Below, in pieces: positions 1 through 64,000 of a DNA stretch of 64,000 nucleotides. Position 1 is the stretch's first letter. Every line of letters begins with the position of its first letter. Source of the DNA: Streptomyces sp. NRRL F-2580 (GTDB taxonomy: Bacteria > Actinomycetota > Actinomycetes > Streptomycetales > Streptomycetaceae); NCBI RefSeq assembly GCF_000720115.1, contig NZ_JOIR01000037.1, forward strand, positions 62,001 to 126,000, in the 5' to 3' direction. A program made the position numbers and the translations under genes. The notes below the pieces were generated by a model. The model worked only from the letters and a program-made list of their open reading frames with translations. It was not told where the DNA came from and did no database searches.

Positions 1-1715
1 GAGATCCACCACACCAGGTCGTAGTCGGCCATGAACCGGTGCACGTACTCCAGCGCCACCTGGGTCTTGCCGACGCCGCCGAGCCCGAACAGGGTTTGCG
101 GCTGCGGCAGCACCACGGCCATGCCGCCGCCGAGCTGGTCGCGCATCCGCTCCAGCACGATGCTGCGCCCGGTGAAACCGGGGTTGCGGGGCGGCGCGTT
201 CCAGATCTTCGGGACGGTCCCCGGGAAGCGGGGGCCCGGCTGGGAGGCGCTGTGGACGCTGTCGGGCAGGGCCATGGGCCGTTCCACCGCGCGCAGCAGG
301 GCGGTGGTGGCGTGCACCTCGTCGAGCCGGAAGAGGTCCACCGGATTGCGGTCGATGTAGGGCGTGGAGAGCCGTACGTCGCCCACCCTCAGCGGGACGA
401 GCTGGCGCCGGCCCCCGGTCGGGTCCTCGGCGGCCGCCCGCTCCCACACGTCCACGGCCCGGGCGGACTTCAGGTAGGCCGTGGAGAGCAGCACCACGGT
501 CCGGGCGGCGGTGTCGATGCTGATGCCCGTCCCGCCGCCGAGGGTGTCCCCCGAGCCGGCGGTCACCGGGGCCCGCTCCGCGGAGACGTCCTTGGGCACG
601 ACCCGGAAGCCGGCCCGGGTGAGGACCGACTCGATCCAGTCGGCCCACATCCGGTTCTCGGCGACGTAGGAGAGGAACAGGTCGGCGGGCAGCGCCGGCC
701 GGCGCCGGGTGAAGGCGTCCCTGATCCGCAGGCGGACCTCCTCGCCGATGACCGGCATGGAGGTGATCTCGCCCTCGGTGACCACGGTGGTGAGCCGCTC
801 GAAGGCGGAGAGCAGGGAGTTGGTGAGCCCGGCCTCGTCGCCGAAGGTGGCCAGGGTCTCCTCGTAGGCGTAGTAGGGCCGGTACGGGATCTCCACCGCG
901 CCCCAGTAGGAGGTGAGCTCGTCCCCGACGAGACCGCCCGGGAAGCGGTCGAACTTGATCCGGGCCAGCGCCCGGCCCGCGTCGGCCTTCTCCTTCTCGC
1001 CCTCGTCGATGCGCATCGGGACGGGGTAGATCTTGATGCCGCGGTCGTTGAACCGCTCGTCGATCTGGCGGGCCACGGACGCGGCGCCGTCGATGGACTG
1101 GTCGGAGAGGGTGAAGCAGTCGACGAGGACGTCCGGGAGGTGCACCGTGCAGATGTCCGCGATGTCGGACAGCCCGGTGCGGCTGTCGATCAGGACGTAG
1201 TCGTAGTTCTCCTTCATGTCGGCGCGTAACGCGTCGAAGAAGAGGCCGCCGCCGAGGCGGTCGTAGAAGTTGTCCCAGTCGAAGGTGGAGACGGTCGCCG
1301 AGTACTCGCGGTTCTGCCGGCCCGCGGAGACGAAGTCCAGGGTGCCGCCTTCCGGGAACTCCCAGCCGAGGGTCTCCGGGGTGAGCGAGACGGCGTGCGG
1401 CTGTATCCGCGCGTAGTCCTTGTGCCAGTCGTCGGCGCGCTGCACCGGGCTGGTCGCGGCCCAGGCGTATTCGCTGATCAGGTCGATGACCCCGGTGGTG
1501 GCCCCGAGCGTGGAGGGGTCCAGGAAGGGGTGGAAGAAGCGGTGCAGGCCCGGGGCCTCCAGGTCCCAGTCCACGGCGAGGACCCGCTTGCCGTTGGCCG
1601 CGAGGATCCAGGCGGTGTTGGCGAGCGCCATGGTGCGGCCCGTGCCGCCCTTGTACGAGTAGAAGGTGACGATGCGTCCGTCACGGGTGTCCCTGCTGTC
1701 ATGACTCGCTGTCAT
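1..1715 (-). CDS. fxsT: FxSxx-COOH system multidomain protein FxsT (partial, C-terminus beyond the left edge)
   Basis: The reading frame opens at an ATG whose first base is 1715 and stays open to the window edge (about 571 residues visible). Three modules can be read. A ParA/MinD-like P-loop region carries KGGTGRT at residues 22-28, followed by VDWDLEAPG. A TIR-like stretch begins FLSYVAENRMWADWIE at about residue 325. An NB-ARC start has the P-loop LFGLGGVGKTQVALEY just before the edge. In this family a tetratricopeptide repeat tail follows, outside the window. The start overlaps the end of fxsC by 17 bases, which implies translational coupling. The layout is STAND/NLR-like, so a sensing or signalling role for the peptide system is plausible but is inference. 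It is incomplete only because of the window boundary. Confidence 0.88.
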   Translation of the reverse strand, partial: MTASHDSRDTRDGRIVTFYSYKGGTGRTMALANTAWILAANGKRVLAVDWDLEAPGLHRFFHPFLDPSTLGATTGVIDLISEYAWAATSPVQRADDWHKDYARIQPHAVSLTPETLGWEFPEGGTLDFVSAGRQNREYSATVSTFDWDNFYDRLGGGLFFDALRADMKENYDYVLIDSRTGLSDIADICTVHLPDVLVDCFTLSDQSIDGAASVARQIDERFNDRGIKIYPVPMRIDEGEKEKADAGRALARIKFDRFPGGLVGDELTSYWGAVEIPYRPYYAYEETLATFGDEAGLTNSLLSAFERLTTVVTEGEITSMPVIGEEVRLRIRDAFTRRRPALPADLFLSYVAENRMWADWIESVLTRAGFRVVPKDVSAERAPVTAGSGDTLGGGTGISIDTAARTVVLLSTAYLKSARAVDVWERAAAEDPTGGRRQLVPLRVGDVRLSTPYIDRNPVDLFRLDEVHATTALLRAVERPMALPDSVHSASQPGPRFPGTVPKIWNAPPRNPGFTGRSIVLERMRDQLGGGMAVVLPQPQTLFGLGGVGKTQVALEYVHRFMADYDLVWWI

Positions 1716-3081
1716 CCGCGTCCCCCCGGTCGGTGTCGTTGCTGTCGTTGCCGTCGATGTGGGTGTCGTACGCGTCGTGGGCGACGTTCGGGAAGGGAGC
1801 CGGCGGCGGTGCGGGCGGCTCGCTCATCCCCATCGGCCCGATCAGCCGAGGGCGTTCGGTGTGGGTGTTGCCGGCCGGCAGGTAGACCTGGGCGTGTCTG
1901 AGGAACTGCTGGGCGGCGGCCTCGACCACCTGGGGCAGGATCTGTCCGAGGGTCTCCATGTTGGCCACGCCGTTGGCGGCGGCCCGGCAGGCGGCCCGGC
2001 CCTGGCTCATCTTGACGGGCAGGGTCTCCTCCAGCCGCCGGGCCAGCTCCGCCTCTTTCGCCCGGCTCTGGTGGTCGTAGCGGTTCCACGGCACGACCAC
2101 GTTGATCCACGGGCGGGACTCCTGGTCGAAGGCGGCCAGGCGCCGGCGGCGGTGCTCGTCCTCCACCACCCAGCGGTCGACGATCAGGATCTCCGGCCGG
2201 GTCGGCGGCTGCTTGCTGTCGAAGTGACCGGCCTCGTCGTCGAAGGAGGACATGGTGGTCTGGTAGTTGAGGTTCTTGATCACGTCCTCGGCGACGTACG
2301 CGATCGGCCGCTGGGACACCGGATGGTACGGATTCCAGTCCAGGGCGCTCTCCCCGTAGTACTCCGGGCTCCGGCCGTCCGGCAGATCGTGCCGGGAGCC
2401 GGCCGCCACGGTCACGTGGAGGGTGCGGGCGGGGCCGCCGCCGGCGCCGCCGGTGCTGCCGGAGGGGCCGAAGGCGCTGGGCACCACGCGGTAGTCCATC
2501 GGGCGGACGGGATCGAGACGGACGGTCTCGGCGACCCGGACGATGCGCCGGGCCAGTTCGTAGACGGCCCGCTCGTACTGCTCGGCGTATCCGCGCAGTT
2601 TGATCAGCCCGTACAGCCCGTCGGTGACGTAGCGCTCGCCGAAGGTGTTGTGGTTGAACTGCAACCGCTCTGCGGGGCCGGGCAGTTGGGAGGGCGCCAC
2701 CGGTACCCACAACGCGGGCACGATGGCCTCGGCGCGCTCGTTGCTCGCCGCGCCGTGCTGGATCGCGCGGTGCGCGAAGGCGAACCATTCCTTCCCGCAC
2801 ATCTCACTGGCGAAGTACCGCGGCGAGAACAGGGGGACGAAGACCCGGCAGGTGGCGAGCGCCGCGCCGAGCCGTTCCGACCAGCCCTCGCCGCTGCGTA
2901 TCTCCCGGTCCATGAAACCGGCCTCGGCGCCGGCGGGCAGGTCCGTCAGCGCCATGACGTGGCCGCAGAGATCGCGGAAGAGGCGCTCCACCCACATGTC
3001 GGGGTCGGGCCCCCCGGCCCCGAATCTCGGTGTGTGCGCATAACTGAGAAAAAAATACGGATGCACTGATGCGGGCAACAC
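1699..3081 (-). CDS. fxsC: TIR-like protein FxsC
   Basis: 460 aa. The N-terminus reads YFFLSYAHTPRF, the usual opening of a TIR domain. It is followed by GFMDREIRSGEGWSERL and VFVPLFSPRYFASEMCGKEW, which matches the region that holds the catalytic glutamate of TIR NADases (here E98). The C-terminal half (about residues 270-410) is a second, uncharacterised domain with PEILIVDRWVVEDE. FxsC proteins are known companions of FxSxx-COOH peptides, and the order fxsA-fxsB-acetyltransferase-fxsC-fxsT supports the name. The gene overlaps fxsT by 17 bases. Whether this TIR domain cleaves NAD or only mediates protein contact cannot be told from sequence. Confidence 0.88.
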   Translation of the reverse strand: MLPASVHPYFFLSYAHTPRFGAGGPDPDMWVERLFRDLCGHVMALTDLPAGAEAGFMDREIRSGEGWSERLGAALATCRVFVPLFSPRYFASEMCGKEWFAFAHRAIQHGAASNERAEAIVPALWVPVAPSQLPGPAERLQFNHNTFGERYVTDGLYGLIKLRGYAEQYERAVYELARRIVRVAETVRLDPVRPMDYRVVPSAFGPSGSTGGAGGGPARTLHVTVAAGSRHDLPDGRSPEYYGESALDWNPYHPVSQRPIAYVAEDVIKNLNYQTTMSSFDDEAGHFDSKQPPTRPEILIVDRWVVEDEHRRRRLAAFDQESRPWINVVVPWNRYDHQSRAKEAELARRLEETLPVKMSQGRAACRAAANGVANMETLGQILPQVVEAAAQQFLRHAQVYLPAGNTHTERPRLIGPMGMSEPPAPPPAPFPNVAHDAYDTHIDGNDSNDTDRGDADDSES

Positions 3082-3158
3082 GCCCCCCGTCCCGAAGCTG
3101 CGAGCGAAGAAACATCATTCCGGAGCTGCTTCGCCACATCCCCTCATCGTCCAGTCAA

Positions 3159-3959
3159 TCAGCGTCTGTTTTCGGTCATCCAGTCAAGGGCGTGGTCAAC
3201 GGCGTCCGGGACGGAGAAGAGCATGGTCGCCGCCCCTGCGACCCGCCCCCTGCGGACCCGGGAATCCGGGAACGTCCGGCCGATCTCCGCGAAATCCCCG
3301 TCGTCGAGCGCGACGTCCTCGTAGGCGGCCCACGCCCCCTCCTGCCCACTCCCTCGCCGCTCCGGAAGGTTCACCTTCACCACACACTCGTACATGCGCA
3401 AGGGGGGCTTCGGAATTCGGTACTCCGCGAGATGGAAAGCCGTGCAGACCGAAAACCCCACATTGATCATGAGTACCTGACCGCCCTCCCAGCACAACTT
3501 TCCCAGCGGTGACTCCTCACCCAGGTGGCTTTCGATGCGGTGCCCGGAACAGAGCCGCTCCGCGTCCGCGCCGAGGGCGGCGAAAGAGGTCTGCGGGTGG
3601 GCGCTGCGCGCTGCGCCCGGCGCGGTGCGCACGGCCTCGGCGAGCGAGCCCATCCCCTGGCTCGGGGTGCCCGCCGGATCGAAGGGGGCCATCCGCTCGC
3701 GGAAGGCCCGCACCCCGGACTCGTCCAGACCGGCGATCCGCTCCAGATGGGCACTGGAGGTCTTGGAGTTCGCCGGAGTGAACGCGGGGACCACCAGGGT
3801 GCCGCGCGGACCGAGCACCCCCGTCAGGGCGTCGCGCAGCTGCTCGGCGCGCAGCCCGGTCCCGCCGAGGCCGGCGTGCACCAAGAGCCGCATCCCGGGG
3901 CGGACCCCGAGCAGCCGCAACTGCACGGCCAGCTGGAGCGTGCCGGTGCCGGCGCTCAC
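3159..3959 (-). CDS. AAC(3)-family N-acetyltransferase within the FxSxx cluster
   Basis: 266 aa, starting at GTG 3959 (VSAGTGTLQLAVQL). It shares GTGA with the stop of fxsB, so the two are translationally coupled; longer open frames upstream are only antisense-like shadow of fxsB. Family signs are the N-terminal LLVHAGLGGTG region, a GTLVVPAFTPANS motif and ARSAHPQTSFAALG, matching the conserved histidine-containing motif of antibiotic N3-acetyltransferases. The usual family member acetylates 2-deoxystreptamine aminoglycosides with acetyl-CoA. In this setting the substrate is more likely the modified FxsA peptide or a linked metabolite, but that is inference. Length is normal for the family. 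Confidence 0.85.
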   Translation of the reverse strand: MSAGTGTLQLAVQLRLLGVRPGMRLLVHAGLGGTGLRAEQLRDALTGVLGPRGTLVVPAFTPANSKTSSAHLERIAGLDESGVRAFRERMAPFDPAGTPSQGMGSLAEAVRTAPGAARSAHPQTSFAALGADAERLCSGHRIESHLGEESPLGKLCWEGGQVLMINVGFSVCTAFHLAEYRIPKPPLRMYECVVKVNLPERRGSGQEGAWAAYEDVALDDGDFAEIGRTFPDSRVRRGRVAGAATMLFSVPDAVDHALDWMTENRR

Positions 3960-6208
3960 GCGTCGACCGCCTTCAGTTCGTAGCGGAGCTCCGCGACGAG
4001 GCGCTTGCCGGTGACGGTCAGCTCGGCCGCCTCCGAGAGGCGGTCCAGGGCCCGGTGGATGCGGTCCGAGCCACCCGGCTCGGGGGCCGCGGTGGCCCGC
4101 CGGTACGCCTCCACCGCCACCCGCTCGTGCACGTCGGCCAGCAGCCGCGACACCGGGACCGGCCGCTCCCGCCACGGCGAGGGGTGCTGCCACTCCCCGT
4201 CCAGCGCGTACAGGTCGGCCACCTCGGTCAAGGCCCGCAGCCGGGTCCGCCGCCGCCCGGTCAGCAGCGCGAGCGCGGTCTCCCGCACCCCCGCCGCGTA
4301 CGGCACCCCGAGCGCCCCCGGACCGTGCCGGCCCGCCTCGCCCCAGCCGCCGGCCCGCGGACCGCCCGCCAGCGGGGTCAGGGTGGTCAGCCCGGCCGCC
4401 GCCGCCCGGGCGAACCCGGGCACCGCCTTGTGCAGCAGCGCCCACGCCCGGTCCAGCCTGCCCCGCCACTCCTCGGCCTCGCCCGTGCCGAGCCGGAGCC
4501 GGGGCGGCCGGGGGAAGCAGTTGCGGTACGGGTCGAGGTCCTCCAGCGCCACCGGGGCCGCGTCCGGCCCGGGCGACCAGGTGCGTACGGGCTGCCAGCG
4601 CGCGTCCCCCGCGGCGGGCCCGAAGCGGTGCTCGGTACGCCCGTCCCGTACGGCGTAACCCTCGTCGGTGACGTGCAGCGCGGCCCGGCCCTCCGTGCCG
4701 GGCTCCCCGAGCCGCAGCAGCCCCAGTGTCGGCAGGTACACCTCCCCGTCCCGGTAGGCCACCTCGGCCGGCAGGTCCAGCCCGCCGCGCAGGACGGCCG
4801 CGACGGCCAGCGCGGTCAGCCTGCGCGCCGCCTCCGGCCCGTCCTGCCGGCCCTCCCGGGCGGCGTCCAGGGCCGCCAGCACCCAGGTCCGGGTGAAGGG
4901 GTGGTCCAGTACGGCGTCCAACGCGTCCGCGCCCGCCTCCCCGGCCTGCTCCACGGCGGCCAGCAGCTCCCAGGCGCGCGCCCAGCCGGGCTCGGCTCCG
5001 AGGTCCGCGTGGAGCCGGGCCAGCAGGATCCGGGTCAGCTCCTCCTGGGAACGGGCGAGTTCGGCCGGATCGGAGAGCTGCGGAGCGGTCTCGCGCAGGG
5101 CCGTGCGGCCCTCGACCCCGTCCACGAGCTCGCGCAGGTCGGTGCAGTAGACGGAGGGGTTGTCGAAGCCGTTCCGGTCGCGGTAGCGGTGGGTGTACAG
5201 CCCGCCGCCGCACGAACGTACGACGGGGCACCGGCGGCACGAGTCGCTGACGCCCGCGAGGCCCAGCTGCCGGGCACGGACCCCGGGATGGGCCGCGACC
5301 TGGTCGAACGTATGGTCGAAGACGTTGAATCCGGTGGCGGCGGCCCCCTCGAAGGCGCTCTTGAGGGAGTCCACCTGCTCCAGGGTCCCGTCGGTCTCGA
5401 CGACGACGAGGTCCGTGGGGGCGAGGCCGAGCGACTCGGTCAGGCTGGGGCCGCCGCGCAGGGTGGAGAGCAGGGACTCGAAGAGCCGTACGGGCACCGG
5501 GCGGCCGAGGCGCTCCCAGTGGTCGAAGACCCGCAGGAGCCAGCGGGCGTACGCGTCGGGGGCGCCGTCGGGGCGGACCGGAGGGGTCTCCCAGGTGGCG
5601 TGCGGAAGGAGGAAGTCCACGCGCGGCGGCTCGAGTTCGACGAGCGCGTCCAGGACGGCCACGGGGTCGTTGGCCACGTCCACGGTGCACAGCAGGCCCT
5701 GGTAGAGGTGGCGGTAGGGCTCCGAGCGGAGCAGCGCGACGGCCGCGAGGACCAGCGGGTGGCTCGTACGGCCGTCCGCGAAGCGGCGGTGGCGGTCGTT
5801 GGCGGCGCGGTCCCCGTCGAGGGAGATGCCCACCCGGACGCCGAACTCGTCGAAGAGGTCGAGGTATCGGGTGCCGAGCTGGAGTCCGTTGGTGTGGATC
5901 CGCAGGTCGAGGTCGGCGGTTCCGGTGAGCGCCCGGCTGAACTCCTCGCACACGAGGCGGAGCCGGGCCGTGCCCGCCAACAGGGGTTCCCCTCCATGGA
6001 GGATCACCGTGACGGAGGGGAGTGCATGGTCACGGGCATGTTCGGCGAGCCTCGACGCAGTATGCGAAATTACCTCGGGGGAGATCACTTTCGGCCGGGC
6101 TCGCCAGCTCTGATCTGCGTGTTCGTAGACATAGCAATGATCACAAGCAAGATCGCATCTGCTGTGAACTTTCAGGACGATCTCGCGAAATGCGATCAGG
6201 CCGGTCAT
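3956..6208 (-). CDS. fxsB: Radical SAM/SPASM cyclophane-forming enzyme FxsB with a degenerate HExxH-type C-terminal domain
   Basis: 750 aa. The radical SAM cluster motif CDLACDHC gives Cys18, Cys22 and Cys25. A SPASM-type cysteine set follows at C324, C327 and C333 plus the later SVYC. Family members are known to form a three-residue cyclophane between the Phe ring and the side chain two residues on in the FxS motif. Residues about 400-750 resemble the HEXXH-motif domain of peptide beta-hydroxylases, with the characteristic SPWRERPVPVSRLLADVHER block. Where the metal-binding HExxH should lie the protein has R642-E-T-A-L646, so this half looks catalytically dead, as in the FxsBH subgroup. It sits 29 bases after fxsA and overlaps the acetyltransferase by 4 bases. 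Confidence 0.92.
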   Translation of the reverse strand: MTGLIAFREIVLKVHSRCDLACDHCYVYEHADQSWRARPKVISPEVISHTASRLAEHARDHALPSVTVILHGGEPLLAGTARLRLVCEEFSRALTGTADLDLRIHTNGLQLGTRYLDLFDEFGVRVGISLDGDRAANDRHRRFADGRTSHPLVLAAVALLRSEPYRHLYQGLLCTVDVANDPVAVLDALVELEPPRVDFLLPHATWETPPVRPDGAPDAYARWLLRVFDHWERLGRPVPVRLFESLLSTLRGGPSLTESLGLAPTDLVVVETDGTLEQVDSLKSAFEGAAATGFNVFDHTFDQVAAHPGVRARQLGLAGVSDSCRRCPVVRSCGGGLYTHRYRDRNGFDNPSVYCTDLRELVDGVEGRTALRETAPQLSDPAELARSQEELTRILLARLHADLGAEPGWARAWELLAAVEQAGEAGADALDAVLDHPFTRTWVLAALDAAREGRQDGPEAARRLTALAVAAVLRGGLDLPAEVAYRDGEVYLPTLGLLRLGEPGTEGRAALHVTDEGYAVRDGRTEHRFGPAAGDARWQPVRTWSPGPDAAPVALEDLDPYRNCFPRPPRLRLGTGEAEEWRGRLDRAWALLHKAVPGFARAAAAGLTTLTPLAGGPRAGGWGEAGRHGPGALGVPYAAGVRETALALLTGRRRTRLRALTEVADLYALDGEWQHPSPWRERPVPVSRLLADVHERVAVEAYRRATAAPEPGGSDRIHRALDRLSEAAELTVTGKRLVAELRYELKAVDA

Positions 6209-6237
6209 TCCACCAGTCTAGAGCGCTTACTTCGGCG

Positions 6238-6402
6238 TCAGAGCGCGGAGTTGAAGATCGGTGCCTGAACCGGACGACCGGATTCAGCCGGCAGTACGCG
6301 ACCGAGCGTCGCCGCCGCGGACGCGGTGTGGACGTCGATCTTGCCGAGCGGGAGCCGGCGGGCCTTGACCGTGCTGGTCGCGGGGGTTGCGGAAGTGTTC
6401 AC
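6238..6402 (-). CDS. fxsA: FxSxx-COOH RiPP precursor peptide FxsA
   Basis: 54 aa from GTG 6402, chosen because AAGGA lies seven bases upstream; an ATG 12 codons earlier (6438) gives a 66-aa alternative with no comparable ribosome binding site. The peptide has a leader with LPLGKIDVHTASAAATLGRV, the usual leader pattern of this family, and ends PIFNSAL. F50-N51-S52-A53-L54 exactly fits the F-x-S-x-x-COOH signature where FxsB installs its crosslink. It is the first gene of the cluster, 29 bases before fxsB. A maturation protease is not evident nearby. Confidence 0.87.
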   Translation of the reverse strand: MNTSATPATSTVKARRLPLGKIDVHTASAAATLGRVLPAESGRPVQAPIFNSAL

Positions 6403-6475
6403 GACACCGTCCTTGGGGAAGCCATGTGGAATGGGCATGTGAATGACAACAGCGACGCGCTGCCGTCAAGCGTGG

Positions 6476-6503
6476 ACTTTACTCGGCCACACCCCATTGG
6501 CAA
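6476..6503 (-). promoter_or_regulatory. Candidate promoter of the fxs cluster
   Basis: On the minus strand TTGCCA (6503-6498) and TAAAGT (6481-6476) are separated by 16 bases, a plausible vegetative sigma factor site. It would give a leader of roughly 65 bases before the fxsA GTG. Found by eye only; TTGACG near 6465 is a second, weaker -35 candidate. Confidence 0.4.
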
Positions 6504-6624
6504 CCGAGACATGACGCCTGGTCAACCGTTCTATGGCAAGCCCGGGGTATTTCTCGACGTGGCTTATTCGGCCGTTCGCCGGACGGCAAGATCCTTTTCT
6601 TCCACCGGCGGACCCGGACCGGAT

Positions 6625-6644
6625 CCGGACCGGATCCGGTCCGG
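6625..6644. repeat. 20-bp perfect palindrome upstream of the FMN reductase gene
   Basis: CCGGACCGGATCCGGTCCGG reads identically on both strands. It overlaps a second GGATCC-centred half copy immediately to the left. It lies about 85 bases before the reductase start and may be an operator or an RNA hairpin. The rest of 6403-6728 holds the fxs promoter candidate and, just before the reductase ATG, TAGGTT (6717-6722), which would suit a leaderless transcript. Confidence 0.5.
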
Positions 6645-6728
6645 GGCCGCACCCGGGTCCGCCCGGGGTTGCGCGAGCGCCGCCACCCGGCGACGGCCTG
6701 GGCGGACCCGCCTCGGTAGGTTGGCCGT

Positions 6729-7316
6729 ATGACCACGCCGCCCCTGATCCTCCTGCTGTCCGGAAGCCTGCGCGCCGGTTCTTCCAACGAAGCGGTGCTG
6801 CGCACCGCCCAGGCCGTCGCCGCCGAGCCCCCCGCCCGCCTGCGCACCGTCCTGTACGACGGCCTGGCGACGCTGCCGCACTTCAACCCCGATGACGACG
6901 CTGACCCGTTGCCCGGCCCGGTGGCCGGGCTGCGCGCGGCGATCGCCGGGGCGGACGCGATTCTGGTCTGCACCCCGGAGTACGCGGGCACCCTGCCGGG
7001 ATCGTTCAAGAACCTCCTGGACTGGACGGTCGGCGGTACCGAGATCGGCGACAAGCCCGTGGGCTGGGTGAACGCCGCCGCCCCGGGCCGCGGCGGGGGC
7101 GCGGAGGCCACGCTGCGCACGGTCCTCGGCTACACCGGCGCGGCGGTGGTGGAGGAGGCCTGCGTACGGATCCCGGTTTCCGGGGCGATGTACGGCGGGG
7201 ACGGGACGGTCGCCGACCCGGAGGTCCGGGCGCGCATCGGCGAGGTGCTCGGCGTACTGGCCGGCTGGGACGGTCCCGACGGTCCGGACCACCCCGACGG
7301 CTCCGACGGGGTCTAG
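6729..7316 (+). CDS. NADPH-dependent FMN reductase family protein
   Basis: 195 aa flavodoxin-like reductase. The FMN phosphate-binding loop is LLSGSLRAGSSNEAVLR at residues 9-25, and the family's flavin-contact motif appears as TPEYAGTLPGSFKNLLDWT. Members transfer electrons from NAD(P)H to FMN or to quinone, azo or chromate-type acceptors; the true substrate here is unknown. The C-terminus is a low-complexity GPDGPDHPDGSDG tail. It converges on the hydrolase gene and the two overlap by 4 bases at their ends. No obvious ribosome binding site precedes the ATG, consistent with leaderless expression. Confidence 0.88.
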   Translation: MTTPPLILLLSGSLRAGSSNEAVLRTAQAVAAEPPARLRTVLYDGLATLPHFNPDDDADPLPGPVAGLRAAIAGADAILVCTPEYAGTLPGSFKNLLDWTVGGTEIGDKPVGWVNAAAPGRGGGAEATLRTVLGYTGAAVVEEACVRIPVSGAMYGGDGTVADPEVRARIGEVLGVLAGWDGPDGPDHPDGSDGV

Positions 7317-8215
7317 GCGGGCTGCTGTTCGCTGAGCGGCGGGATGGGCAGGTCGCGCAGGAGCCAGTTGAGTACGTCGGGCAGTGCGCGCAGGGCCGCG
7401 AAGTGCGCGGCGGCCGGCTCGATGGCGGTGGTGGCCCCCGGGATGCGGCGGGCCAGCCAGCGGGAATGGCCCACGGGGGAGAACACGTCCAGCTCCCCGT
7501 GCCAGATCAGCACCGGACAGCGGATGTCGGCCGGGTCGAAGCCCCAGGGGCGGCTGAAGGCGAGGACGTCGTCGATCCAGCCGTACGCCGAATGGCGCAG
7601 CCCCTCACGGTAGTTCCGCAGCAGCATCGACCGCAGGCCCGCATCCGCGACGATCATGCGGTCGTTGTCGGTGAGCTCCCGGCGCAACTCGTCCAGCAGC
7701 CGGCCGGGGTCCTTGCGGATGCCGTCGGCGCGGGGGATCAGCCGGGCCGCCAGCTCCTCGGGGTCGGTGGTGGCGGTGGTGTACTCCTTGACGTTCGACG
7801 CGGCCATCCCGGCGAACCAGTCCAGGTCCTCCGCGTCCCGGGGGGCCAGGCCGACCATCGCCGCGGTCCGGGTGACCCGGTCCGGGAGCAGGGCGGCGCA
7901 GGCGAGGGCTCCGGCGGCGCCGCCGGAGCGGCCGGCCACCGCGAACGTGTCCAGGCCGAGGGCGTCGGCGACGGCGGCCACGTCCTGGGCCACGTCGGCG
8001 ACGGTGCGGCCCACATGCCTATCGGAGCCGCCGTAGCCGGGTCTGTCGTAGGCGATGAGCTGCATGCGGCGTTGGTAGAGGACCATCCCCCGGGGGGCGG
8101 GGCCCAGGCGGCTGCCGGGCATTCCGTGGAGCAGGAAGACGGGTTTGCCGTCGGGATCGCCCCAGCGCTCCACGGTCAGAGAACGTCCGTCCGCTGTGCG
8201 CACCTGATTGCGCAC
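7313..8215 (-). CDS. Alpha/beta fold hydrolase
   Basis: 300 aa starting at GTG 8215, with AAGGAGGG five bases upstream. HGMPGSR forms the oxyanion-hole region, AGRSGGAAG is the nucleophile elbow (serine in G-x-S-x-G form), and a histidine in AAAHFAAL near the C-terminus completes a likely triad with the aspartate in HGELDVFSP. No signal peptide, so cytoplasmic. The substrate cannot be assigned; the family includes esterases, epoxide hydrolases and proline iminopeptidase-like enzymes. It overlaps the FMN reductase stop by 4 bases. Confidence 0.87.
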   Translation of the reverse strand: MRNQVRTADGRSLTVERWGDPDGKPVFLLHGMPGSRLGPAPRGMVLYQRRMQLIAYDRPGYGGSDRHVGRTVADVAQDVAAVADALGLDTFAVAGRSGGAAGALACAALLPDRVTRTAAMVGLAPRDAEDLDWFAGMAASNVKEYTTATTDPEELAARLIPRADGIRKDPGRLLDELRRELTDNDRMIVADAGLRSMLLRNYREGLRHSAYGWIDDVLAFSRPWGFDPADIRCPVLIWHGELDVFSPVGHSRWLARRIPGATTAIEPAAAHFAALRALPDVLNWLLRDLPIPPLSEQQPA

Positions 8216-8609
8216 GCGCTCCCTCCTTCACGATCGGTGCGAGTCGTCATCGAGATTGTGCTCGCTGGGGGAGGAGCGCGGTAGGGCGCACTTCGTGCGA
8301 AAATTATTGTGAATGTCTTCACAAGGGCGCGGCGGCCTTAGGTGCCCTGGTGTGTGCCCAGGTCGAGAAGGGGGCCTCAGGGGTGTGAACGGGCGTGAAC
8401 GACCCTTCGGGGGGCTTTGTCGGCACGGATGCTTCCGATTTTGCGCGTTGAATTACGGCATCAGGCTGAAGCGCCGGGAAAAGGCCGGCTCGCGGTCCGG
8501 TCCGGTGCGAAATGAAGGAGTCGGACGGGTCGGGCCCGCTAGGGCGCAGGGATCAGCAGGCGCCGCCGTCGGCCTGTCGCAGGGCCCGGGCCCGGTCCGC
8601 GCCGCGCCG

Positions 8610-8790
8610 CGCTGGCCCTGCTGCACGCCCTTGGTGAGGAGCGCCTCCAGGTCCTGCTGCCAGCTCTCGTCGATCTCCTCCTGCGCCGCCTTCAGCGGCT
8701 CGTTGGAGGCGGTACGGCCCACAGCTCGATCCAGAGGGTCCAGCGCGGGTCGTGCGGGCCCTCGGGAGGTAGTGGCCAGGGCCGACATGC
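8610..8790 (-). pseudogene. Frameshifted remnant of a TetR-family regulator C-terminal domain
   Basis: Reading the minus strand, one frame gives PPEGPHDPRWTLWIELWA (to about 8716). The frame beginning five bases later gives ASNEPLKAAQEEIDESWQQD followed by LEALLTKG. Joined, these match the ligand-binding domain pattern of BetI-like TetR regulators (RWTLWIELWAEA.. then LKAAQEEID.SWQ). Five bases instead of a multiple of three separate the pieces, so an indel has broken the frame. The DNA-binding half is absent: the upstream side runs straight into the GC-rich repeat at 8797. The remaining 8216-8609 holds no convincing gene. Confidence 0.55.
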
Positions 8791-8796
8791 TCAAAG

Positions 8797-8988
8797 CCCG
8801 GGGCTCCGCCCCGCACCCCGCGCCTCAAACGCCGGCGGGGCTGAACTTGTGCGGCGAGGCCGGATGGTGGGCGGAGGTCGGAATAGCGCGGCGCAGCTGG
8901 AAGGTGCGGCGCCGGGGCTCCGCCCCGGACCCCGCTCCTCAAACGCCGGCGGGGCTGAATTTGTGCGGCGAGGCTGGATGGTGGGGCG
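8797..8988. repeat. Two copies of a Streptomyces-type GC-rich intergenic repeat
   Basis: Two blocks (8797-8880 and 8912-8988) share GGGGCTCCGCCCC, then CTCAAACGCCGGCGGGGCTG, then TGTGCGGCGAGG and GGATGGTGGG. A third partial copy occurs at 19166-19232. GGGGCTCCGCCCC can fold on itself and may terminate transcription. Such units are scattered between genes in many Streptomyces genomes. Confidence 0.7.
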
Positions 8989-9236
8989 GTGCTGAGGGAT
9001 CGGGCCAGCCCGGCCGGTTGGGACGGGGGTGGGTGTGTGTCGGGGTGATCCCCGCAGGGCGTCGAACGCACTTCCGCCGAGCTCTCCGACCCCTCGTCAC
9101 GTTCGGCGCCCGAGGAGACGCCCCGGCGCGCGCCCGCCCCCGGCACAACCGGCCCCCACCCGGCTCGGCTTCCCGGGCTGCCTGCAGGGCAACCGCGCCG
9201 CGGACCGACCCCCGCCGACAAGCCCGCCATGCCCGC

Positions 9237-9390
9237 CCGCAGGGCAACCCGCGGGGCGCCGCCCCACACCGCCGAGCCGCCCGCAGGGCACCCCGAGGGG
9301 CGCCGCCCCCACACCGCCGAGCCGCCCGCAGGGCAACCCGCGGGGCGCCGCCCCACCCCGCCGAGCCGCCCGCAGGGCACCCGCAAGGGG
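9237..9390. repeat. 44-bp tandem repeat, four copies
   Basis: The sequence GCAGGGCA recurs at 9241, 9285, 9328 and 9372 (period 43-44 bases), each followed by a GGGGCGCCGCC block and CCGCCGAGCC. It ends just downstream of the membrane protein stop at 9396 and can form strong hairpins. Together with 8989-9236, which is GC-rich and holds no gene I can support, it fills the space between the two minus-strand genes. Confidence 0.65.
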
Positions 9391-9395
9391 CCCGG

Positions 9396-10466
9396 TCAGT
9401 TCGGGAGGTCGCTGCCCGCCGCGGGGCCCGGGCGGCCCTTGCGGAGCACCGCGCAGGCCAGGGTGATCGCCGAGCCGGCCACCGCCCAGGCGGCGAGCAC
9501 CAGCATCGGCCCGCCCGCGCCGTTCCCCCGGAAATACGTGATGGAGCGCGCGGCGTACGTACCGGCACCCGGCGGCAGGGCCGGCCCGATGGCGCTCCAG
9601 AACGGCGGCAGCAGCGGGTACGGGTACGCGCCGCCGGCGCTCGGGTTGCCGAGCACCACCACCAGCAGGATCGCCAGGCCGATGCCGATCACGCCCGCGA
9701 GCCCCTGGAAGGCGAGGGTGATCGCGCCGACCGCGAAGACGACCAGGGTGCCCAGCCCCCACAGGCCCATGATGTTGCCGGGCAGCGCGCCCAGGATCGG
9801 GCCCGCGATGACCGTGCCGAGCAGCCCGGCGGCGATCGCGTACAAGAGCAGCGCGCCGAGCCGGATGACGGCGCGGTGTCCGTTGGCGGGCCGGGCGCCG
9901 GCGCTGATCGCGAGGATCGCGGCGCACAGGTAGCCGCCCACGCACCAGCCGATGACCAGGTAGAAGGAGCTCAGGCCGCGGCTGTCGCCCTTGCCGGCCG
10001 GGGCCACGTCGGTGACCCGCAGGGTCCGGCCCTGGGTCTTCTCGACGAAGCCGACGACCTCTTCCACGGCCTGGGACAGCGAGGCGCCGGCGCCGGAGGC
10101 GACCAGCAGCCGGTCGGTCTTGCCGCCCGGGTCGACGATCAGCGCGGCGTCGACGTCCCGGTGCCTGACCTGGTCGAGGGCCGCGGCCTCGTCCTTGACC
10201 ACGCGGGGGTCGAGCGGTTCGCCGGTCAGGGCGCCGAGCTGTTTCGCCGTCTGTTCGGCCACCGGCGCGAGGGGGGCGGTCACGGCGATCGGGATCTCGC
10301 TCGGCTTCGGATGGTGGAAGGCCCCGATGTACGAGGTGATGAAGGCGAGCTGGAGGACCAGCACCCCCAGGACCAGCAGGGCTGCCCGGGTGGTCACGGC
10401 GTCCTTGACCTCGGCGAGGAAGCCTGCGGACGGGCCTGCGTCGGTGCTCTCGGTGGGCTGGGTCAT
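9396..10466 (-). CDS. YhgE/Pip-like ABC-2 family membrane protein
   Basis: 356 aa starting at ATG 10466. One transmembrane helix at about residues 30-52 (ALLVLGVLVLQLAFITSYIG) is followed by an extracellular domain to about residue 170, then five or so hydrophobic helices, ending with a charged tail. This one-plus-five layout is that of the ABC-2 type/DUF3533 family, which includes YhgE/Pip phage-infection-like proteins and the permease half of some exporters. No ATPase gene is adjacent, so its transported substrate, if any, is unknown. It is divergent from dnaE2, and the SOS-box region lies between them. Confidence 0.75.
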   Translation of the reverse strand: MTQPTESTDAGPSAGFLAEVKDAVTTRAALLVLGVLVLQLAFITSYIGAFHHPKPSEIPIAVTAPLAPVAEQTAKQLGALTGEPLDPRVVKDEAAALDQVRHRDVDAALIVDPGGKTDRLLVASGAGASLSQAVEEVVGFVEKTQGRTLRVTDVAPAGKGDSRGLSSFYLVIGWCVGGYLCAAILAISAGARPANGHRAVIRLGALLLYAIAAGLLGTVIAGPILGALPGNIMGLWGLGTLVVFAVGAITLAFQGLAGVIGIGLAILLVVVLGNPSAGGAYPYPLLPPFWSAIGPALPPGAGTYAARSITYFRGNGAGGPMLVLAAWAVAGSAITLACAVLRKGRPGPAAGSDLPN

Positions 10467-10534
10467 GTTCCACACGCTCGGCGTACCGGGGGCGGGGCGC
10501 AGCAGGGGAGGGCTGAATGGATGACCCCAGAGGA

Positions 10535-10550
10535 TCGAACAAGTGTTTCG
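10535..10550. promoter_or_regulatory. LexA-like SOS box upstream of dnaE2
   Basis: TCGAACAAGTGTTTCG matches the actinobacterial LexA operator TCGAAC-N4-GTTCGA, with GAAC-N4-GTTT at the core. It lies 73 bases before the GTG of dnaE2, in the gap shared with the divergent membrane protein gene. DnaE2 is SOS-induced in mycobacteria, so the match fits known biology. Confidence 0.7.
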
Positions 10551-10622
10551 CACGGATATTCGAATTGCTCTATGGTGGGGATGGGGGAGGAGGTGTTCAA
10601 CGAGCGAAGCAGGAGGCCGCGG

Positions 10623-13600
10623 GTGCCTGGTTTTACGCATCTGCACACCGTTTCGGGGTTCTCCATGCGCTACGGAGGCTCGCACCCCGAACGGCTGGCG
10701 GAACGTGCCGCCGAGCGGGGCATGGACGCCCTCGCCCTGACCGACCGCGACACCCTCGCGGGCGCGGTGCGGTTCGCGAAGGCGTGCGCGGAGGCGGGCA
10801 TCCGGCCGTTGTTCGGGGTGGACCTGGCCGTGTCGTCCGCGGCGGGGTCGGCCGGGTCGGGGGGCTCGACCGGCTCCGTCGCGGGCGGCGCGGGCGGCGC
10901 GGGCAGTGCGCGTACGGGCCTCCGCGGTCCCGGATCCGGCGGCCGGGCGGGCTCCGTCGAGGCCTCGTACCGCCGCCGCACCCCCGTCAAGGGCGGGGCC
11001 TTCGTCGACGAGTCCGCCGCGCGGGCCGTCTTCCTGGCCCGGGACGGCGCCGCCGGATGGGCCGAGCTGTGCCGGATGGTCACCGCCGCCCACGCCGGCG
11101 CCGCCCACACCGACGCCGGTGAGCCTGGCCGGACCGGATCCGACGGCGCCGCGCCCCCGCGGGTGGCCGGCGGGCAGCCGGTGCTGCCCTGGTCGGCCCT
11201 GCGCGGGGAGGGCGTCTTCGTCCTCCTCGGGCCCGGCTCCGAAGTGGGGCGGGCGCTCGCCGCGGGCCGCCCCGACCGGGCCGCCCGGCTGCTCGCGCCC
11301 TGGCGGGAGATCTACGGTGACTCCCTGCGCCTGGAGGCCGTCCACCACGGCCGCACCGGCACCGGGCCCGGCTCGCTGCGGCTGGCGGCCCGTACCGTCG
11401 GCTTCGCCGCCGAACAGGGCGTCCCGGCCGTGCTCACGAACGCCGTCCGCTACGCCGACCCCGGCCAGGGCCCGGTCGCCGACATCCTCGACGCGGCCCG
11501 CCGCCTGGTCCCCATCGACCCCCGCGGGCCCCTCGACACCGGCGAACGCTGGCTCAAGGCCCCCGCCGCCATGGCCGAGGCCGCCGACCGCATCGCCCAG
11601 GCGGCCGGGCTGCGCCCCGCCGACGCCAGGCGCCTGCTCGCGGAGACCGCCCGTACCGCCGGGGCCTGCGCCGTGGACCCCGAGGACGACCTCGGCATGG
11701 GCTCCGTGCACTTCCCCGAGGCCCGGCTCGTCGGCGCCGCCCACCGCAGCGCCCAGCGCGTCCTCGCCTCCCGGGCCTCGGCGGGCATGGTGCTGCGCGG
11801 GTACGCGGACGACCGCGCGTACTGGGAGCGGATGCACCACGAGCTCGACATCATCGCCTACCACGGTTTCGCCTCGTACTTCCTGACGGTCGCCCAAGTG
11901 GTGGACGACGTACGGGAGATGGGGATCCGGGTGGCCGCCCGCGGCTCCGGAGCCGGCTCCCTCGTCAACCACCTGCTCGGCATCGCGCACGCCGACCCCG
12001 TCGCGCACGGCCTGCTGATGGAACGCTTCCTGTCCAAGCGCCGGCGCGTCCTGCCCGACATCGACATCGACGTGGAGTCCGCCCGCAGGCTGGAGGTCTA
12101 CCGCCGCATCATCGACCGGTTCGGCACCGAGCGCGTCGCCACCGTCTCCATGCCCGAGACCTACCGGGTGCGGCACGCCGTCCGCGACGTCGGCGCCGCC
12201 CTGTCCATGGACCCGGCCGTCATCGACAGGCTCGCCAAGTCCTTCCCGCACATCCGGGCCCGCGACGCCCGCGCCGCGCTGGCGGAACTCCCCGAACTGC
12301 GTGACGTACGGGGGGAGTCGTACGGGCGGCTGTGGGAGCTCGTCGAATCGCTCGACGCGCTGCCGCGCGGGATCGCCATGCACCCGTGCGGAGTGCTGCT
12401 CTCCGACGCCTCCCTGCTCGCCCGTACGCCCGTGGTGCCCACCAGCGGCGAGGGCTTCCCCATGTCCCAGTTCGACAAGGACGACGTGGAGGAGCTCGGG
12501 CTGCTCAAGCTGGACGTGCTGGGCGTACGGATGCAGTCCGCGATGGCGCACGCCGTCGCGGAGGTCCGGCGCGGCACGGGGGAGGAGCTCGACCTGGACG
12601 ACCCGGCGCAGGTGCCGCCGGGGGACCGGGCCACGTACGAGCTGATCCGCTCGGCCGAGACCCTGGGCTGCTTCCAGATCGAATCCCCGGGCCAGCGCGA
12701 CCTGGTGGGGCGGCTGCAGCCGTCGACCTTCCACGACCTGGTCGTCGACATCTCCCTCTTCCGGCCGGGGCCGGTGGCCGCCGACATGGTGCGGCCCTTC
12801 ATCGAGGCCCGGCACGGACGGGCGCCGGTCCGCTTCCCGCACCCGGACCTGGCGGACGCGCTGCGCGAGACGTACGGGGTGGTGGTCTTCCACGAGCAGA
12901 TCATCGAGATCGTGCACGTCATGACCGGCTGCGGGCGGGACGAGGCCGACCGCGTGCGGCGCGGCCTGTCCGACCCGCAGTCGCAGGCGCGCATCAAGGT
13001 CTGGTTCGCGGCGGAGGCGGGCGGGCGCGGCTATCCGGCGGAGGTGATCGCGCGGACCTGGGAGATCGTGGAGGCCTTCGGCAGTTACGGCTTCTGCAAG
13101 GCGCACGCGGTGGCCTTCGCCGTGCCCACGTACCAGTCGGCGTGGCTGAAGGCGCACCATCCGGCGGCCTTCTACGCCGGGCTGCTGACCCACGATCCGG
13201 GGATGTACCCGAAGCGGCTGCTGCTGGCGGACGCGCGGCGGCGGGGCGTGCCGGTGCTGCCGCTGGACGTGAACCGGTCGGCGGCCGCCCATCGCATCGA
13301 ACTGGTGTCCGATGTCGCGGCCCGGGCGGTGTGGGGGCTGCGCCTGGGCCTGTCCGACGTCCACGGCATCAGTGGGGCCGAGGCCGGCCGGATCGAGGAC
13401 GGACAGCCGTACGCCTCCCTGCGCGACTTCTGGGACCGGGCGCACCCGGGCCGCCCGGTCGCCGAACGACTGGCACAGGTAGGGGCGTTGGACGCCTTCG
13501 GCGCCAACCGGCGCGACCTGCTCCTGCACTTGACCGAACTGCACGGTGCCCAGCGGGCGGCCGGGGTGCGCGGCCCCCAACTCCCCCTGGAGGGCGGCCG

Positions 13601-14318
13601 GTCCACGGCCTCCGTCGGGCTGCCCGACCTCACCGAGGCGGAACGGCTCAGCGCCGAGCTGGGCGTCCTCGGCATGGACGCCTCGCGGCACCTGATGGGG
13701 GACCACCACGCCTTCCTGGCCGAGCTGGGAGTGGTCCCGGCGCACCGGCTGCGGGACACCGCGCACGGGCAGACCGTGCTGGTCGCGGGGGCCAAGGCGG
13801 CCACCCAGACCCCGCCGATCCGGTCCGGGAAGCGGGTCATCTTCACCACCCTGGACGACGGCACGGGCCTGGTCGACCTGGCCTTCTTCGACGACAGCCA
13901 CGAGCGGTGCGCGCACACCGTCTTCCACTCCTTCCTGCTGCTGGTACGGGGTGTCGTGCAGCGGCGGGGCCCGCAGAGCCTGAGCGTGGTCGGGGCGGCG
14001 GCGTGGAACCTGGCGGAGCTGGTGGAACTGCGGGCGGCGGGCGGTCTGGACGCGGTGGCGGGCCGGCTGGCGGCCGAGCCGGCCGCCTCCGGCGGTGACG
14101 GTCGTGGCGGTGACGGTGGTGACGGTCGTGGTGGCGGTGACGGCGCCGACGGTCGTGGCGGTGACGGTGCGGCGGAGGAGCAGGAACAGGTCCCCGAGCG
14201 CCGGATCCGCATGTCCACGGGGTACGAGATGAACCCGTGGGCCGACCTCCAGCCCCCGGGCACCGGCCCCGCGACCGGCCGCAAGCTGTGGCACTCCAGC
14301 CCGGGGAGCGCGGGATGA
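10623..14318 (+). CDS. dnaE2: Error-prone DNA polymerase III alpha subunit DnaE2
   Basis: 1231 aa from GTG 10623, chosen because AGGAGG lies six bases upstream and the protein then begins VPGFTHLHTVSGFSMRYG, the expected N-terminus; the open frame extends upstream without homology. It has an N-terminal PHP domain, then the polymerase core with the acidic triad in PDIDIDVES (about residue 478) and LKLDVLG (about 629). The thumb/fingers follow, and a C-terminal OB-like region carries TLDDGTGLVDLAFF. A Gly/Asp-rich insert (GGDGRGGDGGDGRGGG) precedes the end. DnaE2 performs translesion synthesis during the SOS response. It overlaps the next gene by ATGA and has a LexA-like box upstream. Confidence 0.93.
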   Translation: MPGFTHLHTVSGFSMRYGGSHPERLAERAAERGMDALALTDRDTLAGAVRFAKACAEAGIRPLFGVDLAVSSAAGSAGSGGSTGSVAGGAGGAGSARTGLRGPGSGGRAGSVEASYRRRTPVKGGAFVDESAARAVFLARDGAAGWAELCRMVTAAHAGAAHTDAGEPGRTGSDGAAPPRVAGGQPVLPWSALRGEGVFVLLGPGSEVGRALAAGRPDRAARLLAPWREIYGDSLRLEAVHHGRTGTGPGSLRLAARTVGFAAEQGVPAVLTNAVRYADPGQGPVADILDAARRLVPIDPRGPLDTGERWLKAPAAMAEAADRIAQAAGLRPADARRLLAETARTAGACAVDPEDDLGMGSVHFPEARLVGAAHRSAQRVLASRASAGMVLRGYADDRAYWERMHHELDIIAYHGFASYFLTVAQVVDDVREMGIRVAARGSGAGSLVNHLLGIAHADPVAHGLLMERFLSKRRRVLPDIDIDVESARRLEVYRRIIDRFGTERVATVSMPETYRVRHAVRDVGAALSMDPAVIDRLAKSFPHIRARDARAALAELPELRDVRGESYGRLWELVESLDALPRGIAMHPCGVLLSDASLLARTPVVPTSGEGFPMSQFDKDDVEELGLLKLDVLGVRMQSAMAHAVAEVRRGTGEELDLDDPAQVPPGDRATYELIRSAETLGCFQIESPGQRDLVGRLQPSTFHDLVVDISLFRPGPVAADMVRPFIEARHGRAPVRFPHPDLADALRETYGVVVFHEQIIEIVHVMTGCGRDEADRVRRGLSDPQSQARIKVWFAAEAGGRGYPAEVIARTWEIVEAFGSYGFCKAHAVAFAVPTYQSAWLKAHHPAAFYAGLLTHDPGMYPKRLLLADARRRGVPVLPLDVNRSAAAHRIELVSDVAARAVWGLRLGLSDVHGISGAEAGRIEDGQPYASLRDFWDRAHPGRPVAERLAQVGALDAFGANRRDLLLHLTELHGAQRAAGVRGPQLPLEGGRSTASVGLPDLTEAERLSAELGVLGMDASRHLMGDHHAFLAELGVVPAHRLRDTAHGQTVLVAGAKAATQTPPIRSGKRVIFTTLDDGTGLVDLAFFDDSHERCAHTVFHSFLLLVRGVVQRRGPQSLSVVGAAAWNLAELVELRAAGGLDAVAGRLAAEPAASGGDGRGGDGGDGRGGGDGADGRGGDGAAEEQEQVPERRIRMSTGYEMNPWADLQPPGTGPATGRKLWHSSPGSAG

Positions 14319-15313
14319 GCACCGTGATGTGCCTGCGGCTGAGCCCCGCCGGCGGCGGACCGCTCGGGGCCGAGGCGTACGCCGGGGTGCTCGCGCTGCT
14401 CGGCGGGATCACCCCGGCCGTGCAGGCCCTGGCGCCCGACACCGCCCTCGCCGATGTCCGGGGCGCGCTGCGCTACTTCGGCTGCGACGCCCGCCGGCTG
14501 GCCGCCGTGGTCCGGGTCAGGTCCCTCGCCCTGTACGGCGTGGACGCCGCCGTCGGCGTGGCCGGCAACCCCATGCTGGCCCGGGCGGCGGCCCGCGAGG
14601 CCCGGCCCGGGGACACCCTGGTGATCCCCGACGAGCCCGCCGCCGTACGGGAGTTCCTGGCGGGCAAGCCCGTCACCGTCCTCGACGGGGTCGGCCCCAG
14701 GGCCGCCCGTACCCTGTGCTCCTACGGCCTCGACTCCGTCGGCCGGGTCGCCGAGGCCCCGCCCGCCGCCCTGCGGCGGATCCTCGGCGCCCGGCTCGGC
14801 CGCGAGGTGCACGAACGCGCCCTCGGCGTCGACCGCACCCCCGTCCGTCCGGGCGCGGCCGCCCGCACCATCGCCGCCGAGCGGCTCTTCGACCGGGACG
14901 AGCTGGACCCCGTACGGCACCGGCGGGCCCTGCTCTCGCTGACGGAGGAGCTCGGCGCGAAGCTTCGTACACAAGGACCGGGCCGGGGGCAGGTCTGCCG
15001 GGCCCTCTCGCTCACCGTCCGCTGCGCCGACCGCACCACGCTCACCCGCACCCGCACCCTGGCCGAACCCACCGCGCATTCGGCCACCCTGACCGCCACG
15101 GCCTACGCCCTCTACGAGGGGCTCGGCCTGCAACGGGCCCGGGTCCGCGCGCTGTCCCTGCGGGCCGAGGGCCTGACCCCGGCCGAACGGGCCGTGCGGC
15201 AGCTCAGTTTCGATCCCGAGGACGAGAAGGCCCGTCGGCTGGAAGCCGTCACGGACCGGGTCCGCGCCCGCTTCGGGCCGCAGGCCATCGCCCGTGGCTC
15301 ACTGGCCGCCTGA
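14315..15313 (+). CDS. ImuB-like Y-family DNA polymerase-related protein
   Basis: 332 aa from ATG 14315, overlapping dnaE2 by ATGA. It has Y-family architecture: a helix-hairpin-helix region VLDGVGPRAARTLCSYGLDSVG in the middle and a little-finger-like C-terminal domain. The catalytic acidic residues of DinB-type enzymes (DxD near the N-terminus and the SxDE motif) are not present; the corresponding stretch reads ALADVRGALRYFG. This is the hallmark of ImuB, the non-catalytic partner that recruits DnaE2 to the beta clamp. No imuA-prime gene lies beside it. It could instead be a shortened DinB relative, but the coupling with dnaE2 favours ImuB. Confidence 0.78.
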   Translation: MSTVMCLRLSPAGGGPLGAEAYAGVLALLGGITPAVQALAPDTALADVRGALRYFGCDARRLAAVVRVRSLALYGVDAAVGVAGNPMLARAAAREARPGDTLVIPDEPAAVREFLAGKPVTVLDGVGPRAARTLCSYGLDSVGRVAEAPPAALRRILGARLGREVHERALGVDRTPVRPGAAARTIAAERLFDRDELDPVRHRRALLSLTEELGAKLRTQGPGRGQVCRALSLTVRCADRTTLTRTRTLAEPTAHSATLTATAYALYEGLGLQRARVRALSLRAEGLTPAERAVRQLSFDPEDEKARRLEAVTDRVRARFGPQAIARGSLAA

Positions 15314-15471
15314 CGGTCGATCGGACGACACGCGAGTTTTTACCGACGCGTAACTTCCCTGTGTTGCTACTCACCCGTAATTTGGCGGCAGCAGCGCCCC
15401 CTTGTGATCCGGATCACGGGATGAACCCCCACGCCCCATCCCCTTGAGTCGAACCGCAAGGAGATCACACG

Positions 15472-16332
15472 ATGCTGCCCTGGAGACGCCTGCTCCGCCC
15501 GCTGGCCGTCCTCACCCTCACCGCCGCCGCACTCGTCGCCCCCACCGGCGCAGCGCAGGCCGCGTCCGCCCCCAGCAGCGGCTGGAACAACTGGTCGTGC
15601 AAGCCGTCCGCCGCGCACCCGCGCCCCGTCGTCCTCGTGCACGGCACCTTCGGCAACTCCGTCGACAACTGGCTCGGACTCGCGCCGTACCTCGTGCACC
15701 GCGGGTACTGCGTCTACTCCCTCGACTACGGGCAACTGCCCGGCGTGCCCTTCTTCAACGGGCTCGGCCCCCTCGACAAGTCCGCCGGCCAGCTCGACGT
15801 CTTCGTCGACAAGGTGCTCGCCGCCACCGGCTCCGCCAAGACCGACATCATCGGCCACTCGCAGGGCGGCATGATGCCGCGCTACTACCTGAAGTTCCTC
15901 GGCGGCGCCGAGAAGGTCAACGCGCTGGTCGGGCTCGCCCCCGACAACCACGGCACCACCCTGCTGGGCTTCACCAAGCTGCTCCCGTACTTTCCCGGGG
16001 CCGAGGACCTGATCAGCACCGCGACCCCGGGCCTCGCCGACCAGATCGCCGGATCCGCCTTCCAGCAGAAGCTGAACGCGGGCGGGGACACCGTGCCGGG
16101 GGTGAAGTACACGGTGATCGCCACCCAGTACGACGAGGTGGTCACGCCGTACCGGAGCGCGTTCCTGAACGGGCCCAACGTGCGGAACGTCGTACTCCAG
16201 GACCTGTGCGTGCTGGACCTCTCGGAGCACGTCGCCATCGGGCTCACCGACCGGATCGCCTGGCACGAGGCGCTCAACGCCCTCGACCCGGCCCACGCCG
16301 AACGGACCACCTGCGCCTCCGTCTTCGACTGA
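15472..16332 (+). CDS. Secreted triacylglycerol lipase/esterase (alpha/beta hydrolase)
   Basis: 286 aa. A Sec signal peptide is clear: MLPWRRLLRP, a hydrophobic core of about 15 residues and a cleavage site after GAAQA (about residue 31). The mature protein has VVLVHGTFGNSVDNW (oxyanion region), the nucleophile elbow IIGHSQGGMM, an aspartate in YDEVVTPY and a histidine in LSEHVAIG. These match Streptomyces extracellular lipases with a class 2 lipase fold. The enzyme should hydrolyse lipids outside the cell. A ribosome binding site AAGGAG lies six bases before the ATG. The neighbouring LPMO gene converges on it. Confidence 0.9.
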   Translation: MLPWRRLLRPLAVLTLTAAALVAPTGAAQAASAPSSGWNNWSCKPSAAHPRPVVLVHGTFGNSVDNWLGLAPYLVHRGYCVYSLDYGQLPGVPFFNGLGPLDKSAGQLDVFVDKVLAATGSAKTDIIGHSQGGMMPRYYLKFLGGAEKVNALVGLAPDNHGTTLLGFTKLLPYFPGAEDLISTATPGLADQIAGSAFQQKLNAGGDTVPGVKYTVIATQYDEVVTPYRSAFLNGPNVRNVVLQDLCVLDLSEHVAIGLTDRIAWHEALNALDPAHAERTTCASVFD

Positions 16333-16377
16333 CGGGCGGCGCGGGCGGTCCGCGGCGTTCACCGGTGTACGGGTGAG

Positions 16378-17445
16378 CTAGCGGCCGTGGCGGCCTGCCG
16401 TCGTCGCACGGCGACGGGCCAGCCCGAACAGCACGGCCGCGCCGACGGCCAGGGCGCCGGCCCCGGCGATCGCGATCGCCGGGGTGGCGCCGTTGCCGCC
16501 CGTCTCCGCGAGGTGGCGGCCGGCCGCGGACTGCGAGGGGACCGGGACGGCGGCGGCGGTGCTCCCGTTCGTCTTCGGGTCGTTGTCGCCGTGGCCGTTG
16601 TGCTCCACCGTGGACTTGTCCGCGCCCTCGGCGATCTGCTGGTCCGTCGGGGCCGAGGGCTGGTCGGACGGCTTGTCGGACGGCCTGGACCCGGCGCCGG
16701 TGCCGGTGCCGGTGCCGGGCTTGGCACTGGGCGACGCCCCCGTGCCGGGCTTGGTGCTCGGTGTGGTGCCGGTGCCGCCGTTGCCGCCGCCGCCCCCGTT
16801 GTCCTTGCCGAAGACCACGTCCGAGCAGGTGTAGAAAGCCTCCGGGCTGTCCGAGCGCTGCCAGATGCTGTAGATCAGGTGGCGGCCGGACTTGTTCGGG
16901 ACGGTCCCCGAGAAGACGTAGTCGCCGTTCTGCATGCCGGGGTCCGTGGCCTTCGCGAACGGCGCGGGCTCCAGGTCGGACCACTTCAGCGGCTTCGTCG
17001 GGTCGTACCCGTCCTTCGTCACGTACAGCTCGAAGGAACCCTTGTGCGGGGCCGTGCCCTTGTAGCGGAAGGTGTGCGCACCGGCGGTCATCGGGCTGGC
17101 CGGCCAGTCGGCCCGGGCCAGGTCGAGCCCCTGGTACTTGTCGTTGCCGGCGGAGCACAGCTGGCCGTTCGGGATCAACGCCCGGTGGTTCGCGGCCGCG
17201 TTGGCGATGTTCACCGCGTTCCAGTCGTAGAACGCCTGCGCCCCGCCGGACGCCACGGCCGCCTTGCAGGCCGCCGACTTCGGCGCTTCCGGGCCCTCCG
17301 CGTAGCAGGCCGCCACCCGGCTGACCGGGTCCGTCATCGAGCCGTGCGCGACCGCGGGAGCGGCGGCGTAGACGGCCAGCGCCAGCGGGGCGAAACTTGC
17401 GGAGGCGATACGGGCCAGCGTCACGGTACGGCGGCGTGCGGGCAT
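16378..17445 (-). CDS. Cell-wall-anchored lytic polysaccharide monooxygenase (AA10)
   Basis: 355 aa from ATG 17445, preceded by GAAGGAG at good spacing; an ATG 12 codons upstream lacks such a site. The signal peptide ends ...APAVA, exposing His as residue 1 of the mature enzyme (HGSMTDPVSRVAACY). With the histidine of AGAHTFRYKGTAPH it forms the copper-binding histidine brace. The catalytic domain ends near FYTCSDVVFG. A Gly/Thr/Ser/Pro linker follows, then LAETG, a hydrophobic helix and LARRR, a sortase sorting signal of the LAXTG type. AA10 enzymes oxidatively cleave chitin or cellulose. Surface anchoring rather than release is less usual. Confidence 0.92.
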   Translation of the reverse strand: MPARRRTVTLARIASASFAPLALAVYAAAPAVAHGSMTDPVSRVAACYAEGPEAPKSAACKAAVASGGAQAFYDWNAVNIANAAANHRALIPNGQLCSAGNDKYQGLDLARADWPASPMTAGAHTFRYKGTAPHKGSFELYVTKDGYDPTKPLKWSDLEPAPFAKATDPGMQNGDYVFSGTVPNKSGRHLIYSIWQRSDSPEAFYTCSDVVFGKDNGGGGGNGGTGTTPSTKPGTGASPSAKPGTGTGTGAGSRPSDKPSDQPSAPTDQQIAEGADKSTVEHNGHGDNDPKTNGSTAAAVPVPSQSAAGRHLAETGGNGATPAIAIAGAGALAVGAAVLFGLARRRATTAGRHGR

Positions 17446-17610
17446 GGGTGGATCTCCTTCGGGCACAAGGCGGGGGCGCACCAGCGGAATCGGAATCGGG
17501 CCCAGTGGCGCCGCCCCCCGGCGGCGCCACGTGCGGCCCTTCCTGTCCTGGCCCGGCCAAGCTAGCCCCCCGCACCACGCCTTTCGCCTGCTCCGACCCC
17601 CTGGAGCGGA

Positions 17611-17631
17611 TCCTTAGGGTCCTCTTAAGGA
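17611..17631. promoter_or_regulatory. Inverted repeat TCCTTA-N9-TAAGGA
   Basis: A perfect 6-bp inverted repeat lies in the divergent gap between the LPMO gene and the hypothetical gene at 17704, followed by AAGGAGTAAGGA. It is a candidate regulator site; no regulator can be named. Confidence 0.35.
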
Positions 17632-17703
17632 AGGAGTAAGGACGGGCTCAGGAAGCGGGCTTCGGGTGGGTTGCCACCCGGGTGTGGGGGCTACGCTCCG
17701 GGG

Positions 17704-18069
17704 ATGAGGCGAGCAGAGGTTCTCAAACGAGTCATCGGCATCCTCACGGAGGCCCAGGAGATCCGCCGGGCGGCGGAGGCGGGCGAGGACGACGACGGCC
17801 CGGAAACGGACAGCCGCGTGGTCACCAACCTGCTGAACGAGATGCTGCCCTCGATCAGCGTGCCGGCCGACTCGTCCCCCGAACAGGTGGCCCGCCTGGT
17901 CGCGCAGGCGCTCGGACCCGCCCTGCAGACCATGGTCGCCGGGTTCAGCCTGGCCTTCACGAGCCTCGCCATCGAGCACGACAGCGGCCAGACGGACGTG
18001 TCCGCGATCGAGGTCCTGCAGCGGCTCGCCCTGGAGGTGGAGGCCGGGTTCTTCGACGAGGACGAGTAG
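17704..18069 (+). CDS. Hypothetical small acidic protein
   Basis: 121 aa from ATG 17704 (MRRAEVLKRVIGILTEAQE). Mostly helical by composition, acidic (EDDDGPETD; C-terminal FDEDE), without signal peptide, membrane helix or recognised motif. The preceding bases are not a clear ribosome binding site, so a leaderless message is possible. I do not recognise the family. It stands alone between the divergent LPMO gene and the convergent DUF402 gene. Codon bias and third-position GC are normal for the window, supporting a real gene. Confidence 0.6.
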   Translation: MRRAEVLKRVIGILTEAQEIRRAAEAGEDDDGPETDSRVVTNLLNEMLPSISVPADSSPEQVARLVAQALGPALQTMVAGFSLAFTSLAIEHDSGQTDVSAIEVLQRLALEVEAGFFDEDE

Positions 18070-18142
18070 CCGGCACGCCGACAGGCCGGGCGGGCCGGGC
18101 GGGCCCGGCGGTACGGGTACCTGCCGCGCCCGGCCGCCGCCC

Positions 18143-18625
18143 CTACGTGGTGAGCGCGCGCAGGCCGGCCGCGGAGCGGGCCTGGTCGTCCAGGGCGTCA
18201 AGGGCACGCACGGCCTGGGCGGCGGCCTCCGGGTCGCTCGTGACGAGCCCGCTCTCGGCGAACTCGTCCTCGTCCAGCCGCAGGACGGAGGTGACGTCCG
18301 CCGAGACCCACAGGTCGAGGTCCAGGTCCTCCACGAGGATCTCCCCGGGCCGCACCAGGGCCGGGCGGGTCACGTCGCAGTACCAGCCCTTCAGGACGCC
18401 GTCGGCGGTCCACACTTCCTTGATCGCGTACCAGCGCGTGCGCCAGAAGTGCTCGACGAACACGTCGCCCGGCTCGAAGCGGACGAAGCCGAAGTCCCGC
18501 ACTCCCTCGGCCGCCCAGGGGGCGCGTACGGAGATCCGGTCACCGTCGTCGGCGACCCGCGTCGCCGGATAGCGGATCTTGGTCCGCCCGGCCTTGGTCA
18601 GGACGACGGTCAGCTGCTCGGTCAC
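18143..18625 (-). CDS. DUF402 domain-containing protein
   Basis: 160 aa from GTG 18625. The DUF402 fold is suggested by the aromatic-rich core VFVEHFWRTRWYAIKEVWT, then LKGWYCDVTRPA and EILVEDLDLDLWVSAD, the typical stretch of this family, whose members include nucleotide phosphatases such as FomD-like proteins. The acidic residues in DVTRP and VEDLDLDLWV are the usual metal ligands. The start lies 147 bases from the divergent GntR gene; the gap contains short GTCGTCGCGG and ATCGTGG direct repeats. Physiological substrate unknown. Confidence 0.8.
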   Translation of the reverse strand: MTEQLTVVLTKAGRTKIRYPATRVADDGDRISVRAPWAAEGVRDFGFVRFEPGDVFVEHFWRTRWYAIKEVWTADGVLKGWYCDVTRPALVRPGEILVEDLDLDLWVSADVTSVLRLDEDEFAESGLVTSDPEAAAQAVRALDALDDQARSAAGLRALTT

Positions 18626-18772
18626 GCTGTCTCCAGTTCCTTCGTCGCGGGTCGTCGCGGGTCGTCGCGGATCGTGGATCGTGGATCGACGCGGCGGTCC
18701 TGCGGCAGACGCTACGGGCGCTTTCGCGCCGGGCGCCTCCCAATTAACCGGCGATGGGGGACAATCACCCGC

Positions 18773-19162
18773 GTGACCTCGACAAACCTGAAGATCACCC
18801 TTGACGGCTCGGCCGGGTCGGCCGCCCCGTACGAACAGCTGCGCGCGCAGATCGCGGACCGGGCCCGGTCGGGGAAGCTGCCGGCGGGCTTCAAACTGCC
18901 GACGGTACGGGGGCTGGCGGAGGAGCTCGGGCTGGCCGCGAACACCGTGGCGAAGGCGTACCGGGCGCTGGAGGCGGACGGGGTGATCGAGACGCGGGGC
19001 CGGAACGGGACCTTCGTCGCGGCGGCGGGCGAGGGGGCCGCCCGCGAGGCGGCGGCCGCCGCGCAGGCCTATGCGGAGCGTGCCCACCGGCTGGGCCTCA
19101 CCCAGGCGGAGGCGGTCGCGGCCGCCACCGAAGCCCTCCGGGCCCGGTACGCCGCCCGCTGA
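18773..19162 (+). CDS. GntR family transcriptional regulator (short YtrA-like type)
   Basis: 129 aa from GTG 18773. The winged helix-turn-helix is complete: PYEQLRAQIADRARSGKLPA, then LPTVRGLAEELGLAANTVAKAY and RALEADGVIETRGRNGTFV. Only about 55 residues follow the DNA-binding domain, typical of the short YtrA subgroup, whose effector domain is minimal. Such regulators usually control nearby transporter or self-encoded operons; here none is adjacent, and the divergent DUF402 gene is the closest candidate. The C-terminal tail is alanine-rich and helical. Confidence 0.85.
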   Translation: MTSTNLKITLDGSAGSAAPYEQLRAQIADRARSGKLPAGFKLPTVRGLAEELGLAANTVAKAYRALEADGVIETRGRNGTFVAAAGEGAAREAAAAAQAYAERAHRLGLTQAEAVAAATEALRARYAAR

Positions 19163-19165
19163 CTG

Positions 19166-19232
19166 CCGGGGCTCCGCCCCGGACCCCCTACGGCGCCCCC
19201 GCGCCCGCGCCTCGAACGCCGGCGGGGCCGAA
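19166..19232. repeat. GC-rich intergenic repeat, third copy, between convergent genes
   Basis: GGGGCTCCGCCCC followed by CGCGCCTCGAACGCCGGCGG repeats the units at 8797 and 8912. It lies between two convergent genes, where the hairpin could act as a bidirectional terminator. Confidence 0.6.
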
Positions 19233-19244
19233 CCGCAGCGCCGG

Positions 19245-20351
19245 CTACAGGTACAGGCCCGCCTCCGAGCTGTGCGGCTGCGGCGGCAGGATCGCCGCCG
19301 GGCCCGAGCCGCGCCGCAGGGCGAAGAGTTCCGCCAGGCTGGCGCCCTCGCGGGAGACGCCCTCGTCCGTGCCCAGCCAGTCCACCGCCTCCCGGTGGGT
19401 CAGCCGGCCGACCTCGATGCGGGCCAGGCAGCGCCCCGGCCGGACCACCGCCGGGTGGAGCCGTTCCAGGTCCTCGTTGGTCGTCACGCCGACCAGTACG
19501 TTGCGGCCCTGTCCCAGCAGCCCGTCCGTCAGGTTCAGCAGCCGTGACAGCGCCTGCCCCGCGGTGTGCCGCGCCTCGCCGCGGATCAGCTCGTCGCAGT
19601 CCTCCAGCAGCAGCAGCCGCCAGCGGCCCTTCGACGTGCCCTCGTCCTCGCCGATCGCGATGTCCATCAGGTAGCCCACGTCGTTGAACAGCCGCTCCGG
19701 GTCCAGTACGCAGTCCACCTGGCACCAGTCCCGCCAGGACCGGGCCAGCGTGCGCAGGGCGGAGGTCTTGCCCGTGCCGGGCGGGCCGTGCAGCAGGAGG
19801 AGCCGGCCCGCGATGTCGTCCGGGGTCACCTTCATCAGCCGGTCCATCGCCCCGGCCACCGGCGCGGTGTAGTTCGGCCGCACCTCCGCCCAGGTCCCGG
19901 CCGCGATCTGGCGGGTCGTCCGGTACGGTCCGCGGCGCGGGGAGACGTACCAGAAGCCCATCGTGACGTTCTCCGGCTGCGGTTCGGGTTCGTCCTGCAC
20001 CCCCTCCGTGGCCTCGCCGAGCACCTTTTCCGCGAGCTGGTCGCTGACCGCCGTCACGGTCACGTCCGCGCCGCGGCTCCAGCGGGAGACGAGCACGGTC
20101 CAGCCCTCGCCCTCGGCGAGGATGGCGCTGCGGTCGCTGTCGCGCGCCGAGCGCAACACCGAGGCCTGCGGCGGCAGGAGGGTCGCGTCCGCCTTGACCC
20201 GCTCGATCGACACGCTGTGCGAGTACGGCTGCTCACCGGAGGCGAACCGGCCGAGGAACAGCGCATCGACGACGTCCGACGGCGAGTCGCTGTCGTCGAC
20301 GTTGAGCCGGATCGGCAGCGCGTCATGCGGGTTGGCTGGCATGGCGCCCAT
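19245..20351 (-). CDS. AAA family ATPase (DUF5925-type N-terminal domain)
   Basis: 368 aa from ATG 20351; alternative starts are GTG 20378 and ATG 20342, and no strong ribosome binding site decides. The N-terminal 170 residues are a domain of unknown function beginning LPIRLNVDDSDSPSDVVDAL. The AAA core has Walker A LLHGPPGTGKTSALRT, Walker B RLLLLEDCDELI, a sensor-like VGVTTNEDL and the arginine-finger region VVRPGRC. Such ATPases remodel protein partners; no partner is evident. It converges with the GntR gene across a GC-rich repeat and is divergent from the SGNH hydrolase gene. Confidence 0.8.
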   Translation of the reverse strand: MGAMPANPHDALPIRLNVDDSDSPSDVVDALFLGRFASGEQPYSHSVSIERVKADATLLPPQASVLRSARDSDRSAILAEGEGWTVLVSRWSRGADVTVTAVSDQLAEKVLGEATEGVQDEPEPQPENVTMGFWYVSPRRGPYRTTRQIAAGTWAEVRPNYTAPVAGAMDRLMKVTPDDIAGRLLLLHGPPGTGKTSALRTLARSWRDWCQVDCVLDPERLFNDVGYLMDIAIGEDEGTSKGRWRLLLLEDCDELIRGEARHTAGQALSRLLNLTDGLLGQGRNVLVGVTTNEDLERLHPAVVRPGRCLARIEVGRLTHREAVDWLGTDEGVSREGASLAELFALRRGSGPAAILPPQPHSSEAGLYL

Positions 20352-20542
20352 GATCCGGCACACCGTGCCCTCGTGCACCCGTGTTTCGCCGGATCGGGTG
20401 CCCGAGTTCCCTCTTCAAACGCATCCGGAGTGAAGATTCGGGCCGCAACTCTGCCCCGAACATTCTTGGCATGGACACTTCCAGCCAGGCGCGGCTGCTT
20501 GTACCACGGACTCAGGAGTAACCCCCACAAGGAGCCGCACAC

Positions 20543-21349
20543 ATGAGCATGAGACTGTCGCGCTTCGCCGCCCTCACCTCCTCCGTGTTACTCGCCGCGG
20601 GCGCCGCCCTGTTCGGCGCCCCCCAAGCCACCGCCGCCGCCGACTTCGGCTACGTCGCCCTGGGCGACTCGTACTCCTCCGGCGTCGGCGCCGGCAGTTA
20701 CGACAGCGCGAGCGGCAACTGCAAGCGCACCCCCCGCGCCTACCCGGCCCTGTGGGCCGCCGCCCATTCCCCCCAGACCTTCTCCTTCACCGCCTGCTCG
20801 GGCGCTCGTACGGGCGATGTCCTCGCCGGCCAGCTCGCCCCGCTCAACTCCGGCACCGACCTGGTCAGCATCACCATCGGCGGCAACGACGCCGGATTCT
20901 CCGACGTCATGACGACCTGTGTGCTCCAGTCCGAAGCCACCTGCGTGAGCCGCGTGAACCAGGCCAAGGCCTACGTGGACTCCACCCTCCCCGGCCAGCT
21001 CGACCAGGTCTACAACGCCATCGACAGCCGGTCGCCCTCCGCCCGCGTCGTCGTCCTCGGCTATCCCCGCTTCTACAAGCTGAACGGCACCTGCACCACC
21101 GGCCTGACCGAGGGCGAACGCGCTGCCATCAACGGCGCCGCCGACCACCTCAACGCCGCCATCGCCAAACGCGCCGCCGACCACGGCTTCACCTTCGCCT
21201 CGGTCGCCGGAGCCTTCACGGGCCACGAGATCTGCTCCGGCGACGCGTGGCTGCACAGCGTCAACTGGCTCAACATCGGCGAGTCGTACCACCCGACCGC
21301 CGCCGGACAGTCCGGCGGCTACCTGCCCGTCTTCACCAACGCGGCCTGA
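20543..21349 (+). CDS. Secreted SGNH/GDSL-family esterase
   Basis: 268 aa with a Sec signal peptide (SRFAALTSSVLLAAGAALFG, cleavage near QATAAA). Block I is ALGDSYSSGVGAG with nucleophile Ser43, block III is ITIGGNDAGFSD, and the C-terminal catalytic histidine lies in ESYHPTAAGQSGGY. Cysteines (NCKRTP, TACSG, TTCV/ATCV, GTCTTG, EICSG) fit the disulfide pattern of Streptomyces extracellular esterases and phospholipases. An AAGGAG site precedes the ATG. The last 31 bases overlap the end of the convergent kinase gene. Confidence 0.93.
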   Translation: MSMRLSRFAALTSSVLLAAGAALFGAPQATAAADFGYVALGDSYSSGVGAGSYDSASGNCKRTPRAYPALWAAAHSPQTFSFTACSGARTGDVLAGQLAPLNSGTDLVSITIGGNDAGFSDVMTTCVLQSEATCVSRVNQAKAYVDSTLPGQLDQVYNAIDSRSPSARVVVLGYPRFYKLNGTCTTGLTEGERAAINGAADHLNAAIAKRAADHGFTFASVAGAFTGHEICSGDAWLHSVNWLNIGESYHPTAAGQSGGYLPVFTNAA

Positions 21350-23037
21350 TCCGCCCCAACGGCCGCGGGGCTCGCCGCCGCGCTCGGCGTCGGCGAGGGC
21401 GGTGACGCACTCGCCGCGGGGGAGGAGGCCCCGGCCGTCGGGGTCTCCTTCCTGCACGTCACGGAGGTGGCCACCCACTGGGTGGTCACCTCCGCCGGCC
21501 CCCGCACCTCCAGCCGGACCGCGTCCTCGAAGGTCGCGTCCGGGACGTGCGCGAGCTCGAAGTGCTCCAGCTGCCGGCTGCGCGCCCCGCCCGCCTCGTA
21601 CGTGACGGACTGCCAGCCGGGGCCGGAGGTCCGCCCGCTCCGCGTGGCCCAGCGGTACTCCAGCACCACCGGGACCTGCTCCACCTCGACGGTGGCCGTG
21701 AAGGCGGGCGCGTGGTCCTCGGGCGGCGGACAGCTGCCCGTGTAGGCGGAGCGCACGGCGACGACGTACACCGAGACGTGCTGACCCGCGGTGGCCGAGG
21801 CGGAAGCCGAGGCCGCCGGTGAGGCGGAGGGAGCGGCCGAGGGGCTCGTGGTGACGGTCCGGGCCGTGGTCGCCGCACCCGTCGGAGCGCCCGAGCCGCC
21901 ACCGCGGCCGTCCGCGTCCCCGCGGTCCTTCAGCAGCACCCACCCCAGCGCGACCAGGGCGAGCACCAGCACCGCGATCCCGGCGGCCAGCACCAGCCCG
22001 GCCCGGCCCTCGCGTTCCGCCGGTCCGGGCACCGGTCCCGGTCCGGGCACCGGTGGCGTGGGCTGCCCGTACGGTCCCGCCGGCGCGCCGTGCGTGCCGA
22101 ACGCCCCCTGGCCCGCCCGTAGCCCACCGCCCCACGGCTCGTGCCCGTGGTGCGCGACGGCCGTCGGCGAGTCCGGGCCCGACACCGGCCCGCCGGAGGC
22201 CCGTACGGCCCCGCCGGCGCCCACGACCCGCAGCATCCGGGCCGCCTCCGCCGCAGGCAGCCGCTCGGCCGGGTCCTTGCGCAGCAGGCCCTCCAGTACG
22301 GGCTCCAGCGGCCCGGCCCGGCGCGGCGGCGGCAACTCCGCGTCCACCACGGCCCGCAGGGTGTCCAGCGGGGTGGCCTCCCGGAACGGCGTGACCCCCT
22401 CGACGGCCGCGTAGAGCATGACCCCGAGCGACCACAAGTCCGAGGCGGGTCCCGGATCGCGCCCCAACGCCCGCTCGGGCGCCAGGAATTCGGGGGATCC
22501 GACCACCTCGCCCGTCATGGTGATCGCGGAGGAGCCCTCCAGGCTCGCGATCCCGAAGTCGCTGAGCACCACCCGGCCGTCATTGGCGATCAGTACGTTG
22601 CCCGGCTTCACGTCCCGGTGCAGCACCCCCGCGTCGTGCGCGGAGCGCAGCGCGGCCAGTACCTGTTCCCCGATGTGCGCGGCGCGCTGCGGGGTCATCG
22701 GCCCCTCGGCCTCCAGTACGTCGGCCAGCGAGAGCCCGCGCACCAGCTCCATCACGATCCAGGGCCGCCCGTCCTCGGACGCCACGTCGTAGACGGTGAC
22801 GACCCCGCGGTGCGAGATCCGGGCCGCGGCCCAGGCCTCCCGCTCCAGTCGCCGGTACATGCGCTGCAGTTCGGCGGGGTCCAGTCCGACGGGCGCCCGT
22901 ACCTCCTTGACGGCCACGTCGCGGGCCAGCACCTCGTCGCGGCCCCGCCACACGATGCCCATCCCGCCGCGGCCGATCGGTTCCAGCAGCCGGTAGCGTC
23001 CCGACACGACGCGATCGGAGTTCGTTTCCTCACTCAC
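21319..23037 (-). CDS. Membrane-bound eukaryotic-type serine/threonine protein kinase
   Basis: 572 aa. The kinase domain spans residues 15-280: glycine loop IGRGGMG (21-27), catalytic lysine K44, HRDVKPGN (140-147), DFG (160-162) and the GSPEFLAPE activation segment. A proline-rich linker leads to one transmembrane helix (GLVLAAGIAVLVLALVALGWVLL), then an extracellular Ser/Ala-rich stretch and a small beta-rich domain with cysteines in SCPPPEDHAP and TSVTCRKET. There are no PASTA repeats, so the signal sensed outside the cell is unknown. The C-terminal end overlaps the SGNH esterase gene by 31 bases. Confidence 0.92.
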   Translation of the reverse strand: MSEETNSDRVVSGRYRLLEPIGRGGMGIVWRGRDEVLARDVAVKEVRAPVGLDPAELQRMYRRLEREAWAAARISHRGVVTVYDVASEDGRPWIVMELVRGLSLADVLEAEGPMTPQRAAHIGEQVLAALRSAHDAGVLHRDVKPGNVLIANDGRVVLSDFGIASLEGSSAITMTGEVVGSPEFLAPERALGRDPGPASDLWSLGVMLYAAVEGVTPFREATPLDTLRAVVDAELPPPRRAGPLEPVLEGLLRKDPAERLPAAEAARMLRVVGAGGAVRASGGPVSGPDSPTAVAHHGHEPWGGGLRAGQGAFGTHGAPAGPYGQPTPPVPGPGPVPGPAEREGRAGLVLAAGIAVLVLALVALGWVLLKDRGDADGRGGGSGAPTGAATTARTVTTSPSAAPSASPAASASASATAGQHVSVYVVAVRSAYTGSCPPPEDHAPAFTATVEVEQVPVVLEYRWATRSGRTSGPGWQSVTYEAGGARSRQLEHFELAHVPDATFEDAVRLEVRGPAEVTTQWVATSVTCRKETPTAGASSPAASASPPSPTPSAAASPAAVGADQAALVKTGR

Positions 23038-23173
23038 ACGGGCCCCCCGAGTGCGTCGCCGTGCGCCCGCGTGTCATCGGGCGATCACTCCAAGTTAGCG
23101 CAGTGCGTGCCGAGTGACCCCGGTCGTGACGGGACTCGCGGCGAGACCTTCCGCAGCGTCACCTCTGTGCGGA

Positions 23174-23210
23174 GAGTGACGGTCGACTCCGCTGAGTAAC
23201 CGTCAACTCC
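23174..23210. repeat. Pair of 17-bp direct repeats, 20 bp apart
   Basis: GAGTGACGGTCGACTCC (23174-23190) and GAGTAACCGTCAACTCC (23194-23210) match at 14 of 17 positions with a 20-base period, about two helical turns. They lie between the divergent kinase gene and the small gene at 23318, and are a candidate tandem binding site for a response regulator. A GGTTAACC palindrome lies at 23271-23278. Confidence 0.4.
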
Positions 23211-23317
23211 CCGTCCCCATAGGGGTAATTCACACCACCGGGATACCCGGGGGCGACGCGGGGGCGATAGGGTTAACCTGCCCGGGCCGGGTGCCCTCGT
23301 ACGGGTGGGGAGAGAAC

Positions 23318-23587
23318 ATGGAACAGATAGCTATGCGCAGCAGGCCGCCTCGCGTGCCTGCCATCACCTGCGGCAGCGGTGCGACCAGCTCGCGCCTCGA
23401 CCGCCATCTCGCCGTGCTGGGCGGACCCGCCGTCCCGCACCGGGAGACCGCGGAGGCGACGCTGCTGATGCGCGAGCTCACCTCCCGCGACCACACGCAC
23501 CGTCTGCGGAGCCGGAGCGCGCGCGTCTCGCTCTTCGCGCCGCTGCGCCGTCTGCGTCGCACGCTCTTCGGCAGCCGCCGTTCGTAA
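23318..23587 (+). CDS. Hypothetical small basic protein
   Basis: 89 aa from ATG 23318 with GGGGAGAG just upstream; an in-frame start at 23291 is less likely. The sequence is rich in Arg (LRSRSARVSLFAPLRRLRRT near the end) and has no transmembrane helix, signal peptide or known motif. It lies between the divergent kinase gene, with the direct repeats in the gap, and the convergent CoA-transferase gene. I do not recognise the family. The arginine-rich C-terminus could bind nucleic acid or membrane, but that is speculation. Confidence 0.55.
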   Translation: MEQIAMRSRPPRVPAITCGSGATSSRLDRHLAVLGGPAVPHRETAEATLLMRELTSRDHTHRLRSRSARVSLFAPLRRLRRTLFGSRRS

Positions 23588-23636
23588 CCGTCCCCGCACC
23601 GCGGCCGCTCGCCCTCGGGCCCGCGGCCTCCCGGCC

Positions 23637-24869
23637 CTACCCGATCACACCGTCCCGGCGCAGTTCCGAGATCTGCGCGTCTGCCATCCCCAGGGCGCGC
23701 AGCAGGGCTTCGGTGTGTTCGCCCAGCGCGGGCACCGCACCCATGTGCGGTGCCGCGCCGCCCGGCAGCCCGATCGGCGGCAGCAGGGCCCGCAGCGGAC
23801 CGGCCGGTGACCCCACCTCCCGCCAGCGGTCCCGGGCCGCCAGCTGCGGATGCCCGGCCAACTGGGCCACCGAGTTCAGCCGCGCGCAGGCGATGCCCGC
23901 CGCCTCCAGCCGGCCGATCGCCTCGTCGGCGCCCAGCCGGCCCAGTGCCTCCGCCACGACCGCGTCGGTCTTCTCCCGGTTCGACGTGCGTGCCGTGTTG
24001 GTCGCGTACGCCGGATCGTCCGCCAACTCCGGCCGCTCCAGCACCTGTCGGGCGAGCCGAGCCCACTCCCGGTCGTTCTGCACCGACAGCAGCACCCGGT
24101 CCCCGTCGGCCGTCGGATAGGCGTCGTACGGCGCGATCACCGCGTGCGCGAGTCCGGTGCGCACGGGCTGCTCCCCGCCGTGCATCGTGTGGTGCAGCGG
24201 ATGCCCCATCCACTCGGCCAGCGCGTCCAGCATGGACACCTCCACCCTGCCCCCGCGCCCGGTGACCCCCCGGCGCAGCAGCGCGGCGAGGACTCCCGAG
24301 AAGGCGTACATGGCCGCCGCGATGTCCGCCGCCGGGATCCCCGCCTTGACGGGCTGCTCCGGGGTTCCGGTCACCGAGACCAGCCCCGCCTCGCACTGCA
24401 CGAGCATGTCATAGGCGCGCTTGTGGGCGTACGGGCCGCCGGGGCCGTAGCCGGAGACGTCCACGGCGACCAGCCGCGGGTAACGCGCGCACAGCGCGGC
24501 CGAGTCGAGGCCGAGCCGGGCGGCGGCGCCCTGCGCGAGGTTCTGCACGAACACGTCGGCTCCGGCCAGCAGGCCGTGCAGGACCTCCAGGCCGCGCGGG
24601 TCCTTCAGGTCGAGCGCGATCGACTCCTTGCCCCGGTTGGCCCAGACGAAGTGCGAGGCGAGGCCGTGCGCGGCGGTGTCGTAGGCGCGCGCGAAGTCGC
24701 CGCCGTCGGGACGCTCGACCTTGATCACCCGCGCGCCGAGGTCGGCGAGCTGTCGGGTGGCGAAGGGGGCCGAGACGGCCTGTTCGACGGCGACGACGGT
24801 GATGCCCTCCAGCGGGAGCGGTTCGGGGGCCGGTTCGGAGGACGGTTCGGGAGCCGTTGCGGTAGCCAT
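23637..24869 (-). CDS. CaiB/BaiF family CoA-transferase
   Basis: 410 aa, normal for a family III CoA-transferase. The conserved N-terminal LEGITVVAVEQAVSAPFATR, VIKVERPDGGD and NRGKESIALDLK are present. The catalytic aspartate is D154 in AYDMLVQCEAG, and SMLDALAEWM follows. These enzymes move CoA between carboxylic acids through an aspartyl-CoA anhydride. The acceptor cannot be inferred; no dehydrogenase or racemase is adjacent. The N-terminus begins with a Pro/Glu-rich tail of about 18 residues. Transcribed away from the exporter genes upstream by 57 bases and possibly co-transcribed with them. Confidence 0.9.
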   Translation of the reverse strand: MATATAPEPSSEPAPEPLPLEGITVVAVEQAVSAPFATRQLADLGARVIKVERPDGGDFARAYDTAAHGLASHFVWANRGKESIALDLKDPRGLEVLHGLLAGADVFVQNLAQGAAARLGLDSAALCARYPRLVAVDVSGYGPGGPYAHKRAYDMLVQCEAGLVSVTGTPEQPVKAGIPAADIAAAMYAFSGVLAALLRRGVTGRGGRVEVSMLDALAEWMGHPLHHTMHGGEQPVRTGLAHAVIAPYDAYPTADGDRVLLSVQNDREWARLARQVLERPELADDPAYATNTARTSNREKTDAVVAEALGRLGADEAIGRLEAAGIACARLNSVAQLAGHPQLAARDRWREVGSPAGPLRALLPPIGLPGGAAPHMGAVPALGEHTEALLRALGMADAQISELRRDGVIG

Positions 24870-24925
24870 GGGCCCTGCCTACCGGCTCGGACGGGAACTG
24901 TCACCACACGCGGTGGTGACATGCG

Positions 24926-25723
24926 TCATCCGCGCGCCGCCTCCCCGCGGGCGAACCTGCGCGTGGCCAGGGGCACGAACAGCACGAGGAGCAGCACCGA
25001 CCACAGCAGGGCCCCGGCCACGGGATGCGCCGCGGGCCAGGCCGCGCCCGCCGACGCCTCGGCCCCGGCGTTCCCGCACAGCGCGCGCACGGCGGTGGCG
25101 ACGGCGCTGATCGGGTTCCACTCGGCGACCGCGCGCAGCCACCCGGGCAGTCCGGCGGTCGGCAGGTACGCGCTGGACAGCATCGGCAGGACGAAGGTGG
25201 TGCTGCCGAGCTGGCCCGCCGCCTCCTCGCTCCTGCTGAGCAGGCCGAGGTACGTGCCCACCCACGCGGTGGCGAAGCGGAACAGCAGGAGCACGCCCAG
25301 GGCGCCCAGCGCGCCGGGCAGGCCGTTCTCGATCCGCCAGCCCATCGCCAGTCCCACCAGCATCAGCGGCACCATCGACACGCCTGTAGTGAGGAGATCG
25401 GCCGCCGTCTGCCCGAGCGGGACGGCGGTGCGGCTCATCGGAAGGGTGCGGAAACGGTCCATCACGCCGCGGTGGGCATCCTGCGCCGCCGTGAACATGC
25501 CGGTCATCAGGCCGCTCGCGGCGGTGGCCGCGAGCAGCCCGGGCACCAGGAACTCCCGGTACTCGGCGCCCGGCATGGCGAGGGCGCTGCCGAAGACGTA
25601 GCCGAAGAACAACAGCATGGTGATCGGCATGGTCTGGGTGAGGATCAGCAGCGCGGGGGCGTGGCGGGCCTTCTGGAGCTGGCGGGTGAAGACGGCTCCG
25701 CCGTCGGACAGCAGGGTGCTCAT
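24926..25723 (-). CDS. ABC exporter permease, DrrB-like
   Basis: 265 aa with six predicted membrane helices (for example MPITMLLFFGYVFGSALAMPG, LLAATAASGLMTGMFTA, VPLMLVGLAMGW and ALLWSVLLLVLFVPLATRR) in the ABC-2 layout. MDRFRTLPMSRTAVPLGQ matches the conserved cytoplasmic coupling segment of DrrB/daunorubicin-resistance permeases. The start overlaps the ATPase stop by 4 bases, so the two subunits are made together and form a heteromeric exporter. The substrate is probably a drug-like or self-made small molecule; unknown. Confidence 0.9.
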   Translation of the reverse strand: MSTLLSDGGAVFTRQLQKARHAPALLILTQTMPITMLLFFGYVFGSALAMPGAEYREFLVPGLLAATAASGLMTGMFTAAQDAHRGVMDRFRTLPMSRTAVPLGQTAADLLTTGVSMVPLMLVGLAMGWRIENGLPGALGALGVLLLFRFATAWVGTYLGLLSRSEEAAGQLGSTTFVLPMLSSAYLPTAGLPGWLRAVAEWNPISAVATAVRALCGNAGAEASAGAAWPAAHPVAGALLWSVLLLVLFVPLATRRFARGEAARG

Positions 25724-26682
25724 GCGGCGTACTCCTGGTCGGCGGGACGGGCCTGGGTGAGGCGCAGGAACACCTCGTCGAGGGTGGGCGGGCGCAGGCC
25801 GGCGTCGATGACCGGAACACCGGCGGTGTCGAGCTCCCGGATGATCCGGGGCAGGGTGAGCCCGCTGTCGAGGACGGTCGCGCCGACGGTCAGCCGCTCC
25901 TCGTCGAGCACGGGCCGGCCCCCGGTGAGCTGGTCGAGGACGCAGGCGGCGCCGGACAGCGCCATGCGGTCGGTGACCGTGACCTCCGCGTAGGCGCCGA
26001 TGCGGGCCTTGAGTGCGGCCGGGGTGCCGGTGGCGGCCACCCGGCCGCGGTCGACGACCACGATGTCGTCGGCGAGCCGGTCGGCCTCCTCCAGGTACTG
26101 GGTGGTGAGCAGCACGGTGGTGCCCTCCTGCGCGAGTTCGCGCACCGCGCTCCAGATCTGCTCGCGGGCCGCCGGATCCAGGCCGGTGGTGGGCTCGTCG
26201 AGGAACAGCACCCTGGGGCGGGTCACCAGCCCGGCGACCAGGTCCAGGCGCCGCTTCATACCGCCGGACCAGGTGCCGGCCACCCGGCCGGCGACCTCGG
26301 CGAGCCCGAACCGCTCCAGCAGTTCGTCGGCGCGGGCCCGGCCCGTGGAGCCGCGCAGTCCGGCGAGCCGGGCGAAGAGCCGGAGGTTCTCGCGGCCCGT
26401 CAGGTCCCCGTCGACGGAGGCGTACTGGCCGGTGACCCCGATCGCGCGGCGGACGGCCGCGGGCTCGCGGGAGACGTCGTGGCCGGCGACGAGGGCGCGG
26501 CCGGCGGTGGGCGCCGTGAGGGTGGTGAGGATCCGGACGGCGGTGGTCTTGCCCGCGCCGTTGGGGCCGAGGAGGCCGCAGACCGTGCCCTCGGGGACGG
26601 TGAGGTCGAGGCCGCGCAGGGCGTGGACCTCCCCGTAGCTCTTTTCCAGACCCTCACTAAGTACAGCGTACGTAGTAGTCAT
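25720..26682 (-). CDS. ABC exporter ATP-binding subunit, DrrA-like
   Basis: 320 aa from ATG 26682 (MTTTYAVLSEGLEKSYG); an in-frame GTG three codons upstream is possible. Walker A is GPNGAGKT (residues 39-46), the ABC signature is TWSGGMKRRLDL, Walker B is RVLFLDEPTTGLDP and the switch histidine position reads LLTTQYLEEAD. The last 100 residues form the DrrA-type regulatory tail. It pairs with the downstream permease. The start codon region lies inside one of two palindromic operators, so a divergent TetR protein probably represses it. Confidence 0.92.
   Translation of the reverse strand: MTTTYAVLSEGLEKSYGEVHALRGLDLTVPEGTVCGLLGPNGAGKTTAVRILTTLTAPTAGRALVAGHDVSREPAAVRRAIGVTGQYASVDGDLTGRENLRLFARLAGLRGSTGRARADELLERFGLAEVAGRVAGTWSGGMKRRLDLVAGLVTRPRVLFLDEPTTGLDPAAREQIWSAVRELAQEGTTVLLTTQYLEEADRLADDIVVVDRGRVAATGTPAALKARIGAYAEVTVTDRMALSGAACVLDQLTGGRPVLDEERLTVGATVLDSGLTLPRIIRELDTAGVPVIDAGLRPPTLDEVFLRLTQARPADQEYAA
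26657..26676. promoter_or_regulatory. Operator-like palindrome within the start of the DrrA-like gene
   Basis: CTAAGTACAGCGTACGTAGT matches the site at 26701 at 15 of 20 positions. Both are imperfect inverted repeats of TACGTA, 44 bases apart (about four helical turns). Confidence 0.5.
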
Positions 26683-26700
26683 GTGCGACACCGTACCGCA

Positions 26701-26720
26701 CTACGTACGACGTACGTAAC
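26701..26720. promoter_or_regulatory. TetR operator-like palindrome between exporter and regulator genes
   Basis: CTACGTACGACGTACGTAAC is a near-perfect inverted repeat. It abuts TAAGAT (26721-26726), a good -10 candidate for the TetR gene. Binding here would block both divergent promoters. Confidence 0.6.
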
Positions 26721-26760
26721 TAAGATGGGGTCGAGACGACGAGGCGAGGTGATCTGAGCG

Positions 26761-27486
26761 ATGACAGCCGGCGGGCGACCCGCTGAACCCGAAGTGATCT
26801 GGTCCCGGCCCCAGCGGGCCGGCCGCGGCCCCAGGCCCGCGCACAGCCGCGAGTCCATCGCGGCCGAGGCGGTGCGCGTCGCCGACGCGGAGGGGATCGA
26901 GGCCGTCTCGATGCGGCGCGTGGCCGCCGGGATCGGAGCGGGGACGATGTCCCTCTACAACTACGTGCCGCGCAAGGAGGACCTGTACGAGCTGATGGTC
27001 GACGCGGTCAGCGGGGAGTACGAGTTCACCCCGCCGACGGGCGATTGGCGGGCCGACCAGCTGGCACTGGCCCGGCAGACGCGCGCGCTGATGCACCGCC
27101 ACCCCTGGCTGCCGCGGCTGCTGAGCCCCGTGTACGGCTTCGGCCCGAACGCCCTGCGCTACCTGGAGTACAGCCTGGACTGCCTGGTGCCGCTGGACGT
27201 GCCGGACACCGAGAAGCTGGAGCTCGTCGCCGCGGTCAACGGCACCGTCGCGACCTATGTGGCGGGCGAGCTGGCGCTGGCCGAGCGGGCCCGGACCCTG
27301 CCGTGGAGCGAGGCGGAGGAGCAGGGCGTACGGACGGCCTGGCTCGGCTCCCGGCTGGCCACCGGGGAGTATCCGCGGCTGGCGGCGGCCCTCACGGGTG
27401 GCGGCCCGGTCCCGGGCGCGGGGCTGGACATGGCCGCGGTGTTCGACCGCTCGGTGTCGCGGCTGCTGGGGGCGTGGGGTCCGTAG
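26761..27486 (+). CDS. TetR family regulator with TetR-class C-terminal domain
   Basis: 241 aa. Helix-turn-helix at residues about 25-70: SRESIAAEAVRVADAEGIEAVSM, then RRVAAGIGAGTMSLYNYVPRKEDLYELMVD. The ligand domain contains HPWLPRLLSPVYGFGPNALRY, typical of the class that regulates drug efflux. Divergent transcription from the DrrAB-like exporter, with palindromes between, indicates local repression relieved by the exported compound. Annotated ATG at 26761, preceded by GAGGTGAT. Confidence 0.88.
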   Translation: MTAGGRPAEPEVIWSRPQRAGRGPRPAHSRESIAAEAVRVADAEGIEAVSMRRVAAGIGAGTMSLYNYVPRKEDLYELMVDAVSGEYEFTPPTGDWRADQLALARQTRALMHRHPWLPRLLSPVYGFGPNALRYLEYSLDCLVPLDVPDTEKLELVAAVNGTVATYVAGELALAERARTLPWSEAEEQGVRTAWLGSRLATGEYPRLAAALTGGGPVPGAGLDMAAVFDRSVSRLLGAWGP

Positions 27487-27865
27487 CGGTGCGCCTGCGG
27501 ACGTCGTCGCGCGGGCGTCGTGCGTGCGGATCGGTCCGGCGCGGAGGCGCCCGGCGCGGGTGCGCACGGCGCGGGTTGGTCCATGCCGGTTCGCCCGGCG
27601 CGGGTCGGCCCGTGCGGGTTCGCCCGGCGCGGGGGCGCCTGCGGGCGTCGTCGCGCGGGCGTCGTGCGTGCGGGTCGGTCCGGTGCGGAGGTGTCCGGCG
27701 CGGGTTGGTCCGGCGCGAGTTCGCCCGGCGCGGAGGCGCACGGCGCGGGTGCGCCTGCGGGCGTCGTCGCGCGGGCATCGCGCGTGCGGGTTGGTCCGGC
27801 GCGGGTTGGTCCGCGCCGGTTCGTCCGCGCGGGTCTGCCCGTGCGGGGTTCGTCCGCGCGGACGC
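27487..27865. repeat. Minisatellite-like GC-rich repeat region with no gene
   Basis: A block containing GCGTCGTCGCGCGGGC occurs three times (near 27500, 27647 and 27758). Between the copies the DNA is made of about 15-base units of the type GGCGCGGGTTGGTCC. No frame has a start, ribosome binding site or convincing protein. Open frames through it give only low-complexity Arg/Ala/Pro or Gly strings. It separates the TetR gene end from the convergent gene at 27866. Confidence 0.7.
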
Positions 27866-29023
27866 TCAGAGCAGCGCGAACTGCCCGCCCGGGCCCTCCT
27901 CGTGGTGATCCAGCACCGAGGCCGGCCGCCGGGCCCAGCCCGGCGGCGGCAGCACCCCGGCCGCGCGCAGCCCCTCCGCCGACAGGCCCGGCCCCGGCTC
28001 GAACGCGGCCCGCTCCGGCGCCAGATCGGCCAGCAGTGCCAAAGTGGTCACCAGGGCGAGCAGCTCCGAGGTCCAGCTCTGCGGCCACTCGGCGGGCCCC
28101 AGCGCCTCCAGCCCGTCGGCGTCCGGGCCGCGGTGCGCGGTGCGCGCGGCGAACCAGGCCTCCAGTACCCGCACGCCCTGCGCCTCGTACTCCCAGGCTC
28201 CGGCAGGTACGGGGGAGACCGTTCCGCTCCCGAGGCTCAGCGTCTGGCTCCCGGCGTCGTACGCGAGCCCGTGCGGCCACGCCCCGACCGCCGAGCGGAC
28301 GTACGGGCGCCGGCCGCCCGGCAGCCGCGGCGGCTCACCTCCGCGCGCCCCGCGCAGCTGGACGGTGAGCAGCCGGTGCCCCAGCTCCAGCCCGGACCGC
28401 CAGTGCGCGGGATTGGCGGCGAGCGGGACCTCGTGGCCGCGCGGCCCCGGCCTGCCCGCGGCGAGCACCCAGCACAGGAAGTCCTCGGCGGTGATCCAGC
28501 CCCCGTAGCGCTCGCCCAGCAGGGGCAGCAGGCCGGGGGCGATGTTGGGCTCGGCGCCGCCGGGGCGCCGGTGCAGCGGGCGGATCCGGCCGAGCCGGCC
28601 GGCCGGGAGGTGCGCGGTGACCAGCGGGCCGGGGGCCTCGACGAGGAACACCTGGTGCTCGTCCCGCACCCGCCAGAGCTCCGGACGGGCCGTGTCGATC
28701 AGCCGCTGGTCGGGCAGGAGCCACTGCTCGTCGAAGGGCTCGCGCAGCACCCGTACGGGGTCGGGGCAGGGGCCGGGCGCGTCGGCGAAACGGGCCGTGG
28801 CCGCCGAGCGCTGGCCCGGCAGGGCGGCCGCCCCGGCGGCGGGCGTGCGCACCCGGCTCGGGCGGAACAGCCGCTCCCGCTCGGCCCCTTCGGAGCCGGT
28901 CAGGGTGGCCCAGCGGGCGCGCAGGGCCGCCGGATCGGGTGCGGCCACCCAGTCCCGGCCCAGGCGCAGGCCGCCCACGGCCCAGGGCATCAGATCGTCC
29001 AGCAGCGGTACGTCTTCGCTCAC
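27866..29023 (-). CDS. Stand-alone type ISP restriction enzyme C-terminal (specificity) domain protein
   Basis: 385 aa. LFRPSRVRTPAAGAAALPGQ, then PVRVLREPFDEQWLLPDQRL, IDTARPELWRV and ITAEDFLCWVLA match what I recall of the C-terminal target-recognition domain of type ISP (single-polypeptide) restriction-modification enzymes. The nuclease, helicase and methyltransferase parts are all absent and no such genes flank it. Streptomyces genomes carry such free-standing proteins under the type ISP name; their function is not established. It may be a domesticated DNA-binding protein. The start ATG at 29023 lacks a strong ribosome binding site. Confidence 0.7.
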   Translation of the reverse strand: MSEDVPLLDDLMPWAVGGLRLGRDWVAAPDPAALRARWATLTGSEGAERERLFRPSRVRTPAAGAAALPGQRSAATARFADAPGPCPDPVRVLREPFDEQWLLPDQRLIDTARPELWRVRDEHQVFLVEAPGPLVTAHLPAGRLGRIRPLHRRPGGAEPNIAPGLLPLLGERYGGWITAEDFLCWVLAAGRPGPRGHEVPLAANPAHWRSGLELGHRLLTVQLRGARGGEPPRLPGGRRPYVRSAVGAWPHGLAYDAGSQTLSLGSGTVSPVPAGAWEYEAQGVRVLEAWFAARTAHRGPDADGLEALGPAEWPQSWTSELLALVTTLALLADLAPERAAFEPGPGLSAEGLRAAGVLPPPGWARRPASVLDHHEEGPGGQFALL

Positions 29024-29155
29024 GCCGCCGATGGTAGCGACGGGGTCCGATGGCCGGGCTGCGTCCAGGCCGAAGCGCTACGCTCCTTATGTGCGCAATG
29101 TACGCATACGTGAAGCGTGCGTGGCGTACGTACGGGATCGACCGAGGAGACGGTC

Positions 29156-29365
29156 ATGAGCCAGTACGACGAATACTCGACTCCGTCGCAGGCCGAGGGC
29201 GAGCGCCTCGACGAGGACATGGACGAGAAGCAGCGCAAGGAGCGGCACCCCCAGACGATGCGGACCACGCCGTCCCAGGCGGAGGGCGAGCGCAGCACGG
29301 AGACCGACGAGAAGGAGGCCGCCGACGTGACGGGCCCCGTCAGTGGGCGTCGACCGTCACGGTGA
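29156..29365 (+). CDS. Hypothetical small hydrophilic protein with a duplicated motif
   Basis: 69 aa from ATG 29156, preceded by AGGAG six bases away. The motif TPSQAEGER occurs twice, 28 residues apart, inside a highly charged Glu/Asp/Lys/Arg sequence with no hydrophobic segment. It is probably intrinsically disordered. The family is unknown to me, but the strong ribosome binding site supports expression. Its end overlaps the end of the convergent GntR gene by 26 bases. Confidence 0.6.
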   Translation: MSQYDEYSTPSQAEGERLDEDMDEKQRKERHPQTMRTTPSQAEGERSTETDEKEAADVTGPVSGRRPSR

Positions 29366-30098
29366 AGGAGAAGCGGTCGCCGCGGTAGCGGATCCGCGCC
29401 ACGTCCACCACCCGGCCGTCCTCGTCGTACGTCACGCCCGTGTAGTGCAGGATCGGGCTGAGCAGCGGGACCTGGAGCAGCTCCGCCGTCTCCGGGTCGG
29501 CGAGCCGGGCCTCCACCGTGTCCGTGATGCGGCTGATGCGCACGCCCACCACGTCCCGCAGCACCTTGGTCATCGGCCAGCGCTCCAGATCGGCGAGGTC
29601 CACGGCCTCGGCGAACTCCGGCAGGACCGCGTTCTCCGCCCAGTTGGTCGGCTCTCCGCTCTCGCGGTCGTGGCGCAGCCGGCGGTACGTGACCACCTCC
29701 GGCGTGGCCGGGAAGTGCTCCAGCAGCTCCCCGGCCACGGGCGTGCGCCCGTGGCCGAGGATCGTCGTGCGATCACCCGACTGCTGGGCCACGATCGCGT
29801 CGACCGAGCCCAGCAGCCGGACCGGGGTGCTGCGCAGCGCGCCCGGCTCGATGAAGGTGCCGCGCCGCCGGTGCCTGCTGATCAGCCCCTCGCCCTCCAG
29901 CTCCTTGAGCGCCTGCCGCATGGTCAGCACGCTCACCCCGTAGTGCTCGGCGAGCTGCTCCTCGGTGGGCAGGCGCAGCGAGGCGTCCGGAGTGCGCCCG
30001 AGTATCGAGGCGCGCAGGGACTGCGACACCTGATACCAGAGCGGCAGCTTCCGGTTCAGTACCAGCGAGTCGGGGGCGAAGGCGGTCACGGGGGTCAC
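29340..30098 (-). CDS. GntR/UTRA family transcriptional regulator, probably of homogentisate catabolism
   Basis: 252 aa from GTG 30098, with GGAG eight bases upstream. The N-terminal winged helix is PLWYQVSQSLRASIL, then LRLPTEEQLAEHYGVSVLTM and RQALKELEGEGLISRHRRRGTF. The C-terminal UTRA ligand-binding domain ends FTVTVDA. HutC-type members bind small metabolites of the pathway they control. It follows hmgA on the same strand after 65 bases, which makes hmgA and the inverted repeat upstream of it the likely target. Confidence 0.87.
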   Translation of the reverse strand: MTPVTAFAPDSLVLNRKLPLWYQVSQSLRASILGRTPDASLRLPTEEQLAEHYGVSVLTMRQALKELEGEGLISRHRRRGTFIEPGALRSTPVRLLGSVDAIVAQQSGDRTTILGHGRTPVAGELLEHFPATPEVVTYRRLRHDRESGEPTNWAENAVLPEFAEAVDLADLERWPMTKVLRDVVGVRISRITDTVEARLADPETAELLQVPLLSPILHYTGVTYDEDGRVVDVARIRYRGDRFSFTVTVDAH

Positions 30099-30163
30099 GG
30101 GTGGATCTCCGAACGGGGCTGGACAGGGGTGACGTGCAGCGCATGCAGGGTATGCAGTGCAGG

Positions 30164-31492
30164 TCAGGCGCGGAAGTGGCGCTGCAGACCCTGCCACACG
30201 TCGTCGTAGCCGCGCTGGAGGTGATCGGCGCCGGCCGCCTGGGCGGTGGCGGTGATCGGCCAGCGGGTCTCGAACATGAAGGCCAGGCCGTCGTCGATCT
30301 TCTGCGGCTTCAGCTCGGCGGCGCTCGCCCGGTCGAAGGTCTCCCGGTCCGGGCCGTGCGCGGACATCATGTTGTGGAGCGAGCCGCCGCCGGGGACGAA
30401 GCCCTCGGCCTTGGCGTCGTAGGCGCCCTCGATGAGGCCCATGTACTCGCTCATCACGTTGCGGTGGAAGTAGGGCGGGCGGAAGGTGTCCTCGCCGACC
30501 AGCCAGCGCGGGGCGAAGACCACGAAGTCCACGCCCGCCAGGCCCGGGGTGTCGGAGGGCGAGGTCAGGACCGTGAAGATCGACGGGTCGGGGTGGTCGT
30601 AGCTGATCGAGCCCAGGACGTTGAAGCGGTGCAGGTCGTAGACGTACGGGACGTGGCTGCCGTGCCAGGCGACCACGTCGAGCGGGGAGTGGTCGTAGGT
30701 GGCCGACCAGAGGTTGCCGCAGAACTTGTTGATCACCTCGGTCGGGCGCTCCACGTCCTCGTACGCGGCCACCGGGGCCTGGAAGTCCCGTGCGGCGGCG
30801 AGGCCGTTGGCGCCGATCGGGCCCAGGTTCGGCAGTTCGAAGGGCTGGCCGTAGTTCTCGCAGACGTAGCCGCGGGCGTCGGCGTCCAGCAGCTCGACGC
30901 GGAAACGGACCCCGCGCGGGATGAGGGCCATGTCGCCCGGCCGGGCGGCGAGCAGGCCGAGTTCGGTGCGCAGGAGCAGGCCGCCGCGCTCGGGGACGAT
31001 CAGCAGCTCGCCGTCGGAGTCGCTGAACACCCGGTCCGTCATGGACGCGTTGGCGGCGTAGAGGTGGATGGCCATGCCGGCGCGCTGGGCCGCGTCGCCG
31101 TTGCCGCCGAGGGTCCACAGGCCGGACAGGAAGTCGGTGCCGGGGGCCGGGTCGGGCAGAGGGTTCCAGCGCAGCCGGTTCGGGTCCGCCGGGGCCTCGG
31201 TGAAGGGGGCGGTGCGCAGGGCTCCGTTGTCGATCCGGGTGAAGGGCGGGTGTGCGGCCGAGGGGCGGATCCGGTAGAGCCACGAGCGGCGGTTGTGGGT
31301 GCGGGGCTCGGTGAAGGCGCTGCCGCTGAGCTGCTCGGCGTAGAGGCCGAGGGGTGCGCGCTGGGGCGAGTTCCGGCCGAGCGGCAGGGCGCCGGGGACG
31401 GCCTCCGAGCTGTGCTCGTTGCCGAAGCCGGTGAGGTACTCCAGTGCCTCCGCCGTCTTCCTGGCCTGTTCGCTGCCGGCCTGCTCGCTCAT
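30164..31492 (-). CDS. hmgA: Homogentisate 1,2-dioxygenase
   Basis: 442 aa from ATG 31492. [18 protein letters not shown] at the N-terminus is the family signature. The iron ligands are in [18 protein letters not shown] (His and Glu) and in [15 protein letters not shown] (His). Length is normal. The enzyme opens the ring of homogentisate to maleylacetoacetate in tyrosine and phenylalanine breakdown; the following enzymes are not in this window. A GntR/UTRA gene follows, and a perfect inverted repeat lies 23 bases before the start, suggesting local repression. Confidence 0.97.
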
Positions 31493-31514
31493 GTGCTGCT
31501 CCCGCTCCGTCGAA

Positions 31515-31542
31515 GGAATCCTATGGTTGACAGTAGGATTCC
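31515..31542. promoter_or_regulatory. Perfect inverted repeat GGAATCCTA-N10-TAGGATTCC upstream of hmgA
   Basis: Nine-base arms at 31515-31523 and 31534-31542 are exact reverse complements, centred 36 bases upstream of the hmgA ATG. This is the expected place for an operator. TTGACA lies in the spacer on the plus strand, so a rightward promoter could also be covered. Confidence 0.65.
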
Positions 31543-31570
31543 GCGGCCCGTGCGTCAACGGGGTCCCGGA

Positions 31571-31666
31571 GAGTCGTGTTCCGGGTGGCCCGGGGAGTCG
31601 TGTTCCGGGCGGTCCGGGGAGTCGCGTTCCGGGTGGTCCCGTGAGTCGGGCCCCGGAGGCCCGGGA
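31571..31666. repeat. 24-bp tandem repeat, three copies and a partial fourth
   Basis: Units begin GAGTCG at 31571, 31595, 31619 and 31643, each containing TTCCGGG (TTCC is lost in the last). The array sits upstream of the beta-helix gene. Because 24 is a multiple of three it reads as SRVPGGPG repeats in frame with that gene, but no start with a ribosome binding site supports translation. Confidence 0.7.
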
Positions 31667-31721
31667 CGGATTCGCGCAGAGGGGGATCCCAAAAGGTGAA
31701 CATTGCTCTACTCTCACGCGC

Positions 31722-34076
31722 ATGTCGTGGACCCGCAGGTTCCCTGCCGTGCCGGCGGCGCTCCTCGCCGCCCTCTTCGCCCTCCTTACCCTCTTCGCCG
31801 CCGCGCCCGCCGCCCGCGCGCACGAGGAACGCCCGGTCACCCTCCCCGACGGCTCCGGATCCGTACCGGAGTACCGCGAGGCGGAGCCCGACCTGGTCGT
31901 CTGCAAGACCGACCGGCCCGCCTTCGAACGCCGGATATCCGCCTTCCCGGAAGAGCTCCGACGGCGCAACCTCGCCCTGTACGAGCGGTGCGAGAAGAGC
32001 GGCTACCGCCACATCCAGGAAGCCGTCGACGCCGTCGACCGGCCCGGGATGAACATCGCGATCCTCCCCGGCCTGTACGAGGAGGAGCCCTCGCTTCCGA
32101 AGCCGACGGGGGAGTGCGCCGCACTGAAGGCCCCCGAGTCCTCGCTCGGCTACCAGATCCTGTCGTACGAGCAGCAGGCGCAGTGCCGGCACAACCAGAA
32201 CCTCGTCGCGATCCTCGGCAAGACGAACCTCCAGATCGAGGGCACGGGCGCGTCACGGCTGGACGTGGTCGTCGACGCGAAGTACCAGAAGCTGAACGCC
32301 ATCCGCGCCGACAAGTCCAACGGCATCTACTTCCGCAACTTCACCGCCCAGCGCACCACCTTCAACTCGCTCTACGTGCTCGCGGGCGACGGCTTCGTCA
32401 TCGACGACGTACTGACCCGCTGGAACGACGAGTACGGCTTCCTGACCTTCGCCAGCGACCACGGGCTCTACAAGAACTGCGAGTCGTACGGCAACGGCGA
32501 CTCCGGCATCTACCCCGGCAGTGCCTCCAACATCAACGACGGCCGCGGCTACGACGTCCCGCGCCACTCCATCGAGATCACCGGCTGCCGCAGCCACCAC
32601 AACATGGTCGGCTACTCGGGCACCGCGGGGGACTCGGTCTGGGTGCACGACAACGAGTTCGACCAGAACATGGGCGGCGCCTCGATGGACAGCGCCTTCC
32701 CCGGCCACCCCGGACTCCCGCAGAACCACGCCAAGTTCGAGCGGAACCTGATCCACGACAACAACCAGGACTACTACCACCACGTCGCCGACGGCACCTG
32801 CGCCAAACCGCCGATCGAGCGCGGCTACGAACGCGGGGTCGTCTGCCCGCAGATCTCCATGCCGCCCGGCACCGGCATCATCACCGCGGGCGGCAACTGG
32901 AACCTGTACGAGGACAACTGGGTGTACGGGCACCGGCGCGCGGGCTTCTTCCTCAGCGCGGTCCCCGCCTTCATCCGGGGCGAGGAGGAGTGGTCGAAGC
33001 AGACCGACACCTCCCACCACAACCGGTACGCCGGGAACGTCATGGGCAAGGACAAGTCCGGCGCCGCCCGCCCCAACGGCATGGACGTGTGGTGGGACGG
33101 GCAGGGCCGCGGCAACTGCTGGCAGGACGGACCCGACGGCTCCACCCCCGGCACGGTCCCCCAGTGCGGTGACCGCCGGGGCGCCGTCTCCGGCGCTTCG
33201 GCCCGGCTGGTCGGGGAACCGGTCAAGCTGGTCCAACTCCTCCTCTGCGCCGACTACAACGTCCAGGCGCGCAAACTCCCGGCCGGTTGCGACTGGTACG
33301 GCGCGCGCGGCCTGGAGCGGGTCGAGACCCAGCTCGCGCTCGCCGTGGCCGCGGCCCTGCTGCTGGTCGGCGGGGTCCTGTGGTGGCGCCGCCTGCGGGG
33401 CTCCCGGCTGGGCACGGCGGCCACCCTCCTGGGCCTGGCCGGCCTCGCCCTGGACGTGGCCGGCTCCACCACGGCGATGACGGCCACCTTCGTCCCGGCC
33501 CTCGCCCTCCTCCTGCTCGGCCTGTGGTGGACCGGCGTCGGCCTGGCCCTGCGCCCCAGCCGCCCCTGGTTGGCCCGCCTGACCCTGCTGCTGGCCGCGC
33601 TCACCCTGCTGGACGCCTTCGACAAAGCCGTCCTGATGATCCCCTGGACCCCCCTCAGCCCCGCCTGGGCCCGCGCACTGGTGGCCGTCATCTGGGTCCT
33701 GTGGGCAGTCGTGGCCTCGGCCCGCGCCGGCACCCCGGCCCACCCCTCCACCCCGGGCGAAGCCCCGGCAACCGACCGCACCCCGGTCCCCGCAGACGCC
33801 GCCGGTCCCGCTGGCGCCGCAGGTCCCGCAGACCCCGCTAGCCCCACAGACGCCGCTAGCCCCGCTGGCGCCGCGGGCGTCGCAGGTCCCGCCGGCGAGG
33901 CAGACGCCGCTGCCGCCGCAGGTGCCGCAGGTTCTGCTGGTCCCGCCGGCGCCGCAGCTCCCGCCGGCGCCGCTGGCCCCGCAGTTCCCGCTGGCGCCGC
34001 AGGTCCCGCTGGCCCCGCCCCGACCCGCCCCGCGGCGTCCCCCGAACCCCCGACCAGCCCGGACCCGGCCCCGTGA
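31722..34076 (+). CDS. Secreted/membrane right-handed beta-helix protein
   Basis: 784 aa from ATG 31722, where a signal peptide starts ([20 protein letters not shown], cleavage near ARAHE). Residues about 150-420 form a parallel beta-helix rich in Asn/Gly turns ([54 protein letters not shown]). From about residue 540 five hydrophobic helices follow, then an Ala/Pro/Gly collagen-like tail to the end. The helix resembles carbohydrate-binding or NosD-like proteins, but no active site is evident. It is the first of three closely spaced genes with a cupredoxin-like lipoprotein and a membrane protein, suggesting a shared envelope function, possibly metal-linked. Confidence 0.8.
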
Positions 34077-34122
34077 TGGCCTCCGCACCCTTCCCGAGCG
34101 CCCAGACCACAGGAGGCCAGCC

Positions 34123-35034
34123 GTGACCGGCCGCCCCGACGACGAGATCCGGTGCGACGCCCGCTGTACGCCGCCCCGCGCGGCCCGCAGGACCCGCCGA
34201 GCCGCCCGCAGGGCGGCCCTGCTCGCGCTCGCCCTGCTCCTGGCGTGCGGCGCGGCGACGGGCTGCGGCGGGCGGGCCACCACCCACCACAAGCCCGGCA
34301 CCAGCCACGAGCAGGCCTCCGGCAACGTGGGCACCCTGCTCCCCACGGACGACGGCGCCGGCCACCGGCTCCGCGAGGTCCCGGCCCAGGGCGCGCCGGA
34401 GGTCCAGCTGACGGTCCGCCCGGACTCCGAGGACGGCTGGAACCTCCAAGTGACGGTGAAGAACTACCGCTTCACCCCCGACAGCACCGGCGGCGCCGCC
34501 CTCCCGGGCGCCGGCCACGCCCACCTGGAGCTCGACGGACGCAAGGTCGCCCGGCTGTACGGCCCGTGGTTCCACCTGCCCGCCGCGCAGGTCCCCGAGG
34601 GCGCGCACACCCTGACCGTCCGCCTCTACGCGGACGACCACACCGCCTGGGCGGTGTCCGGCAAGCCGGTGGAGGCCGCGGCCCAGCTCACCGCCACCGC
34701 CCCGGGCGCCTCCGCGGGCCACAGCCACGGGGAGACCGAGGCCGCGACGAAGCCCTCCGACCCGCAGCAGGCCGACCGGGCCGTCACCGTCACCGTCCGG
34801 GACGGCAAGGTCAGCCCCGCCCCCGCCCGCACCGAGCTGCGGCGCGGGGAGCGCGTCGCCCTGCGCGTCACGAGTGACCGCGCGGACACCCTGCACGTCC
34901 ACGGATACGACAAGGAGCTCGCCCTGCCGGCAGGCCAGGAGGCCACCCTGAACCTGACGGCAGACCGCACGGGCCTCTTCGAGGTCGAGACCCACGAGTC
35001 CCACCTTGTCCTGACCCAACTCCTCGTCCGATGA
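34123..35034 (+). CDS. Cupredoxin-like lipoprotein
   Basis: 303 aa from GTG 34123, with AGGAGG upstream. The N-terminus is Arg-rich, then LLALALLLACGAATGCGG, with a Cys that could be lipidated. The central region contains FTPDS...GHAHLELDGRKVARLYGPWFH. The C-terminal domain (about residues 215-303) ends TLHVHGYDKELALPAGQEAT and FEVETHESHLVLTQLLV. The HVH and HESH histidines suit a cupredoxin-type copper site. It lies 46 bases after the beta-helix gene and 43 before the membrane gene. Metal binding is inferred from pattern only. Confidence 0.75.
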   Translation: MTGRPDDEIRCDARCTPPRAARRTRRAARRAALLALALLLACGAATGCGGRATTHHKPGTSHEQASGNVGTLLPTDDGAGHRLREVPAQGAPEVQLTVRPDSEDGWNLQVTVKNYRFTPDSTGGAALPGAGHAHLELDGRKVARLYGPWFHLPAAQVPEGAHTLTVRLYADDHTAWAVSGKPVEAAAQLTATAPGASAGHSHGETEAATKPSDPQQADRAVTVTVRDGKVSPAPARTELRRGERVALRVTSDRADTLHVHGYDKELALPAGQEATLNLTADRTGLFEVETHESHLVLTQLLVR

Positions 35035-35077
35035 CCCCACCGGGCGGCGGTGGGTCGCAGACCCCGGCGGGGCGGCG

Positions 35078-36505
35078 GTGAGCCCCGTCGGGTCCAGCAT
35101 CGGCGCGTCCGGCCCCGTCGGCTTCGGCATCGGAGGGCCGGGCGCCGACGCGTCGGGCATAGGCGACGGTGGCGGCATCGGCGGTGGCGGCGTCGGTCAG
35201 GGCGTGGTCCTTCACCCGACCGATCCATTCGCCGTGCTCGCCCACGGGATCGGCTCCCAGCACGATCTCCCGATCTCTGCCTTCTACGCCTTCGCCGGTG
35301 CCTTCGCCGCGCTGTTCGTCTCCTTCCTCGCGCTCGGCCTCCTCTGGTCCACCTCCCGCTTCCGCGGCGAGCGCTCGGGGCTCGCCCTGCCCGCCGGCCT
35401 CCAGCGGGTGGCCGACGCGCCGGCCACCCGAATCACCCTGCGCGGACTGGGGCTCGCCGCCGCACTCGCCGTCCTGCTCCACCTCCTCCTCGGTCCCGAC
35501 GACCCCGCGCACAACCCCGCTCCTGGCGCCGTCTACGTCCTCCTCTGGGTCGGACTCGTCCCCGCCTCCCTCCTCCTCGGCCCCGTCTGGCGCCTGCTCA
35601 ACCCGCTCCGCACCCTGCACCGCCTGCTCTCCCGGGCCCTGCGCCGCTGCGGCCCCGACCGCCCCCTCCCCGCCCGGCTGGGCCAATGGCCCGCCGCCGC
35701 CGGGCTGTTCGGCTTCACCTGGCTCGAACTCGTCGCTCCCGATCCCGCATCCACCACCACCCTCCTGATCGCCCTCACCACCTACGCCACCGCCCAGCTG
35801 CTGCTCGCGGCCCGCTTCGGCGAGCGCTGGTTCGACGACGGAGACGCCTTCGAGGCGTACTCCGCCCTCCTCGCCCGGTTCTCGCCCCTCGGCCGTCGCG
35901 CCGACGGCCGCCTCGTTCTCCGCAACCCCTTCCACGGACTCGACGCGACGCCCGAGCGGCCCGGACTCGTCGCCACCGTCTGCGTCCTGCTCGGCTCCAC
36001 CGCCTATGACGGCTTCTCCGACAACCCCTCCTGGATCAACGCCCTACAGACCTCCCCCCTCGGCCGCACCCCCGCGGCCACGCTCGGACTGCTCGCCTCC
36101 ATCGCCCTCGTCGCCACCCTGTACTGCCTGTGCGCGGCCGCCACCCGCCTCGTCAGCGGTCCGCACCCCGGCCCGCTCACCGCCTTCGCGCACTCACTCG
36201 TACCGATCGCACTCGGTTATCTCATCGCCCACTACTTCTCCCTCCTGGTAGTCGAAGGACCACGCACAGTAAGCATGGCACTGGGCACTGACAACGCCCC
36301 CGAACCCGCCCCACCACTGGGTCCCGGCCCCCTCGCCGCCCTCCAGGTCGTCGCCGTCGTCACCGGTCACGTGCTCGGCGTCGTCGCCGCCCACGACCGC
36401 TCCGTACGCCTCTTCCCGCCCGCGAAGGCGGTGGCCGGCCAGCTGCCGCTGCTGGCGCTGATGATCACGTATACGGTCGGAGGTCTCAGCCTCCTGCTGA
36501 ACTAG
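35078..36505 (+). CDS. Polytopic membrane protein of unknown function
   Basis: 475 aa from GTG 35078. A glycine-rich leader of about 45 residues precedes AVLAHGIGSQHDLPISAFY, a motif I have seen conserved in related actinobacterial membrane proteins near cupredoxin genes. About ten hydrophobic helices follow (for example GAFAALFVSFLALGLLW, VYVLLWVGLVPASLLLGPVW, LQVVAVVTGHVLGVVAAHD). Histidines in the first loop and in GHVLG/AHD could coordinate metal or haem. Third gene of the beta-helix/cupredoxin operon; I cannot assign a reaction. Confidence 0.75.
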   Translation: MSPVGSSIGASGPVGFGIGGPGADASGIGDGGGIGGGGVGQGVVLHPTDPFAVLAHGIGSQHDLPISAFYAFAGAFAALFVSFLALGLLWSTSRFRGERSGLALPAGLQRVADAPATRITLRGLGLAAALAVLLHLLLGPDDPAHNPAPGAVYVLLWVGLVPASLLLGPVWRLLNPLRTLHRLLSRALRRCGPDRPLPARLGQWPAAAGLFGFTWLELVAPDPASTTTLLIALTTYATAQLLLAARFGERWFDDGDAFEAYSALLARFSPLGRRADGRLVLRNPFHGLDATPERPGLVATVCVLLGSTAYDGFSDNPSWINALQTSPLGRTPAATLGLLASIALVATLYCLCAAATRLVSGPHPGPLTAFAHSLVPIALGYLIAHYFSLLVVEGPRTVSMALGTDNAPEPAPPLGPGPLAALQVVAVVTGHVLGVVAAHDRSVRLFPPAKAVAGQLPLLALMITYTVGGLSLLLN

Positions 36506-36537
36506 GGCCCCTGCCGACCCCGGAAGCGAGGAGCGGC

Positions 36538-37161
36538 ATGATGGACCCCGTGCCTCCCGCCCACTCACTGCGCCGTACACCCGTCCAGCAGCGCAGCGCC
36601 GACCGGCTCGCCCGGATCCTCGACGCCTGCGCCGAGCTGCTGGACGAGACCGGGTACGAGAACCTCAGCACCCGCGCCGTCGCCCTGCGCGCCGGAGTGC
36701 CGATCGGTTCCGTCTACCGCTTCTTCGGCAACAAGCGGGCCATGGCGATCGCCCTCGCCCACCGCAACCTGGACCGCTACGCCGACGGCATCGCGGACCG
36801 GCTCGCCGGCCTCCCCGCCACCGACTGGCGGCCCGTCGTGGACGTCGTACTGGACGAGTACCTGGCGATGAAGCGCAGCGTTCCCGGCTTCGCGCTCGTC
36901 GACTTCGGCGTCCCCGCGCCGCCGGCCGAGGGCCCGGAGGCCGACCCCAACCACCAGGTCGCCGCCCGTCTGACCGAACTGCTCTCCACGCACCTCGGCC
37001 TGACTCCCGACGCCGCACTGGAGCGGGCGGTCCTCGTCGCCGTCGAGGCCACCGACGCCCTCATCCAACTGGCCTTCCGGACCGACCCGGCCGGTGATCC
37101 CGACATCGTCGCCGAGACCCGCGCGATGATGCAGGCGTACCTCGCCCGCGTACTGGACTGA
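36538..37161 (+). CDS. TetR family transcriptional regulator
   Basis: 207 aa. Helix-turn-helix LARILDACAELLDETGYENL, then STRAVALRAGVPIGSVYRFFGNKRAMAIAL. The ligand domain has LDEYLAMKRSVPGFALVDFG, as in a common actinobacterial TetR subgroup. It lies 33 bases after the membrane protein gene on the same strand and 222 bases before the molybdopterin oxidoreductase gene, whose promoter region carries an operator-like site at 37314-37331. Whether this TetR or the one at 55002 uses that site is open. Confidence 0.87.
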   Translation: MMDPVPPAHSLRRTPVQQRSADRLARILDACAELLDETGYENLSTRAVALRAGVPIGSVYRFFGNKRAMAIALAHRNLDRYADGIADRLAGLPATDWRPVVDVVLDEYLAMKRSVPGFALVDFGVPAPPAEGPEADPNHQVAARLTELLSTHLGLTPDAALERAVLVAVEATDALIQLAFRTDPAGDPDIVAETRAMMQAYLARVLD

Positions 37162-37172
37162 TCCCGCCCTCC

Positions 37173-37304
37173 GCTTCCCGCTTCCCGGGCCCGCTTCCCG
37201 CTTCCCGCTTCCCGCTTCCCGGGCCCCGCTTCCCGGGCCCCGCTTCCCGGGCCCCGCTTCCCGGGCCCCGCTTCCCGGGCCCCGCTTCCCGGGCCCCGCT
37301 TCCC
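37173..37304. repeat. CTTCCCG simple repeats and six perfect 14-bp tandem units
   Basis: GGGCCCCGCTTCCC occurs six times without change from 37221 to 37304, preceded by 7-base CTTCCCG units from 37173. The array fills the gap between the TetR stop and the operator-like site before the oxidoreductase gene. Copy number is likely to vary between strains. Confidence 0.85.
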
Positions 37305-37313
37305 CTCCCCTCC

Positions 37314-37331
37314 CTCCCTACCGGTCGGTAT
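37314..37331. promoter_or_regulatory. TetR operator-like site (ATACCGACCGGT on the minus strand)
   Basis: The plus strand reads CTCCCTACCGGTCGGTAT and contains the palindrome TACCG-GT-CGGTA. It ends 53 bases before the oxidoreductase ATG. The 12-base core ATACCGAC(C/T)GGT also occurs before the genes at 52400 and 59459. Confidence 0.6.
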
Positions 37332-37383
37332 GCTCGGTGCTCCCCGCGTGCCCGTGCCGCAGCCTGCCGCCCATGGAGGGCCC

Positions 37384-39615
37384 ATGCCCCGCACCGCCCT
37401 GCGCATCTGCCCCCTCTGCGAAGCCACCTGCGGCCTCACCCTGACCATCGAAGGCGCCGCCGTCACCGGCGCCCGCGGTGACCGCGACGACGTGTTCAGC
37501 AAGGGCTTCATCTGCCCCAAGGGCGCCGCCTTCGGACAGCTCGACGCCGACCCGGACCGGCTCCGCACCCCGCTCGTCCGGCGCGACGGCCGACTGCGGG
37601 AGGCCACCTGGGAGGAGGCCTACGACGCCATCGCCGCCGCCGTCCCCCCACTCGTGCGGGAGTACGGTGCCCAGTCGGTCGGCGTGGTACTCGGCAACCC
37701 GAACGTCCACACCATGGCCGGCGCCCTCTACCCGCCGCTGCTCCTCAAGGCCCTGGGCACCCGCAACCTGTTCACCGCCAGCACGCTCGACCAGATGCCC
37801 AAGCACGTCTCCAGCGGGCTGCTCTTCGGCGACCCCTTCGCCATCCCGGTCCCCGACCTCGACAGGACCGACTTCCTGCTGCTCCTGGGCGCCAATCCCA
37901 TCGAGTCCAACGGCTCCCTGTGCACCGCCCCCGACTTCCCCGGCAAGCTCAAGGCGCTGCGCGCCCGCGGCGGCACCCTGGTCGTCGTCGACCCGCGCCG
38001 TACCCGGACCGCCGCGCTCGCCGACCGCCACCTCGCGCCGCGCCCCGGCAGCGACGCCCTGCTGCTCGCCGCCCTCGCGCACACCCTGCTCACCGAGAAG
38101 CTCGCCGCCCCCGGCGCGCTCGAAGAATGGACCGAGGGACTCGGGGAACTCGAGGCCGCCCTCGGGAGTTTCACTCCTGAGGCCGTGGCCCCCGCCTGCG
38201 ACCTCCCGGCCGACGAGATCCGCACCCTCGCCCGCGAGCTCGCGGCCGCGCCGACCGCCGCCGTCTACGGGCGGATCGGCAGCTGCACCGTCGAGTACGG
38301 CACGCCGGCCAGCTGGCTGGTCGACGTGCTGAACATCCTCACCGGCAACCTCGACAGGCCGGGCGGAGCGCTCTTCCCGCTCCCGGCCGCCGGCCCGCGG
38401 CCCCGCCCCGCCGGGCCCGGCAAGGGGTTCGTCATCGGCCGCTGGCACAGCCGGGTCAGCGGTCACCCCGAGGTCAAGAGCGAACTGCCCACCGCCGCCC
38501 TGGCCGAGGAGATCGAGACCCCGGGGGAGGGGCGGATCCGCGCCCTGATCGCCATCGCCGCGAATCCGGTCCTGTCCGCACCCGACGGCGACCGGCTCGA
38601 CCGGGCACTGGCCGGCCTCGACTTCATGGTCTCGGTCGACCCGTACCTGAACGAGACCTCACGCCACGCCCACGTCATCCTGCCCCCGCCGCCGCCCTCA
38701 CAGAGCGCCCACCACGATTTCGCCTTCAACGGCTTCGCCGTCCGCAATCAGGTCCGCTACACGCGCGCCGCCGTCCCGCTCGAAGCCGGCCGCCTCGACG
38801 AGTGCGAGATCCACGCGCGCCTCGTCCTGGCCGTCTCCGGCATGCACGGATCGGCCGGACCGGAGGCCGTCGACGAACTGGCAGTCCAAGGCGCCCTGGC
38901 CAAGGAGACCGCCGACCCGGGCTCGCCCCTCCACGGGCAGGACCCGGCGCGCCTCGCCGGCCTCCTCACCGGCGAGAGCGGCCCCGAGCGCCGGCTCGAC
39001 CTCATGCTCCGACTCGGGCCGTACGGGGACCGGTTCGGCGCGGCGGCCGAGGGACAGCTCAGCCTGGAGCGGCTGCTCGCGCACCCGCACGGCATCGACC
39101 TGGGCCCGCTGCGGCCCCGGCTCCCGGGCGTGCTGAGGACCCGCAGCGGCAGGATCGAGCTGCTCCCGGACCCGATCGCGGCCGAGCTCCCCAGGCTGCG
39201 CGCGGCGCTCGCCGACCGCCCCGCCGCCCTGGTGCTCGTGGGCCGCCGCCACCTGCGGTCCAACAACAGCTGGTTGCACAACGTCCCGGCCCTCACCGGA
39301 GGTTCCAACCGCTGCACCCTCCAGATCCACCCGCAGGACGCCGGCCGGCTGGGCCTCACCGACGGCGGCCGGGCCCGGATCACCGCCGAGGGAGGGAGCC
39401 TGGAGGTGCCGGTGGAGGTCACCGACGCCGTCCGCACCGGTGTGGTGAGCCTTCCGCACGGCTGGGGTCACGACCGCGCGGGCACCCGCCTCGCCGTGGC
39501 CGCCTCGGTGCCCGGCGCCAACGTCAACCAGCTGCTCAACGGCACCCGACTCGACAGGCTGTCCGGCACGGCCGTGCTCAACGGCTTCCCCGTCGAGCTC
39601 ACACCCCTGCCCTGA
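37384..39615 (+). CDS. Molybdopterin-dependent oxidoreductase
   Basis: 743 aa from ATG 37384, with GGAGG four bases upstream. The iron-sulfur motif C9-x2-C12-x3-C16 with C44 in CPKG is typical of the DMSO reductase superfamily. The molybdopterin domains include FLLLLGANPIESNGS, VVVDPRRTRTA and the C-terminal VVSLPHGWGHDRAG. The residue that binds molybdenum cannot be fixed by eye. No electron-transfer subunit or twin-arginine signal is present, so it is a cytoplasmic single-subunit type. Substrate unknown; its operator is shared with fatty-acid-type catabolic genes further right. Confidence 0.88.
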   Translation: MPRTALRICPLCEATCGLTLTIEGAAVTGARGDRDDVFSKGFICPKGAAFGQLDADPDRLRTPLVRRDGRLREATWEEAYDAIAAAVPPLVREYGAQSVGVVLGNPNVHTMAGALYPPLLLKALGTRNLFTASTLDQMPKHVSSGLLFGDPFAIPVPDLDRTDFLLLLGANPIESNGSLCTAPDFPGKLKALRARGGTLVVVDPRRTRTAALADRHLAPRPGSDALLLAALAHTLLTEKLAAPGALEEWTEGLGELEAALGSFTPEAVAPACDLPADEIRTLARELAAAPTAAVYGRIGSCTVEYGTPASWLVDVLNILTGNLDRPGGALFPLPAAGPRPRPAGPGKGFVIGRWHSRVSGHPEVKSELPTAALAEEIETPGEGRIRALIAIAANPVLSAPDGDRLDRALAGLDFMVSVDPYLNETSRHAHVILPPPPPSQSAHHDFAFNGFAVRNQVRYTRAAVPLEAGRLDECEIHARLVLAVSGMHGSAGPEAVDELAVQGALAKETADPGSPLHGQDPARLAGLLTGESGPERRLDLMLRLGPYGDRFGAAAEGQLSLERLLAHPHGIDLGPLRPRLPGVLRTRSGRIELLPDPIAAELPRLRAALADRPAALVLVGRRHLRSNNSWLHNVPALTGGSNRCTLQIHPQDAGRLGLTDGGRARITAEGGSLEVPVEVTDAVRTGVVSLPHGWGHDRAGTRLAVAASVPGANVNQLLNGTRLDRLSGTAVLNGFPVELTPLP

Positions 39616-39688
39616 GCTGGGGTTTTGCTCGTATTGCTCACGCGCAGACGTCTTGTTGGCCCCAGGAGGCGGCACCTACCTTCCCCCC

Positions 39689-41200
39689 ATGCTGACCTTC
39701 CTCGGCTTCGCCATGATCGCGACCTTCCTCGTCCTGATCATGATGAAGAAAATGTCGCCCATCGCGGCCCTCGTCCTCATCCCCGCACTCTTCTGCGTGT
39801 TCGCCGGCAAGGGCGCACACCTCGGCGACTACGTCATCGACGGTGTCGGCAAGCTCGCGCCGACCGCCGCCATGCTGATGTTCGCCATCGTCTACTTCGG
39901 CGTGATGATCGACGTCGGCCTCTTCGACCCGATCGTGCGCGGCATCCTGCGCTTCTGCAAGGCGGACCCGATGCGGGTGGTGGTCGGTACGGCCGTCCTC
40001 GCCGCGATCGTCTCGCTCGACGGCGACGGATCGACCACCTTCATGATCACCGTCTCGGCCATGTACCCGCTGTACAAGCGGCTCGGCCTGAGCCTCGTGG
40101 TCATGACGGGCGTCGCGGCCACGGCCAACGGCGTCATGAACACCCTGCCCTGGGGCGGCCCCACGGCCCGCGCCGCCACCGCCCTCAAGCTCGACGCCGC
40201 CGACATCTTCGTCCCGATGATCCCGGCCCTCGCGGCGGGCCTGCTCTTCGTGTTCGTCCTGGCGTACGTCCTCGGCGTGAAGGAACGCCGCCGGGTCGGC
40301 CTCCTGGTCCTCCCCGGCGGGGCGGCGGAGTCGGAGCCGACGCCGCAGCAGGAGTCAGGGCACGGGGAGGAGCCGGAGTCCGCAGCCCTCGTCGCGGCCG
40401 GCTTGGGGCTCCGCACCACCGGCGGCGCCGCCGCCCCCGCCGGCTCAGGCCCGGAGTCCGGTGCCGGTCCCGCTTCCGGTCCCGGTTCCGCTTCCGGTGC
40501 CGAGTCCGCGGAGGCTCCCGGGTCCGCCGCCGCACCCGGTGACGGCGACGGCGACGGCTTCCAGGGCCTCGACCCGCAGCGCCCCACCCTGCGCCCGGGC
40601 CTCTACTGGTTCAACGCCGGTCTCACCGTCGCGCTCCTCACCGCGATGATCACGGAGTTGCTGCCCATCCCGGTGCTGTTCCTGCTCGGCGCCGCCCTCG
40701 CGCTCACCGTCAACTTCCCGCACATGCCCGATCAGAAGGCCCGCATCGCCGCCCACGCCGACAACGTCCTCAACGTCGCCGGCATGGTCTTCGCCGCCGC
40801 CGTCTTCACCGGGGTCCTGACCGGCACCGGCATGGTCAAGCACATGGCCGACTGGCTCGTCGGCGCCATCCCCGAGGGCATGGGCCCGCACATGGCGCTG
40901 GTCACCGGGCTGCTCAGCCTGCCGCTCACCTACTTCATGTCCAACGACGGCTTCTACTTCGGCGTCCTGCCCGTCCTCGCCGAGGCCGGCGCCGCCCACG
41001 GGGTCTCCCCGCTGGAGATCGCCCGCGCCTCCCTCGTCGGCCAGGCGCTGCACATGTCCAGCCCGCTGGTTCCGGCCGTCTACGTCCTCGTCGGCATGGC
41101 CAAGGTCGAGTTCGGCGACCACACCCGTTTCACCGTGAAATGGGCGGCTCTGACCTCTCTCGTCGTCCTCGCGGCGGGGATGCTTTTCGGCATCATCTGA
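39689..41200 (+). CDS. CitMHS family citrate-metal/proton transporter
   Basis: 503 aa from ATG 39689. About twelve membrane helices. The conserved SLDGDGSTTFMITVSAMYPLY and NTLPWGGPTARAA in the first half, and FMSNDGFYFGVLPVLAEAG in the second, are characteristic of CitM/CitH transporters that import citrate with Mg or Ca. A 120-residue cytoplasmic insert rich in Gly/Ser/Pro/Ala/Glu lies between the halves (about residues 210-300). TTGTTG and TACCTT with an 18-base spacer lie so close to the ATG that the message may be leaderless. The AGGAGG about 20 bases upstream is too far to act. Confidence 0.92.
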   Translation: MLTFLGFAMIATFLVLIMMKKMSPIAALVLIPALFCVFAGKGAHLGDYVIDGVGKLAPTAAMLMFAIVYFGVMIDVGLFDPIVRGILRFCKADPMRVVVGTAVLAAIVSLDGDGSTTFMITVSAMYPLYKRLGLSLVVMTGVAATANGVMNTLPWGGPTARAATALKLDAADIFVPMIPALAAGLLFVFVLAYVLGVKERRRVGLLVLPGGAAESEPTPQQESGHGEEPESAALVAAGLGLRTTGGAAAPAGSGPESGAGPASGPGSASGAESAEAPGSAAAPGDGDGDGFQGLDPQRPTLRPGLYWFNAGLTVALLTAMITELLPIPVLFLLGAALALTVNFPHMPDQKARIAAHADNVLNVAGMVFAAAVFTGVLTGTGMVKHMADWLVGAIPEGMGPHMALVTGLLSLPLTYFMSNDGFYFGVLPVLAEAGAAHGVSPLEIARASLVGQALHMSSPLVPAVYVLVGMAKVEFGDHTRFTVKWAALTSLVVLAAGMLFGII

Positions 41201-41224
41201 CCCCGGGCCACCCCTGGCCGAGCA

Positions 41225-41243
41225 AAACTACCGCCGCTAGTTT
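41225..41243. promoter_or_regulatory. TetR operator-like inverted repeat before the aldehyde dehydrogenase gene
   Basis: AAACTACCGCCGCTAGTTT has perfect 6-base arms around a 7-base spacer. The same layout appears at 44578-44596 beside a TetR gene. It ends 60 bases before the dehydrogenase ATG. Confidence 0.65.
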
Positions 41244-41302
41244 GTAGGGTGTCGGGGAGGTCGGATCCACGCGCAGACGCGTACGTACTCGGGAGGAATG
41301 CC

Positions 41303-42715
41303 ATGAAGGCCCAGGACGGGATGTACATCGACGGCGCGTGGCGGCCCGCCGTCGGAGCCGACCGCATCGAGGTCGTCAATCCGGCCGACGGCCAGGTCAT
41401 CGCCGAGGTCCCGGCCGGCACCGCCGAGGACGTGGACGCGGCCGTACGCGCGGCCCGTGCGGCCCTGCCCGGCTGGGCGGCCACGCCTGCGGTCGAGCGC
41501 GCCGCCCTGATCGGGGCGCTCCGCGACGCACTGCAGGCCCGCAAGGGTGAGTTGACCGAGACCGTCACCGCCGAACTCGGCGCCCCGCTCCCCTTCGCGA
41601 AGGCGGTCCACGTCGGAGGGTCGATCGCCGTCACCGCCTCCTTCGCGGAGATGGCCGCCTCGTACGCCTTCGAGGAGCGCATTGGGAACTCCACCGTCCT
41701 GCTGGAGCCGGTCGGTGTCGTCGGGGCCATCACGCCTTGGAACTATCCGCTGTACCAAGTCGTTGCAAAGGTGGCGCCCGCTCTCGCCGCCGGCTGCACC
41801 CTCGTCCTCAAGCCGGCCGAGGACACCCCGCTGACCGCACAGCTCTTCGCCCAGGCCGTGCACGACGCGGGGATCCCGGCCGGAGTCTTCAACCTGGTGA
41901 CCGGTACCGGTCCGGTCGCCGGGCAGGCGCTGGCCGCGCACGAGGGGGTCGACTTCGTCTCCTTCACCGGCTCGACCGCCGTCGGCAGGAAGATCGGCGC
42001 CACGGCCGGCGCCGCCGTCAAGCGCGTCGCCCTCGAACTCGGCGGCAAATCGGCCAATGTCATCCTGCCCGGGGCCGACCTGGCCAAGGCCGTCGCGGCA
42101 GGCGTCGGCCACGTCATGAACAACACCGGCCAGAGCTGCAACGCGCTCACCCGGATGCTCGTCCACCGGGACCAGTACGAGGAGGCCGTCTCGCTCGCGG
42201 CCGCCGCCGTCGCCGACTACCCCACCGGCGATCCCCGCGAGGCCGGCACCCGCATCGGCCCGGTCGTCAACGCGAAGCAGCACGAACGCGTCCGCGGCTT
42301 CATCGCCAAGGGCGTGGAGGAAGGCGCGCGCCTCGTCGCGGGCGGGCCGGACGCGCCTCACGAGCAGGGCTACTTCGTGGCCCCCACCGTGTTCGCCGAC
42401 GTCACGCCCGACATGACCATCGCCCAGGAGGAGATCTTCGGCCCCGTGCTGTCGATCCTCGCCTACGAGGACGAGGAGGAGGCCCTGCGCATCGCCAACG
42501 GCACCGTCTACGGCCTCGGCGGCGCCGTCTGGGCCGCGGACGAGGAGACAGCTGCGGCCTTCGCCCGCCGCATGGACACCGGACAGGTGGACATCAACGG
42601 CGGCCGCTACAACATCCTCGCACCCTTCGGCGGCTACAAGCAGTCGGGCGTCGGCCGCGAGCTGGGCCCCCACGGCCTGGCGGAGTACCTCCAGACCAAG
42701 TCCCTGCAGTTCTGA
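41303..42715 (+). CDS. Aldehyde dehydrogenase (NAD-dependent family)
   Basis: 470 aa from ATG 41303, with GGGAGGAA upstream. Catalytic Cys279 lies in NNTGQSCNALTRM and the general-base Glu in VALELGGKSAN. The cofactor region shows GAITPWNYPLYQ, LKPAEDTPL and SFTGSTAVGRKIG. The C-terminal GGYKQSGVGRELGPHGLAEY is typical. It oxidises an aldehyde to the acid; with the alcohol dehydrogenase 79 bases downstream an alcohol-to-acid route is likely. The operator upstream predicts control by the TetR protein at 43908. Confidence 0.95.
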   Translation: MKAQDGMYIDGAWRPAVGADRIEVVNPADGQVIAEVPAGTAEDVDAAVRAARAALPGWAATPAVERAALIGALRDALQARKGELTETVTAELGAPLPFAKAVHVGGSIAVTASFAEMAASYAFEERIGNSTVLLEPVGVVGAITPWNYPLYQVVAKVAPALAAGCTLVLKPAEDTPLTAQLFAQAVHDAGIPAGVFNLVTGTGPVAGQALAAHEGVDFVSFTGSTAVGRKIGATAGAAVKRVALELGGKSANVILPGADLAKAVAAGVGHVMNNTGQSCNALTRMLVHRDQYEEAVSLAAAAVADYPTGDPREAGTRIGPVVNAKQHERVRGFIAKGVEEGARLVAGGPDAPHEQGYFVAPTVFADVTPDMTIAQEEIFGPVLSILAYEDEEEALRIANGTVYGLGGAVWAADEETAAAFARRMDTGQVDINGGRYNILAPFGGYKQSGVGRELGPHGLAEYLQTKSLQF

Positions 42716-42794
42716 TCCCGCGACACCGCAGAGTTCTCCGCCCCTCCACCCTCCCGTCCACCCTCCCCAGCACCGGAAAGACGAGACGACGACC

Positions 42795-43874
42795 ATGGTC
42801 CGCGCCGCCATCCTGCCCGCCGTCGGAGCCCCGCTGGAGATACGGGAGATCGTGCTGCCCGATCCCGGTCCCGGGCAGGTCCGCGTACGGCTCGCCGCAG
42901 CCGGGGTCTGCCACTCCGACCTCTCCCTCACCAACGGCACCATGCGGGTCCCCATGCCCGCCGTCCTCGGCCACGAGGGCGCGGGCACGGTCCTCGCCGT
43001 CGGCGAGGGCGTCACGCACGTCGCGCCCGGCGACGGCGTGGTGCTCAACTGGGCCCCGTCCTGCGGGGAGTGCCACCACTGCACCATCGGTGAGGTCTGG
43101 CTCTGCGCCAAGGCGCTCAGCGGGGTCGGGGCGGTCTACGCGCACGACGCGCAGGGCACCGAGCTGCACCCCGGGCTGAACGTGGCCGCCTTCGCCGAGG
43201 AGACCGTCGTCGCGGCCAACTGCGTGCTGCCCGCGCCCGCCGGGATCCCGCTGGCCGAGGCCGCCCTGCTCGGCTGCGCCGTCCTCACCGGCTACGGGGC
43301 CGTCCACCACAGTGCCCAGGTCCGGCCCGGCGAGTCGGTGGCCGTCTTCGGTGTCGGCGGGGTCGGCCTGGCCGCCCTCCAGGCCGCCCGGATCGCGCAG
43401 GCGGGCCCGGTCATCGCCGTCGACGTGTCCCCGGCCAAGGAGGAACTGGCCCGCGCGGCCGGGGCCACCGAGTTCGTGCTCGCCTCCGACACCACCGCCC
43501 AGCAGATCCGCGCGCTCACCGGCGGGCAGGGCGCGGACGTCGCCGTCGAGTGCGTCGGCCGGGCCGAGACCATCCGCGGAGCCTGGGAGTCCACCCGCCG
43601 CGGCGGCCGGACCACGGTCGTCGGCATCGGCGGCAAGGACCAGCAGGTCACCTTCCACGCCCTGGAGATCTTCCACTTCGCCCGCACCCTCACGGGCTGC
43701 GTCTACGGCAACAGCGACCCCGCCCGCGACCTGCCGGTGATCGCCGAGCACGTCCGCGCGGGCCGCCTCGACCTCGGCGCCCTGGTCACCGACCGCATCA
43801 CCCTCGACGGCATCCCGGCCGCCTTCGACGCCATGCTGGCGGGCAAGGGCGGCCGCTCCCTGGTCGTCTTCTAG
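42795..43874 (+). CDS. Zinc-dependent alcohol dehydrogenase (MDR superfamily)
   Basis: 359 aa. The catalytic zinc site has Cys in GVCHSDLS and His-Glu in LGHEGAGTV; the structural zinc loop is CGECHHCTIGEVWLC. The nucleotide-binding motif is AVFGVGGVGLAALQAAR and the acidic residue in AVDVSPAK indicates NAD preference. It probably supplies aldehyde to the preceding dehydrogenase and is likely in the same transcript. Confidence 0.94.
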   Translation: MVRAAILPAVGAPLEIREIVLPDPGPGQVRVRLAAAGVCHSDLSLTNGTMRVPMPAVLGHEGAGTVLAVGEGVTHVAPGDGVVLNWAPSCGECHHCTIGEVWLCAKALSGVGAVYAHDAQGTELHPGLNVAAFAEETVVAANCVLPAPAGIPLAEAALLGCAVLTGYGAVHHSAQVRPGESVAVFGVGGVGLAALQAARIAQAGPVIAVDVSPAKEELARAAGATEFVLASDTTAQQIRALTGGQGADVAVECVGRAETIRGAWESTRRGGRTTVVGIGGKDQQVTFHALEIFHFARTLTGCVYGNSDPARDLPVIAEHVRAGRLDLGALVTDRITLDGIPAAFDAMLAGKGGRSLVVF

Positions 43875-43907
43875 CCGTACCGCCGCCGGCGCCGCCGCGC
43901 TGAGGTG

Positions 43908-44549
43908 TTACGCGGTCTCCTCCAACGCCTCGTACTGGAGGGCCAGGCCGTCCAGCAGTGCCGCCAGGCCCGTCTCGAAGGCGCCCTCGTCCACCTCGCG
44001 CTGCCGCTCGGCCAGCAGGTGGGCCTGGCCCAGGTGGGGGTAGTCGGCCGGGTCGTACGCGGTGCGGTCGTCCACGAAGCCCCGGGCGAAGGAGCCCACG
44101 GCGGAGCCCAGGATGAAGTACCGCATCAGCGCGCCGATCCGGGTCGCCTGCGCCGGCGGCCAGCCGGCCGCCGTCATCGCGCCGAACACCGCGTCCGCCA
44201 GCCGCAGTCCGGCCGGGCGGCGGCCCGGCCCGCGGGCCAGCACCGGCACGATGTTCGGATGGTCCGCCAGGGCGTCGCGGTACGAGTGCGCCCACGCGTG
44301 CAGGGAGGCCCGCCAGTCCCGGCCGCCGTCGAACATCGACAAGTCGACCCGTGCGCTCACCGAGTCCGCCACCGCGTCCAGGATCTCGTCCTTGGTGCGG
44401 AAGTGGTTGTAGAGCGAGGGCCCGCTGACGCCGAGCGCGGCCGCCAGCCGCCGCGTCGACACCGCCTCCAGCCCCTCCGCGTCCACCAGCGCGCCGGCCG
44501 CCTCGACGATGCGGTCGCGGCTGAGGAGGGGCTTGCGCGGTCTGGCCAT
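43908..44549 (-). CDS. TetR family regulator, predicted repressor of flanking dehydrogenase genes
   Basis: 213 aa from ATG 44549. Helix-turn-helix SRDRIVEAAGALVDAEGLEAVS, then TRRLAAALGVSGPSLYNHFRTKDEILDAV. The effector domain carries HPNIVPVLARGPGRRPAGLRL. It is divergent from the acyl-CoA dehydrogenase at 44629, and the operator-like repeat AAACTA-N7-TAGTTA lies between them. A twin site precedes the aldehyde dehydrogenase 3.3 kb away, so it probably controls both units and its own gene. Confidence 0.88.
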   Translation of the reverse strand: MARPRKPLLSRDRIVEAAGALVDAEGLEAVSTRRLAAALGVSGPSLYNHFRTKDEILDAVADSVSARVDLSMFDGGRDWRASLHAWAHSYRDALADHPNIVPVLARGPGRRPAGLRLADAVFGAMTAAGWPPAQATRIGALMRYFILGSAVGSFARGFVDDRTAYDPADYPHLGQAHLLAERQREVDEGAFETGLAALLDGLALQYEALEETA

Positions 44550-44577
44550 GCGCCACATAGTAGGGCCTGGCCGCCAT

Positions 44578-44596
44578 AAACTACCGGTGCTAGTTA
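44578..44596. promoter_or_regulatory. TetR operator-like inverted repeat between TetR and acyl-CoA dehydrogenase genes
   Basis: AAACTACCGGTGCTAGTTA repeats the arms and spacing of the site at 41225 (15 of 19 positions identical). It is 33 bases from the dehydrogenase start and 29 from the TetR start. Confidence 0.7.
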
Positions 44597-44628
44597 AACG
44601 CCCCGGACGAGACGCCCGGAGGTGCCCG

Positions 44629-45780
44629 GTGAACCTGGAGCTGAGCGAGGAGCAGAGCGCCGTACGCCGGCTCGCCCGCGAGTTCACCGAGCGCGAGGTC
44701 ATCCCGTACGCGGCGGCGTGGGACCGCGCCGAGAGCGTCGATCGGTCCATCGTCAAGAAACTCGGCGACCTCGGCTTCCTCGGCCTGACCGTTCCCGAGG
44801 AGTACGGCGGCTCCGGCGGCGACCACCTCGCCTACGTCCTCGTCACCGAGGAGCTCGGACGCGGCGACTCCGCCGTGCGCGGGATCGTCTCCGTCTCCCT
44901 CGGCCTCGTCGCCAAGACCCTCGCCGCGTGGGGGACCGAGGAGCAGAAGCACGCCTGGCTGCCCCGCCTCTGCTCCGGCGAGGCGCTCGGCTGCTTCGGC
45001 CTGACCGAGCCCGGCACCGGCTCCGACGCGGGCGCCCTCACCACCCGCGCCGTGCGCGAGGGCGACGCGTACGTCATCAGCGGCAGCAAGATGTTCATCA
45101 CCAACGGCACCTGGGCCGATGTGGTGCTGCTCTTCGCCCGCACCGGCGACGAGCCCGGCCACCGCGGGATATCCGCCTTCCTCGTCCCCACCGACACGCC
45201 CGGCCTGACCCGCCGCGAGATCCACGGCAAGCTGGGCCTGCGCGGCCAGGCCACCGCCGAGCTCGCCCTCGACGGCGTCCGCGTCCCCGCCTCCGCGATG
45301 CTCGGCCCCGAGGGCAAGGGCTTCTCGGTCGCCATGTCCGCCCTCGCCAAGGGCCGGATGTCGGTCGCCGCCGGCTGCGTCGGCATCGCCCAGGCGGCCC
45401 TGGACGCGGCCGTCTCGTACGCCGCCCAGCGCGAGCAGTTCGGCAAGCCGATCGCCCACCACCAGCTGGTGCAGGAGCTGATCGCCGACATCTCCGTCGA
45501 CGTGGACGCGGCCCGGCTGCTGACCTGGCGGGTCGCGGACCTCATCGACCGCGGTCAGCCCTTCGCCACCGAGTCCTCCACCGCCAAGCTCTTCGCCTCC
45601 GAGGCCGCCGTGCGCGCCGCGAGCAACGCCCTCCAGGTGCACGGAGGCTACGGCTACATCGACGAGTACCCGGCCGGCAAACTGCTGCGCGACGCGCGCG
45701 TGATGACCCTGTACGAGGGCACCAGCCAGATCCAGAAGCTGCTCATCGGCCGTGCCCGCACCGGGGTTTCCGCCTTCTGA
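44629..45780 (+). CDS. Acyl-CoA dehydrogenase
   Basis: 383 aa from GTG 44629, with GGAGG upstream. The family blocks are GCFGLTEPGTGSDAGALTTRA (FAD and substrate contacts), GSKMFITNGTWAD, YAAQREQFGKPIAHHQLVQE, and the C-terminal ALQVHGGYGYIDEYPAGKLLRDARVMTLYEGTSQIQ. The Glu of LYEGTSQIQ is the usual catalytic base. It introduces the alpha-beta double bond into an acyl-CoA and needs ETF as electron acceptor, not found here. Divergent TetR and a shared operator tie it to the alcohol and aldehyde dehydrogenase genes. Confidence 0.95.
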   Translation: MNLELSEEQSAVRRLAREFTEREVIPYAAAWDRAESVDRSIVKKLGDLGFLGLTVPEEYGGSGGDHLAYVLVTEELGRGDSAVRGIVSVSLGLVAKTLAAWGTEEQKHAWLPRLCSGEALGCFGLTEPGTGSDAGALTTRAVREGDAYVISGSKMFITNGTWADVVLLFARTGDEPGHRGISAFLVPTDTPGLTRREIHGKLGLRGQATAELALDGVRVPASAMLGPEGKGFSVAMSALAKGRMSVAAGCVGIAQAALDAAVSYAAQREQFGKPIAHHQLVQELIADISVDVDAARLLTWRVADLIDRGQPFATESSTAKLFASEAAVRAASNALQVHGGYGYIDEYPAGKLLRDARVMTLYEGTSQIQKLLIGRARTGVSAF

Positions 45781-45863
45781 GCCCCGGCCGGGCGGGCCGG
45801 ATGAGTACCCGCATGAGTACGCGTGCGGATGTGTCCGCGCCCGCCGCGCCCGATGCTCGACCC

Positions 45864-46151
45864 ATGAACGAGACACCGGTCAAGCAGCAGAGCACGGGGG
45901 CGTACTACGGCCAGGCCGTCGCCTCCTTCGGCATCGCCATCGGCGCGGTGTCCGTGGGGATCTACAACCTGGAGGCGAACGGCTGGGTCCGTGCCTTCCT
46001 CGGCATCGCGGTCCTCTACCTCACCACCTCGGCCTTCACCCTCGCCAAGGTGATCCGCGACCGCCAGGAGGTCACGCAGATCGTCAGCAGGGTGGATCAG
46101 GCCAGGATGGAGAAGATCATGGCCGAGTACGACCCCTTCGCGCCGAAGTAG
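45864..46151 (+). CDS. YiaA/YiaB two-helix membrane protein
   Basis: 95 aa from ATG 45864. Two hydrophobic helices, AVASFGIAIGAVSVGIYNLE and AFLGIAVLYLTTSAFTLAKV, are followed by a charged cytoplasmic end DRQEVTQIVSRVDQARMEK. This is the YiaAB domain layout. No function is established for the family. It follows the acyl-CoA dehydrogenase by 83 bases and may be independent of it. Confidence 0.8.
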   Translation: MNETPVKQQSTGAYYGQAVASFGIAIGAVSVGIYNLEANGWVRAFLGIAVLYLTTSAFTLAKVIRDRQEVTQIVSRVDQARMEKIMAEYDPFAPK

Positions 46152-46164
46152 TCGGCCTGGCCGC

Positions 46165-46180
46165 ACTAAGCGCTTGCTCA
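46165..46180. promoter_or_regulatory. KstR2-like operator upstream of a TetR gene
   Basis: ACTAAGCGCTTGCTCA contains TAAGCGCTTGCTCA, identical to 47490-47503. It fits AnCAAGnnCTTGnT, the KstR2-type half-site pattern, except for one base. It lies 49 bases before the TetR ATG. Confidence 0.6.
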
Positions 46181-46228
46181 CCCTCCGGTAGGGTGTTCAC
46201 TTCCACACGGCGAAGAGGTGAGCGAGCG

Positions 46229-46864
46229 ATGGACAGCGCGGAGGAGACGGTCGGCGGATACCGGCCGTGGTCCGAGGTCACGCCCGACGCCGCACGGCGG
46301 CTGCTCGTGGCCGCCGTCGAGGCCTTCGCCGAGCGCGGGTACCACGCCACCACCACACGTGACATCGCGGGCCGGGCCGGCATGAGCCCGGCCGCGCTCT
46401 ACATCCACTACAAGACCAAGGAAGAGCTGCTCCACCGGATCAGCCGGATCGGCCACGACAAGGCGCTGGAGATCCTGACCACCGCGGCCGAGGGCCCCGG
46501 CTGCGCCGCCGAGCGGCTCGACGCCGCCGTACGGTCCTTCGTGCGGTGGCACGCGGCGCACCACACCACCGCGCGCGTGGTCCAGTACGAGCTCGACGCT
46601 CTCGCTCCGGAGCACCGCTCCGAGATCGTGGCACTGCGCCGGCAGAGCGATGCCGCCGTCCGCCGGATCCTCGCCGACGGGGTCGCGGCGGGGGAGTTCG
46701 ACGTCCCGGACGTGCCGGGCACCACCCTCGCGGTGCTGTCGCTGTGCATCGACGTGGCCCGCTGGTTCAACGTGGCCGGGCAGCGCACGCCCGACGAGGT
46801 CGGCGGGCTCTACGCCGACCTCGTGCTCCGCATGGTGGCCGCGCGGCCCCGCCCCCGGAAGTAG
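46229..46864 (+). CDS. TetR family regulator (KstR2/acyl-CoA catabolism type)
   Basis: 211 aa from ATG 46229. Helix-turn-helix AARRLLVAAVEAFAERGYHA, then TTTRDIAGRAGMSPAALYIHYKTKEELLHRI. The ligand domain has RSFVRWHAAHHTTARVVQYEL, as in regulators that bind CoA thioesters. The same 14-base operator precedes it and the MaoC/SoxR intergenic region 1.3 kb away, so it likely represses itself and the MaoC hydratase gene. The exact inducer is unknown. Confidence 0.87.
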   Translation: MDSAEETVGGYRPWSEVTPDAARRLLVAAVEAFAERGYHATTTRDIAGRAGMSPAALYIHYKTKEELLHRISRIGHDKALEILTTAAEGPGCAAERLDAAVRSFVRWHAAHHTTARVVQYELDALAPEHRSEIVALRRQSDAAVRRILADGVAAGEFDVPDVPGTTLAVLSLCIDVARWFNVAGQRTPDEVGGLYADLVLRMVAARPRPRK

Positions 46865-46914
46865 TCCGCCGGAAGCAGGCCCCCTGCAGTAGTCGGCCGG
46901 GAGCGGCCCGTCCG

Positions 46915-47376
46915 TCAGAAGTAGTAGCGGGACACCGACTCGGCCACGCACACCGGCTTGTCGCCGCCCTCGCGTTCGACCGTCACGGTGGCCGTGACCT
47001 GCACGCCCCCGCCCGCCTCCGTGACCTCCGTGATCGCGGCCGTGGCGCGCAGTCGCGAGCCGACCGGCACCGGCGCGGGGAAACGGACCTTGTTCGTCCC
47101 GTAGTTGAGACCCATCTTCATACCCTCGACCCGCATGATCTGCGGCACCAGGACGGGCAGCAGGGACAGCGTCAGATAGCCGTGCGCGATGGTGGAACCG
47201 AAGGGTCCGCCCGCTGCCCGCTCCGGGTCCACGTGGATCCACTGATGATCGCCCGTGGCGTCCGCGAAGAGGTCGATCCGCTTCTGGTCCACCTCCAGCC
47301 ACTCGCTGGGACGGAGTGGCGCGCCGATCCCGGCGCGCAGTTCCTCGGCGGACGTGAAGACCCTCGGCTCGGACAT
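46915..47376 (-). CDS. MaoC family dehydratase (enoyl-CoA hydratase-like)
   Basis: 153 aa from ATG 47376. Hot-dog fold with the hydratase-2 motif DATGDHQWIHVDPERAAGGP (catalytic Asp and His), then IAHGYLTLSLLP and LNYGTNKVRFPAPVPVGSRL. It hydrates an enoyl-CoA in beta-oxidation or a similar path. The operator at 47490 lies 114 bases upstream on its side of the gap with soxR. The region 47377-47470 holds repeated GACTGACGGACGA units. Confidence 0.92.
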   Translation of the reverse strand: MSEPRVFTSAEELRAGIGAPLRPSEWLEVDQKRIDLFADATGDHQWIHVDPERAAGGPFGSTIAHGYLTLSLLPVLVPQIMRVEGMKMGLNYGTNKVRFPAPVPVGSRLRATAAITEVTEAGGGVQVTATVTVEREGGDKPVCVAESVSRYYF

Positions 47377-47489
47377 GCCCTGTTCCTGCCTCTCACGGCG
47401 ACTGACGGACGACTGACAACGACTGACGGACGAATGACGGACGAATGACGGACGACTGACCGGCAAGTGATGGACCAGCAGCGGGCGAA

Positions 47490-47503
47490 TAAGCGCTTGC
47501 TCA
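47490..47503. promoter_or_regulatory. KstR2-like operator between MaoC and soxR genes
   Basis: TAAGCGCTTGCTCA is identical to the site before the TetR gene at 46229. It lies between divergent genes, 114 bases from MaoC and 54 from soxR. Confidence 0.6.
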
Positions 47504-47556
47504 GCATGCTGGGACCGCATGTGTATGTCAACGGACCTCCGACTACCCTCGGCCGG

Positions 47557-48000
47557 GTGCCGCAGATTCCCGAGAAAGTCCACGAGCTCACCGTCGGCCA
47601 GCTGTCCGCCCGTAGCGGCGCGGCCGTCTCCGCACTTCACTTCTACGAGGCCAAGGGCCTGATCAGCAGCCGCCGCACCTCCGGCAACCAGCGCCGCTAC
47701 ACCCGTGACGCGCTGCGCCGCGTCGCCTTCGTGCGCGCCGCCCAGCGCGTCGGCATCCCGCTGGCCAGCATCCGCGACGCCCTGGCCCAGCTCCCCGAGG
47801 AACGCACCCCCACCCGCGAGGACTGGGCCCGCCTCTCCGAGGCCTGGCGCGCCGAGCTCGACGAGCGGATCATGCGGCTCGGCCGGCTGCGCGACCACCT
47901 CACGGACTGCATCGGCTGCGGCTGTCTCTCGATGAAGACCTGCGCCCTGTCCAACCCCGACGACGTCTTCGGCGAACGCCTCACCGGTTCGCGGCTGTAG
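47557..48000 (+). CDS. soxR: Redox-sensitive MerR-type regulator SoxR
   Basis: 147 aa from GTG 47557. The MerR helix-turn-helix is [24 protein letters not shown] with [20 protein letters not shown]. The C-terminal iron-sulfur motif is C118-x2-C121-x-C123-x5-C129 ([12 protein letters not shown]), diagnostic of SoxR, which senses redox-active compounds through its [2Fe-2S] cluster. In Streptomyces SoxR responds to the organism's own coloured antibiotics. Its end overlaps the convergent gene by 20 bases. Confidence 0.95.
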
Positions 48001-48733
48001 CCGCCGAGGCGGCCGCGCCCCGCGGTGTCAGTTCCCGGGCCGCCGCCACCAGTTCGGCGGTCGACCGCGCCGGCCGCCCGTCCGGCAGGTGCAGTACGTC
48101 GCCCACGCCGGTGCGCGCAACCGTTCCGCAGCGCGCGGCCAGCCGCAGCACCGGCCAGGCGGCCGCCTCCCGCCCGTACACCAGGACCGCCGCCGGAGGC
48201 AGCCCGCGCAGCCCCGCCACCAGCGCCGGATCGGCCGCCGCGAGCTCGACCGCGAGCCGGACCCGTCCGGGATCGCGCACCGGCCAGGCCATGAACCGTG
48301 CCATCGGCTCCGGGCCGGCCGGTCCGCCCACCGGCACCACCGCGTCCACCGAAACCCCGCGCTCCAGCAGAGCCCGCCCCAGCTCCCCGGCCCCCGGCTC
48401 CCCGAAGTGCACCACCGCCCGGTCCGGCAGCACCGTCCACGAACGCACCCGCTCCAGTCGCCCCGCCGGATCGGGCTCGGCCCCGATGCCCGCGGGCACC
48501 GACAGCGGTACGTGGACCCCCGCGCCCCGCATCGCCGCCAGCACCGGCCCCACCACCCGCGGCGAGAGGCTCTCCCGCCCGCACGGGGTCCGCGGGTGCA
48601 CCAGCACCTCCCCGGCACCGGCGGCCACCGCCGCCAGCGCCGACTCCGTCAGATCCGCCGGCGACACCGGCACGGCCGGGCCGTCGGCAGCGCTCCGGGC
48701 GCCGTTCACCGACGCCAGCAGCAAGGTCCTCAC
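47981..48733 (-). CDS. BKACE/3-keto-5-aminohexanoate cleavage enzyme-like protein
   Basis: 250 aa from GTG 48733, sharing GTGA with the stop of the gene upstream. [20 protein letters not shown], then [20 protein letters not shown] and [20 protein letters not shown] follow the beta-keto acid cleavage enzyme pattern. These TIM-barrel zinc enzymes condense a beta-keto acid with acetyl-CoA. Active members have HxHxR(D); here the first His is replaced (EVLVHPRT), so the zinc site may be lost. It overlaps soxR by 20 bases at the tail. Confidence 0.72.
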
Positions 48734-49311
48734 GCCGCCCCCGCCGCGGGCGTCTCCGCCAGCGCCGGTCTCGGCACGACGATCCCGCAGCCCGCGCACA
48801 CCGGCCCGTCCCAGGCCCAGGCGCCTTCCCACGGACCCATCGGCGTCACGGCCGGCCACCGCAGTTCGGTGTCCCCGCAGACCGGGCACGCCGTCCCGGG
48901 CTCCGACTCCAGCGCCCGGACCAGCCGCCGCAGCACCTCGCCCAGCGCCCCCTCCGGCCGCACGCCCGGATCCGCGCACCGCACCACCGCGTCCCCGCTC
49001 CCGCCCCACGCCCACTCCGGCCGGCGCAGCCCGTCGTGCTTCTCCCGCCGACGCCGCTCCGCGAACTGGCGCTCGTACTCCAGCCAGACCGCCCGCGCGT
49101 CCTCCAGCTCCTCCAGCGCGGCGACCAGCCGCAGCGGATCCGCCCCCCGGTCCTCGGGGGCGATCCCGTGCCGGTCGCACAGGTGCCACCACGTGGCCCG
49201 GTGCCCATAGGGCGCGAACCGCTCCAGGCAACGGCGCAGCGAATGGCGCCGCAAGGCCCGGTCATTGCGCGCGTCGCGCACCTGGTAGGCCAGACTCCGG
49301 AATCCCGCCAT
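48730..49311 (-). CDS. Hypothetical protein with C-terminal zinc ribbon
   Basis: 193 aa from ATG 49311. The N-terminal half is helical and basic (MAGFRSLAYQVRDARNDRALRR...). The C-terminal half has ACPVCGDTELRW and VCAGCGIVVPR, a CxxC...CxxC pair that should bind zinc. A Trp-rich stretch WEGAWAWDGP lies between. No catalytic motif is recognised. It is coupled to the BKACE-like gene by a GTGA overlap, so they are made together. Start choice is moderate: GGAGG lies about ten bases upstream. Confidence 0.65.
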   Translation of the reverse strand: MAGFRSLAYQVRDARNDRALRRHSLRRCLERFAPYGHRATWWHLCDRHGIAPEDRGADPLRLVAALEELEDARAVWLEYERQFAERRRREKHDGLRRPEWAWGGSGDAVVRCADPGVRPEGALGEVLRRLVRALESEPGTACPVCGDTELRWPAVTPMGPWEGAWAWDGPVCAGCGIVVPRPALAETPAAGAA

Positions 49312-49406
49312 CGCACCATCACCTCCGCCGATGTGCCCAACATGCCCTGCCCGGGCCGGGCGCATGCGGGGGCGGTCGAGGCGTGCGGGTGGCACATGGC
49401 CGGAAC

Positions 49407-50888
49407 TCAGCGCCCCATGCGCCCCGCGGCCACCACCACCCGGGCCAGTTCCTCGTGGCAGATGTCGCTGTGCGCCCCCGAGGGGGCACCGCCGCGGCGG
49501 ACCACAGCGCCCGCGTCCACGCTGACGCAACCGGCCGTCGGCACCCCCTCGCGCAGGGCGGTGGCGAGGCTCAGCCGCGGCGCGCCGGGCACCGCCTGCA
49601 CCCCGTCGTGCCCGATGGCGCCCCACCGTTCGTCGAAGCCGAGCACTCCGGCCGAATCCCCTGCCATCCGGGAGGCCAGCGGGTAGAAGAGGCCGAGGGC
49701 CGAGTCGTGCGGGGAGTGGCAGGCCACCACCGGCCCGTCGACCCTGCGCTGGAGGCCGCGCAGGGCGCCGCCGTTGCTCCTGTCGTGCGGCAGCCGGTCG
49801 GCGAACGCGTAGTGGGAGAAGGCCCCCTGGAGCAGGGTCACGGACTTCACGTACCGGGCGCCGTCCGGCACCGCGCGCAGCGCGAAGGACACCACCCGCG
49901 CCCCGAAGCTGTGTCCGATCAGGTGGAACCGCACGGCCGGGCGCTCGCCCGCCAGCTGTGCCAGCACCGGACCGAGACCGCGCTCGCCGACCACACCCGC
50001 CCGCTTCTTCATCCTGTAGTACGTCGCCTGCCGCAGCAGCTCCTTGGCGCCGCCCCACAGACCTCGCAGGGCGCCGCCGACCGCGAAGGCCGACCCGTCG
50101 ACCGCGAAGGCCGGCCCGTCGACCGCGAAGGCCGGCCCGTCGACCCCGAGGCCCGGCCCGCCGGCCGCCGAAGCGGCCCCCTCGCCGCCGCCGGCCGCCG
50201 CGCCCGCCGCGACCAAGGCGAGGGAGAGGGCCCGGCACACCTCCAGCACGTCGTCCGTGAAGAGGGCGGGAACCGCCGGAGCCGCCGCCGTGGGCACCGC
50301 GTCCACCCCCGCCAGCTCCCGTACGAGCGCACCGAACTCGATGAACGCCGCCGTCGACTCCGGCCGCTCCTCCAGCAGTTCCGCCACCCGGTCCAGCTCC
50401 GCCTGCCGTCCCGGCCAGAACTCCGCGAGCGCCCGCCGGGTGAGGGGGTCCAGCGCCGTGCCGAAGCCGGGTTCCCCGAGTGCCCCGGGTGCGTCGAAGT
50501 CGGGGATCGGCTCGTCGGAGAACCGCATGGAGGGCCATACGACGCCCACGTACCCCAGCCGCACCCCCGACCCCACCAGCCCCGGGAAGGGGGCGAAGAA
50601 CCGGTCGTAGAGCCGGGTCGCGGTGGACCGGTCGCTGTTCCAGCCGTGCGCGAAGACCAGCACGTCCGTGGCCTCCATCCGGGCCACCGTGCCCTGCGTG
50701 GCCCGGTCCACGTCCCCTTCGGAGTCGAAGGTCAGCTCCGCGTACGGCCCGACGCCGATCCCGGCCGTGACCCCGAGCCGGTTCCCCGCCGTGAGCCCGG
50801 CCGCCGTCCCGGCCGCCGTGATCCCGGCCGCCGTGATCCCGGTCCCGGTCCCGAACCCGATGCCGAACCCGCCGCCGATGTCCGTCAT
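49407..50888 (-). CDS. Alpha/beta hydrolase-like protein
   Basis: 493 aa from ATG 50888, preceded by GGAGGGGGA; an ATG five codons earlier is possible. VLVFAHGWNSDRSTATRLYD and the nucleophile elbow HLIGHSFGARVVSFAL show an alpha/beta hydrolase fold, and SGAHSDICHEE near the end can supply the histidine. The first 50 residues are Gly/Ala/Thr-rich repeats. A 21-base tandem repeat inside the gene encodes VDGPAFA units at about residues 242-269. No signal peptide. Substrate unknown; possibly a lipase-like or peptidase-like enzyme. Confidence 0.78.
   Translation of the reverse strand: MTDIGGGFGIGFGTGTGITAAGITAAGTAAGLTAGNRLGVTAGIGVGPYAELTFDSEGDVDRATQGTVARMEATDVLVFAHGWNSDRSTATRLYDRFFAPFPGLVGSGVRLGYVGVVWPSMRFSDEPIPDFDAPGALGEPGFGTALDPLTRRALAEFWPGRQAELDRVAELLEERPESTAAFIEFGALVRELAGVDAVPTAAAPAVPALFTDDVLEVCRALSLALVAAGAAAGGGEGAASAAGGPGLGVDGPAFAVDGPAFAVDGSAFAVGGALRGLWGGAKELLRQATYYRMKKRAGVVGERGLGPVLAQLAGERPAVRFHLIGHSFGARVVSFALRAVPDGARYVKSVTLLQGAFSHYAFADRLPHDRSNGGALRGLQRRVDGPVVACHSPHDSALGLFYPLASRMAGDSAGVLGFDERWGAIGHDGVQAVPGAPRLSLATALREGVPTAGCVSVDAGAVVRRGGAPSGAHSDICHEELARVVVAAGRMGR
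50080..50163. repeat. In-frame 21-bp tandem repeat within the hydrolase gene
   Basis: Four units begin at 50080, 50101, 50122 and 50143 (the last diverged). Because 21 is a multiple of three, copy changes keep the reading frame and only alter a VDGPAFA linker in the protein. Confidence 0.8.
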
Positions 50889-50971
50889 GACGTCCCCCTC
50901 CACGCCGTGCCTCCGGTGCTGTCAGCATCCTGCTGACGCGCCCGCCCGGCCAGCCCCCCGGCGCGGTCGGC

Positions 50972-52291
50972 TCACTCGTAGAGGAGGTACTCCCCGCGCG
51001 TCGCCGCGAACCGCGCCAGCCCCGCCGCCCAGTCGCCCACGACCTCCTCCACCCCGGCCCCCGCGTCCACCATCGTCCGCACCCGGTCCGAGCCGGTCAG
51101 CCGGTCGATCCAGTGGTCCGTCCGCCAGCCGAAGCCGCCCCACGCCCGCCGCGCGGTGACCAGCAGCCCGATCCCCGCCCGTACCGGGTCGAAGGCCTCC
51201 CGGTCGTGGACGATCAGCCGGACCCCGCCGCACACCTTCCCCACGTGCTTGGAGAAGGTCGGCGTGAAGTACGCCTCCCGGAACCACACCCCGGGCAGAT
51301 CCAGCGCGTTCGCCGCCTCCGCCCACCGCCGGTCGATCCCCTCCGCGCCCACCACCTCGAAGGGCGTGGTCGTCCCGCGCCCCTCGGAGAGGTTCGTCCC
51401 CTCGAACAGGCAGGTGCCGGCGTACGCGAGGGCCGTGTCCGGGGTCGGCATGTTCGGGCTCGGCGGCACCCAGGGCAGCCCGGTCTCCCCGAAGAACGAC
51501 TGCCGCCGCCATCCGGACATCGCCACCGTCCGCAGCCGCACCGGACGGTCGGCCAGGAACTCGCCGTTGAAGAGCAGGGCCAGTTCGGCCGCCGTCATCC
51601 CGTGCGCGAGCGCGATCGGCTCCCGGCCCACGAAGCTCGCGTACGACCGCTCCAGCACGGGCCCCGCCGCCCGGCGGCCGCCCACCGGATTCGGCCGGTC
51701 CAGCACCACCACCGCCTTGCCGGCGAGCGCGGCCGCGCGCATGCAGTCGTAGAGGGTCCAGATGTAGGTGTAGAAGCGCGCCCCGACGTCCTGGATGTCG
51801 AAGACGACGGTGTCGACCCCGGCCGCCGTGAACACGTCCGCGAGCCGTTGCCCGCTCTTGTCGTACGTGTCGTACACCGGCAGCCCGGTCGCCGGATCAC
51901 GGGAGGCCCCCTCGGAGCCGCCGGCCTGCGCCGTCCCGCGGAACCCGTGCTCGGGCCCGAACACCGCGACCAGGTCCACCCGTTCGTCCGCGTGCAGTAC
52001 GTCGACCAGGTGGCGGGCGTCGGCGGTGATCCCGGTGGGGTTGGTGACCACCCCGACCTTCTGCCCGGCCAGGAGGGCGTACCCGTCCGCGGCGAGCCGT
52101 TCGAAGCCGGTACGCACCCGGTCCGCCGCCCGGGGCGCGCGGACCGGGCCCGCCGGTGCCGCCCCGGCGGCGCCCGCCGTCCCCACGGCTCCCACGGCGC
52201 CCGCCGTTCCCACGGCTCCCACGGCGCCCGCCGTTCCCACGGATCCCAAGGCCCCCGCCAGTCCCAGCACCCCGCGTCGCGACAGCGTCAT
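50972..52291 (-). CDS. Exported DUF1343 family protein (NamZ-type exo-beta-N-acetylmuramidase)
   Basis: 439 aa. The N-terminus SRRGVLGLAGALG is a twin-arginine-type signal, followed by repeated GTAGAVGAV units (a 27-base DNA repeat near 52177-52255). The domain shows KVGVVTNPTGI, VAVFGPEHGFRGTAQAG, VFDIQDVGARFYTYIWTL, VLDRPNPVGG and EGTNLSEGRGTT, all typical of NamZ enzymes, which release MurNAc from peptidoglycan fragment ends. It should act outside the cell in wall recycling. It is divergent from the SDR gene; an operator-like site lies between. Confidence 0.9.
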   Translation of the reverse strand: MTLSRRGVLGLAGALGSVGTAGAVGAVGTAGAVGAVGTAGAAGAAPAGPVRAPRAADRVRTGFERLAADGYALLAGQKVGVVTNPTGITADARHLVDVLHADERVDLVAVFGPEHGFRGTAQAGGSEGASRDPATGLPVYDTYDKSGQRLADVFTAAGVDTVVFDIQDVGARFYTYIWTLYDCMRAAALAGKAVVVLDRPNPVGGRRAAGPVLERSYASFVGREPIALAHGMTAAELALLFNGEFLADRPVRLRTVAMSGWRRQSFFGETGLPWVPPSPNMPTPDTALAYAGTCLFEGTNLSEGRGTTTPFEVVGAEGIDRRWAEAANALDLPGVWFREAYFTPTFSKHVGKVCGGVRLIVHDREAFDPVRAGIGLLVTARRAWGGFGWRTDHWIDRLTGSDRVRTMVDAGAGVEEVVGDWAAGLARFAATRGEYLLYE

Positions 52292-52328
52292 CCGGCCACG
52301 CTACGAGTCCGGCCCCTTCCACCCGCAC

Positions 52329-52346
52329 ATACCGACTGGTTAGTCT
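52329..52346. promoter_or_regulatory. TetR operator-like site before the SDR/acyl-CoA ligase genes
   Basis: ATACCGACTGGTTAGTCT carries the 12-base core shared with 37320-37331 and 59509-59520. The core ends 60 bases before the SDR GTG. Confidence 0.65.
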
Positions 52347-52399
52347 GTCGCCATCCGGCATTGGACATCCGGCCTCCGGCCGCACGAAAGGTGATCCCC

Positions 52400-53164
52400 G
52401 TGAACGCGTACCAGGACCAGCGAGTCGTCGTCACCGGCGCGGGCGGCGGCATCGGCGCCGCCCTCGCCCACCGCTTCGCGGCCGAGGGCGCCACGGTGGT
52501 GGTCAACGACCTCGACCCGGCCAAGGCCGCCGCGGTGGCGGGCGCGATCGGAGCCCGGGCGATCGCCGTGCCGGGCGACGCCTCGGCGATCGTGGCCGAG
52601 GCCCGCGAGGCCCTCGGCGGGACGGTCGACGTCTACTGCGCCAACGCCGGGCTCGCCTCGGGCGGCGACGCCTTCGCCGACGAGGCCGTCTGGGAAGCGG
52701 CCTGGGACACCAACGTCATGGCCCACGTACGCGCCGCCAGACTGCTGCTGCCGGACTGGCTGGAGCGGGGCACCGGCCGCTTCGTGTCCACCGTCTCCGC
52801 CGCGGGACTGCTGACCATGATCGGAGCGGCCCCGTACAGTGTCACCAAGCACGGCGCGCTCGCCTTCGCCGAATGGCTCTCGCTGACCTACCGCCACCGC
52901 GGTGTCCAGGTCCACGCGATCTGCCCGCAAGGGGTGCGCACCGACATGCTGACCGCCGCGGGCTCGGCGGGCGAACTCGTCCTGGCGCCGACCGCGATCG
53001 AGCCGGATGCGGTCGCGGACGCACTGTTCGACGGCATGGAGAAGGGCCGGTTCTTGATCCTCCCGCACCCCGAGGTCGCCGACTTCTACGCAGCCCGCGC
53101 CACCGAGCCGGACCGCTGGCTGAGCGGCATGAACCACGTCCAGCAGAAATGGGAGACCCGGTGA
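52400..53164 (+). CDS. Short-chain dehydrogenase/reductase
   Basis: 254 aa from GTG 52400, with AAAGGTGAT upstream. The Rossmann motif is VTGAGGGIGAALAHRF, NAG appears as YCANAGLASGG, and the catalytic Ser-Tyr-Lys set is STVSAAGLLTMIGAAPYSVTKH. Asp in VVVNDLDPAKA favours NAD(H). It oxidises or reduces a hydroxy/keto group, probably of an acyl-CoA, because the acyl-CoA ligase follows with a GTGA overlap. Operator upstream suggests TetR control. Confidence 0.92.
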   Translation: MNAYQDQRVVVTGAGGGIGAALAHRFAAEGATVVVNDLDPAKAAAVAGAIGARAIAVPGDASAIVAEAREALGGTVDVYCANAGLASGGDAFADEAVWEAAWDTNVMAHVRAARLLLPDWLERGTGRFVSTVSAAGLLTMIGAAPYSVTKHGALAFAEWLSLTYRHRGVQVHAICPQGVRTDMLTAAGSAGELVLAPTAIEPDAVADALFDGMEKGRFLILPHPEVADFYAARATEPDRWLSGMNHVQQKWETR

Positions 53165-54933
53165 CCTCCTCCTACGCCGCCCGGCCCTGGCTCGGGCTGC
53201 TCGCACCGGCCCAGCGGGAGCCCGTCGCGCCGCCGCCCACCGTGCTGCACGCCTTCCGCGAGGCCGCCGCCCGGGCCCCGGAGCGCACCGCGCTCGCCTA
53301 CTTCGACGGCCGGATCGGCTACGCCGAGGCCGACGCGCTCTCCGACTCCGTCGCCGGTCACCTCGCGGCGCGCGGCGTGCGCCGCGGGGACCGGGTCGCG
53401 GTCATGCTGCAGAACACCCCGCACTTCGTGCTGGCCGTCCTCGCCGCCTGGAAGGCCGGGGCCGTCGTCGTCCCGCTCAACCCGATGTACAAGTCCGGCG
53501 AGGTCCGGCACGTCCTGCGCGACGCGGGGGCCGCCGCGCTGGTCTGCGACGGCCGCGCGTGGACCGCGTACCTGGACGAGGCCGTGCGGGACACCGCCGT
53601 ACGGACCGTCCTGACCGCCTCGGACCTGGACTTCCAGACGCGCAACGACCCCCGCGTCTTCGACCCGCGCGTCTTCGCCCCGCGCATTTTCGGCCCGCGG
53701 CCCGAACCGGACGCGTCCGGCCCGCCGGCCCTGCCCGGCCTGCCGGGCCAGCGCGGACCGGCCGCACCGGACGGGCCCGCCCCCGTACCCGCGTCCCCGC
53801 CCGGAGCGCACACCGCCGACCTCCTCACCGTGGCCCGCGGCGGGCGCCCCGCACCGGACGACCCGCGGCTCACCGCTGCCGACACCGCCCTCATCAGCTA
53901 CACCTCCGGCACCAGCGGCACCCCCAAGGGCGCCATGAACCCGCACGGCGCGCTCACGTACAACGCCGTACGGCAGGTGACCTCCCACCCCCTCCCCGAG
54001 GGGGCCGTCTACTTCGCCCTCGCGCCCCTCTTCCACATCACCGGCATGGTCTGCGAGCTCGCCGCCTGCTTCGCCAACGCCGGCACCCTGGTCCTCGCCC
54101 ACCGCTTCGAGGCGGGAACCGTCCTCGACGCCTTCCTCGAACACCGCCCCGCCTACACCGTCGGCCCGGCCACCGCCTTCATGGCCCTCGCCGCCCACCC
54201 CGCCGTCACCCCCGACCACTTCGCCTCGTTCCAGGTGATCTCCTCCGGCGGCGCCCCGCTTCCGCCCGCCCTCGTCGAACGCCTGCGCACCGCCTTCGGC
54301 TTCTACCTCCGCAACGGCTACGGCCTGACCGAGTGCACCGCCCCCTGCGCCAGCGTGCCCGTCCACCTCGAAGCCCCCGTCGACCCGGCCTCCGGCACCC
54401 TCTCCGTGGGCCTGCCCGGCGCCGACACCGTCGTCCGCATCCTCGACGAGCAGGGCGCCGAGGTCCCCTTCGGCGAGACCGGCGAGATAGCCGTCCGCGG
54501 CCCCCAGGTCGTGCCCGGCTACTGGGGGCTGCCCGCGGAATCCGCGCAGGTCTTCCCCAGCGGTGAACTGCGCACCGGGGACGTCGGTTTCATGGACCCC
54601 GACGGCTGGCTCTACGTCGTCGACCGCAAGAAGGACATGATCAACGCCTCCGGCTTCAAGGTCTGGCCGCGGGAGGTCGAGGACGTGCTCTACACCCACC
54701 CCGCCGTCCGCGAGGCCGCCGTGGTCGGCGTCCCCGACCCGTACCGCGGGGAGAGCGTCAAGGCCTACGTGAGCCTGCGTCCCGGGACCTCGGCCGAGCC
54801 GGCGGAACTGTCCGCCTACTGCGCCGCGCGCATCGCCGCGTACAAATACCCGCGCCAGGTGGAGATCCTGCCTGTCCTTCCGAAGACGACCAGTGGCAAG
54901 ATCCTGCGACGGGAACTGCGCGATCGCGGCTGA
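53161..54933 (+). CDS. AMP-binding acyl-CoA ligase (FadD-like)
   Basis: 590 aa from GTG 53161, coupled to the SDR stop. The adenylate loop is SYTSGTSGTPKGAMNPHG, the second motif NGYGLTECTAP, the hinge DRKKDMINASGFKVWPREVEDV, and the C-terminal catalytic lysine is in PKTTSGKILRREL. An unusual Pro/Arg/Gly-rich insert (about residues 160-220, with RVFDPRVFAPRIFGPR) breaks the N-terminal domain. The enzyme activates a carboxylic acid with ATP and CoA, feeding the acyl-CoA dehydrogenases nearby. Confidence 0.93.
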   Translation: MTSSYAARPWLGLLAPAQREPVAPPPTVLHAFREAAARAPERTALAYFDGRIGYAEADALSDSVAGHLAARGVRRGDRVAVMLQNTPHFVLAVLAAWKAGAVVVPLNPMYKSGEVRHVLRDAGAAALVCDGRAWTAYLDEAVRDTAVRTVLTASDLDFQTRNDPRVFDPRVFAPRIFGPRPEPDASGPPALPGLPGQRGPAAPDGPAPVPASPPGAHTADLLTVARGGRPAPDDPRLTAADTALISYTSGTSGTPKGAMNPHGALTYNAVRQVTSHPLPEGAVYFALAPLFHITGMVCELAACFANAGTLVLAHRFEAGTVLDAFLEHRPAYTVGPATAFMALAAHPAVTPDHFASFQVISSGGAPLPPALVERLRTAFGFYLRNGYGLTECTAPCASVPVHLEAPVDPASGTLSVGLPGADTVVRILDEQGAEVPFGETGEIAVRGPQVVPGYWGLPAESAQVFPSGELRTGDVGFMDPDGWLYVVDRKKDMINASGFKVWPREVEDVLYTHPAVREAAVVGVPDPYRGESVKAYVSLRPGTSAEPAELSAYCAARIAAYKYPRQVEILPVLPKTTSGKILRRELRDRG

Positions 54934-55001
54934 AAACAGTCGGACGGTCGTACAGCTGGTCGCAGTGACCAGGCAGGAATCAGGAAGGGAAGGTCAGCGC
55001 C

Positions 55002-55607
55002 ATGGCGGCCAGGACCACCGAACCCGCAGGCACGCACGAAGCCCCGGTACCGCAGCGGCTGCTGGCCGTCGCCACCCGGCTCTTCGCCGAGCGCGGCTAC
55101 GACCGCACCTCCGTCCAGGAGATCGTCGAGGCGGCCGGGGTCACCAAGGGCGCGCTCTACCACTACTTCGGGTCCAAGGACGACCTGCTGCACGAGGTGT
55201 ACGCGCGGATGCTGCGCCTGCAGCAGCAGCGGCTCGACGCGGTGGCCGACTCCGACGCGCCCGTCGAGGAGCGGCTGCGGGCGGCCGCGGCCGACGTGGT
55301 CGTCACGACCATCGAGAACCTCGACGACGCGATGATCTTCTTCCGGTCGATGCACCAGCTCAGCCCGGAGAAGTTCAAGCAGGTGCGGGCGGAGCGCCGG
55401 CGCTACCACGAGCGCTTCCGCGCGCTGGTCGAGGAGGGCCAGCGCACGGGGGTGTTCTCCGACGCCACCCCCGCCGACCTGGTCGTCGACTACCACTTCG
55501 GCTCCGTGCACCACCTGTCCACCTGGTACCGGGCGGACGGCCCGCTCACCCCGCAGCAGGTCGCCGATCACCTCGCCGACCTGCTGCTGCGCGCGCTGCG
55601 CCCCTGA
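55002..55607 (+). CDS. TetR family regulator of the acyl-CoA cluster
   Basis: 201 aa with AAGGGAAGG upstream. Helix-turn-helix PQRLLAVATRLFAERGYDRT, then SVQEIVEAAGVTKGALYHYFGSKDDLLHEV. The C-terminal domain has FFRSMHQLSPEKFKQVRAERRRYH, common to TetR proteins that regulate fatty acid and CoA ester catabolism. Lying directly after the ligase gene, it is the best candidate to bind the ATACCGAC(C/T)GGT sites at 37320, 52329 and 59509. Confidence 0.88.
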   Translation: MAARTTEPAGTHEAPVPQRLLAVATRLFAERGYDRTSVQEIVEAAGVTKGALYHYFGSKDDLLHEVYARMLRLQQQRLDAVADSDAPVEERLRAAAADVVVTTIENLDDAMIFFRSMHQLSPEKFKQVRAERRRYHERFRALVEEGQRTGVFSDATPADLVVDYHFGSVHHLSTWYRADGPLTPQQVADHLADLLLRALRP

Positions 55608-55611
55608 CGGG

Positions 55612-56718
55612 TCACCGCTCCAGCGCGGGGTAGTCGGTGTAACCCTCCGCCCCCTGTACGTACATCAGGGACTCGGGGCGGAGCTCGTTGAGCGGCGCGC
55701 CCGTGCGCAGCCGCTCCACGAAGTCGGGGTTGGCGAGGAAGCCCCGGCCCAGGGCGACCAGGTCGGCGCCCGCGGCCAGCAGCAGCTCGCCGCGCAGCCG
55801 GCCGCCGTCGGCGGCGACCTCCTCGTGGGTGAGCGCGGGATTGGCGATCAGCGTGCCGGGCCAATCCCGGCGGATCCCGGTGAAGGCGGCCTGGTCCGGG
55901 GCGGCGTGGACCTGGTGCAGATAGGCCGGTCCGACGTCCGCCAGGGCCTTGACCAGCGCCGGGTAGATCTCCTCGGTGTCGCCCTCGTCGACGCCGTTGA
56001 CGTTCACTCCGGGCGAGATCCGTACGCCGACCCGCTCGGGGCCGATCGCCTCGGCGACGGCCCGCACCACCTCGACGGTGAACCGGATCCGCCCCTCCAC
56101 GGACCCGCCCCACTCGTCGGTGCGCAGGTTGGTGTTCCGCGCGAGGAACTGGTGGAGCAGGTGGCCGTTGGCGGAGTGCACCTCCACGCCGGCGAAGCCC
56201 GCCTCGACGGCGTTGCGGGCGGCGTCCGCGAAGTCGGCGATGGTCGACCGGATGTCCTCGGCCGTCATCTCCCGGGGCGCGACGGCCTCCCGCAGCCCGC
56301 CGGGCGTGTGCAGCGGTTCGGGGAACCGCACCGCGGACGGGGCGAGCGGGACGTGCCCGCTGGTGTCGGGGTGGCCGACCCGGCCGCCGTGCTGGAGCTG
56401 GAGGAACATCCGCCCGCCGGCCGCGCGCACGGCCTCGGTGACCCGGCGCCATCCGGCGATCTGCGCCGGTCCGTGGATGCCGGGGATGTGCGGATAGGTC
56501 TGGCCGACGGCGTTCGGGGTGGTGCCCTCGGCGATGATCAGACCGGCCGAGGCGCGCTGGGCGTAGTACGTGGCCATGAGCTCCCCGGGGACCCCGTCGG
56601 CCCCGGCGCGGTTGCGCGTCAGCGGGGCCATCACCAGGCGGCTGGGCAGCTCCAGGCCGCCGAGGCGGGCCGGTTCGAAGAGGCGGGATGCGGTGGGAGC
56701 CTGCTGCGTCTGCGTCAT
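55612..56718 (-). CDS. Old yellow enzyme-type alkene reductase (NemA-like)
   Basis: 368 aa, full length for the family. FMN-binding TIM barrel with LVMAPLTRNRAGADGVPGEL at the N-terminus, LQLQHGGRVGHPD, and the proton-relay/substrate motif VEVHSANGHLLHQFLARNTN (His-Asn pair). GVRISPG and LVALGRGFLANPDFVERL bind the flavin phosphate. It reduces activated C=C bonds or nitro groups with NADPH. Divergent from a MerR gene, and a perfect inverted repeat lies between, so MerR control is probable. Confidence 0.94.
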   Translation of the reverse strand: MTQTQQAPTASRLFEPARLGGLELPSRLVMAPLTRNRAGADGVPGELMATYYAQRASAGLIIAEGTTPNAVGQTYPHIPGIHGPAQIAGWRRVTEAVRAAGGRMFLQLQHGGRVGHPDTSGHVPLAPSAVRFPEPLHTPGGLREAVAPREMTAEDIRSTIADFADAARNAVEAGFAGVEVHSANGHLLHQFLARNTNLRTDEWGGSVEGRIRFTVEVVRAVAEAIGPERVGVRISPGVNVNGVDEGDTEEIYPALVKALADVGPAYLHQVHAAPDQAAFTGIRRDWPGTLIANPALTHEEVAADGGRLRGELLLAAGADLVALGRGFLANPDFVERLRTGAPLNELRPESLMYVQGAEGYTDYPALER

Positions 56719-56734
56719 GCCGGTACCGTAAAAC

Positions 56735-56750
56735 CTGACATTGATGTCAG
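56735..56750. promoter_or_regulatory. Perfect inverted repeat CTGACAT-TG-ATGTCAG, MerR operator candidate
   Basis: Seven-base arms with a 2-base spacer lie midway between the divergent reductase (start 56718) and MerR (start 56772) genes. The short-spaced dyad is the usual form of MerR-family sites. Confidence 0.7.
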
Positions 56751-56771
56751 ATTCAAGACCTGGGGTGGGCC

Positions 56772-57140
56772 ATGCGGATCGGGGAACTGTCGGCGCGCAC
56801 CGGCGTCGGCGAGCGTTCGCTGCGCTACTACGAGACCCAGGGCCTGCTCGTGTCCGACCGGACGCCCGGCGGCCACCGGGACTTCTCCGAGCGGGCCGTG
56901 GACCGGGTCATCCGCATCCAGGAGCTCTACGCGGCCGGCCTGAACAGCGCGAAGATCGCGCGGATCCTGCCGTGCATGCGGGACGAGGACGGCGGCCCGT
57001 CCGTACGTGCCACCCCGCAGCTGGTGGCCGAACTGTCCGCCGAGCGGGAGCGGATCGACCGGCTGATCGGCGGCCTCCTCCGCTCCCGCGAGGTCCTGGA
57101 CGAGGTCATCGAAGCGGCGGCGGGCCGCGTCACCGCCTGA
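56772..57140 (+). CDS. MerR family regulator
   Basis: 122 aa. The N-terminal helix-turn-helix is MRIGELSARTGVGERSLRYYE with TPGGHRDFSERAVDRVIRI; a coiled coil follows (LVAELSAERERIDRLIGGLL). Only one Cys (LPCMRD) is present, so it is not a SoxR or metal-type sensor with a clustered cysteine site. Divergent from the alkene reductase with a dyad between them, it likely activates or represses that gene in response to an electrophile or substrate. Confidence 0.88.
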   Translation: MRIGELSARTGVGERSLRYYETQGLLVSDRTPGGHRDFSERAVDRVIRIQELYAAGLNSAKIARILPCMRDEDGGPSVRATPQLVAELSAERERIDRLIGGLLRSREVLDEVIEAAAGRVTA

Positions 57141-57192
57141 CCCCCGGCCCGGCCGGCCGGGGGTCAGGCGGAAGGACGGCCCGCCGGGGTCT

Positions 57193-58407
<1,215 letters not shown>

Positions 58408-58418
58408 GGGTGCGTGCC

Positions 58419-59459
58419 TCAGCCTTCCTGGAGTTCCTGCAGGGTGGTCAGTCCGTGCTCGATGAAGACCGGCACCAGTTCGCCGATCTGGTCGAAGCCC
58501 GCACCGACGGTCTGCCCGAGCGTGTAGCGGTAGTGGATGCCCTCGAGGATCACCGCGAGCTTGAACCAGGCGAAGGCCGTGTACCAGGCGATGCCCCCGG
58601 TGTCCCGGCCGGAGCGGGCGGCGTACCGCTCGACCAGCTCGGCGGGCGCCGGATGGCCGGGCGCGCCGCTCGTCGTACTGACCGGAGAGGCGGTCAGGCC
58701 CAGGTCCGAGCTGTACATCACGAGCAGCCCGAGGTCGGTCAGCGGATCCCCGAGCGTGGACATCTCCCAGTCCAGCACCGCCCGGATCGTGTCGTCCGGG
58801 CCGCCGATCAGGACGTTGTCGAGCCGGAAGTCCCCGTGCACGACCGTCGGGGCGGGGGAGACGGGCAGGGTGCGGCCGAGCGTGCCGTGCAGCTCGTCGA
58901 TCCCGGCGAGCTCGCGCCCCCGGGAGGCCGCGAGCTGCTTGCCCCAGCGGCGCAGCTGCCGGTCGAGGAACCCCTCGGGCCGGCCGAAGTCGCCCAGGCC
59001 CACCGCCTCCGGATCCACCGCGTGCAGGTCGACCAGGGTGTCCACCAGGCCCAGCACCGCCCGCCGGGTGCGCTCCGGGCCGAGCGCGGCGAGCTCGCCG
59101 GCCGTCCGGTAGGGCACCCCGTCCACGTACTCCATGACGTAGAACGGCGCCCCGAGCACGGCCTCGTCCTCGCACAGCAGCACCGGCTCGGGCACCGGCA
59201 CGGCCGTGCCGTGCAGCGCCTCGATGACCCGGTGCTCGCGCCGCATGTCGTGCGCGGTGGCCAGTACGTGGCCCAGCGGCGGCCGGCGCACCACCCAGCG
59301 GGCGGTCCCGTCGGTGACCTCGTACGTGAGGTTCGACCGGCCGCCTTCGATCAGCCGGCCACGCAGGGGCCCGGCGACGAGGCCCGGCCGCACGCGGTCG
59401 AGATGACCGCGCAGCCGCTCCAGATCCAGGCCGCGCGGGTCGGCCGGGGCTGAGGTCAT
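58419..59459 (-). CDS. Phosphotransferase of the APH/choline kinase fold paired with acyl-CoA dehydrogenase
   Basis: 346 aa from ATG 59459. N-lobe loop RLIEGGRSNLTYEV, catalytic HGDFRLDNVLI (Asp and Asn), metal-binding LDWEMSTLGDPLTDLGLL. This is the type found at the N-terminus of ACAD10/11 and commonly next to acyl-CoA dehydrogenases in actinobacteria, not an antibiotic resistance kinase. It likely phosphorylates a hydroxyacyl-CoA. An operator-like site lies 44 bases upstream, and the dehydrogenase gene follows after 11 bases. Confidence 0.92.
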   Translation of the reverse strand: MTSAPADPRGLDLERLRGHLDRVRPGLVAGPLRGRLIEGGRSNLTYEVTDGTARWVVRRPPLGHVLATAHDMRREHRVIEALHGTAVPVPEPVLLCEDEAVLGAPFYVMEYVDGVPYRTAGELAALGPERTRRAVLGLVDTLVDLHAVDPEAVGLGDFGRPEGFLDRQLRRWGKQLAASRGRELAGIDELHGTLGRTLPVSPAPTVVHGDFRLDNVLIGGPDDTIRAVLDWEMSTLGDPLTDLGLLVMYSSDLGLTASPVSTTSGAPGHPAPAELVERYAARSGRDTGGIAWYTAFAWFKLAVILEGIHYRYTLGQTVGAGFDQIGELVPVFIEHGLTTLQELQEG

Positions 59460-59502
59460 GAGTGCGCACCTCCGTGCGGAGTGAGAACAGCGGAATGCCA
59501 TC

Positions 59503-59520
59503 ATGCCGACCAGTCGGTAT
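59503..59520. promoter_or_regulatory. TetR operator-like palindrome upstream of the phosphotransferase gene
   Basis: ATGCCGACCAGTCGGTAT is a near-perfect inverted repeat (minus strand ATACCGACTGGTCGGCAT). It shares ATACCGACTGGT exactly with 52329-52340, and all but one base with 37320-37331. Confidence 0.7.
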
Positions 59521-59570
59521 GCCGTCCAGAGCGCGGGGCGAAAGAAGACCTTTCACCCGGCGATGTCACC

Positions 59571-60482
59571 TCACGCGTGACACAGGATCGGCGTTCCGCC
59601 GTTCATCACCGTCATGTCCCTCAGGACCGCCAGTATGTCCAGCGGCACGCCCTCCGGCTCTCCGGCCAGTTCCGCGTACGCCCGGTGCACGTTCGCCACC
59701 AGCCGCTCGCTCTCCCGCCACGCGCCGAACTCCCCCAGATCGGCCTGCTGGGCCACCTCCAGCGGGGACAGCCCCTTCGCCCGCCCCTCCCGGGCGAGCT
59801 CGGCCACGTACCGCAGGTAGCGCTCGGTGGCCTCGTAGGCCGAGGCGTCGGTCAGCGGCCCGTGGCCCGGTACGACCGTCTCCGCGTCCAGTGAGCGCAG
59901 CAGCTCCAGCGCCCGCAGGGAGCCGGCGAGGGAGCCCATCGCCAGGAACGGGGTCCCCTCGGCGAAGACCAGGTCCCCGGTGAAGACCACCCGCTGCCGG
60001 GGCAGCCACACGACCGAGTCCCCGGTGGTGTGCGCGACGCCCGGGTGGATGACCTGCACCTCCGTGCCGCCCACGTGCACGGTCGCCCGGTCGCTGTACG
60101 TGAGATCGGGCGCGGTGATGTCGATCGCGCCGAAGTCGGTGGCGGGCCAGATCAGCTCCAGCTGGTGCCCGGCGGCGAGCTGCTCGGCGCGCGCGCTGTC
60201 GTGCCCGAGGATCAGCGCCTCGGGGGTGAAGACGCCGTTGCCGTAGGTGTGGTCTCCGTGGTGGTGGGTGTTCACCACGGTGCGGGGGAGCGGCACCCCG
60301 GCCGCCAGGACCGCGTCGCGCAGCGCCAGGGCCCGCCGCTCGGTGGCGGCGGTGTCCACGAGCAGGGTCCGGCCGCCGTCGCTCACGAAGCCGGCGTTGT
60401 TCAGGCACCAGCCGCCGTCCGGCTGGACGTAGGCGTACACCCCCGGCGCGGGCTGGACGAGGTACGGCTCTTCGACGGGCAT
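59571..60482 (-). CDS. Metallo-beta-lactamase fold hydrolase
   Basis: 303 aa from ATG 60482, with GGGGAGAG upstream. Zinc ligands H73xH75xD77H78 in NTHHHGDHTYGN, then the distal ligands in HPGVAHTTGDSV, VFTGDLVF and VPGHGPLTD. No signal peptide. It is the QuinoproteinRelayMBL/SoxH-like general form; could be a glyoxalase-type or lactonase-type hydrolase. Neighbours give no substrate. Confidence 0.9.
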   Translation of the reverse strand: MPVEEPYLVQPAPGVYAYVQPDGGWCLNNAGFVSDGGRTLLVDTAATERRALALRDAVLAAGVPLPRTVVNTHHHGDHTYGNGVFTPEALILGHDSARAEQLAAGHQLELIWPATDFGAIDITAPDLTYSDRATVHVGGTEVQVIHPGVAHTTGDSVVWLPRQRVVFTGDLVFAEGTPFLAMGSLAGSLRALELLRSLDAETVVPGHGPLTDASAYEATERYLRYVAELAREGRAKGLSPLEVAQQADLGEFGAWRESERLVANVHRAYAELAGEPEGVPLDILAVLRDMTVMNGGTPILCHA

Positions 60483-60570
60483 CTGGGCTCTCCCCGGGTC
60501 GCTTTGACGGGCGGTCAGCATCCTGCCAGCCGTCGTCGCGCCGGGGGAGAGCGGGTCTGCGGCGCCGCTC

Positions 60571-60622
60571 GGGGCGCCGGTCAGGGGCGCCGGTCAGGGG
60601 CGCCGGTCAGGGGCGCCGGTCA
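60571..60622. repeat. Four perfect 13-bp tandem repeats at the end of the His-rich gene
   Basis: GGGGCGCCGGTCA occurs four times in a row; the last unit supplies the stop codon of the His-rich gene (60620-60622). The array lies between two minus-strand genes and each unit contains the palindrome GGCGCC. Confidence 0.85.
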
Positions 60623-60916
60623 GTGGTCGTCGTAGTGCCCGTCGTGCGCGGCGTGCCGGTGCCCGTCGTGCACGTAGTCGACGTGGTCGCCGTGCTGGAC
60701 CGCCTCGTGCCCGCAGTCCGAGCCGTGCGCGTGGTCGTGGCCCTCGTGGGCGGTGTGCCCGGTGGGCTCGCACTCGTCCCAGTGCCCCGAGTGCTCCCGG
60801 TGCAGATGGCCGTCGTGCGCGTAGTCGACGTGGTCGCCGTGCCGAACCGCCTGGTGCCCGCAGTCCGCGCCGTGCGTGTGCTGGTGCGTGGGGTGTTCGT
60901 GGTGCAGGGTCGTCAT
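60620..60916 (-). CDS. Histidine-rich, probably metal-binding small protein
   Basis: 98 aa, 28 of them His. The module G-(A/S)-DCGH-x-AV-x-HGDHVDY-x-HDGH occurs twice (about residues 16-37 and 65-85), each with one Cys; a third Cys lies in WDECEPTGH. No signal peptide or membrane helix. Such composition suggests cytosolic binding or storage of Zn, Ni or Cu. No Zur- or Nur-type box was seen upstream. Weak ribosome binding site before the ATG. The duplicated module suggests internal gene duplication. Confidence 0.75.
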   Translation of the reverse strand: MTTLHHEHPTHQHTHGADCGHQAVRHGDHVDYAHDGHLHREHSGHWDECEPTGHTAHEGHDHAHGSDCGHEAVQHGDHVDYVHDGHRHAAHDGHYDDH

Positions 60917-61044
60917 GCGGCCGAGATTAGTGCGGATCGCCGGGTATCGCCCGTTCTGTCCGGGCGACGCGCAAAACCGCGATCATCGGACCGGAGCGGC
61001 CGGGAGGCGGGGACGTGAGCCGCGGCCGCGGCCGGGGCCGGGGT

Positions 61045-61362
61045 TCAGAGGATCACCGCCAGCGCGAACAGCGCCAGCGCCACCGTGCACCCCGCCGCCG
61101 CCAGCGCCGCCCGCGGCGAGAGCGCCCGGGGCCGGTCCGTCGCCAGCGCCCGGATCCGGCGGTGCGCCACCCCCAGGAACGCCAGCCAGAGCAGGGCGGT
61201 CACAGCGGCTCCCGCGGCCGTCACCGGCGTACCGGACCCGTGCAGGGCCTGCCGTATCCCCAGCACCGCGACCACCGAGCAGGCCAGCGTCGTACGCCGC
61301 CACGCCAGCCGGGTCCGTTCCGGCTGGAGCCCGGCGTCGCGCGTCTCCCCGTAAGTGGTCAC
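61045..61362 (-). CDS. DUF202 family membrane protein
   Basis: 105 aa from GTG 61362, sharing GTGA with the stop of the gene upstream. GLQPERTRLAWRRTTLACSV is the DUF202 signature; three hydrophobic helices follow (SVVAVLGIRQALHG, AGAAVTALLWLAFLGVA, ALAAAGCTVALALFALAVIL). Paired DUF202 genes are common in actinobacteria; function unknown. Confidence 0.85.
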   Translation of the reverse strand: MTTYGETRDAGLQPERTRLAWRRTTLACSVVAVLGIRQALHGSGTPVTAAGAAVTALLWLAFLGVAHRRIRALATDRPRALSPRAALAAAGCTVALALFALAVIL

Positions 61363-61757
61363 CGGCCCCGCGTCCAGCCCAGCAGCACGACCATCACCAT
61401 CGCCACCGCGACCAGCCCCACCCCCAGGCTCAGCACCACGGGGAACCGCGACAGCGGCAGGTCCTCGCCCCGCCGCATCGCCCGCTCGCACCGCACCCAG
61501 TGGTTCACCGCCCGCAGCGCACAGGCCGCGCCCACCGCGAGCAGCGCGACGGACATCCCGACCCGCACCCCCCAGCGCAGGTCAGGCAGGAACTGGTCGA
61601 CGGCGAAACCGCCGCCCACCAGGGCCAGCGCGGTCCGGATCCAGGCCAGGAAGGTCCGCTCGTTGGCCAGCGAGAAGCGGTAGTCGGGGGTCTCGCCCTC
61701 GTCCCTCAGCCGCGCGGGTGCGAACCAGAGGCGCACGTCCTTGACGAAGTCGATCAC
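61359..61757 (-). CDS. YidH/DUF202 family membrane protein
   Basis: 132 aa. An N-terminal WFAPARLRDEGETPDYRFSLANERTFLAWIRTALALVGGGFAV block is the YidH-type DUF202 signature; two further helices follow (GMSVALLAVGAACALRAV, LSLGVGLVAVAMVMVVLLG). Coupled to the second DUF202 gene by a 4-base overlap, so the two small membrane proteins probably form a complex. Role unknown. Confidence 0.88.
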   Translation of the reverse strand: MIDFVKDVRLWFAPARLRDEGETPDYRFSLANERTFLAWIRTALALVGGGFAVDQFLPDLRWGVRVGMSVALLAVGAACALRAVNHWVRCERAMRRGEDLPLSRFPVVLSLGVGLVAVAMVMVVLLGWTRGR

Positions 61758-61766
61758 CCGGCCAAT

Positions 61767-62297
61767 CTACTGGCCCGCCTCCCGGAACCCGCGCAGCCGC
61801 CGGTAGGCCTCCAGCCCGTCCGGCACCCAGGCCCAGTCCCCGTCCTCGACCCGCCGGCCCAGCTCCTCCTGCGTGAGGTGGGTGTGCCAGTCGACCTCCG
61901 ACACCTGGGGGGCCACCGGCAGGTCGCACCGCACCTCGTGCACGTACGACCACCAGGCACCGCCCGGGCCCTCGTACAGGAACTTGAACAGCGGCTTCGG
62001 CTGCGGCAGCCCCCGGACGCCCAGCTCCTCCCCGGCCTCCCGCAGCGCGGCCTGCGCGTAGGTCTCGCCGGCGCCCAGCACCCCGCCCACGAACATGTCG
62101 TAGTGCGAGGGGAAGACGAGCTTCGACGCCGTGCGGCGGTGGACGAAGATCCGCCCCTGCGCGTCCCTCGCCTGCACGAACACGCAGCGGTGGATCAGCC
62201 CGCGGGCGTACACCTCGCCCCGCGGGGCCTGTCCGGTGACCCGGTCCTCCCGGTCCACCACGTCCAGTACTTCATCAGCGGCACTCACATGGTTCAT
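61767..62297 (-). CDS. Nudix hydrolase
   Basis: 176 aa. The Nudix box G72-x5-E78-x7-R86-E87-A-G-E90-E91-L-G-V is complete. VDREDRVTGQAPRGEVYARGLIHRCVFV before it resembles the isopentenyl-diphosphate isomerase/YfcD branch. The substrate (a nucleoside or other diphosphate) is not assignable. It ends 9 bases before the DUF202 gene and starts 77 bases from the divergent FAD dehydrogenase. Confidence 0.92.
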   Translation of the reverse strand: MNHVSAADEVLDVVDREDRVTGQAPRGEVYARGLIHRCVFVQARDAQGRIFVHRRTASKLVFPSHYDMFVGGVLGAGETYAQAALREAGEELGVRGLPQPKPLFKFLYEGPGGAWWSYVHEVRCDLPVAPQVSEVDWHTHLTQEELGRRVEDGDWAWVPDGLEAYRRLRGFREAGQ

Positions 62298-62373
62298 CCA
62301 ACCACCCCTGTTGACTGGTTACCGCTCCGTAGCCAAGGATCTGCCCCACCACCGACGGAGGACGGGTAGCCGC

Positions 62374-64000
62374 ATGACGTACGACGCAGACGTGATCGTG
62401 ATCGGAGCCGGGCTCGCGGGCCTCGTGGCCACCGCCGAGCTCGTCGACGCGGGCCGCAAGGTCATCCTGCTCGACCAGGAGCCGGAGCAGTCCATCGGCG
62501 GTCAGGCGCACTGGTCCTTCGGCGGCCTGTTCTTCGTGGACTCGCCCGAGCAGCGCCGGATGCGGATCAAGGACAGTCACGCGCTCGCGCTCCAGGACTG
62601 GCTGGGCACCGCCGGCTTCGACCGCGAGGAGGACGCGTGGCCGCGCCGCTGGGCCGAGGCCTACGTCGACTTCGCGGCCGGTGAGAAGCGCTCCTGGCTG
62701 CACGCCCAGGGCGTCCGCTTCTTCCCCGTGGTCGGCTGGGCCGAGCGCGGCGGCTACGACGCCAACGGCCACGGGAACTCCGTCCCCCGCTTCCACATCA
62801 CCTGGGGCACCGGTCCCGGCCTGGTGGCGCCCTTCGAGCGGCGCGTCCGGGCCGGCGTGGCCCGCGGCCTGGTCCGGTTCGCGTTCCGCCACCGGGTCAC
62901 CGGGCTCTCCGCCACCGCCGGCGCGGTGGACACCGTCACGGGCGAGATCCTGGCCCCGTCCGGGGCCGAACGGGGCACCGCGAGCAGCCGCGAGGTCACC
63001 GGGGCCTTCTCCCTGCGGGCCCAGGCCGTGATCGTCACCAGCGGCGGCATCGGCGGCAACCACGACCTGGTGCGCGCGCAGTGGCCCGCCCGGCTCGGCA
63101 CCCCGCCGCGGCGGATGCTCTCCGGGGTCCCGGCGCACGTGGACGGCCTGATGCTGGGCATCGCGGAGGCGGCCGGCGCCAGCCACATCAACAAGGACCG
63201 GATGTGGCACTACACCGAGGGCATCGAGAACTGGAACCCGATCTGGGCCAGGCACGGCATCCGCATCCTGCCCGGCCCGTCCCCGCTGTGGCTGGACGCC
63301 ACGGGCAAGCGGCTGCCCGTGCCGCTGTTCCCCGGCTTCGACACCCTCGGCACCCTCGACCACATCATGAAGACCGGGCACGACCACACCTGGTTCGTGC
63401 TCAACCAGCGGATCATCGGCAAGGAGTTCGCGCTCTCCGGCTCCGAGCAGAACCCCGACCTCACCGGCAAGTCGATCCGCGACGTGATCACCCGCGCCCG
63501 CCAGGCCGTACCCGGACCGGTCAAGGCGTTCATGGACAACGGCGCCGACTTCGTCGTCGAGCGCGACCTGTCCGCCCTGGTCCGCGGGATGAACGCGGTG
63601 ACCAAGGAGGACCTCCTCGACGAGGCCGCCGTCCGGGGCGAGATCGTGGCCCGCGACCGCGGGATCGCCAACCCCTTCACCAAGGACCTCCAGATCACGG
63701 CCATCCACGGCGCCCGCAGGTACCTCGGCGACAAGCTGATCCGCACGGCCGCCCCGCACCGGATCCTGGACCCCGCCGCCGGGCCGCTGATCGCGGTACG
63801 GCTCTCGATCCTGACCCGCAAGTCCCTGGGCGGCCTGGAGACCGACCTCTCCTCGCGCGTCCTGACCGGGGCGGGCGAGCCGCTGCCGGGCGTCTACGCG
63901 GCGGGCGAGGCGGCCGGGTTCGGCGGGGGCGGGGTCCACGGCTACCGGGCCCTGGAGGGGACGTTCCTCGGCGGGTGCATCTTCTCGGGGCGCGCGGCGG
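62374..64000 (+). CDS. FAD-binding dehydrogenase (KstD/fumarate-reductase-like), cut at the right edge
   Basis: About 542 residues visible from ATG 62374, with GGAGGA upstream. The dinucleotide-binding motif is VIVIGAGLAGLVATAE (GxGxxG at residues 11-16), followed by LLDQEPEQSIGGQAHWSFGG. The C-terminal FAD block AAGEAAGFGGGGVHGYRALEGTFLGG is reached just before the edge, so only a few residues are missing. The family includes 3-ketosteroid-delta1-dehydrogenase-like and fumarate-reductase flavoproteins; the annotated relatives are called FAD-binding dehydrogenase with substrate unknown. It may belong with the acyl-CoA genes but no shared operator was seen. Confidence 0.92.
   Translation, partial: MTYDADVIVIGAGLAGLVATAELVDAGRKVILLDQEPEQSIGGQAHWSFGGLFFVDSPEQRRMRIKDSHALALQDWLGTAGFDREEDAWPRRWAEAYVDFAAGEKRSWLHAQGVRFFPVVGWAERGGYDANGHGNSVPRFHITWGTGPGLVAPFERRVRAGVARGLVRFAFRHRVTGLSATAGAVDTVTGEILAPSGAERGTASSREVTGAFSLRAQAVIVTSGGIGGNHDLVRAQWPARLGTPPRRMLSGVPAHVDGLMLGIAEAAGASHINKDRMWHYTEGIENWNPIWARHGIRILPGPSPLWLDATGKRLPVPLFPGFDTLGTLDHIMKTGHDHTWFVLNQRIIGKEFALSGSEQNPDLTGKSIRDVITRARQAVPGPVKAFMDNGADFVVERDLSALVRGMNAVTKEDLLDEAAVRGEIVARDRGIANPFTKDLQITAIHGARRYLGDKLIRTAAPHRILDPAAGPLIAVRLSILTRKSLGGLETDLSSRVLTGAGEPLPGVYAAGEAAGFGGGGVHGYRALEGTFLGGCIFSGRAA

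Follow-up and report, generated by a model that had tools for sequence, protein, structure and literature searches.

A stand-alone FxSxx-COOH operon in the window, the 64,000-nucleotide stretch of Streptomyces sp. NRRL F-2580 DNA analysed here, belongs to a group of loci in which TIR catalysis appears to be divided between two proteins. The catalytic TIR glutamate was found in FxsC at 59 of 60 loci and in none of the 59 FxsT proteins of FxsC-linked loci, whereas FxsT of the ternary-type FxSxx loci, which lack FxsC, retained it in 16 of 18; these counts are not independent, because the split may be a single old event. The split is complementary, and the enzyme role seems to have been handed from a pseudo-TIR sensor, FxsT, to its partner. 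With moderate confidence, we interpret the operon as a stand-alone FxSxx-COOH system of the actinobacterial conflict type, acting as a two-part NLR-like device by the mechanism proposed below. Its putative function most likely lies in conflict or sensing inside the cell and is not that of a secreted antibiotic.

All five genes that a sequence-only reading had placed in one tight operon, namely fxsA, fxsB, an acyltransferase gene, fxsC and fxsT, were found closely packed on the minus strand (Table 1), with support from NCBIfam and PF02522, and the F-N-S-A-L end of the precursor was confirmed. The NCBIfam FxSxx set (TIGR04268, TIGR04269, NF040587, NF040588, TIGR04276 and NF040586) names every operon gene except the acyltransferase, and the core genes all scored above the curated cut-offs (28 bits for FxsA, 370 for FxsB, 130 and 55 for FxsC, 300 for FxsT), far beyond chance. 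The conserved linkage expected by that reading holds in relatives, where gene order is maintained; in the clade of the window the operon is inverted, with the flanking genes on both sides unchanged. The cluster had also been called complete, which it is not: the window holds 571 of the 1330 fxsT codons, a SLATT gene lies outside it, and a hydrolase gene lies beyond the range that had been read. Neither these two partners nor the division of TIR catalysis was visible to that reading. The system class was correctly recognised as known, since the section on it in eLife 2020 (PMC7159879) describes stand-alone peptide-processing operons with a MinD/ParA-AP-ATPase. The suggested role in sensing, signalling or conflict is supported and resembles the reading 'peptide toxin or signal' in that section.

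Table 1. Features of the FxSxx-COOH operon and its surroundings in the window.
Feature	Positions	Strand	Details
fxsA, FxSxx-COOH precursor	6238..6402	-	54 aa, C-terminus F-N-S-A-L; TIGR04268 30.7 bits, cut-off 28 (score of the extended reading 6238-6438 with ATG start)
fxsB, cyclophane maturase of the radical SAM/SPASM type with a fused, degenerate HExxH (beta-hydroxylase) domain	3956..6208	-	750 aa; TIGR04269 583.9 bits
AAC(3)-like (Antibiotic_NAT) acyltransferase, optional operon member	3159..3959	-	266 aa; PF02522 216.5 bits
fxsC, TIR domain with catalytic Glu and C-terminal alpha/beta domain	1699..3081	-	up to 460 aa
fxsT, 5' part (571 of 1330 codons): AAA domain with KGGTGRT, pseudo-TIR lacking Glu, beginning of NB-ARC	1..1715	-	NF040586 1056 bits, NF047398 147.7 bits; TIR_2, NB-ARC, TPR
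Putative promoter-like conserved stretch 5' of fxsA	6474..6525	-	CTCGGTTGCCAA ... GAGTAAAGTCC; consensus of upstream regions
alpha/beta-hydrolase, candidate extra component	7313..8215	-	PF00561; triad Ser, Asp, His visible in sequence

The fxsA gene starts with a GTG at 6402 preceded by AAGGA; the start could also be the ATG at 6438, which is beyond the conserved part. The consensus behind the promoter-like stretch was built from the 46 upstream regions, out of 141 loci, that were readable by start pattern. FxsA has the F-x-S-x-x end of an FxSxx-COOH precursor (FNSAL), and conservation of F-x-S in orthologous precursors, the loss of which had been named beforehand as refuting, was observed in 77 of 77 precursors from the nearest loci and 59 of 61 from a wider set. 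In FxsB, the CxxxCxxC motif of the maturase was present at 61 of 61 loci. The closest PDB relatives of FxsB were 9gm3 (ChlB; radical SAM part) and 22nu (residues 384-743). In ChlB/ChlH a radical SAM enzyme is fused to an aKG-HExxH enzyme (Morishita 2024, as reported in PMC12636437), and FxsB shares this architecture, but its hydroxylase motif is lost. Judged from its residues, the fused domain is the already known 'inactivated' form: NF040587, the 'inactivated beta-hydroxylase extension form', matched at 419.9 bits (cut-off 225), the TIGR04267 match of 34 bits fell below the cut-off of 40, and the three HE..H positions of an active aKG-HExxH beta-hydroxylase are occupied by T, G and R. At L004, the second FxSxx locus of this genome, the HExxH protein is encoded by a separate gene (TIGR04267 133.7 bits, cut-off 40). 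At the same locus, 6588-7844 is the correct frame and 6511-7845 a shadow frame.

The GTG start of the acyltransferase gene overlaps the fxsB stop (GTGA). Its product was assigned to Antibiotic_NAT/AAC(3) (PF02522), with no GNAT families listed among its family matches and FrbF (3sma) as the nearest solved relative; its AAC_3 equivalog score of 134.6 bits is below the cut-off of 270 that marks AAC(3) resistance enzymes. A role as substitute for the lost hydroxylase was rejected, as the enzyme occurs in 7 of 11 loci with an intact HExxH and in 29 of 50 with HExxH lost.

FxsC, with its start codon at 3081 or 3066, scored 237 and 216.3 bits against its two NCBIfam models, and both partner proteins of an FxSxx-COOH system, FxsC and FxsT, score above cut-off. 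The fxsT gene has its start at 1715, shares 17 bases with fxsC and continues past the window edge; the whole gene (G000:C37:59723-63715) encodes 1330 aa with KGGVGR-type AAA, TIR, NB-ARC and TPR domains. A TIR fold is present in FxsC, and its glutamate, placed by motif and by weak alignment to the glutamate of the TIR protein 3h16 (E 0.024), was unchanged across 89 aligned FxsC and present in 217 of the 217 homologues that were pattern-readable among the matches listed, 5 more of the 222 being not readable. Foldseek alone gave zero matches to FxsC at E <= 0.001, an FxsC profile found no match among PDB sequences at E <= 0.1, and the C-terminal half had no distinctive fold match among the rows examined. 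The model of the FxsT N-terminal structure was poor (pLDDT 52.1), and the FxsT TPRs matched kinesin light chain (E 1.1e-19). Fusions of AAC(3) with FxsC (P0204, seen only on contigs of up to 4.4 kb) and of SAV_2336 with FxsC (P0048, P0050, P0051 and one in this genome) connect FxsC with the acyltransferase as well as with systems of the SAV_2336 type. In PADLOC, FxsC, the acyltransferase and SLATT had no match; partial matches were obtained for FxsT (PDC-M28B; Csx1/Csm6 at E 0.035) and FxsB (pVip) only.

Gene content, homology, the pattern of retained and lost motifs, linkage and co-occurrence together suggest the following mechanism. By homology, FxsB would close a cyclophane in FxsA between the Phe and Ser close to the precursor's C-terminus; the hydroxylase domain fused to FxsB is probably dead. 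The peptide may also be acylated by the AAC(3)-like enzyme. Because the operon encodes no dedicated exporter, the modified product most likely remains intracellular. FxsT would be a STAND protein that watches the peptide, which its kinesin-light-chain-like TPRs could hold; a disturbance would cause FxsT to oligomerise, and its TIR domain without the catalytic glutamate would act as an adaptor. The separate TIR protein FxsC, whose motif is intact, would then be recruited and would destroy NAD or make a nucleotide signal, with the SLATT membrane protein as a putative second effector.

The same parts could instead serve intracellular or developmental signalling, a somewhat doubtful reading in which FxsT senses the cyclophane peptide as a cue and FxsC produces a nucleotide messenger without killing the cell. 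TIR enzymes are able to make signals, many Streptomyces share one chromosomal address for the operon, and none of the plasmid records searched with fxsA-fxsB-AAC covered 80%. The section in PMC7159879 also leaves 'toxin or signal' open and links CRP-like regulators to some loci. However, the patchy presence of FxsC, detected at E <= 1e-30 in 43 of 121 Streptomyces genomes, fits an accessory defence better than core development.

Co-occurrence in these 121 genomes points to two further candidate genes of the conflict system. The SLATT membrane-protein gene lies directly 3' of fxsT, about 70-85 bases from the fxsT stop by the two likeliest SLATT start codons, and is the sole SLATT_3 match in the 8.4 Mb genome. 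SLATT was found in 34 of the 43 genomes with FxsC versus 3 of the 78 without, and the hydrolase (E <= 1e-70) in 39 of 43 versus 6 of 78. A linked SLATT gene was present at 78 of the 80 nearest loci (truncated in one case; the remaining two loci are on cut contigs), and the hydrolase adjoins fxs genes in 134 of 140 FxsC loci. SLATT is missing from 9 of the 43 FxsC genomes and, within ~19 kb, was not seen at 6 of the 11 loci whose HExxH is intact; it is therefore not essential. In G345, fxsA-fxsB was present, and the 18 kb examined contained no FxsC, FxsT, SLATT or AAC, consistent with a joint loss; a flagged TGA in the hydrolase of this locus does not make it a pseudogene, as an open frame of 286 aa was found. 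These results suggest that SLATT and the alpha/beta-hydrolase travel with FxsC as further system genes.

It is unlikely that these links reflect chromosomal synteny and not function. The same place is flanked by trypsin and acyl-CoA dehydrogenase genes in many loci, and in 5 of the 6 FxsC-less genomes having the hydrolase it adjoins a trypsin gene without an fxs hit. Yet the hydrolase lies beside fxs without a trypsin neighbour in 26 loci (one a short contig) and is absent from 72 of the 78 FxsC-less genomes, although trypsin relatives occur in 119 of 121; the FxsC-less hydrolase copies are, moreover, only 54-61% identical. A scan of the flanking frames beyond SLATT revealed a gene for a trypsin-like protein and one for an MFS transporter, the latter at the same position in genomes without FxsC (L226, L228, L229, L236, L238). 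The trypsin-like gene was rejected as the missing maturation protease, since its relatives occur with or without FxsC. The earlier observation that no transporter or protease is present stands, as none is annotated in the operon and these two are ordinary neighbours. The FMN reductase gene at 6729-7316 was likewise rejected as a system member, being found in only 4 of 141 loci, two of them of the same genome.

We regard as improbable that FxsC and FxsT are both scaffolds without NADase activity, their TIR domains only assembling a complex whose effector is SLATT or the hydrolase. Many TIRs are scaffolds, and the loss of the glutamate from FxsT at all 59 FxsC-linked loci and the close linkage of SLATT agree with this, but a mere scaffold would not need the near-invariant glutamate of FxsC. 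A secreted RiPP antibiotic, with FxsC, FxsT and SLATT for immunity or regulation, is very improbable: FxsB does belong to a known RiPP maturase family and the nearby serine hydrolase could act on a product, but the operon has no exporter gene, the more distant MFS and trypsin genes are likewise neighbours in FxsC-less genomes, and the short FxsA C-terminus varies little (FNSAL, FSSAL or FNSSL in 77 of 77 nearest loci), unlike a diversifying antibiotic core.

Among the openly licensed papers listed in our searches, only eLife 2020 (PMC7159879) deals with this operon type. Its system shares with the present operon the FxSxx precursor, the radical SAM/SPASM enzyme, an AP-ATPase with TPRs and a MinD/ParA-like domain, and an actinobacterial distribution; the section on it mentions neither FxsC nor an acyltransferase, SLATT or hydrolase as partner, and interprets the HExxH domain as a peptidase, whereas the motif is lost here. 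According to the hit tables, the NCBIfam FxSxx models do not name the acyltransferase, SLATT or hydrolase, nor mention TIR catalysis. Ternary-type FxSxx loci, which carry a SAV_2336 protein and an AAA-type MoxR-like ATPase and include L004, share FxsA, the radical SAM enzyme and a TIR-STAND-TPR FxsT, but none of 21 ternary or similar FxsT loci had an FxsC, SLATT or hydrolase match above 70 bits. Bacterial and plant TIR immune proteins (SPARTA TIR-APAZ, RUN1, RPP1) are also among the closest known systems. As a tentative generalisation, FxsC-type FxSxx operons could be two-component bacterial NLRs, in which a dead-TIR STAND sensor recruits a separate TIR enzyme, a ring-locked self-peptide arms the system, and a SLATT pore and a dedicated alpha/beta-hydrolase are extra parts, unlike the ternary systems, in which a single protein is both sensor and enzyme.

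As far as our searches of the openly licensed literature go, the split of the TIR glutamate, the association with SLATT and hydrolase, and the operon inversion are new. They address the question of what FxSxx peptides are for, and the links to SLATT and hydrolase enlarge the parts list for heterologous tests. The TIR split offers a sharp test, as it predicts that a single FxsC glutamate carries the enzyme activity and that FxsT works only with FxsC. If this is true, the modified self-peptide would be the guarded ligand of a bacterial NLR-like machine, joining RiPP chemistry to innate immunity.

FxsA, FxsB, FxsC and FxsT all scored above the curated NCBIfam cut-offs, which confirmed the sequence-only reading that the window carries an FxSxx cluster of known class. 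As that reading had held, the five genes were tightly coupled. They lie on the minus strand of the window (G000:C37:62001-126000), with fxsB and the AAC(3)-like gene overlapping through GTGA and fxsC and fxsT by 17 bases. The cluster was not complete in the window, since fxsT crosses its edge; the remainder was obtained from the adjoining contig sequence of the source genome (8.4 Mb, 156 contigs). The fxsA start at 6402, as in the sequence-only reading, was preferred: among the 46 of 141 loci in which the start was readable by pattern, the window included, GTG was found in 41 and a correctly spaced purine-rich triplet in 45 (AAGGA in the window). The operon class and the conflict reading were already published (PMC7159879), and in the text of that paper's section on FxSxx systems neither FxsC nor an acyltransferase, a SLATT protein or a hydrolase is mentioned as a partner.

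Features of the operon, in gene order, its surroundings and related loci
Feature	Position	Strand	Remark
fxsA	6238-6402	minus	precursor
fxsB	3956-6208	minus	radical SAM/SPASM maturase
AAC(3)-like gene	3159-3959	minus	acyltransferase
fxsC	1699-3081	minus	TIR protein
fxsT	from 1715	minus	extends past window edge; whole FxsT at L003:9723-13715
Conserved DNA	6474-6525		upstream of fxsA; predicted promoter-like, CTCGGTTGCCAA ... GAGTAAAGTCC
FMN reductase gene	6729-7316		NADPH-dependent; between hydrolase and fxsA
Hydrolase gene	7313-8215		alpha/beta-hydrolase
Second FxSxx locus	G000:C9:28001-48000		L004, source genome
fxsA and fxsB of G345	L226:9342-12778		genome without FxsC
SAV_2336-FxsC fusion	L239:8651-11494		contig C42, source genome

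The comparison drew on two sets of loci. Set one comprised the window locus and 60 loci hand-picked from a family-wide listing (44 above the NF040587 cut-off and 16 below), and set two the nearest 80 of 426 stretches of GTDB genomes encoding an FxsC relative; at least eight loci were common to both. The nearest named relatives of FxsC, from S. yangpuensis, S. virginiae, S. lavendulae and other Streptomyces, were at most 88% identical, and a 98% identical FxsC was found in an unclassified Streptomyces. The F-x-S motif read from the window precursor was kept in its relatives, with FNSAL, FSSAL or FNSSL ends in 77 of the 77 loci with a whole fxsB in set two plus the window (four loci cut by contig ends were left out) and an F-x-S-x-x end in 59/61 of set one, the exceptions being L073 (no pattern match) and L087 (a different end).

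FxsB matched the NCBIfam model for the inactivated beta-hydroxylase extension form, with T, G and R at the HE..H positions; because such a model exists, the hydroxylase loss is a known form and no discovery. The acyltransferase was an Antibiotic_NAT member that scored below the threshold set for genuine aminoglycoside enzymes, and its nearest solved relative was FrbF, a biosynthetic rather than a resistance enzyme. Its gene was optional (35/80 in set two, 36/61 in set one), and its presence did not track HExxH loss (7/11 intact vs 29/50 lost, set one). FxsT contained an AAA domain, a TIR domain, an NB-ARC domain with intact GLGGVGKT and kinesin light chain-like TPRs. The P-loop Lys of the AAA domain was replaced by Arg (KGGTGRT), identically in 59 of 59 readable FxsC-linked FxsT proteins, and this first domain, though conserved, is by its motif probably no ordinary ATPase.

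Directly beyond fxsT, with likeliest starts 73-85 bases downstream, lay a SLATT_3 plus SLATT_1 protein, the sole SLATT_3 match in a whole-genome search. SLATT adjoined the operon in 78/80 loci of set two (one copy, in L152, truncated), both misses being on cut contigs. In set one, where 19 kb was read for most loci, SLATT was present in 50/61 (45/50 with HExxH lost, 5/11 intact). The hydrolase adjoined fxs in 134/140 FxsC loci of both sets; five of the other six were on 6-14 kb contigs, two of these from one genome. The FMN reductase, found in only 4/141 loci (two from one genome), was rejected as a component. L071 carried fxsB and SLATT, with FxsC absent and FxsT as fragments only, and is perhaps a decaying copy.

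FxsC was present in 43 of 121 Streptomyces genomes (E <= 1e-30). The hydrolase (E <= 1e-70) was found in 39/43 genomes with FxsC vs 6/78 without (Fisher 9e-21, shared descent ignored), and SLATT (E <= 1e-30) in 34/43 vs 3/78 (Fisher 2e-18, shared descent likewise ignored), the three FxsC-less matches being only 31-33% identical. Hydrolase and FxsC were 4.8-9.6 kb apart in all 37 genomes measured of the 39 with both. Neither SLATT nor hydrolase gave a match above 70 bits in 21 FxsT loci without FxsC (L004, L126-L145). The trypsin-like gene at the same place had relatives in 119/121 genomes and was therefore treated as a landmark. All six FxsC-less genomes with the hydrolase had it beside this landmark, and in five no fxs match lay beside the two. 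The sixth, G345, had the hydrolase at the same place in the chromosome and retained a whole fxsB and an fxsA ending FNSSL; the 18 kb read showed neither FxsC nor FxsT, SLATT or AAC, which looks as though the effector part vanished in one event. Synteny alone is insufficient to account for the hydrolase and SLATT link, because the hydrolase adjoins fxs in 26 loci, one of them a short contig, that lack the landmark.

Most relatives shared one arrangement: trypsin first, then SLATT in reverse orientation, fxsA to fxsT in forward orientation and the hydrolase again in reverse. A different layout was found in the window, in five additional set-one loci and in 23 from set two (two of these genomes occur in both sets): there the hydrolase precedes fxsA and the trypsin landmark lies past the end of fxsT, so that fxsA to fxsT is inverted between unchanged neighbours. 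SLATT was beyond fxsT in 25/80 loci of set two, two of which were cut before the hydrolase.

Among the listed homologues, FxsC was fused to AAC(3) in one (P0204; contigs up to 4.4 kb), to a whole or partial SAV_2336-like domain below the model cut-off in P0048, P0050 and P0051, and to FxsT-type TPRs in one (P0145), which lies on a 4 kb contig and is perhaps rearranged or misassembled. The source genome itself encoded a SAV_2336-FxsC fusion over both cut-offs with intact catalytic Glu, and no further fxs match was found in the 19.5 kb read. These fusions make FxsC look like a module serving more than one kind of system. The second FxSxx locus of the source genome encoded an FxsA ending AFDSGVA, a radical SAM protein, a separate HEVQH protein (TIGR04267), a TIR-STAND-TPR protein with intact Glu, a SAV_2336 protein and a weakly matching AAA-type ATPase.

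Gene content, kept and lost motifs, and linkage were observed directly. Judging from homology, the peptide would be cross-linked; it may then be sensed, FxsC would be recruited, NAD may be lost and SLATT might act as a pore. Beyond the first reading, the analysis offers a testable division of labour between two TIR proteins, together with two linked genes, SLATT and the hydrolase.
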